A stretch of 26,001 bases of DNA. Source: a virus. The notes beneath the pieces are model-generated. The model was given only the letters and a program-made list of their open reading frames with translations, searched no databases and was not told the origin of the DNA. Below are positions 1 through 26,001 of the stretch, one piece after another (within the stretch, counting starts at the first letter, position 1; each line of letters starts with the position of its first letter). The position numbers and the translations under genes are program-made. The DNA lies in the IMG/VR virus record IMGVR_UViG_3300001846_000113, positions 1 to 26,001 of that record; one strand, given 5' to 3'.

Positions 1-15
1 TGTAGTATATGCCAT
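1..15 (-). CDS. Start of a further late gene, cut by the window edge
   Basis: Only five codons (M-A-Y-T-T) are inside the window. The start is supported by a good ribosome binding site: on the minus strand TAGGAGATATT precedes the ATG, and the TAG belongs to the stop of the LamG/SPRY gene upstream. It is probably another fibre, adhesin or tail-associated gene because it continues the late block, but the product cannot be known from this window. Confidence 0.5.
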
Positions 16-23
16 AATATCTC

Positions 24-1382
24 CTATAAGTTTAATCCTTTAGTACACAAAGCGGTATAACCACTTGGTACATCATATTCAAAAATTCCTAATCCTGATG
101 CGTTAGTTCCTGCACTAGATACTGCTGTTGTTCCGAAGTAGCCGTTGCCGAAGTTATGTTGATTTGTAGCATCTTGTGTCGAACCATAATCTCCACTTGC
201 AGGAAAATAAACTCCAGTTGTTGTGCTTGAAATAGCATCTATTGAAATTGCACCTGTACCTGTAGCACCTGATGTTGGGTCGCCAGAATTTTGCCAAACA
301 CCATTTTTAGAAAAATATAATTTATTATTATCTAAATCTACTGCTACTCCAATAATATCTCCAACAGCCCAAGTATCACCATAAGCACTTAATACATTCT
401 TTTCATACTTTTGTCCTGTATCAGAATAATAAGCATAGTTAGAACAATCAGTTTGTCTGCCTAAAGTATCTGTAGAACCATCTGTTGGTCTATCAGCTAT
501 TCCATATAAATTATAATAACTGGCATTACTATTAGCAGAATATTTTATTTCCCAATAAAACTTGCCAGATGTCATTCCTAATGTTCCAGTATTCCAAGTA
601 TAATTAGAATTATTTGTTTGTATTGTGTTATTTCCTTGTGAAAATGTTGAATTTGCAATTTGATTATCTAAAACATTCATAGTACAAAAAACATTGCTTG
701 GATTATCCTCAGTATTTGAAAGTGTACCACCTGAAACTGTCCAGTTATTACCATTACCAGATTGGTCTGTTACTGAATTACCATCTTTTAAAATAAAGAA
801 ACCATTGTTTCCATAAGTTACACTTGGAGAAGTTTTAATCTTCCACTCTCCAGTTGTTGCGTCTGTTTCTCCGAAATAAGAAGCATCATAAGCTGTGCCA
901 TCTATAAAATTAAAATGGCTCATACTTCCATCAAAATAATTACCTAAACTACCGCCTGTATTTCCTTTTTCTGCACCAATGTAATGTGTAACAGCAGTAT
1001 TCATTTCATAATTGGTATTCTGTGCTGAATTAGTTTGTGTATTCCATGAAGTTATTTGTTCTCCATTAACCCACAGTTTAGTTCTATCGTTTGCTGTTGC
1101 TTGTGTGCTATCCCAATTAAAAACTAAATGATACCAACCATTCACATCTCTGTACTTTGCATTACTATATAATTTAGATACTTCACTCGTATCTAATATA
1201 TGCCAAGCAAATTGGTCTGAACCATTAAAAGAAAAATTAGTATATCTTGTATTACTTACATATGACGAAAGAATTGTTTTCCAATTACCACCTAAACCAC
1301 TTCTCTTAACCCAAACTGAAATTGTAAATTTAGATGCGTTTGTAGGTGTACCAAAAGTTCTGGATAAATATGTACTAGCCAT
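24..1382 (-). CDS. LamG + SPRY domain adhesin, putative tail fibre or receptor-binding protein
   Basis: 452 residues with two concanavalin-like jelly-roll domains. The N-terminal domain (about 10-165) looks like a laminin-G-like lectin domain: WYHLVFNWDS near 83-92, LWVNGEQI near 103-110 and an FDGSMSHFNFIDGTAY strand near 150-165. The C-terminal domain (about 270-415) looks like SPRY: SGKFYWEIKY near 272-281, then GVAVDLDNNKLYFSKNGVW near 345-363. No signal peptide or membrane segment is seen. The start overlaps the stop of the preceding fibre gene (TAATG), so the two are probably translated together and act in the same adsorption apparatus. Both domain types bind surface ligands in other proteins, so receptor or glycan binding is a reasonable inference, not a demonstrated role. 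Confidence 0.75.
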   Translation of the reverse strand: MASTYLSRTFGTPTNASKFTISVWVKRSGLGGNWKTILSSYVSNTRYTNFSFNGSDQFAWHILDTSEVSKLYSNAKYRDVNGWYHLVFNWDSTQATANDRTKLWVNGEQITSWNTQTNSAQNTNYEMNTAVTHYIGAEKGNTGGSLGNYFDGSMSHFNFIDGTAYDASYFGETDATTGEWKIKTSPSVTYGNNGFFILKDGNSVTDQSGNGNNWTVSGGTLSNTEDNPSNVFCTMNVLDNQIANSTFSQGNNTIQTNNSNYTWNTGTLGMTSGKFYWEIKYSANSNASYYNLYGIADRPTDGSTDTLGRQTDCSNYAYYSDTGQKYEKNVLSAYGDTWAVGDIIGVAVDLDNNKLYFSKNGVWQNSGDPTSGATGTGAISIDAISSTTTGVYFPASGDYGSTQDATNQHNFGNGYFGTTAVSSAGTNASGLGIFEYDVPSGYTALCTKGLNL

Positions 1383-3637
1383 TAGTTAAATTGTCCTCCG
1401 CCTGTTGCTCCAAATGATGATGTCAAACTAAATGCTCTATCTGCTGTTTGACCTTCTGCATCTGTAGCTCTGATTGTAAAATTATATGTTGTTGCTGTTG
1501 TTGATGAACCGCCAAAGTCTGTTGTTGTTATTACTCCTGTTGAGCTGTTTAACGAACAGTTAGCTTGTGATGCGTTAGTTAATACTGAAGTTGTTTCAGA
1601 ATAAGTAACTGCACTATCTGATGTAGCCGCAACTGTTGCAACTGTACCAGAAAAATCTCCTGCAATAGTTCCAAGTGAACCTGCCGCAGTTGTCCAAGTA
1701 GGTGCATCTGAAACTGTTAAAATATTTGTTGATGATAAAACTGCATTACCATCTGGATTTTCAATTCTAATTTTATAAGTTGCATCAACAGTTAAAGTTG
1801 CCTGTACTGTTAATGATGTTGAGTTGTTAAATGTAACTGTGTCTGCAAGATACCAAATACCAGTTGAAGGATTTAGAAATTCTACTTGTGGAACTGATGT
1901 AAAGTTTGTTCCAGTTATAGTAATTGATGTTTGAGTATTTTCTATTGTGCTAGGAGATATAGAAGAAATTGTTGGTTTAGTTTCTCCAACTGTAACTGAG
2001 CCACCTAAAGATACTGCTGAACCATTAATTGTAATTGATGAGTTTGCTAAAGTAGCATTAGGTATAGCACTTAATCTAGCATTGTTTAATGTGCCAGAAG
2101 TAATGTTAGAAGCATCTATTGATGCTACATTAAATGTTCCATAAGCAACTATATCTACTACATCAGCATTTGTTAAATTACTTGCAAAGACAACTGAAGT
2201 ACCAGATGTAATTGTAATGTCTGCACTAGACATTCTAACACCATTTACATAGACATCTGCAAATCCTGCGTCATAAGCAAGTGTGTTACCATTATCATCT
2301 GCACCACTTACTGAGTTAGGTGTGCCAGAAATTGTATATGTAAATCTTGCCGAAGTGCCATTTACGGTGCTACCTGCCGCACTCCACCCACTAGATTTGT
2401 AGACTTTAAGCTCATCTGCTGTTGTATCAAAATAGAGGTCTCCAATATCTAAAGATGTAACAGGAGCTGAAGCAGATATTCTATATCTATCAGCAAAACT
2501 GTTTACTCCTGAAATATTAGAAGCAACTGTATTTACATTTGCTATTGAACCAGCAACACTATTTACATTAGTTATAGATCCAGCTACTGTATTAATATTT
2601 GAAGCATTACCAACTACAGAAGTTATATTTGCTTCCATTCCGGCAACTGTTCCAATATCTGTTGCATCATTTGCAACAGTTGTTACATTGGATGATATTC
2701 CTGCTACTGTTGTTATATCTGAATTTATACCTGCAACTGTAGTAATATTAGAATTAGCTGCTGCTACCGTATTGATGTTTGTGTTATTTCCAGCAACTGT
2801 AGTAACATTTGCAGAAATACCTGCAACTGTGTTTATATTTGTAATATTATTTCCAACTGTATTTACATTGGTAATGTTATTTGCAACTGTATCTATTTCT
2901 GGACTTGCTTCTTGTAAGTCAGATGCAACAGTTTCTATTTCAGAAACAGCTTCATTTAAATCATTTGCAACAGTTACAATATCTGCAATGTTTGTTGCTA
3001 CCGTATTAATATTACTTATATTTGAAGCTACCGTATTTACGTTTGTTACAGCTCCAGCAACTGTTGTAACATTAGATGCAATACCACTTACTGTAGTTAC
3101 ATCACTAGCTATTCCTGCAATAGTTGTAATATCTGTAATATCTTGTGCAAACTCTAAACCTGTACCTGCACTATTAACTGATAATACTTTGTTAGCAGTA
3201 AGGTTTGGAAATGTAATATCAAATGTATTTGCTGTTGTTGCTGCAGCTTTTGGAGAAAATTTTAAATCTCTTTCTAGCTGTTGACACATAGCTATAATTT
3301 TATCTAATTCATCATTAAGTGAGTTAATTTGAAAAGCACCTGAAGTTGGAAAGTCAGTAGATCTTGCAATTGCTAAATCTCTGTAAATAGTAATTACATC
3401 ATTAAGAGTAGCCCCACTCCCCCCTAGTGTTATTGATCCACCACCAGAAACTCCTGCTCCAGATACCGAATATTGAGAAGCACTTGATGGTGATGCATTA
3501 TAACTTAATTGTGAAGTACCATTAAATACTTTAATATCTGCATTTGTAAAAAATTCAAATGGTACAGAAAAACTTGTTTGACTTGCAGTTGCAGTATATT
3601 GAACTCGTGGTTCTGTATCTGAAATAGTAATTGCCAT
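1382..3637 (-). CDS. Tail fibre protein with decapeptide repeats and Ig-like C-terminal domains
   Basis: 751 residues. The N-terminus (about 1-130; VQYTATASQTSFSVPFEFF near 13-30) resembles the virion-attachment domain found at the start of many podovirus fibres. Residues about 171-383 are about twenty repeats of a ten-residue unit of the form TVAxxxxNIN/T; two units are longer (14 residues). This suggests a long trimeric shaft. A short head follows (GDLYFDTTADELKVYKSSGW near 401-420), then an IPT/TIG-like Ig domain (KPTISSISPSTIENTQTSIT, roughly 556-640) and a cadherin-like or He_PIG-like domain (about 645-745) ending in a glycine-rich tail. Start and stop overlap both neighbours (TAATG). 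It lies between the internal virion genes and the LamG/SPRY adhesin, which fits a fibre that links the tail to a tip adhesin. Confidence 0.75.
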   Translation of the reverse strand: MAITISDTEPRVQYTATASQTSFSVPFEFFTNADIKVFNGTSQLSYNASPSSASQYSVSGAGVSGGGSITLGGSGATLNDVITIYRDLAIARSTDFPTSGAFQINSLNDELDKIIAMCQQLERDLKFSPKAAATTANTFDITFPNLTANKVLSVNSAGTGLEFAQDITDITTIAGIASDVTTVSGIASNVTTVAGAVTNVNTVASNISNINTVATNIADIVTVANDLNEAVSEIETVASDLQEASPEIDTVANNITNVNTVGNNITNINTVAGISANVTTVAGNNTNINTVAAANSNITTVAGINSDITTVAGISSNVTTVANDATDIGTVAGMEANITSVVGNASNINTVAGSITNVNSVAGSIANVNTVASNISGVNSFADRYRISASAPVTSLDIGDLYFDTTADELKVYKSSGWSAAGSTVNGTSARFTYTISGTPNSVSGADDNGNTLAYDAGFADVYVNGVRMSSADITITSGTSVVFASNLTNADVVDIVAYGTFNVASIDASNITSGTLNNARLSAIPNATLANSSITINGSAVSLGGSVTVGETKPTISSISPSTIENTQTSITITGTNFTSVPQVEFLNPSTGIWYLADTVTFNNSTSLTVQATLTVDATYKIRIENPDGNAVLSSTNILTVSDAPTWTTAAGSLGTIAGDFSGTVATVAATSDSAVTYSETTSVLTNASQANCSLNSSTGVITTTDFGGSSTTATTYNFTIRATDAEGQTADRAFSLTSSFGATGGGQFN
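2492..3127 (-). repeat. Degenerate 30-bp tandem repeat coding for the fibre shaft
   Basis: About twenty in-frame copies of a 30-bp unit code for the decapeptide repeats (consensus TVAxxxxNIN/T) of the fibre gene. On the plus strand the unit appears as GCAACTGT or GCTACTGT every 30 bases, with two 42-bp units near 2885-2970. Copies have diverged but keep the period, so the array is old yet could still expand or contract by recombination. Confidence 0.8.
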
Positions 3638-6600
3638 TAATGTAATCCTTTTTGAATATCGTCAAATAACCAATCAAGATACCATACATTTTGAAATGGT
3701 ATTAACCTACGCACATTTTTTGCAGTGTGATGGTTATATTGATTTCCACCAACATCATATAAAATGTCAAAGATGTTATATATCTGTCCACCTGTTGGCC
3801 CAAAAATTGTTCCTGCTTTCCATCTATTAGAAGATCCAAATGGTTTACTTTCTCCAAACATTGGGCCAATTCCAATTCTGTTATCTGTTAAAGTTTCTAT
3901 TGCTTTATTAATATCTGTATAAATTCCTGCTAATCCAGATCTATCAAAAGCATTAAGTAATTTAGTTGTTAATGATTGTTTTGAGTAATCTCTACCAAAT
4001 CTAAATTCTGTATATATTTTATCTATAAGCATACCAGATCCCATTAGCAAAATAGAACCAAACATAAAATCTAAATCTTTTTCTTGCATACCTCTCATTA
4101 ACATTCTTTGAGTAGCTGATATTGCAAATTTTTTAAACTGTGCAAATGTAGAACCTAATTCTGTACTCATCCATAATGGAGTATCTCCTAAACCTGGAGT
4201 AACAATAGTAATATTAATATCTTTATTAAGTGCTGCACCAAAAGCATCAACTGCTGCTTCATCTTCCCATTTAGCAGTATTAGCCATAAAATTATGTTTA
4301 GTTTTTTCACCATGTTTTTCAAATTGATTAGCTATTCTTCTAGCCATATCTTGATTTATACCAGAAGATGATAATGCAGTTTTCCATTTATCTGGTAAAG
4401 AACCTTTAGTCCATCTAATAGAGTCTTCAATAATTCTAGAACCAATAGTAACAGATGCCATAGACTTAGCCATTTCTGTCCATCTAGACATAAGGTTAAC
4501 ATACATAAAATTAAATGCAGAAGCCTTACCTACACCACTTTCTAATTTAGATGCTAAACCAAACATATCACCAACGTCTGCAAATAACATTGCTCTTTGA
4601 CCTGTAATCATATCAACAGCTTCACCAAATGATTGAGCTTCTTTTTTACCCATATTGTAAATTGTTTTACCATCTAAAAAATCAGAAAACATTTCAAACT
4701 GTGTTTTAAATCCTCGTTTAATACCAGATGTCATTACAATTCTAGCTACATCCGGTATTGCTGCTGCAAATCCAGTAAGCATAGTTAATGCATTATAATG
4801 TTTCATAGTTCTCATTGCTACCGAAGACCATGCATGAGGATTAGAAGGTAATCCATAAGTACCTCTAATTAATTCAATAGCAGCTTCTAGATCTGTTAAT
4901 GTTTGATCTCGTTCTTTTATAACAGCTGCTCTTTCTTTAGAACCACGTTTAAGTCCTACAAGTTTTAAATTATATTCGTTTGCTACTGTCATTAATCCAG
5001 CATTAAAACCTGACATTTCACCATCTTCAATAAATTTAATACCTAATCCATTAGGATCTCCATATTTTCTAGTAAGAAGAATATCTGGTATTATTTGTCT
5101 AGCATATGTTTTTTGTAAAGCAAAAATATCACTTATAATAAAACCACCATCTAATAATTCTTCTTGAGCTATTCTATCTAAATTTAATTCTCTAGCTCTA
5201 ACAGCTCTAGCATATCTTGGTCTATTAAATGCATATCTTTCTGTAAGATCACCAACAGTTTTTTCAAATCTTACAAATGGAAAATGACCAGATAAATCTT
5301 TTACTAATTGATTTAATTTAGACTCATTAATTAAAACACCAGCTCTTTTAAAATGTCCTCTAATAATATCTTTAAATCTAGCTGGATTTTTTTCTATAGC
5401 ATTTTTAACATAGATAATATTAATATAATCATTAACACCTCTTGTTTTAACATTTTTTAATCTTTGATTTAATTCATCAATTGTTTTTTCTATTCTAGAT
5501 ATGTTATATGTTTCTTGTACACCATCTACTTTAGAAGTATATGTTTTAGAAGTTTCACCTTTTTTTCTCATAGATTTTAATTGAGATTCCCAAAATCTAA
5601 GTTCAGAAATAATAGGCATTTCTCTAATTTTTAATTGTTGTATTTGTTCAAACAATGGGCCATATACATGTTTTTGTGTATGTCTAGCTGCAGCAGATAC
5701 CTCAGGTACTGTATGATTAAAACCATTTAATCTAGCTTTAGTAACTTCATGACTAAATTGATCTAATGACATTCTATCCATTAAACCTGGTTTAGTATGT
5801 TGTGTTAATTTATTATGTAATGCTAAACCTAAATTAGTACCAGGTACTTTTTCTGTACCTTGGATTCTTTTAATATAATTAATATATTCATCTTTTACTA
5901 ATTTATGAGATTCTATTTCACCTACTCTCATCATACGCATATCTGTTTCAATAGATTTACCTGTAGATTGAAATCCCCATTCTTTAGTATTTTTTAATTT
6001 TAATAAAGGTGTATCTAAAAGATCACCCATAATAATTTTAGCAGTTAAAGAAGTTTTTTGTTTTATAACTCTAAATACAGGAGTCCATGGCCCATCTTCA
6101 CCAAAAATATTTAAATTAGATTTTATAAATCCTTCGCCTTCCATTTTTTCTTTAACTGTTTGTCTAATAGGTTTAGATATACCTTCAGCTCCAACTCCAG
6201 AAGGTTGTGGATCTGTTTTAGATGGATTTACAAATGTACCATCAATAGCAATATCATCTGTTTTAATAGGTTGTTGATCTTTTTTTCCAGCTATCCAATA
6301 ATCATCAGCTTCTTTTAAAGTTTTTTGTGTTTTAATACCTGTTGGTGCAGATAATTTATTTAATATAAAAGGTACTGTATAACCATATGCTGCAACACCA
6401 GCAACATAACTATCATCTCTCATTGGATCTAAATTTTGTTTTGCAATTTCTTCAGCTAGTAATGCAGATCCAGCAATTTTAGCTGCTTGTCCAAATTTAG
6501 TAAAAAATAATAATGTAGAAGGATCTAATATAGCCCCTGTTATTCTACCTAAATAATACCAAGGAGATGCATAATTAGTATCTTGATGAGCTTGTAATTT

Positions 6601-6870
6601 TTTAATTAATGCACTTGTTTCAGCACTACTTCGACTAAAATAAAAATGATGCATAAAATCATCATAACCTTTTAATTGTGGATCTTGTGATGGATTATAG
6701 TTTTCTTCTTCAGGAAAATCAGAATTATCTAACAATTTTTGAACTGTTAGTGCAGAAAGGTTTTCTTGTTTAAAACCATCCCAAGCATCTGTTAAACTAA
6801 ACTTTACTGGTTCTTTTTCTTTAGCTTGTAAATCTGTAGGAGTTATTGGTTGAGGAAAAAAAACTGCCAT
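3637..6870 (-). CDS. Large internal virion (ejection) protein, gp16-like by position
   Basis: 1077 residues. Placed directly before the fibre gene and after another protein of over 1000 residues, this has the size and position of the internal core/ejection proteins of T7-like podoviruses, which leave the capsid with the DNA and build a channel through the host envelope. The N-terminus contains hydrophobic stretches (ITGAILDPSTLLFFTKFG near 109-126; YVAGVAAYGYTVPFILNKL near 155-173) and a central charged helical region. A further hydrophobic segment lies near FGSILLMGSGMLIDKIY. I see no transglycosylase signature (no clear ES...GxxQ pattern), so a peptidoglycan-cleaving role is not supported. 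TAATG overlaps both neighbours. Function is inferred from context. Confidence 0.6.
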   Translation of the reverse strand: MAVFFPQPITPTDLQAKEKEPVKFSLTDAWDGFKQENLSALTVQKLLDNSDFPEEENYNPSQDPQLKGYDDFMHHFYFSRSSAETSALIKKLQAHQDTNYASPWYYLGRITGAILDPSTLLFFTKFGQAAKIAGSALLAEEIAKQNLDPMRDDSYVAGVAAYGYTVPFILNKLSAPTGIKTQKTLKEADDYWIAGKKDQQPIKTDDIAIDGTFVNPSKTDPQPSGVGAEGISKPIRQTVKEKMEGEGFIKSNLNIFGEDGPWTPVFRVIKQKTSLTAKIIMGDLLDTPLLKLKNTKEWGFQSTGKSIETDMRMMRVGEIESHKLVKDEYINYIKRIQGTEKVPGTNLGLALHNKLTQHTKPGLMDRMSLDQFSHEVTKARLNGFNHTVPEVSAAARHTQKHVYGPLFEQIQQLKIREMPIISELRFWESQLKSMRKKGETSKTYTSKVDGVQETYNISRIEKTIDELNQRLKNVKTRGVNDYINIIYVKNAIEKNPARFKDIIRGHFKRAGVLINESKLNQLVKDLSGHFPFVRFEKTVGDLTERYAFNRPRYARAVRARELNLDRIAQEELLDGGFIISDIFALQKTYARQIIPDILLTRKYGDPNGLGIKFIEDGEMSGFNAGLMTVANEYNLKLVGLKRGSKERAAVIKERDQTLTDLEAAIELIRGTYGLPSNPHAWSSVAMRTMKHYNALTMLTGFAAAIPDVARIVMTSGIKRGFKTQFEMFSDFLDGKTIYNMGKKEAQSFGEAVDMITGQRAMLFADVGDMFGLASKLESGVGKASAFNFMYVNLMSRWTEMAKSMASVTIGSRIIEDSIRWTKGSLPDKWKTALSSSGINQDMARRIANQFEKHGEKTKHNFMANTAKWEDEAAVDAFGAALNKDINITIVTPGLGDTPLWMSTELGSTFAQFKKFAISATQRMLMRGMQEKDLDFMFGSILLMGSGMLIDKIYTEFRFGRDYSKQSLTTKLLNAFDRSGLAGIYTDINKAIETLTDNRIGIGPMFGESKPFGSSNRWKAGTIFGPTGGQIYNIFDILYDVGGNQYNHHTAKNVRRLIPFQNVWYLDWLFDDIQKGLH

Positions 6871-9800
6871 TATAATTTACCTAATTCACCGTTGTATGAA
6901 TTAATAGCTTCGTTTATACCTTTAAAAATAACAGAGTTTACATATTGATTTTGTTTACCAAATTTTTCAAAATAATATTCTCTACCCATTTCATGTTGTA
7001 CAATAAATTTAAGTAAAGAATGTAATTGGTTTTTATTCATTATATCTACAGTATCATTACGATCAAAATTAGTTTTAGATTCTAAAGCTTTTAAATAGCT
7101 TTCATTATCTTCTGCATACATTTTAAATATTTCATCATATGTAGGAGTAGATCCATATCTTTTATCTACATTGTTAATAGCATTAGTTAATGTAGAATGA
7201 TTTAATATTGATTTAACTGCAGCTCTAATACTATCTTTAGGATGTGCAAATACTGCAAAATTTCTACTATCTCTTTTGTATTTTAAATCTATTTCACCAT
7301 CCCAACCAGAAGATGATACAGCAGTCCAGTTGTTTGTTCTATGTGTTAATCTTAATTCTTGATTTTGATAATTATTTAATGCCCATTGTTTAAAATTTAA
7401 ACTCATTGCATTTTCTGTCATTACAGTTTTTTCAGGTGGTAATAAAGATTCAGTAACTTTTTCTGCATCTGATAAATCTCTATTATTATTTATTTTTTTT
7501 TGATAAGATAAATTATTATTTGCAGTAGTTGCTGCCATTTGTAATTCAGTTCTTATTTCTCTAAGATCACCATCAAAACCAAGTGTTTTAGCTATCCAAG
7601 CAAAAGGTCTTATTTCTGCAGGAACATCATCTATACCTGGTATATCTGGATAAAATCTATAATCAGATAATTTAATACCATTTTTAATTACAGAGTATAT
7701 TGCTCTTTTAGTCCAATGTTGTTTGTCTTCTGGTAATTTATCATACCAACTTGTTTTTTTAAAATCTTGAAATATTTGATTAGTTGTATGATTAATTAAT
7801 TGTGCATTACTTGATGGTACATCTTTATCTACTAAATTAGTCCATGCAGCAGGAGTAAAATTTTTATCTAAAGTAATCATAACATTTCCAATATGCATAG
7901 ATAATTTATATGCATGTTTACCAGATTTATCTTTGTAATTTTGTCTATCAAGAGATATTTTAACTAAGCCATTTTTGTTATCAGCATATTGTCTAAAATA
8001 ACCTTCTACTTCTTCCCATTTATTTGTTTCATATTTAGATAATTGTTCATTTTTATTTAACATCATAAAATCTTCTTTTATTGCTGCATAAACATCATTG
8101 TTATCTAAAGTACCATATGTTTTCCAAAATGGATTTTTAACAAGTTTAGGTTTACCATCCATAGTATTTGTTTCAATACCCCAACCTTCATCTTCCATTC
8201 TTTTCATAACTCTATTAAATGCTTTAGATCTTAAATGACTATTTTCTTTTGACCATATATCTGGATTTTCTCCAGTAGTCATAGCTGTCATTTCTTCAAT
8301 CCACATACCTTTTAATTGAGCCATTGCATTAGGTGGTATAATTTCTTTTGGTTCCCAAGCTAACCAAGTAGTTTGATCTCCAGCAGCAAACAAATTATCA
8401 TGTAATGGATCTTTTTTATCTTGAAAAAATTTTAATAAAAAATGAGGTGATTTCATTTCAGCATTAAACATATATTCAAAACTTGCATTATTTCCATCAT
8501 ATTGAGCTGTTATATTTGCTAGTTTTTTATCATAATTTTCACTTTGGAATGATTCTAAAATAGAACTTGCTCTATTAAAATCTCCATTTGCTATGCTATT
8601 TACAGCACCACTATCTAAAGCTTTTTGAAATAAATGATTATATTCTACATTTGGAAACAATTCTTCATTACTTAAATATTGATACATTAATGATTTTTCC
8701 ATAAGATTTGTTAAAGAACCTTCATCTTTAAATGATCCAGCATCATTTAGTGTTAAATATTTTCTAACTTCATCTGGAAAATAATCTTGACCTGCAAATA
8801 TATTCATAGCTATTTTAAAACTATCACTATTAAGACTAGAATATTGTACTTTGTTAATACCATTATTAGCTAATACTGCTTTAGCCCACATTTCTCTATC
8901 TTCATCAGATTCAAAATTATATATTATTTCTGGATTTTGCATTGTTTTAGAAACAATAGATTGTATTCTATTTGCATCTGCAACATATTTAACTAGTTCT
9001 CTATATTTTGTAGATCCAATATCTACAGGTATTTGATCTAGTATTTCATTCATACTAACATCACCACCTTTAAAATTTTCTATTGCTAAAATATTTCCAG
9101 GTTCTTTCAACATATCAAAATCTATATCTGGTTTTTTTATTTTACCAAAAATAGCATCTCTATGAAAAGCTTTGTATTTTTTAAAAATGTTATCACCTAT
9201 TCTCATTCTATTATCATCATCTTTATATAAATTTCTAACAGTTTTAAATATAGGATTATTTTTTAAATCATCATCAATCATTACATCATATTGATCATTG
9301 TCATTCTTAAAATCATTTAACCAATTTAATGCTTGTACTTCTTGACCGTTATTATAAAGAGTTTTCATAATATGAAATCCTCTAGAAACAATTAATGCTT
9401 CAGTTTGATTATTAATATTAGTAATATGATCTTTTTCATCAATTTTACCTAAAGCTACTAAATTTTCATAATCTTCATGAGCTAATTCATTTATTTGTAA
9501 TAAGTTATTTTTAAATTGTTGATTAATAGCTGGTATTGCTAATTCTATTTCAGTTTCATTAAAGTTTTTCATTGAAAATTCAGCTTCAGTATTAAAGTTA
9601 TTCCATTTAGTATCTCTATCAGCAAATAATTTATTATCATCAAATTTTCTTTTATTTGCTGATGCAAAAATTATTGAGTTTTGACTGTAAGCAGATAACA
9701 TTGCATTAGCTTGTATTTTATATGCTGCAGGTACAGAATCTAATAAAGTTTTAGAATATGTATCAGCAGCTGCTTTCATTTTATCTGGATCCATAGAAAA

Positions 9801-10016
9801 ATCATTTCTAAATTTTTCAAATTGATCTCTAGTTTTTATTTGAAAATCTTGAAAATAATTAGCTTGAGCAGTTTGATCTGCTTCTCTTTGTAATCTATCT
9901 AATGTAGGTTTAAATGCATCTACACCAATATTCAAATAACTTTGAGCAGGAACATATGGTACATTACCACTAGGTGCTTCTATTTTAACTTGTGATCTAT
10001 CTTTTTTTAATGCCAT
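6870..10016 (-). CDS. Large internal virion (ejection) protein, gp15-like by position
   Basis: 1048 residues, charged and mostly helical in appearance, with no membrane segment and no recognised enzymatic motif. It is the first of two very large proteins between the nozzle and the fibre genes, the place of the gp15/gp16 internal core proteins in T7-like phages. The C-terminal part (about 920-1010) contains FAVFAHPKDSIRAAVKSIL, followed by YDEIFKMYAEDNESYLKAL. I recognise this from many phage structural proteins as a recurring module (F..P..xiRA, later yA.xxENxxxYxxxl), but its activity is unknown to me. The start is separated by only two bases from the stop of the 146-residue gene upstream. 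The DNA is exceptionally AT-rich. Confidence 0.55.
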   Translation of the reverse strand: MALKKDRSQVKIEAPSGNVPYVPAQSYLNIGVDAFKPTLDRLQREADQTAQANYFQDFQIKTRDQFEKFRNDFSMDPDKMKAAADTYSKTLLDSVPAAYKIQANAMLSAYSQNSIIFASANKRKFDDNKLFADRDTKWNNFNTEAEFSMKNFNETEIELAIPAINQQFKNNLLQINELAHEDYENLVALGKIDEKDHITNINNQTEALIVSRGFHIMKTLYNNGQEVQALNWLNDFKNDNDQYDVMIDDDLKNNPIFKTVRNLYKDDDNRMRIGDNIFKKYKAFHRDAIFGKIKKPDIDFDMLKEPGNILAIENFKGGDVSMNEILDQIPVDIGSTKYRELVKYVADANRIQSIVSKTMQNPEIIYNFESDEDREMWAKAVLANNGINKVQYSSLNSDSFKIAMNIFAGQDYFPDEVRKYLTLNDAGSFKDEGSLTNLMEKSLMYQYLSNEELFPNVEYNHLFQKALDSGAVNSIANGDFNRASSILESFQSENYDKKLANITAQYDGNNASFEYMFNAEMKSPHFLLKFFQDKKDPLHDNLFAAGDQTTWLAWEPKEIIPPNAMAQLKGMWIEEMTAMTTGENPDIWSKENSHLRSKAFNRVMKRMEDEGWGIETNTMDGKPKLVKNPFWKTYGTLDNNDVYAAIKEDFMMLNKNEQLSKYETNKWEEVEGYFRQYADNKNGLVKISLDRQNYKDKSGKHAYKLSMHIGNVMITLDKNFTPAAWTNLVDKDVPSSNAQLINHTTNQIFQDFKKTSWYDKLPEDKQHWTKRAIYSVIKNGIKLSDYRFYPDIPGIDDVPAEIRPFAWIAKTLGFDGDLREIRTELQMAATTANNNLSYQKKINNNRDLSDAEKVTESLLPPEKTVMTENAMSLNFKQWALNNYQNQELRLTHRTNNWTAVSSSGWDGEIDLKYKRDSRNFAVFAHPKDSIRAAVKSILNHSTLTNAINNVDKRYGSTPTYDEIFKMYAEDNESYLKALESKTNFDRNDTVDIMNKNQLHSLLKFIVQHEMGREYYFEKFGKQNQYVNSVIFKGINEAINSYNGELGKL

Positions 10017-10018
10017 AA

Positions 10019-10459
10019 TTAACTTTCGTATAAATCTTTTTTAGCTTTATATTCAAAACCTGCACTAGCTATACTTGCCCATCCACCAAATTGTTCTTTA
10101 CGTCTTTGAGATGCAGCTATATCTTGTGCATAACCAATATCACCAACTTTAGTTCCAACATTTAATCTTATTGTAGCAAGATCTTTTTCAAATGTTCTTG
10201 TTACATCTTTTTGTATATTTAAAAATGATCTACTATCCATTGAAAAACCAGAACCTGCTTGAGTTGCTTTATTAGAAGCAATTGTTGCTAAATAAGTTTC
10301 ACGTCTTTCATCAGCTTCTTGTCTAGCAATATTTTCAGCAGCTTTCTTTTGAGCTTCATATCTTTGTTGTTCTATTTCTGCTTGTTTTTTAGATTCTTTA
10401 ATATCGTAAACTGCTTTAGCTGCAGTTACAACAAACATAGTTACTGGATCAGCACTCAT
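10019..10459 (-). CDS. Small internal virion protein, gp14-like
   Basis: 146 residues. The N-terminal part has a short hydrophobic stretch (VTMFVVTAAKAVYDI, about 6-20). A charged, alanine- and glutamine-rich predicted coiled coil follows (about 20-60: KQAEIEQQRYEAQKKAAENI). The centre contains GSGFSMDSRSFLNI, and the C-terminal half is again helical. This pattern (hydrophobic N-terminus, KKQAE-rich coil, A.a.GSGv...S.xxxl) is shared by small internal virion proteins that sit between the nozzle gene and the large ejection proteins in podoviruses. It overlaps the nozzle gene by four bases (ATGA), so it is translationally coupled. The family assignment comes from pattern and position; no catalytic role is expected. 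Confidence 0.6.
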   Translation of the reverse strand: MSADPVTMFVVTAAKAVYDIKESKKQAEIEQQRYEAQKKAAENIARQEADERRETYLATIASNKATQAGSGFSMDSRSFLNIQKDVTRTFEKDLATIRLNVGTKVGDIGYAQDIAASQRRKEQFGGWASIASAGFEYKAKKDLYES

Positions 10460-12672
10460 GCAAAAACTACCTCTACTGACATACCCAAGATTTTTATTGG
10501 TAAAGGATCATCTTGGCTAATTGTTACTGTTGGACTTTTATTATATCCTAAAAAGAAAAATTCTTTTTTATCTGTTACAGGTGTTAGGTCAGAGCCACCT
10601 TGAAAATTAACTTGTTGAATAACTAAAGCTTTAGAGGTGCTGTCTGCAGCTTTAATAGTCATATCTAGGGTAGAGTTAAGATCCACAATGGCTCTTGAGA
10701 TTCTTCTAGGTAACCCAGTTAATGGGCCTTCTGGTAATTCTTGATCAATTGGCATAGTTTCAATTATCGGAATATAATTAAAACCAACTTTAAGTCCAGT
10801 AGCTTTTGGTGCATTTGTTAAAGTTATTTGATCTGTACCAGATACTGTAAATGATCCAATTGAACTATTACCATCTACAATATTAACAGATTCATTTGTA
10901 TAAATAGCATTAACATCATGTAAAAAACCTTTTACTAAAGTTATTACTGCATTGTCTGCAGGTGTTGCTGCTAAAGATTGATTTAAGTTTAAAGTATAAG
11001 ATCCTGCGCCATTATTTGTTACAGATTGAATTGTATATTCTGTAGCATTTCCAGCAATAGTAAATGTTTCATTAATTTTTGGATCAGAAGTAAAACCATC
11101 TACGTTTAATGTAGAACCAGTTTGGCTTCCACCATTAACTAATGGTGTACCTCTTTGATTTAATGTAGAAGTAGTTTGGCAATCTAATGTTTCAGTATCA
11201 TCATCTGCAAATTTTTCTAATGTATATACAGTAGAACTATTTAAAGATCTTTTACAAATAACTACTAAGTTTTCATTTAATGATGCAATAGATTGAAAAA
11301 AATCATTATCTCTTGTAGACCATAATCCCCATCCTGCAATTTTTTCATCTCTAACAGAATGAAACAAAGCAAGTTTACCATTATGTGTAGATCCACTATT
11401 TAAAAAAAATGCATATTGTTCAGGTCTAGTTAAGTTACCTTTCATAATTGCAATTTCTTTTGGTGAGTCAATTAAATGTTGAGCAAGAATAGATACAGCA
11501 GTAGATTTATATCCATCTTCTAAATCAGAATAAACAAACTCTCTTACAGCTTTACCATTTTTTTGAACAAATCCTGTAGCTTGGTCAAACATATGTGGTG
11601 CTGTTCTAGATATTCCATATGGTGTTTGTCTTAATATACTTATGTTAGAAGGTGTAATTGTATTATCAGTAGAATCTGGAATATAATATTCTCCACCATC
11701 AGTAAATACTTGTAAGTCTTTACCAGCAAACATATGTCTAATTTCATTTACTGAATTACCTGTTATATCAGAGTCTATAGCTTCCGAATCTAATCCAGTA
11801 CCAATATCAAAATTAAAATAATCTCCAATATGAGATGCAAGTATACCTGCAGGTCTAGACTTTATACCACCTAACCATAACCTATTATGATGAAATGTAA
11901 CTGCTTGAGGATAACCTCTTACAGTAGAAATAGCTTCTTCTTTCCATTCATAATGTGGGCCTGTTCCACCAGATATAGTTTCAATTACAGTTACAGTTAC
12001 TTCTGTTGAACTTGTGTATCCTGTTATTTTACACTGTGATCCATCTATAGTTAAATAATGTCCTACATAATCAGAAGTAAAAAATCCTGAAGAAGCTGTG
12101 ACAGTTCTACCTGTACCAGTTGCTGATGTACTAATACTTAATGTTGTAGTTGCAGGTTCATATTTATAAAAAGGTGTATCTGTTTTGTATGCTCCAGAAA
12201 CTACTACATCTTCATTTATTTTAAATGCAAATACTCTTACAATAAAAGATGATGCAGATTCTCTGTAAATTTCTCTAATTTCATTATTTCTATGTGTAAT
12301 AAAAATAGTATCACCAAATTGAGCAAAGTTTAATTCAAATAGTTGAGCTGTAGTCCAATTACAATTAGTTGTATAATTACTTGTTAATACTGTACCATTT
12401 ATATTGTAAACATCCATTCTTTGATTAGATAAAACAATAATAGCTATTTCATCATCAGAAAATACAAATGGAATTATTCTAGATTCAGCAGGTAATGTTG
12501 CAAGATAAGAAGTACCTGGTCTTCTCATTAAACCACCTTCAGCTAATAATGCAAAGTTTCTACATTGTTTAGCACCTTGAAAATAAGATGGTACATCAGT
12601 TCTTGTTGCTAATAATGGGTTAAGTTCTCCAGACGAAAAATTTGTTATAACCGTTTTTAATGTTCTTCCCAT
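10456..12672 (-). CDS. Tail nozzle protein (tail tubular protein B, T7 gp12-like)
   Basis: 738 residues. The N-terminus carries the typical start of this family: TNFSSGELNPLLATRTDV (about 10-27), then YFQGAKQCRNFALLAEGGLM and RRPGTSYLA, so a beta-propeller-type nozzle protein that closes the short tail tube is expected. The middle (about 250-300) has YPQAVTFHHNRLWLGG, another hallmark of this family. The start overlaps the stop of the tail adaptor gene (TAATG), and the end overlaps the gp14-like gene by four bases. In T7-like virions this protein binds the adaptor ring on one side and the fibres on the other. The assignment is strong from the N-terminal motif and from gene order. Confidence 0.85.
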   Translation of the reverse strand: MGRTLKTVITNFSSGELNPLLATRTDVPSYFQGAKQCRNFALLAEGGLMRRPGTSYLATLPAESRIIPFVFSDDEIAIIVLSNQRMDVYNINGTVLTSNYTTNCNWTTAQLFELNFAQFGDTIFITHRNNEIREIYRESASSFIVRVFAFKINEDVVVSGAYKTDTPFYKYEPATTTLSISTSATGTGRTVTASSGFFTSDYVGHYLTIDGSQCKITGYTSSTEVTVTVIETISGGTGPHYEWKEEAISTVRGYPQAVTFHHNRLWLGGIKSRPAGILASHIGDYFNFDIGTGLDSEAIDSDITGNSVNEIRHMFAGKDLQVFTDGGEYYIPDSTDNTITPSNISILRQTPYGISRTAPHMFDQATGFVQKNGKAVREFVYSDLEDGYKSTAVSILAQHLIDSPKEIAIMKGNLTRPEQYAFFLNSGSTHNGKLALFHSVRDEKIAGWGLWSTRDNDFFQSIASLNENLVVICKRSLNSSTVYTLEKFADDDTETLDCQTTSTLNQRGTPLVNGGSQTGSTLNVDGFTSDPKINETFTIAGNATEYTIQSVTNNGAGSYTLNLNQSLAATPADNAVITLVKGFLHDVNAIYTNESVNIVDGNSSIGSFTVSGTDQITLTNAPKATGLKVGFNYIPIIETMPIDQELPEGPLTGLPRRISRAIVDLNSTLDMTIKAADSTSKALVIQQVNFQGGSDLTPVTDKKEFFFLGYNKSPTVTISQDDPLPIKILGMSVEVVFA

Positions 12673-13271
12673 TATACATCCGTTCTAGTAGATCTTCTAA
12701 GATTAATAAATCTATTAGTATCTAAAACTTTTGTAGTTGTTTCTTGAGCATCAATATTTTTAGCTATTAAAAATTGTCTTTCAGAAAGTTCTTTAAATTG
12801 TCTTATCATTGCAGAATCTCTAGCAACAGATCCAGCAAATATAGAAGCTAATTCATATTCTAAAGCTAATACAAAATGTGGTGGAAAATATGCTTCATCT
12901 ACTCTGTAAATATAATCCATAACTAATGTACTATTAGAACCATAACCATTAACATAAATATAATCTTTATATCTTGAATAAGGAATTACAATATCATTAA
13001 CTGTTATTGTATTAATTTGTAAAACTTCTGGATTAGTTGGTATTTGATAACCATAATCAAATCTTCCAGTAGGAGCTGCTGCTAATAATGAAAGTGTTTG
13101 TTGTGTTGTTGAAAATCTCCATCTGCATCTTGTAAGTGCAGCTTTTGTAATATCTTCGTAAATATTACTGGCAACTAATGCTTCTGTGCTTCCATCAGAA
13201 AAAGATGTGATAGGTTGTGCACCTATCATTACCAAAGCTCTTGCACATATGTCTATATTTGTTGTTGCCAT
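12672..13271 (-). CDS. Tail adaptor protein (tail tubular protein A, T7 gp11-like)
   Basis: 199 residues from MATTNIDICARALVMIGA. The N-terminus (CARALVMIGAQPITSF near 8-23), followed by ALVASNIYEDITKAALTRCRWRFST, matches the adaptor ring proteins that connect the portal to the nozzle. A longer upstream reading of this frame exists, but it would read back through the terminator hairpin and into the preceding gene and does not resemble the family, so the start at 13271 is preferred. There is no clear ribosome binding site: on the minus strand the start codon follows the U-run of the terminator directly (TTTTTTTTATTATTATG). The gene is the first of the tail module and is coupled by TAATG to the nozzle gene. 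Confidence 0.8.
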   Translation of the reverse strand: MATTNIDICARALVMIGAQPITSFSDGSTEALVASNIYEDITKAALTRCRWRFSTTQQTLSLLAAAPTGRFDYGYQIPTNPEVLQINTITVNDIVIPYSRYKDYIYVNGYGSNSTLVMDYIYRVDEAYFPPHFVLALEYELASIFAGSVARDSAMIRQFKELSERQFLIAKNIDAQETTTKVLDTNRFINLRRSTRTDV

Positions 13272-13277
13272 AATAAT

Positions 13278-13309
13278 AAAAAAAATGACTTGGGGGATTT
13301 CTCCCCCAA
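13278..13309 (-). terminator. Rho-independent terminator between capsid and tail modules
   Basis: On the minus strand a perfect 8-bp stem TTGGGGGA / TCCCCCAA with the loop GAAA is followed by GTCA and then eight T. Stem arms lie at 13302-13309 and 13290-13297. It starts 13 bases after the stop of the 83-residue gene. It probably ends or attenuates the abundant capsid transcript, with read-through feeding the tail genes. Confidence 0.85.
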
Positions 13310-13321
13310 ATCGAATTAGCT

Positions 13322-13573
13322 TTATGCTAATTTTGCAGTTGTTACAGTAGTTGCACCACTTGCTGAAGTAACAGTAAGTAGATCTGCTTCTGGAGTTCCA
13401 CCGATTCCGATAGAACAAAGAATTAAATCACCTTGTTTCAATTCAGCATATGCGCTGTTAAAGTAACCACTAGCAGCTACAGTTGCGATAGCATCTCCGT
13501 CAGTGTAAAACCAAAGAGAGTTGCCACCCATCTGAGCTACCTTTTTGATTGGATTATCAGTTGCGTAAGCCAT
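13322..13573 (-). CDS. Small capsid-adjacent protein, possible decoration or cement protein
   Basis: 83 residues, beta-rich in appearance: MAYATDNPIKKV at the start, then SLWFYTDGDAIATVAASGYF (about 19-38) and ELKQGDLILCS. Small proteins with this pattern (W.Y.dgD....aaGYF....l..GD.i) lie next to major capsid genes in many phages; their role has not been named with certainty as far as I know. It has a strong ribosome binding site (AAGGAG, eight bases before ATG on the minus strand) and is followed by the terminator, so it is expected to be made in amounts like the capsid protein. A decoration or head-stabilising role is inference from position and size. Confidence 0.65.
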   Translation of the reverse strand: MAYATDNPIKKVAQMGGNSLWFYTDGDAIATVAASGYFNSAYAELKQGDLILCSIGIGGTPEADLLTVTSASGATTVTTAKLA

Positions 13574-13592
13574 TATATATTCTCCTTAATTA

Positions 13593-14423
13593 TTACTCTG
13601 CACACTTCTGTATTCTAATACCATCAGAATCAATTAATACACCACCTATAGAAAGCATAGATGTAATTAAGTGAGAAACTTTTTCTGGTATATAGTTTAC
13701 TTCAGTTTTAACGTCAGAACCAATTCCCATACCAATTGATGATTTATGGAAAGCTACAGTATGTCTATCAGTAGAACCAGAAGTTTCTAGTCCACTGTGT
13801 ACAAACCATAAGAATCCTAACCATCTCTTAGCAGTCATACCACCAGCATAAGGAAGTTCACTTTCTCCCACATACTCGACTCTTGAGAATTGATCTAGGT
13901 TGATTAGGTCAGACCATTGTTTAGGCCCAACTACCCAGTATCTTTGTTGATCATCTGGTACGTCATTAGTATTGAAAAGTTCCATCATAGCTTGAGCTTT
14001 TCCTAGGTTCATTCCAGTACCTGTACCTGATGAGTTATTAGCAAGTGCTGTTGCATTTTCCATTACAGAAGTAATAACGCTGTCAGTTTTTCTACCTAAA
14101 GCGTATGCTGCTGAATTTGCAACTACTTGTCTTTCGTCAATGTTTACCTTTAACTCGTCTAACTTGTCAACGTAATCTGCTGCATAGTAATCAGTTAAAG
14201 TTGCTGACACATTGCTGTGAGCTAGATCCATTGCAACTACTTCAGCATGTCTTGCTTTAGTGTTTGCAGAACCTTTTGCAACTTTCTGAAACTTAACAGT
14301 ATTACCATTAACACCGTTCACAGTTCTTACCAAGTTCTTAAGTTTAGAACCCATTCTTTGGTAAGCCATATGAACTTCAGCTTCGAATTGAGTTATAAAG
14401 GCATTAGTTATTGATGTTGCCAT
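13593..14423 (-). CDS. Major capsid protein
   Basis: 276 residues. The N-terminal region (MATSITNAFITQFEAEVHMA, then GSKLKNLVRTVNGVNGNTVKF near 25-45), ADYVDKLDELKVNIDERQV in the middle and YWVVGPKQWSDLINLDQFSR near 161-180 resemble HK97-fold capsid proteins of the podovirus type that is not closely T7-like. It lies directly after scaffold and one small gene, and before the small capsid-adjacent gene. The ribosome binding site is strong (TGAGGAAAATAA-ATG on the minus strand). Base composition is less AT-rich than in the flanking late genes and codon choice looks more selective, consistent with high expression. A candidate promoter lies in the 144-base gap upstream. Confidence 0.8.
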   Translation of the reverse strand: MATSITNAFITQFEAEVHMAYQRMGSKLKNLVRTVNGVNGNTVKFQKVAKGSANTKARHAEVVAMDLAHSNVSATLTDYYAADYVDKLDELKVNIDERQVVANSAAYALGRKTDSVITSVMENATALANNSSGTGTGMNLGKAQAMMELFNTNDVPDDQQRYWVVGPKQWSDLINLDQFSRVEYVGESELPYAGGMTAKRWLGFLWFVHSGLETSGSTDRHTVAFHKSSIGMGIGSDVKTEVNYIPEKVSHLITSMLSIGGVLIDSDGIRIQKCAE

Positions 14424-14537
14424 TTATTTTCCTCATTGTTAAGTTATTAAATTTACCGATTATCTTTCTAATGCAGAGGATTGTTGTCCAGTTAAGGGCA
14501 ATCATTGTACATTCTAAAGGTCTTGATTAAGGAATAT

Positions 14538-14567
14538 TGTATAATAGATATTGTTGACAACGCACAA
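14538..14567 (-). promoter_or_regulatory. Candidate sigma70-type promoter upstream of the capsid gene
   Basis: Reading the minus strand: TTGTGC (14567-14562), 18 bases, TATACA (14543-14538). An overlapping -10 option is TATTAT at 14546-14541 with 15-base spacing. The odd palindrome GTTGTCAAC lies inside the spacer. The site gives a leader of about 100 bases before the capsid start. The evidence is sequence match only, and in AT-rich DNA such matches arise by chance. Confidence 0.3.
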
Positions 14568-14837
14568 TTATATCCATTTTTTAGGAATAGTAATAACTTC
14601 TCCAAATTCTATTGTTCCATCTTTATCTTCAGAATATGTGCCAAACAATGTTATAAAATCTTTTGTATCTTTGTATATCCAAAATTCACCTGTTTTACAA
14701 ACTGCTGGTACTGCAGCATCCATTTGTGCTACAGATAACCAGCCAGTTTGCGAAACACAATCTAGCCATTTTATTGGCTTTTTAAGTTTCTTAAAATTAA
14801 ACTTATGTTTTTTCTTGTCCTTTGTATGCCTTCTCAT
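14568..14837 (-). CDS. Small conserved phage protein of unknown function between scaffold and capsid
   Basis: 89 residues with a lysine-rich N-terminus (MRRHTKDKKKHKFNFKKLKK). A compact beta-rich domain follows: WLDCVSQTGWLS, then CKTGEFWIYKDTKDFITLFG and GEVITIPKKWI at the end. I recognise the pattern W.d....sGW......c..vG......d....l.......d...g....IP..wI from many small phage proteins; it looks like a small SH3-like barrel, with no function known to me. It overlaps the end of the scaffold gene by 35 bases, and no strong ribosome binding site is visible, so coupling to scaffold translation is likely. Confidence 0.65.
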   Translation of the reverse strand: MRRHTKDKKKHKFNFKKLKKPIKWLDCVSQTGWLSVAQMDAAVPAVCKTGEFWIYKDTKDFITLFGTYSEDKDGTIEFGEVITIPKKWI

Positions 14838-15552
14838 ATAATTCTGTTACTCGTTTTACATAAGCAGGATCACGTCTACTAGAATCCCAATATCTAGGAT
14901 CTTTTAACATAGATTTTAAATCATCTATATCAGCAGTAACATCTACCTGTGTTTGGGTTGTAGGCATATTACTATCTTTTGTAAGTTTCATTACTTCTTC
15001 CAAAGCTTTTACACCTTCTGCTGTAGAAGCGAAACTAGATATAGCTTGATAAGAATCTGGGCTTAAATATTTTTTAGACCAAAGTTCTGCTGCTTCAATT
15101 CTTTCTTTACCATTATCTCCAAGTTTTTGTACTTCAAGATCTGTGTTAGGAAGATTAGCCATAGCATTATCTATAAATACTTTTACTCCTTCATCATATT
15201 GTTGTTGAGATAAACCTGCATTTTTGGCAGTTTGATTCCACCATTGTACAATAGGCATATCTTCACTTATATCTAAACTAACATTTGAATCTAATTCTGG
15301 AATATTAAGTTTATATTGTTCTGGAACATTTTGAAGTTTTTCATTTTCAATATCTAGTCTAATTTGTTTAGTTAAGTCTTCTGTTCTAGAACCTAATTTA
15401 GATTCTAAAGAGTTATAAGATGAAGCTAAATTTTCAATATTAACTTCATTTCTTTCAGCATCCCAAAATTTATCTTGAATATAATCTGGTTTAGTTACCT
15501 CTGAAGTTTTTTCAGTGGCGACTGGTGCTGCATTAGCATTATCATCTGCCAT
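14803..15552 (-). CDS. Capsid assembly scaffolding protein
   Basis: 249 residues, acidic and mostly helical, typical of a head scaffold. PDYIQDKFWDAERNEVNIEN near 23-42 and LASSYNSLESKLG near 43-55 are close to the start pattern seen in phage scaffold proteins of this type (PE.f.dkFWd...g.vn.e.La.sY..le..lg). The C-terminus (DPRYWDSSRRDPAYVKRV, then TELYEKAYKGQ) contains the basic helix expected to touch the capsid protein. It lies between the portal group and the major capsid gene, the standard place. The start overlaps the stop of the Bbp19-like gene. Confidence 0.8.
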   Translation of the reverse strand: MADDNANAAPVATEKTSEVTKPDYIQDKFWDAERNEVNIENLASSYNSLESKLGSRTEDLTKQIRLDIENEKLQNVPEQYKLNIPELDSNVSLDISEDMPIVQWWNQTAKNAGLSQQQYDEGVKVFIDNAMANLPNTDLEVQKLGDNGKERIEAAELWSKKYLSPDSYQAISSFASTAEGVKALEEVMKLTKDSNMPTTQTQVDVTADIDDLKSMLKDPRYWDSSRRDPAYVKRVTELYEKAYKGQEKT

Positions 15553-15823
15553 CTTGTTCTCCTTTTGTTATACGAGTTTTTATTACTCCAACTAAGAATC
15601 GCATACCTTCTAAGTGGAATAGTCTGTTGCTATCTATGTTTGGCCCAGCAACAGCTTCTATTGTTATTGATTGCAAATAGCTTAAAACTTTTTTACCTTC
15701 ATCTCCTTTAAAAAGATTGGCAAAATGTTTATTTAAGATCTGTTCTTCTTCAGCAGATCTTATATAACCATCAATACTATTTGTAATTTTGGGCTTCTCT
15801 TTCTCTAGATCTTTCCAAGACAT
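15542..15823 (-). CDS. Bbp19-like phage protein of unknown function
   Basis: 93 residues from MSWKDLEKEKPK. The upstream GTG-start reading is rejected because this ATG has a clear ribosome binding site (CCAGGAGCGTAAT) and directly follows the portal stop. The protein contains HFANLFKGDEGKKVLSYLQ (about 33-51) and FHLEGMRFLVGVIKTRI (about 69-85). That matches the Bbp19 pattern (F..lF.t..G..vL..L ... eG.r.l...I) known from Bordetella phage BPP-1 and many podoviruses, where the gene lies between portal and scaffold. Its function is not established. The position supports a head-assembly role. Confidence 0.7.
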   Translation of the reverse strand: MSWKDLEKEKPKITNSIDGYIRSAEEEQILNKHFANLFKGDEGKKVLSYLQSITIEAVAGPNIDSNRLFHLEGMRFLVGVIKTRITKGEQDGR

Positions 15824-15824
15824 A

Positions 15825-17381
15825 TTACGCTCCTGGTGGAGCTTCACCTCCTTCTGGTGTTGATTGCATTTGTTGTAAACGGTTTACAAGCTCTTGTTGT
15901 TCTTCTTCGTTTCTAATTAGTTTTTCAGGCAGGTTCATTTTTTCAGCTAGATATTTTGCAGTTTCATTTTGATCTACAATTAGATTAACCATTTGTGGCC
16001 CAAATGTTGCGCCAATAATTTCGTTAAATCTAGTTACATCAGAAACATCTTGCATATGTTGTGCCTGTGCTAATGGTGAACGTGGAGCTACTTTTACTTC
16101 CCTACCATTTACTTTAGGGATGTCTATTCTACCTTGTTTAGATAAAATTCTAATTATTCTTTTTAACAATGGAGTTATTAATTCAGATTGTAATCTACCA
16201 AAAGAAGATCCTATTTGTCTTGATAGATCTGCCATTCTTTCAGAAACTTCAGTAGCTGTCATTGGTGTACCTTCAGGTCTACCAAGAGCTTCCATGTATA
16301 AAGCTTTTTTAATATTAGTTCTCATGTCATTTAAAACTAATTGAGCTACATCAAAGTTAGATGCAGATTGTATAGGTAATAAACCTCTAGATCCTGGTGC
16401 TACAGGTATTAAAGATCCAGGTACTAATGATATATTATCTGGATTAATTACACCATCATCTTCATAAGTATATACACCACTAACTGACATTTGTGCATTT
16501 TGTAAAATTAATTCTATTGTAAGATTGCAAGTTTTAATTGCTGACATAGCATTAAATACTGGCCCTCTGCCATATACTTCACCAGACGCTTTATTCCATC
16601 TAAATACTAAATATGGATTTGAACCTTCTCCTATAAACATTTCTTCATAAAGAATATGTTTTGGATTTTCCATAACAATACACATTTTATATTTTTCAAC
16701 ATTTTCTTCATATATTTTATAAACAGCTTCAATAATTTTAACCTTTTTTTTATTTTTCAATGGATCAAAATTTTCTGGTAATTGAGCTTTTGGATATAAA
16801 AAATTTATTTCATTTGGTTTACAATATCTAGTTCTATAAATAGAATCTATTTTACCATCAGGCCCAGTGTTCAAACAAACTCTAGTTAATGGTACTGCTG
16901 TAAATTTAATTGGATTAATAGCATCACCTTCTTCAACAAGCATAATTCCAGTACCAATTGCAAGATCCATAAATGATTCATGTATTTCTTGATTAAAGTT
17001 TGATTGTTGTAATAATTGAAAAACATAATCTGTAATTTTATCTAATTGTAAATTAATATTTGGCTTTTGTTCTTGTGGTATTTCTGATCCAGCTTGAAAG
17101 TCTGCCCATCTAGCAAATGTTGGAACAATACCTGCTTGTAATCTTGATGCAAATTCTTGTACTCCAACTACAGCAGTTTCGTCAAAAATCTTATCAGTTC
17201 TTTTTTGTCCAGGTGCTTCTTCATAAAATGATTCTCTATTTGGAAGACAATATTCATATGCTTCTTCAAATTTATCTTTCCAATAATCTTTTATATTTTG
17301 AGCTTCTTTATATTTTTTTAAAATTTCAGATGCTCTATCTTCTATTCCATAATTAATTTCAGAGTTATCTAAATAATCCAT
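15825..17381 (-). CDS. Portal (head-tail connector) protein
   Basis: 518 residues. The N-terminal half has KDYWKDKFEEAYEYCLPNR (about 31-49), TDKIFDETAVVGVQEFASR and LQAGIVPTFARWADFQAG (about 62-98), the hallmark of T7 gp8-type head-tail connectors. The middle contains YGRGPVFNAMSAIKTCN and the stretch GRPEGTPMTATEVSERMADL, also typical. The dodecameric portal is the site of DNA passage and binds the terminase during packaging and the tail adaptor afterwards. The start overlaps the stop of the 57-residue basic gene (TAATG). Confidence 0.9.
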   Translation of the reverse strand: MDYLDNSEINYGIEDRASEILKKYKEAQNIKDYWKDKFEEAYEYCLPNRESFYEEAPGQKRTDKIFDETAVVGVQEFASRLQAGIVPTFARWADFQAGSEIPQEQKPNINLQLDKITDYVFQLLQQSNFNQEIHESFMDLAIGTGIMLVEEGDAINPIKFTAVPLTRVCLNTGPDGKIDSIYRTRYCKPNEINFLYPKAQLPENFDPLKNKKKVKIIEAVYKIYEENVEKYKMCIVMENPKHILYEEMFIGEGSNPYLVFRWNKASGEVYGRGPVFNAMSAIKTCNLTIELILQNAQMSVSGVYTYEDDGVINPDNISLVPGSLIPVAPGSRGLLPIQSASNFDVAQLVLNDMRTNIKKALYMEALGRPEGTPMTATEVSERMADLSRQIGSSFGRLQSELITPLLKRIIRILSKQGRIDIPKVNGREVKVAPRSPLAQAQHMQDVSDVTRFNEIIGATFGPQMVNLIVDQNETAKYLAEKMNLPEKLIRNEEEQQELVNRLQQMQSTPEGGEAPPGA

Positions 17382-17554
17382 TATTTAAACTTTCTTAATG
17401 TTAATGCTAATCTAGCTCTTTTAGCAGTTATACCAGAACCTTTAGCAGCTTTAACTAATTTTTTTCTAGGAATATTTTTTCCTTCTTTAGCTTTTAAAGT
17501 TGCTCTTAAAGCTCCAGGTTTTTTAATTGCTTGTTGAATCCATTTTTTTGTCAT
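17381..17554 (-). CDS. Small basic protein upstream of portal
   Basis: 57 residues: MTKKWIQQAIKKPGALRATL at the start, RKKLVKAAKGSGITAKRARL in the middle. It has 14 lysines and 5 arginines with one acidic residue. The pattern W(I)Q.AIKKPGALR.t is one I recognise from many phages near portal and terminase genes; its function is not known to me, and DNA contact in the head is only a guess from charge. The gene overlaps the portal start (TAATG). Confidence 0.75.
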   Translation of the reverse strand: MTKKWIQQAIKKPGALRATLKAKEGKNIPRKKLVKAAKGSGITAKRARLALTLRKFK

Positions 17555-18178
17555 TTAATAAAAAAATCCTCCACCACCAGGTTTTGCAAATAAAGATCTA
17601 GATGATGTTATTGATAATCTTTTTTTCTTATATGCATTAGCTTGTTCTGCTGCAGCTTGTTCTGCTTTTGCTTGTTCAGCTTTTTGTATTGCAACATTTT
17701 CAGCTTCTATTTGAGCTTCTGTTTTAGTTGTTGTTTGCCCACCCCTATCACCACGTGTAATCACGTTACCATATGCATCAGTTTCACCTGACATTCTTTT
17801 TGACATATATCCAGAATAAACTTCATTTTGTTTTTCTACAGATAGTCTATCAAATTCTTCTTTGGTATAACCAATATTTTTTTTAGCATATTTTGATGCT
17901 AAAACTTTTTCAGTAAAAAATTTACCAGTATATTGTGCACTTTTTTGTAAAGGTTTATTTAACACTTTTGTAATAATTTGTAAAGAAGGTGGCCCTTTAC
18001 CTGTACCTCGTCTTACATTATAAGCACGTTGATCTTGAAAAGCTTTTTCTTTAGCTTCTTTTATAGCTTTATCTCTAACTTTTTGATTTTTAATAGTTGA
18101 GGTAGTTATACCAATTTCTCTACTTGATTGGTAAGTATTATTATTACCACCACCTTTATTGCCACCATCACCACTCAT
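17555..18178 (-). CDS. Head-associated phage protein of unknown function
   Basis: 207 residues. The N-terminus is low complexity, rich in glycine and asparagine (MSGDGGNKGGGNNNTY). A basic helical region is in the middle, and an alanine/glutamate/glutamine-rich coiled coil (about 155-185, AEQAKAEQAAAEQANAYKKK) leads to a short C-terminal motif SRSLFAKPGGGGFFY. Phage proteins ending in a serine/leucine-rich segment followed by glycines are common between terminase and portal genes, but their role is unknown. It overlaps the upstream gene by ATGA and ends one base before the 57-residue gene begins. Confidence 0.6.
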   Translation of the reverse strand: MSGDGGNKGGGNNNTYQSSREIGITTSTIKNQKVRDKAIKEAKEKAFQDQRAYNVRRGTGKGPPSLQIITKVLNKPLQKSAQYTGKFFTEKVLASKYAKKNIGYTKEEFDRLSVEKQNEVYSGYMSKRMSGETDAYGNVITRGDRGGQTTTKTEAQIEAENVAIQKAEQAKAEQAAAEQANAYKKKRLSITSSRSLFAKPGGGGFFY

Positions 18179-18603
18179 AGAAATTCCTTTTTATCAGATT
18201 TATTCCAAAATCGCTTATATCCAGCTTTACGCAACGCACAATATAGTTGCCATGGAGTTATAATATACCATCTGTAAAAACCTATTAATCTCATAACAAA
18301 TGATACACAGCTTAATTCTTTTATTCTAAACAAATGCCAATCATCTTTTACTGGACAGATTAATACTTCATAATCATAAAGATAATTTAAAAAGTCTTTA
18401 GATTCTTGTTTATTTAAAAAGCTAGTTCTAATACCTGCATGTGTAAACTCAATATGTTCCCAAACATCTAAATCTGGTATGAATTTTAAGGCTCCACAAT
18501 GACCAAATCCATGTGGAGGTTTCCACCACCATATCCATTTAGCAAATCTTTGTGTTCTTTCACTATGGAAATAAACTAACCATTCCTCTTGAATAGATCC
18601 CAT
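18175..18603 (-). CDS. Conserved phage protein with a Cys-containing SCVxxVxRxxG...TPWQLY motif
   Basis: 142 residues from MGSIQEEWLVYFHS. An earlier in-frame ATG at 18645 exists, but it would overlap the terminase by 70 bases and add residues of no family character. The protein is rich in W, F and Y; visible motifs are HGFGHCGALKF (about 31-41), SCVSFVMRLIGF (about 98-109) and ITPWQLYCALRKAG. The last two resemble a motif I have seen in phage proteins beside terminase genes, sometimes compared with papain-like (NlpC/P60-type) folds because of a Cys followed by conserved hydrophobics and an upstream His/Cys. H35, C36 and C99 are therefore worth noting, but catalysis is not established. It overlaps the 3' end of the terminase and couples by ATGA to the next gene. 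Confidence 0.55.
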   Translation of the reverse strand: MGSIQEEWLVYFHSERTQRFAKWIWWWKPPHGFGHCGALKFIPDLDVWEHIEFTHAGIRTSFLNKQESKDFLNYLYDYEVLICPVKDDWHLFRIKELSCVSFVMRLIGFYRWYIITPWQLYCALRKAGYKRFWNKSDKKEFL

Positions 18604-20108
18604 ACTTTTCTTTTTTGTGTTTTTTGTCCAGCAAATACATCCCATTCTTTTTTAGCAATAGTTGGTTTAGATTGAGATCTACCTGCAAGTAATGTTCTAC
18701 CTTCTCCAGCACCCATCATTAAATATTGTAAAGCATCATGAACGTGAGAATATCTATTTTTATATGGCTTTTCATCATAACGATCTCCAGAAGTTTGAAG
18801 TCTTCTGTAATGATAACCACCATTAAATCCTTTTTTAAGATTTATACATTGAGGATCAATTATAAATCCAGGTTTACCATCTATAAGTCTTTGTAATGCT
18901 GTATCTACAGATTCTATTCTAAGAGCAACATCATTAGATGGTGCAGGTACAGCTTTTAATCCATAGTTTCTCATAATAGAAAATGGTGTTCTTTCATCTG
19001 TTTGTGATCTAAAATCTCCAGCAGGATCACCAAATATTAGTACTTCAAAGTTTTTATAATTTTTTGCAATTTCACCTCTAAGTAATTCAGAAAATCTCAT
19101 AACACCCATATCAAAACAAACAAGTTCATTTAATATATTCCATCTACCTAAAGCAGTCTTTTGACCAAAGACAGCAGCAGGTGTTAAACCAAAGTCTATA
19201 CCAATAAATAAAGTTTGGTTTAAATTAGGTTTTAATGTTTCAAGAGAAATATGTATTTCTTGTCTAAAATTGGGATATACAGGTTTACCTTCTTCAATAG
19301 ATCCAAGTTTATTCAAAACATATACATCTATCCATCCTTTTGTTTTACCTCTAATAATATTAGAATAATATTTAGGAGTAAGATTTTTTTTATTTTCTGC
19401 ATTATCATTAGTAAGATATTCTTCTGTAAATCCTTCTTTGTTTTTTTTTTCTACCAAAGCAGGTGGTTGTGTATGAAAACTCCAGTTATCAGGTTTAATT
19501 AACATTAAAGCTTCATCTCTAGAAATATGATCTGGTACAGGAACATCACCTGCCATTATAGGCCACCAATGATCTTCTTCTGGTGCATTGGTATCTGCTA
19601 TTACTCCATACCATGTAGCACCACCATCTCTCATAGATGGAAATCTTCCTACCCTCATAGTACATGCATCTATAATTGATTTAGGTATTTCTCTAGCTTC
19701 GTTTACCCAAACACCTGTAAGCTCAAGAGATAATAGTTTCTTAACATCTTCTGGTCTATCAAGAGCTAAAAATATAACTTCTAAATCTATATCACCTCTT
19801 TGTATTTTATGAGTATAAGGTACTGACCAAGCAAAGTTACCCCAAATATCTTCAGGAAACCAATCTAACCAAGTTTTAATTGTTGTAGTTCTTAACTGTG
19901 GGTTTGTATTTCTTATTACTGCCCATCTTGATTTACGAACACCTTGTGCATTTTTTTCTTGTAACAATGCTCGTCTAAATATTTCTATACAACAAGATAC
20001 AGATTTACCAGAACCAACAGGCCCTCTCAATCCTCTAAAGAAGTCATTGGACTTCATAAAGGTTTTTAATGTTTGTCCTTCTGGTTTGTAATTAAAGTTA
20101 ATCGACAT
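18576..20108 (-). CDS. terL: Terminase large subunit
   Basis: 510 residues with both expected parts. The ATPase part has a Walker A motif GPVGSGKS at 29-36 and a Walker B region LTGVWVNEARE at about 130-140, with E137 as the likely catalytic base. The C-terminal RNase H-like nuclease has GIDFG at 303-307 (D305), FGDPAGDF near 359-366 (D361) and HVHDALQYL near 455-463 (D458) as the metal-binding acidic residues. It drives DNA into the procapsid through the portal and cuts the concatemer. The gene overlaps the 62-residue gene upstream by 11 bases and the 142-residue gene downstream by 28 bases. The Walker A variant resembles terminases of podoviruses not closely related to T7 gp19. Confidence 0.95.
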   Translation of the reverse strand: MSINFNYKPEGQTLKTFMKSNDFFRGLRGPVGSGKSVSCCIEIFRRALLQEKNAQGVRKSRWAVIRNTNPQLRTTTIKTWLDWFPEDIWGNFAWSVPYTHKIQRGDIDLEVIFLALDRPEDVKKLLSLELTGVWVNEAREIPKSIIDACTMRVGRFPSMRDGGATWYGVIADTNAPEEDHWWPIMAGDVPVPDHISRDEALMLIKPDNWSFHTQPPALVEKKNKEGFTEEYLTNDNAENKKNLTPKYYSNIIRGKTKGWIDVYVLNKLGSIEEGKPVYPNFRQEIHISLETLKPNLNQTLFIGIDFGLTPAAVFGQKTALGRWNILNELVCFDMGVMRFSELLRGEIAKNYKNFEVLIFGDPAGDFRSQTDERTPFSIMRNYGLKAVPAPSNDVALRIESVDTALQRLIDGKPGFIIDPQCINLKKGFNGGYHYRRLQTSGDRYDEKPYKNRYSHVHDALQYLMMGAGEGRTLLAGRSQSKPTIAKKEWDVFAGQKTQKRKVWDLFKRNG

Positions 20109-20286
20109 TAGTACCTACATTTGCTTTTAACAGTTTATAAATAGTTTCTTCTCCAAAAGCTTCTACTAATTTATCAGCTTCTTTATCTGTTATCATATGT
20201 GTAGGATAATATTTAAGATGTGTATTTTTAACTATTGTTCTTAATCTTCTTCTATCTTTTAAACTTAGAGTATTGAGGAACGACAT
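20098..20286 (-). CDS. Small protein immediately upstream of the large terminase
   Basis: 62 residues, predicted all-helical: SLKDRRRLRTIVKNTHLKYY, then MITDKEADKLVEAFGEETIY near 31-50. I recognise similar short proteins (S..DRR.LR.iVK..H..yyp..miTd.EADk.i) just before terminase genes in AT-rich marine podoviruses; the function is unknown. Overlaps with the nuclease gene upstream (22 bases) and the terminase downstream (11 bases) suggest coupled translation and a packaging-related role. Confidence 0.7.
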   Translation of the reverse strand: MSFLNTLSLKDRRRLRTIVKNTHLKYYPTHMITDKEADKLVEAFGEETIYKLLKANVGTNVD

Positions 20287-20561
20287 TCTTGTACCTTTAG
20301 TTCTAATAATACAGCTTGTAGTATTTCAGCTTCTGTACCATATTTTTCTTCAAAATTTTTTTTATCTAGATGAATACCTGTACACCCTTGATGATGTTCA
20401 AAACATAATGGAATAACTTCAAAATGAGAAGCTCTCCTACCCATACCAACATTGCCTTTACCATTGTTTCTAATATGGTGTAAGGTAGCAGGTGCTTTGC
20501 AAATATAGCATCCTAGTTGAGCTACCTTATCCATATGCAATTTTTCAGCTTTAGTAGCCAT
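20265..20561 (-). CDS. Ref-like HNH nuclease (RecA-dependent nuclease family)
   Basis: 98 residues. Putative zinc and catalytic residues are all visible: C18 and C21 (CYIC), the HH pair at 28-29 (TLHHIR), GMGRRASH with H46, PLC with C53, then HH at 56-57 and H64. The arrangement CxxC...HHi....GmGrRasH...iPLC..HH....giH matches the Ref family, first known from phage P1, where Ref cuts DNA at RecA filaments. Here it lies between small and large terminase genes, where HNH nucleases often support packaging, so either role is possible. No ribosome binding site is visible; the start lies inside the end of the 29-residue ORF, so coupling is likely. Confidence 0.75.
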   Translation of the reverse strand: MATKAEKLHMDKVAQLGCYICKAPATLHHIRNNGKGNVGMGRRASHFEVIPLCFEHHQGCTGIHLDKKNFEEKYGTEAEILQAVLLELKVQECRSSIL

Positions 20562-20640
20562 ACTTTTTAGTAGGTTTAGACTTTTTTTTCTGTGGTACTT
20601 TCGCTTTTGATTTGGGTTTTTTCTTTAAAGGTTTTTTCAT
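20551..20640 (-). CDS. 29-residue lysine-rich ORF overlapping two genes
   Basis: Reading MKKPLKKKPKSKAKVPQKKK and nine more residues (SKPTKKYGY), it has 14 lysines in 29 positions and no acidic residue. A ribosome binding site is present (GAGGAAATAA before ATG). It lies in a different frame from the last 65 bases of the 67-residue gene and overlaps the nuclease start by 11 bases. It would provide coupling for the nuclease gene, which lacks its own site. Against it: short length and an A-rich sequence that naturally gives lysines. Confidence 0.5.
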   Translation of the reverse strand: MKKPLKKKPKSKAKVPQKKKSKPTKKYGY

Positions 20641-20779
20641 TTATTTCCTCATATGTTGCTCTGCAACCATTAGGAACAGCAGCAGATAGTTTTATCATAC
20701 CATCTATATCATTTTTTGCTGTGTAGTAAATCTCTTTTTTAAGAATATCAATTTCCCAAATTCTACCAACAAAGAACAT
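20576..20779 (-). CDS. Small protein of unknown function
   Basis: 67 residues: MFFVGRIWEIDILKKEIYY, then AKNDIDGMIKLSAAVPNGCR near 21-40 and a charged, lysine- and glutamate-rich tail. The first 48 residues look like a folded domain. The tail after NEK shares DNA with the 29-residue ORF in another frame, so one of the two reading frames may be fortuitous there. The start overlaps the stop of the upstream gene (TAATG). Not recognised. Confidence 0.55.
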   Translation of the reverse strand: MFFVGRIWEIDILKKEIYYTAKNDIDGMIKLSAAVPNGCRATYEEINEKTFKEKTQIKSESTTEKKV

Positions 20780-20928
20780 TATTTCTTTTTAGCAGTCTTA
20801 GCAGATTTCTTAAAAGCTTTTGATGTTGGTGCCCCTTTAGATCCAGGCTTTCTCATTCTTTCACCAGAACCAGATTTAATTCTTTCTCTTTTCGCATGTA
20901 TGTTAGCATACAAACCTCTTTTAGCCAT
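20779..20928 (-). CDS. Small basic phage protein, MAKRGLYANIHAKRxRIKxGSGE family
   Basis: 49 residues starting MAKRGLYANIHAKRERI, then KSGSGERMRKPGSKGAPTSK and a lysine-rich end; 17 of 49 residues are K or R. I recognise this sequence type as very widespread in marine phages; its function is not known to me, though an unfolded basic protein suggests nucleic acid contact. The chosen ATG has a perfect ribosome binding site (AAGGAG, six bases upstream). A longer TTG reading is rejected. Confidence 0.75.
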   Translation of the reverse strand: MAKRGLYANIHAKRERIKSGSGERMRKPGSKGAPTSKAFKKSAKTAKKK

Positions 20929-20938
20929 TTTTTTCTCC

Positions 20939-21211
20939 TTATGATTTTTTATTATTATTAGCAAAACTTCTAGCAGCAGCTACCGAACCAAAGCCCCATG
21001 CTTTTAATGCTAATGCTTTTCTTGTAGGTCTGCCTTTGCTATCTTTCATTGGGCCCTTCATTCCGGCAAACCTCGCAGCAAATGATATTCTTCTTGGATT
21101 CTTTCCAGATTTTACAGGTGCTTTTAAATTAGAACCTTCTGTTCTTTTGAAATATGCTCTACCTCTAGCATTTAAACCACCTTTTGGATTTTGATATACT
21201 TTAGCAACCAT
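20939..21211 (-). CDS. DUF6321-like small basic protein
   Basis: 90 residues: YQNPKGGLNARGRAYFKRTE near 6-25, then LKAPVKSGKNPRRISFAARF near 33-52, AGMKGPMKDSKGRPTRKALA near 53-72 and a C-terminal LKAWGF segment. The order GGLNa.GR...kr..g.nLk.Pv......rr.sf.aR..gm.Gpm.d..G.pTrkaLaL..W is one I recall as DUF6321, found in phages and bacteria. The family name is from memory. Function unknown. The start overlaps the upstream stop (TAATG). Confidence 0.7.
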   Translation of the reverse strand: MVAKVYQNPKGGLNARGRAYFKRTEGSNLKAPVKSGKNPRRISFAARFAGMKGPMKDSKGRPTRKALALKAWGFGSVAAARSFANNNKKS

Positions 21212-21372
21212 TATTTGCTATTTTTTTTTCCATAAGGTTTTTTATAAAAATCTTTATTAAAAGGGGAAACTCTATTTTTTGTATTTTTAGGATCATTAGC
21301 TTTAAATGTTAAAGTTTCATCCATTTTAACAACAAACTGTTTCCAAGTATTTTTTAACTTATCTTTTGTCAT
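21211..21372 (-). CDS. Small basic protein of unknown function
   Basis: 53 residues: MTKDKLKNTWKQFVVKMDET, then LTFKANDPKNTKNRV and a lysine-rich end. A strong ribosome binding site (TGAGGAGAATATCATT before ATG) supports the start. It joins the downstream gene by TAATG. Not recognised; one of a run of small basic proteins between the terminase genes. Confidence 0.7.
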   Translation of the reverse strand: MTKDKLKNTWKQFVVKMDETLTFKANDPKNTKNRVSPFNKDFYKKPYGKKNSK

Positions 21373-21426
21373 AATGATATTCTCCTCAAATAAACCTTAC
21401 CTTTGGGTAAAAAAAATAAAACGCAC

Positions 21427-21579
21427 TTACCTGCCTTGCCGATTATATTTTTTAAAATTCCTTTTTTTCGCCTTATTCATAGAACTTCTTTTAGGCCTAC
21501 GACTAGATATACTAGTCCTTTTGTATTTCGCCCCTGTTTCATGGGCAACCTTATTGACGTCAAACTTTTTCTTAGCCAT
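21427..21579 (-). CDS. Small, very basic protein ending in a KKYNRQGR tail
   Basis: 50 residues: MAKKKFDVNKVAHETGAKYK at the start and RSSMNKAKKRNFKKYNRQGR at the end, with 12 K and 7 R. The C-terminal pattern SMNK.KKR.fKKY...GR is one I recognise from small proteins of marine podoviruses, of unknown function. A weak AAGG site precedes the ATG. Its coding DNA contains the inverted repeat GACTAG...CTAGTC near 21500. Confidence 0.65.
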   Translation of the reverse strand: MAKKKFDVNKVAHETGAKYKRTSISSRRPKRSSMNKAKKRNFKKYNRQGR

Positions 21580-21659
21580 GTTTTATGATTACCTTAGTGT
21601 GTGCTTAAAATCAACCTTGTTGTGTGTGTAACTCCACTAGTCATCTAGACGATGGCGTT

Positions 21660-21710
21660 TTTGCCCCCACCCCTCGTTCCGAGTGGGCAAATAGTCGGTA
21701 CTCTGTACCG
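21660..21710. repeat. Two hairpins just after the small terminase-like gene
   Basis: Hairpin A has outer arms TTTGCCC / GGGCAAA (21660-21666 and 21685-21691) with an inner CTCG-TTC-CGAG stem (21673-21683). Hairpin B is a perfect CGGTAC-TCT-GTACCG (21696-21710). On the minus strand neither is followed by a T run, so they are not standard intrinsic terminators. They could be a transcript-stabilising 3' structure or part of a packaging site; this cannot be decided from sequence. Confidence 0.5.
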
Positions 21711-21717
21711 TCACTTT

Positions 21718-22089
21718 TTAAGAAAGGTCGATGTTAATCTTAATATCCCCTTGGATATTATGTGCTACCTTGTCCGGAGCTCTTAGTCCTACTCTGTCGA
21801 GTATGTCTCTACTTGCTTCGAGTTGGACATACTCTGACCTAGCTCCTGAAGACAGGTCGATAAGTTTCCTACTCGCTGACACTGCGCCTAGTCCAAGTGT
21901 ACGAGCTATTGCTTGTTGCATATAGTTCTGTACTTTTGGTAATCGTAGTGTGCGAGAAGCACTTACACGACCTGCTTCTTCGCTTCCTTTACTTGAATAT
22001 CCTGCAGTTTTAGCTGCTTCCTTTATACTACAACCTGTTGTTACGATGGTATCTACTAGCTTCTTCTGTTTTTCTGTTAGTTCGCTCAT
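21718..22089 (-). CDS. terS: Terminase small subunit-like DNA-binding protein
   Basis: 123 residues. The N-terminal helix-turn-helix region MSELTEKQKKLVDTIVTTGC, then SIKEAAKTAGYSSKGSEEAG near 21-40 and VSASRTLRLPKVQNYMQQAI near 43-62, is the usual opening of small terminase subunits (LT.kQk..v......G.s...AA..AGY........A...L..p.V..yi). The C-terminal half is helical, ending in DKVAHNIQGDIKINIDLS. It would recognise the packaging site and load the large subunit. It is the first gene of the leftward late block and is clearly richer in G+C (27/60 in 21781-21840) than most late genes, so either it was acquired separately or it shares the constraint of the neighbouring structured DNA. Confidence 0.75.
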   Translation of the reverse strand: MSELTEKQKKLVDTIVTTGCSIKEAAKTAGYSSKGSEEAGRVSASRTLRLPKVQNYMQQAIARTLGLGAVSASRKLIDLSSGARSEYVQLEASRDILDRVGLRAPDKVAHNIQGDIKINIDLS

Positions 22090-22119
22090 ATAACGCTTTT
22101 ATTATTCTACCCCTAACTG

Positions 22120-22148
22120 TTCGTAAGGATAAGATTCCTCCTTGTCAA
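22120..22148 (-). promoter_or_regulatory. Candidate promoter for the leftward late block
   Basis: On the minus strand a perfect -35 box TTGACA (22148-22143) is followed after 17 bases by TACGAA (22125-22120), a partial -10 match. The start of transcription would be about 22113, giving a short leader before the small terminase gene at 22089. The inverted repeat TTGTGC-TAC-GCACAA lies about 30-60 bases upstream and could bind a regulator. Confidence 0.4.
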
Positions 22149-22302
22149 GCATTATATTCGCTCTCTTGTGTATTGTGCTACGCACAACACCACATATAGT
22201 AGTATTATTATAGGAGTGTCGACAAGCGACACCCTCTTACCCCAAACGCAATTTTCTCTCTACGCTGACTCCTATGGTCGTCAGCTTAATCGCTAAGGAC
22301 TC

Positions 22303-22333
22303 GCCTGGCAGTTTGCAAAGCAAACTCCTAGGC
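22303..22333. repeat. Strong hairpin with 3-base loop
   Basis: A perfect 7-bp stem AGTTTGC / GCAAACT with loop AAA is extended by GCCTGG / CCTAGGC-side pairing (one C/C mismatch, then six pairs including one G-T). This is 13 pairs in 31 bases. No T run follows on either strand. Confidence 0.75.
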
Positions 22334-22454
22334 ATCCTCCTGCGCTATTGGCTTCGCCTGAGAAACCCCTGCGTTACTCGAAAAGCTTAAACGCTTTTCT
22401 CCGTTACTCAGTATTGCTATGGGGCCCCCACACACACGGAGTTTACTCGCTTGT

Positions 22455-22565
22455 ATCATGAGTTGCTTCGATTTCATTGCCCTTCGCTTCGCTTTCGGCG
22501 AGGAAAAGTGGTCGCACCTTCGGTACAACAACTTTTCGCAATGAAATACGAATTTGCCTCATGAT
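22455..22565. repeat. Nested inverted repeat that can fold into a three-armed junction
   Basis: Outer arms ATCATGAG (22455-22462) and CTCATGAT (22558-22565) pair perfectly. After a small internal loop TTCG/CGAA pair, then ATTTCATTGC (22471-22480) with GCAATGAAAT (22538-22547), a perfect 10-bp stem. Inside are two further arms: 22481-22502 (CGC...GCG type hairpin, GCTTCGCTTTCGGCG) and 22503-22537, closed by GAAAAGT / ACTTTTC with ACC-TTC-GGT inside. It could be a folded RNA or an extruding cruciform. Confidence 0.7.
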
Positions 22566-22576
22566 GACTGCTCGAG

Positions 22577-22601
22577 TAACCAGTGTGTGACACGTTGGTT
22601 A
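22577..22601. promoter_or_regulatory. 25-bp near-palindrome, candidate operator of the rightward genes
   Basis: Half sites TAACCAGTGTG and CACGTTGGTTA with a central T-G-A. Eleven arm positions are opposed, and only two of them (GT against GT) fail to match. It lies 28 bases before the first rightward start codon, a usual place for a repressor or activator site. No matching sigma70 boxes were found next to it. Confidence 0.5.
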
Positions 22602-22628
22602 TTATTAACAATTAACTGAAAGGTAATT

Positions 22629-22817
22629 ATGACAAATAATAGAGTTTTAGAGCTTATGTCTTATTTTAAGATAAGAAAAGACTCTGATAAAATCAAAAGA
22701 GTTGAGGAGTTGGCTATTAAGAGAGATGTAGCTGAATCGGTAGGTAATACTGATGAGGTAAAATTGATTGATAGTGAATTAACTTGTTATGGAGGAGAGA
22801 ATGTCCAAACTAGCTAA
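22629..22817 (+). CDS. First rightward gene, small protein of unknown function
   Basis: 62 residues, charged and probably helical: MTNNRVLELMSYFKIRKDSD, then KIKRVEELAIKRDVAESVGN near 21-40. Not recognised. It has a ribosome binding site (GAAAGG, seven bases before ATG) and overlaps the next gene's start by 17 bases. As the first gene after the structured divergent region it is the likely first product of the rightward transcript. Confidence 0.65.
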   Translation: MTNNRVLELMSYFKIRKDSDKIKRVEELAIKRDVAESVGNTDEVKLIDSELTCYGGENVQTS

Positions 22818-22971
22818 CTTGTTAAAAGTTATAGGTATTTCGTTATTAATTATGGCATGTTACTTTGTAGGTGCCATTTTTAGTATACTGCTATCACCTG
22901 TGGTTATTGGGTTGATTGCGTTTGCAGTATATAAATTAAATAATAACCAAAAAACAAACATAAAGGAGTAA
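22801..22971 (+). CDS. Small membrane protein of unknown function
   Basis: 56 residues with two hydrophobic stretches in one long segment: LLKVIGISLLIMACYFVGAI (about 7-26) and SILLSPVVIGLIAFAVYKL (about 28-46), ending in a polar, basic tail. It could span the inner membrane twice. The ATG at 22801 is preferred over 22789 because GGAGGAGAGA lies directly before it. A holin-like role cannot be excluded, but no lysis gene is next to it, so function is left open. Confidence 0.65.
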   Translation: MSKLANLLKVIGISLLIMACYFVGAIFSILLSPVVIGLIAFAVYKLNNNQKTNIKE

Positions 22972-22974
22972 ATT

Positions 22975-23484
22975 ATGTCGACACTTAAAGAAACTTACAG
23001 AGATGATCCTGATAGCAGAGTTGCTAATATGGAATTAGTTTTAGATGAATCTGAAACTAATATGATAAATGGTATTAATACTTTAGTAGATACTATCATT
23101 ACACCATTCATTGATAATGAAGATTGGGTTAGAATTGCAACATGGAATTTTGATTCTATATATGGTTGCTTTTATAGACACAATGAAATGTGTAATGCTT
23201 CTCTCGACAAAACTAAAGAAGCTACTCGAGAAGCTGTTAGAGATGATATTGGTACTGAAATTACCAAAGGTAAATTATCATCATTGATCTTCAAAAATAA
23301 AGTTCAATCTTTGAATTGCAGAAGATCACAGTTGATTGTTGATACTTTTGAAAATAAATACAAAGAGATTTTTGGTAAATCTTATGTTCCTGTTTCCAAA
23401 AGATCTTCTGTTACTGATAAGGTATACGTTGATAAAGCTGAAAAAGATATGTTGTTAGCTGAAGCTAAAAAGCTTTCTGCATAA
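22975..23484 (+). CDS. Hypothetical protein, probably cytoplasmic and helical
   Basis: 169 residues with no motif I recognise. Visible parts: an acidic N-terminus (LKETYRDDPDSRVANMELVL), NEDWVRIATWNFDSIYGCFY near 48-67, a charged middle and a lysine-rich C-terminus. No signal peptide or membrane segment. It has an ideal ribosome binding site (AAAGGAGTAAATT before ATG) and is the last gene before a strong terminator, so it ends the first rightward transcription unit. Confidence 0.7.
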   Translation: MSTLKETYRDDPDSRVANMELVLDESETNMINGINTLVDTIITPFIDNEDWVRIATWNFDSIYGCFYRHNEMCNASLDKTKEATREAVRDDIGTEITKGKLSSLIFKNKVQSLNCRRSQLIVDTFENKYKEIFGKSYVPVSKRSSVTDKVYVDKAEKDMLLAEAKKLSA

Positions 23485-23496
23485 CAATACAAACAT

Positions 23497-23533
23497 TGCC
23501 TGTGGCTCGACTCTGAGCCATGGGCATTTTTTT
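23497..23533 (+). terminator. Rho-independent terminator
   Basis: A 12-bp stem TGCCTGTGGCTC (23497-23508) pairs with GAGCCATGGGCA (23515-23526), including two G-T pairs, around the loop GACTCT. Seven T follow at 23527-23533. It starts 12 bases after the stop of the 169-residue gene. Confidence 0.9.
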
Positions 23534-23594
23534 ATCGTGTTCTGAATTTTTTCGGAACTCGGTGGGGCAAAAACATGAGGTGCTGCCGAATGTC

Positions 23595-23622
23595 TTGCAA
23601 TAACAAGTAATAAGTGTATAAT
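23595..23622 (+). promoter_or_regulatory. Sigma70-type promoter
   Basis: TTGCAA (23595-23600), 16 bases, then a perfect TATAAT (23617-23622). It lies between the terminator and the next start codon at 23648, leaving a leader of about 18 bases that carries AAAGAGGTG as ribosome binding site. Recognition by the host polymerase is implied. Confidence 0.65.
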
Positions 23623-23647
23623 AAATAAATAAAGAAAGAGGTGCAAA

Positions 23648-23818
23648 ATGTGGAATAAATTACAAAATTGGTTAATGAACGTATTAGCTCAATGGATATG
23701 GATGGCTATTATGTTTCCAATTAGAGCTTTTATAGGATTATGTATAGCTATTGCTAAACATATGCCTGAAAAAGTTGAATTACCATATGAAATAAGAAAA
23801 AAAACAGTTAAACAATAA
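23648..23818 (+). CDS. Small membrane-associated protein of unknown function
   Basis: 56 residues: MWNKLQNWLMNVLAQWIWMA, then IMFPIRAFIGLCIAIAKHMP near 21-40, then a charged tail ending in KKTVKQ. One long, tryptophan-rich hydrophobic stretch (about 8-36) suggests a single membrane segment or an amphipathic helix at the membrane. It has a ribosome binding site (AAAGAGG) and is the first gene after the promoter. Not recognised. Confidence 0.65.
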   Translation: MWNKLQNWLMNVLAQWIWMAIMFPIRAFIGLCIAIAKHMPEKVELPYEIRKKTVKQ

Positions 23819-23829
23819 TAGGTAAATAT

Positions 23830-24027
23830 ATGTCTAAAGAACTATTTTTGACTAATTTAGAAAAATTACAAACAGATTATGCAGAGTGCAAAATAGATAC
23901 TAAACAATTTGAAGATGGCTTAAAAGAGTTAGGTATATCTACTGAAGAAATTTATTTTGAACTAGACGCTGCTGAAGAAGCTAGGTATAATTTTAAATTA
24001 GATGAAACAAAAAGAAAGGAAAAATAA
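23830..24027 (+). CDS. Small acidic protein of unknown function
   Basis: 65 residues: MSKELFLTNLEKLQTDYAEC, then KIDTKQFEDGLKELGISTEE near 21-40, predicted helical and acidic with a lysine-rich end. Not recognised. A weak AGG site (AATAGGTAAAT) precedes the ATG, and the stop overlaps the next start (TAATG), so it is coupled to the following gene. Confidence 0.65.
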   Translation: MSKELFLTNLEKLQTDYAECKIDTKQFEDGLKELGISTEEIYFELDAAEEARYNFKLDETKRKEK

Positions 24028-24368
24028 TGGGATATACTAATTATTGGCATCAACATATTAACTTTGATGACAAACAATGGGAGCAAATCAAAAATGAAGC
24101 TGAATACATTGATGGCATTGCAGATCGTAATTTAGCTAAAATAGAAATTACTAATGAACATATACTTATAGAAGGTAATCCAGGTTGCGAAACTTTTCTT
24201 TTAGAAAAGAATATACCAACAGAACAAAAATATGATGGTGAAGATCTTAGTTTTTATTTCTGCAAAACTAGAGCTATGACCTATGATATATATGTTTGGC
24301 ATATGTTAGTTTTTGTTGCAGGTATGATAAACAATACAGATAAGTTTAGTATATCTAGAGATTACTAA
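24027..24368 (+). CDS. GYTNYW-type conserved phage protein of unknown function
   Basis: 113 residues. The N-terminus MGYTNYWHQHINFDDKQWEQ and the later segments ILIEGNPGCETFLLE and FYFCKTRAMTYDIYVWHML match a family I recognise in many phages (MGYT.YW......W..i, then n...cEtF and FCKT...pYd..v). Cysteine, histidine and tryptophan residues are conserved, but the function is unknown to me. TAATG overlaps both neighbours. The position in a run of small genes fits an accessory role in the infected cell. Confidence 0.7.
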   Translation: MGYTNYWHQHINFDDKQWEQIKNEAEYIDGIADRNLAKIEITNEHILIEGNPGCETFLLEKNIPTEQKYDGEDLSFYFCKTRAMTYDIYVWHMLVFVAGMINNTDKFSISRDY

Positions 24369-24550
24369 TGTACTGTATTTTATGGACTTTAAAAAAGGAG
24401 GAAAAATGGGAATTATTTACTAATGAATGTTTTCTACATGAAAAAGAAGCTGCCGAATTTGCTAATAAACAAAAATCAAGAAAACATAAATTTAAAGTTG
24501 GAAAAGTAAAGGATTGGTTTTATGTCAAAAGAGAAAAAACAAAAACTTAA
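24368..24550 (+). CDS. Small protein of unknown function
   Basis: 60 residues: MYCILWTLKKEEKWELFTNE, then CFLHEKEAAEFANKQKSRKH near 21-40, ending in a basic KDWFYVKREKTKT. It looks like a small alpha/beta fold (strand with aromatic residues, helix with KEAAEFA, strand near the end). The start overlaps the upstream stop (TAATG). A strong AAGGAGG stretch lies inside the coding region and would serve only a five-codon ORF, so it is probably incidental. Confidence 0.6.
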   Translation: MYCILWTLKKEEKWELFTNECFLHEKEAAEFANKQKSRKHKFKVGKVKDWFYVKREKTKT

Positions 24551-24656
24551 TAAGTTTAATTGGAAAGAACATAAAAAATGGATTAGCAGTTTTGCTGATG
24601 TTAAAATTGTTTATTCAGAAATTAAACAAATTAAACGTAAAAGAGGTAAAAAATGA
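24522..24656 (+). CDS. Small basic protein of unknown function
   Basis: 44 residues: MSKEKKQKLNKFNWKEHKKW, then ISSFADVKIVYSEIKQIKRK and RGKK; 16 lysines. It has a ribosome binding site (AAAGGA, nine bases upstream), overlaps the preceding gene by 29 bases in another frame and joins the next gene by ATGA. These signals support a real gene despite its size. Not recognised. Confidence 0.6.
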   Translation: MSKEKKQKLNKFNWKEHKKWISSFADVKIVYSEIKQIKRKRGKK

Positions 24657-24853
24657 CTGAAGAAGAATTATTAAATCAAGCACCTAAAAAAACTAAACGT
24701 AGTAAAAATACTATAAAATTTGGTATGTTTGGTTTATCTTTAGGAGAACATAATTATAATAGATTAAATGCTTATTGTTTAAAACATAATATTACTAAAG
24801 CTACTTTAGTTAGATCATTAGTAGTAGATTATTTAGACAGAGCTAATTCTTAA
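24653..24853 (+). CDS. Ribbon-helix-helix type DNA-binding protein
   Basis: 66 residues. After a basic N-terminus (TEEELLNQAPKKTKRSKN), residues about 22-63 fit the ribbon-helix-helix pattern: strand IKFGMFGLSL, helix GEHNYNRLNAYCLKHN, then ITKATLVRSLVVDYLDR. Such proteins bind palindromic DNA as dimers and often control their own genes. The intergenic DNA directly downstream holds the palindromes TGGTATACCA and TAGGTAACCTA, which are possible targets. The fold assignment is from pattern; the target is inference. It is coupled to the upstream gene by ATGA. Confidence 0.6.
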   Translation: MTEEELLNQAPKKTKRSKNTIKFGMFGLSLGEHNYNRLNAYCLKHNITKATLVRSLVVDYLDRANS

Positions 24854-24865
24854 AATAAAATTGCT

Positions 24866-24919
24866 AAGCCCTGGTATACCATTAAACAATTGCTGCCGGG
24901 CTTCACAATAGGTAACCTA
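24866..24919. promoter_or_regulatory. Intergenic palindromes and hairpin, candidate operators
   Basis: TGGTATACCA (24872-24881) is a perfect 10-bp palindrome, and TAGGTAACCTA (24909-24919) has 5-bp arms around a central A. The first overlaps a hairpin: AAGCCC-T-GGTA (24866-24876) pairs with TGCCGGGCTT (24894-24903) with one bulged T. They lie in the 188-base gap between the ribbon-helix-helix gene and the DUF932 gene; no tRNA and no sure promoter is seen in this gap. Confidence 0.4.
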
Positions 24920-24991
24920 GAACCTGTAATTATAACCGTAATCTATAGTAGTGGTAATAATGCTAAAAGGCCTGGTGCTTGATAAAGAATC

Positions 24992-25009
24992 CCCCCTCGA
25001 ATGAGGGGG
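24992..25009. repeat. GC-rich hairpin upstream of the DUF932 gene
   Basis: CCCCCTC (24992-24998) and GAGGGGG (25003-25009) form a 7-bp stem with loop GAAT. On the plus strand no T run follows; on the minus strand only ATTCTTTATC follows, a weak tail. It may be a weak terminator, an RNA-processing site or part of the 5' leader of the DUF932 gene, whose ribosome binding site starts about 20 bases further on. Confidence 0.5.
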
Positions 25010-25041
25010 AATGACTAAATGAAAAGAAAGAAAGAGGTCTT

Positions 25042-25956
25042 ATGCAAACAAATATACAAATACAACAAGATGATCTACTCACAATAGATCCAAGTGCGTA
25101 TTTTGAAGTTGATAAAAGACAATTAAAATATGTGTCTGATGGTACATCTAATAATCCAGAAATACATGACGAATGGGTTAATAGATATGCACTTGTAAGA
25201 AAAGATAATGGTAAATTACTTGGTATTCATTCTGATGATTACATTGTTAGACCATATTCTGCATTAGCAGAAAAAGTAAATGAAGTAATCAAAGATGCTG
25301 TACCAAATATTGACCAATGGAAAATAACTACAGAAGATCATGTTTATGCTGATGGTAGAAAGTTTAGAAGAAATATAAACTTCTGGAATGAGCAAATCTA
25401 TTTAGATTCTAATAAACGTGCTAACGAATGTATTATTCCACAAGTAAGAATTTATTCATCACTTGATGGACAATGGGGCCAACAAATTATGTTTTCCTCA
25501 ATGTATATGTGGTGTTTAAATGGTATGGTAAGACCTGATTGGACATTTACTGTATACAATAAACATAGTTCCAAACAGGATATTACTTATAGTGTCGCTG
25601 AATTTCGTGCTGGTTTAGAAAGCCATAAAGAAATGGGTGACGAAATGTTTAAAATGATGCAAAAGAAAGTGAGTGTAAATGAAGTTACAGAGTTATTTAG
25701 AAAAACCTTGGCTAACACAAATAAAAGAAATCTCGAAATCGATAATAACAGTGTTATTGTTATGCGTGATTTGGACTCTTTATGGGGTAAGTATGTTGCT
25801 AAATATGGCAATACAGTTTTTGCGGTTTATCAAACTGCAACTCACTGGGCAACACATCCAATCACCAGAGGAGCAGTTTACAATGTTTCGAGAAAACGAG
25901 AAAAACAGGTCGCAGAAATGATGCAATCTAAATATTGGGAGAACTTATATGGCTAA
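25042..25956 (+). CDS. DUF932 protein (phage/plasmid-like protein)
   Basis: 304 residues. Family landmarks are seen: NRYALVRKDNGKLLGIHSDD near 47-66, PQVRIYSSLDGQW near 133-145, SSMYMWCLNGMV near 152-163 and AVYQTATHWATHP near 261-273. DUF932 proteins are common in phages and plasmids; their activity is not established, and a role in DNA replication or recombination is often supposed only from neighbourhood. The length is normal for the family. It has a ribosome binding site (AAAGAGGTC before the ATG) and overlaps the next start by eight bases. It stands after a hairpin-bearing leader, so it may head its own transcript. Confidence 0.8.
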   Translation: MQTNIQIQQDDLLTIDPSAYFEVDKRQLKYVSDGTSNNPEIHDEWVNRYALVRKDNGKLLGIHSDDYIVRPYSALAEKVNEVIKDAVPNIDQWKITTEDHVYADGRKFRRNINFWNEQIYLDSNKRANECIIPQVRIYSSLDGQWGQQIMFSSMYMWCLNGMVRPDWTFTVYNKHSSKQDITYSVAEFRAGLESHKEMGDEMFKMMQKKVSVNEVTELFRKTLANTNKRNLEIDNNSVIVMRDLDSLWGKYVAKYGNTVFAVYQTATHWATHPITRGAVYNVSRKREKQVAEMMQSKYWENLYG

Positions 25957-26001
25957 TTGTTATTTTCACGCCAAATCTAGTGCAAAGAGATGGGGTGGTA
26001 A
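25949..26001 (+). CDS. Start of a small DUF6915-like gene, cut by the window edge
   Basis: Seventeen codons are visible: MANCYFHAKSSAKRWGG. Phage proteins that begin this way (HA.SSa.k.GG.pEDY) often follow DUF932 genes, and I recall them as DUF6915; only the first motif is inside the window. A GGGAGAA ribosome binding site lies inside the end of the DUF932 gene. The product is uncertain. Confidence 0.5.
   Translation, partial: MANCYFHAKSSAKRWGG

Follow-up and report, generated by a model that had tools for sequence, protein, structure and literature searches.

The locus between terS and the early genes

We analysed a 26,001-base virus record, IMGVR_UViG_3300001846_000113 (the window, meaning that whole stretch), whose terL is 66% identical to terL of Pelagibacter phage EXVC031P Hodr. 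The feature under study is the 539-base gap at 22090-22628, between terS and the first early gene (Table 1). terS and the late genes run leftward on the minus (late) strand, and small genes run rightward from 22629, a gene map that agrees with the initial annotation, in which this region had been placed as the divide between leftward late and rightward genes.

Between terS and terL lies an HNH gene. The small basic-protein genes of the same interval (20778-21215) lie in DNA that is 70-80% identical to otherwise unrelated marine phages, namely phages of Pelagibacter, Methylophilales and Synechococcus, and contig ends seem to cluster there. Contig ends near terS were considered as a sign of a cos site and set aside, since many of them lie in the stretch from terS to terL, where sharing with other phages is a plausible cause.

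Table 1. Features at and beside the gap, in window coordinates
Feature	Position	Strand	Basis
Second, smaller hairpin cluster directly downstream of terS	21620-21717	-	Sequence; z peak in 26 relatives
terS, terminase small subunit	21718-22089	-	PHROG 51, E 2.5e-12
-10 position of the terS promoter, TACGAA (weak)	22120-22125	-	Distant relatives TATAAT, TACAAT; Hodr TATACT
-35 box of the terS promoter, TTGACA	22143-22148	-	Nearly invariant in alignment of 71 relatives; promoter scan
Hairpin TTGTGC(GTA)GCACAA, C(GNA)G DNA-type triloop	22171-22189	-	Fold, loop scan
Place of module C in close relatives L082, L087 and L090; absent from the window	22190-22215		Alignment, module C catalogue
Hairpin GTGTCG-cttgt-CGACAC	22216-22232	-	Fold
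Domain B, multibranch	22239-22425	-	Folds; closing helices 22420-22425/22239-22244 and 22413-22417/22248-22252
Hairpins inside Domain B	22380-22399, 22295-22339, 22264-22285	-	Folds
Domain A, six stacked helices forming a single long imperfect hairpin	22431-22589	-	DNA and RNA folds, alignment
Domain A, helices 1-3	22583-22589/22431-22437, 22573-22579/22443-22449, 22558-22565/22455-22462	-	
Domain A, helices 4-6	22538-22547/22471-22480, 22531-22537/22503-22509, 22522-22529/22511-22518	-	
First rightward (early) gene; its start region is the end of the array	22629-22817	+	ORF with Shine-Dalgarno GAAAGG

At least seven inverted repeats had been annotated in about 430 bases, and we find at least nine hairpins or closing stems within 22160-22590; the leftmost ~55 bases of 22090-22628 are promoter and leader and lie outside the array. 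Relative to shuffled sequences, the RNA folding energy of the 539-base gap has z = -8.1 on the minus strand and -6.7 on the plus strand, and the DNA folding energy z = -8.4 and -7.9, respectively, with no shuffle folding equally well. When only Watson-Crick pairs were allowed, 22126-22625 contained three of the strongest 250-base windows in the whole 26 kb, and most of the strongest fell in this gap and in the 3' flank of terS. The record's strongest folding window in the same scan (z = -7.1) holds a strong hairpin at 13280-13330, GGGGGAGAAATCCCCC, which is followed by a T run on the late strand, lies between two virion genes and looks like an intrinsic terminator. The annotated contrast in base composition stands in kind, with G+C at 43-49% in the gap (300-base windows) against 25-35% over most of the remaining profiled stretch, although the 52-57% first given is true only of short sub-stretches; the raised G+C spans about 21600 to 22628, terS included, and is wider than the gap. 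A coding reading of the 67-aa ORF at 22328-22531 was set aside: its TTG start lies inside hairpins, and the length of the relatives there varies freely. Searches of the window returned no tRNA or tmRNA.

Position and pairing are conserved, sequence is not

We collected about 70 distinct regions upstream of terS from related contigs, which are mostly metagenomic and reach as far as the cultured Pelagibacter phage Hodr. Nearly all carry, in the same place, a gap of ~350-770 bases, mostly with raised G+C and good folding. Among 26 relatives the mean z is -5.1 at -450 to -250 from terS, and the second cluster reappears as a mean z of -4.3 at +300 to +500 from the terS start. The position of the array is kept and its sequence is not, yet the pairing is kept: whole stems are replaced with both arms still complementary. 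It had been asked at the outset whether homologues would keep the position but lose the pairing; in these relatives compensatory changes preserve it.

The replacements are clearest in the two large domains. The internal loops of Domain A carry the conserved words GCAGTCATCAYGAGGCAAA and CTCRTGATACAAGC, and the stems between these constant words are exchanged wholesale in both arms, as where CTCG/CGAG is swapped for GGTGC/GCACC. The conserved word of Domain A occurred in 58 contigs and solely in company with this terS family; terS was within reach in all except one of them. The closing stem of Domain B covaries as GCAA/TTGC, GCGA/TCGT, GAGA/TCTC and GCAGT/ACTGC beside a nearly constant CCCATA/TATGGG. 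Entire modules are also gained and lost between close relatives, so that contigs whose terS is 98-100% identical have gaps of 433, 437, 539 or ~618 bases. BLASTN searches of phage and plasmid collections with Domains A and B gave no useful match, and in the open-access literature we found no description of the array or of module C. The initial view that no known element explains the whole set still stands.

The late strand appears to fold as DNA

Such compensatory changes, together with the very low folding energy of the late strand, would suit a large structured noncoding or leader RNA made from that strand, of the sort seen in GOLLD or ROOL, which the array resembles in being phage-borne, several hundred bases long and built of many helices. 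The late strand also exceeds the other strand slightly in stability and in G.U content, and it carries the strand-specific words AGCGA and GCGAC. In RNA, G.U is far better tolerated than A.C, and one-sided changes in a structured RNA are expected to yield more G.U than A.C. We therefore counted such changes strictly, using only helices with two flanking pairs retained on each side and RNase P as the positive control; these counts supersede earlier wobble counts on loose alignments, which were noisy. RNase P gave 540 compensatory (two-sided) changes, 204 G.T and 49 A.C, whereas the arrays, counted over distinct contexts by the same rules, gave 58, 15 and 19, with no excess of G.T over A.C.

Loop types provide evidence independent of the wobble counts. 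Across 43 nonredundant arrays, C(GNA)G triloops on stems of at least four Watson-Crick pairs occur at 22 late-strand places, in 17 distinct stems and with A, T, C and G all represented at N, against a single mirror C(TNC)G. With module C masked, the ratio is 14 distinct to 1, while over 134 kb of the same phages the two loops are nearly balanced (10 versus 9). The tetraloops typical of RNA are nearly absent from the arrays (4 GNRA and no C(UNCG)G, where the RNase P set has 247 GNRA and 24 UNCG). Loops of the intrinsic terminators of these phages were considered as a further comparison but number only 16, too few for judgement. The stability of GNA loops is familiar from DNA minihairpins in general. 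In the DNA hairpins of phage N4, a three-base loop with C:G closure, a 5' G and a 3' A is required for extrusion, and SSB melts the opposite-strand hairpin and spares that of the C(GNA)G type (PMC4496689).

Based on the wobble counts and loop types, it appears probable that the late strand has been selected to fold as single-stranded DNA. One observation counts against this conclusion, in that internal G.U is slightly commoner in late-strand folds (0.081) than in early-strand folds (0.063), as it is in real RNAs. A structured RNA, one of the options first offered for this region, is nonetheless disfavoured by both sets of counts and by Rfam, in which neither the window nor its relatives gave anything credible at the gathering score or at relaxed E-values; in these respects the array is unlike GOLLD and ROOL. 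Moreover, terS has its conserved promoter on the downstream side of the array, the scan showed no conserved late-strand promoter at the 5' end of the array, and one of the modules lives in replicons with a single-stranded phase. We consider the RNA reading unlikely.

A further reading needs no function: template switching may perfect imperfect palindromes and leave false compensatory changes behind. Such a process would give strand-neutral compensation, which is what we see; however, it leaves unexplained the fixed position in ~70 contigs, the conserved internal-loop words, the strand-specific loops and the module common to several replicon types, and we regard it as very improbable. Most likely, the array is a conserved set of modular hairpins selected in the single-stranded late strand, and not, or not mainly, in RNA.

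A conserved terS promoter and the early genes

Between the array and terS there is a conserved sigma70-type promoter for terS, recognized by its boxes in the alignment and the promoter scan. A terS mRNA starting there would not carry the array, since the promoter lies downstream of it. Of the suggestion that the region is the main control region, a control element is thus present in the form of the nearly invariant TTGACA box for terS. Many relatives carry a conserved word just before TTGACA, CATATAGTATTGTGAGT(N)6-9ACTAAAGT, at about -105 to -70 of terS, which is possibly an activator site for this promoter. On the early strand, the promoter scan and the relatives revealed no conserved rightward sigma70 promoter inside the gap or at its right edge.

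Among the early genes tested in a near-complete relative (34 kb) are those for SSB, a RecE/YqaJ-type exonuclease and a further recombination protein; none of those tested matched a polymerase, primase or replicative helicase. This tested part of the early gene set fits a reliance on the host.

A small terminase often binds close to the gene that encodes it, and the array adjoins terS, with the second hairpin cluster behind it and the HNH gene between terS and terL. These facts would suit a pac or cos site that TerS recognises at the start of packaging, with the hairpins flanking terS helping terminase assembly. Such a site leaves unexplained, however, the strand-specific C(GNA)G loops and the occurrence of module C in inoviruses and plasmids that have no terminase; furthermore, contigs run through the region without a fixed physical end, and the related phage MEP301 has terS inside an operon, without such a gap. 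A packaging site, another of the options first offered, seems unlikely.

Module C links the array to filamentous phages and plasmids

In close relatives, a further module lies between the array and the terS promoter, with the form GCGAC..GATCGTTACCC..TAGAGCC..GTCGC and a length of ~75-120 bases with flanks. Its consensus is GCGNN-RGGATCGTTACCC-loop-GGG-stem-AC..stem-hairpin-TAGAGCCY-NNCGC. The window itself lacks this module C, which the alignment shows as a deletion, and keeps Domains A and B. Among 71 terS regions it is present in 24, with nine variants in addition. Its outer stem, P1, comprises 578 Watson-Crick, 1 G.T and 5 A.C pairs; the last position takes all four Watson-Crick types, and the variants include GCGAT/ATCGC, GCGAC/GTCGC, GCGCA/TGCGC, GCGTT/AACGC, GCGTC/GACGC, GCGAA/TTCGC and GCGCG/CGCGC.

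The module C pattern also matches contigs without a terminase. Pf1 and other Pf phages contain it, and in inoviruses with Zot and/or Rep it lies on the same strand as the zot/rep genes in 24 of the 24 records tested, which we take to be the virion strand. This agreement also fits an mRNA leader, since every inovirus gene is on the virion strand. In the IncW plasmid R388, module C sits beside ssb and other minus-strand genes, on the opposite strand; given the oriT and leading region of R388, the transferred strand is presumably the one that bears module C. About 100 other plasmid records contain the module. Inoviruses and conjugative plasmids both have an obligatory single-stranded DNA phase. 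In the tailed Sphingopyxis phage VSN-002, module C is antisense to the ERF/YqaJ genes, and in an Agrobacterium plasmid it is antisense to neighbouring early or leading genes, as in the tailed phages and R388, while a copy in a Caulobacter plasmid reads in the same direction as the gene next to it.

Module C is absent from Rfam. It merits a family of its own as a structured DNA element that is widespread among filamentous phages and the plasmids of alphaproteobacteria and also occurs in some tailed phages (loci L336, L378, L377, L470, L469 and ~100 more). In R388 (L377, 2590-3100), the leading-region gap that bears module C forms a row of palindromes rich in G+C and recalls the phage array.

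The antisense placement bears on a reading in which the hairpins are promoters of the N4 or Frpo type (cruciform promoters), where folded DNA lets RNA polymerase start the rightward early genes. A transcript primed at module C would enter the early or leading genes to which it is antisense in tailed phages, R388 and the Agrobacterium plasmid; the loop sequence is of the N4 type, and the right edge has no conserved early promoter of the ordinary kind. Against this, module C shows no evident -35/-10 pair, a transcript in inoviruses would be antisense to all genes, and the long proteins of the window have no Pfam match. A T7-type RNA polymerase (PF00940) was unmatched in seven near-complete genomes, but the control genomes were unmatched too. 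N4 virion RNA polymerase promoters share with the array C(GNA)G triloop DNA hairpins that resist SSB on one strand; unlike it, they are short single hairpins read by a virion polymerase, and none such was recognised here (PMC4496689). Frpo of conjugative plasmids is likewise hairpin DNA on the template strand near leading or early genes, but it has -35 and -10 boxes in its stem (PMC11541004). We saw none in module C, Domain A or Domain B, and the only conserved promoter boxes fall outside the array. Hairpin promoters seem rather unlikely; together with a packaging site they are the chief competitors of the reading proposed below.

A candidate single-strand initiation region

We propose, at odds of roughly one in two, that the array acts in the late strand as a single-strand initiation (ssi/sso-like) region, a reading drawn from sequence comparison. 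In this mechanism the late strand would be exposed during replication or recombination and coated by SSB, while hairpins with hyperstable C(GNA)G loops would stay folded. Host priming machinery would enter at the folded hairpins and lay an RNA primer, from which the complementary strand would then be synthesised toward the early genes. A need for such a site is suggested by the tested early genes of the near-complete relative, which provide SSB, an exonuclease and a recombination protein, while no polymerase, primase or helicase was recognised among them. A replication origin was among the options first raised for this region; of these possibilities, a replication-type ssi site is favoured because a module of the array is common to filamentous phages and plasmids. 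The lack of module C in the window, and of useful plasmid or phage matches to Domains A and B, counts against this proposal.

In the ssi and sso sites of phiX174, G4 and rolling-circle plasmids, single-stranded DNA likewise folds on one strand of a mobile replicon, and the host machinery primes there (PMC5714925); priming in phiX174 uses the primosome and in pT181 RNA polymerase (PMC5714925). The likeness here lies in module C, on the virion strand of filamentous phages and also in a conjugative plasmid; unlike those sites, the array is a row of hairpins in tailed double-stranded DNA phages, and priming is proposed from sequence. By inspection, no motif is shared with the G4 complementary-strand origin (G4 3884-4019), the only ssi type compared, and we therefore use the name ssi-like and not G4-type ssi. 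Not all ssi types require sequence similarity to a characterised site.

More tentatively, and as a conjecture that we would not yet back at even odds, filamentous phages, conjugative plasmids and tailed double-stranded DNA phages may share an unnamed family of single-stranded DNA elements that gives host priming a general point of entry, and which in one clade of marine tailed phages may have grown into a modular, SSB-resistant row of hairpins that acts as a replication origin beside terS.

Compensatory change is usually taken as proof of a functional RNA, and here the wobble counts and loop types point to DNA; together, the two counts offer a cheap general test of structured RNA against structured single-stranded DNA. 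Through module C, the complementary-strand origins of Pf1 and other filamentous phages would be connected with the leading regions of plasmids and with tailed phages. If the ssi reading is true, it would suggest that a clade of double-stranded DNA phages passes through a stage with an exposed strand and depends on the host for priming. In that case it would also supply one candidate site for the start of replication in phages related to the SAR11 phages, which are abundant in the ocean.
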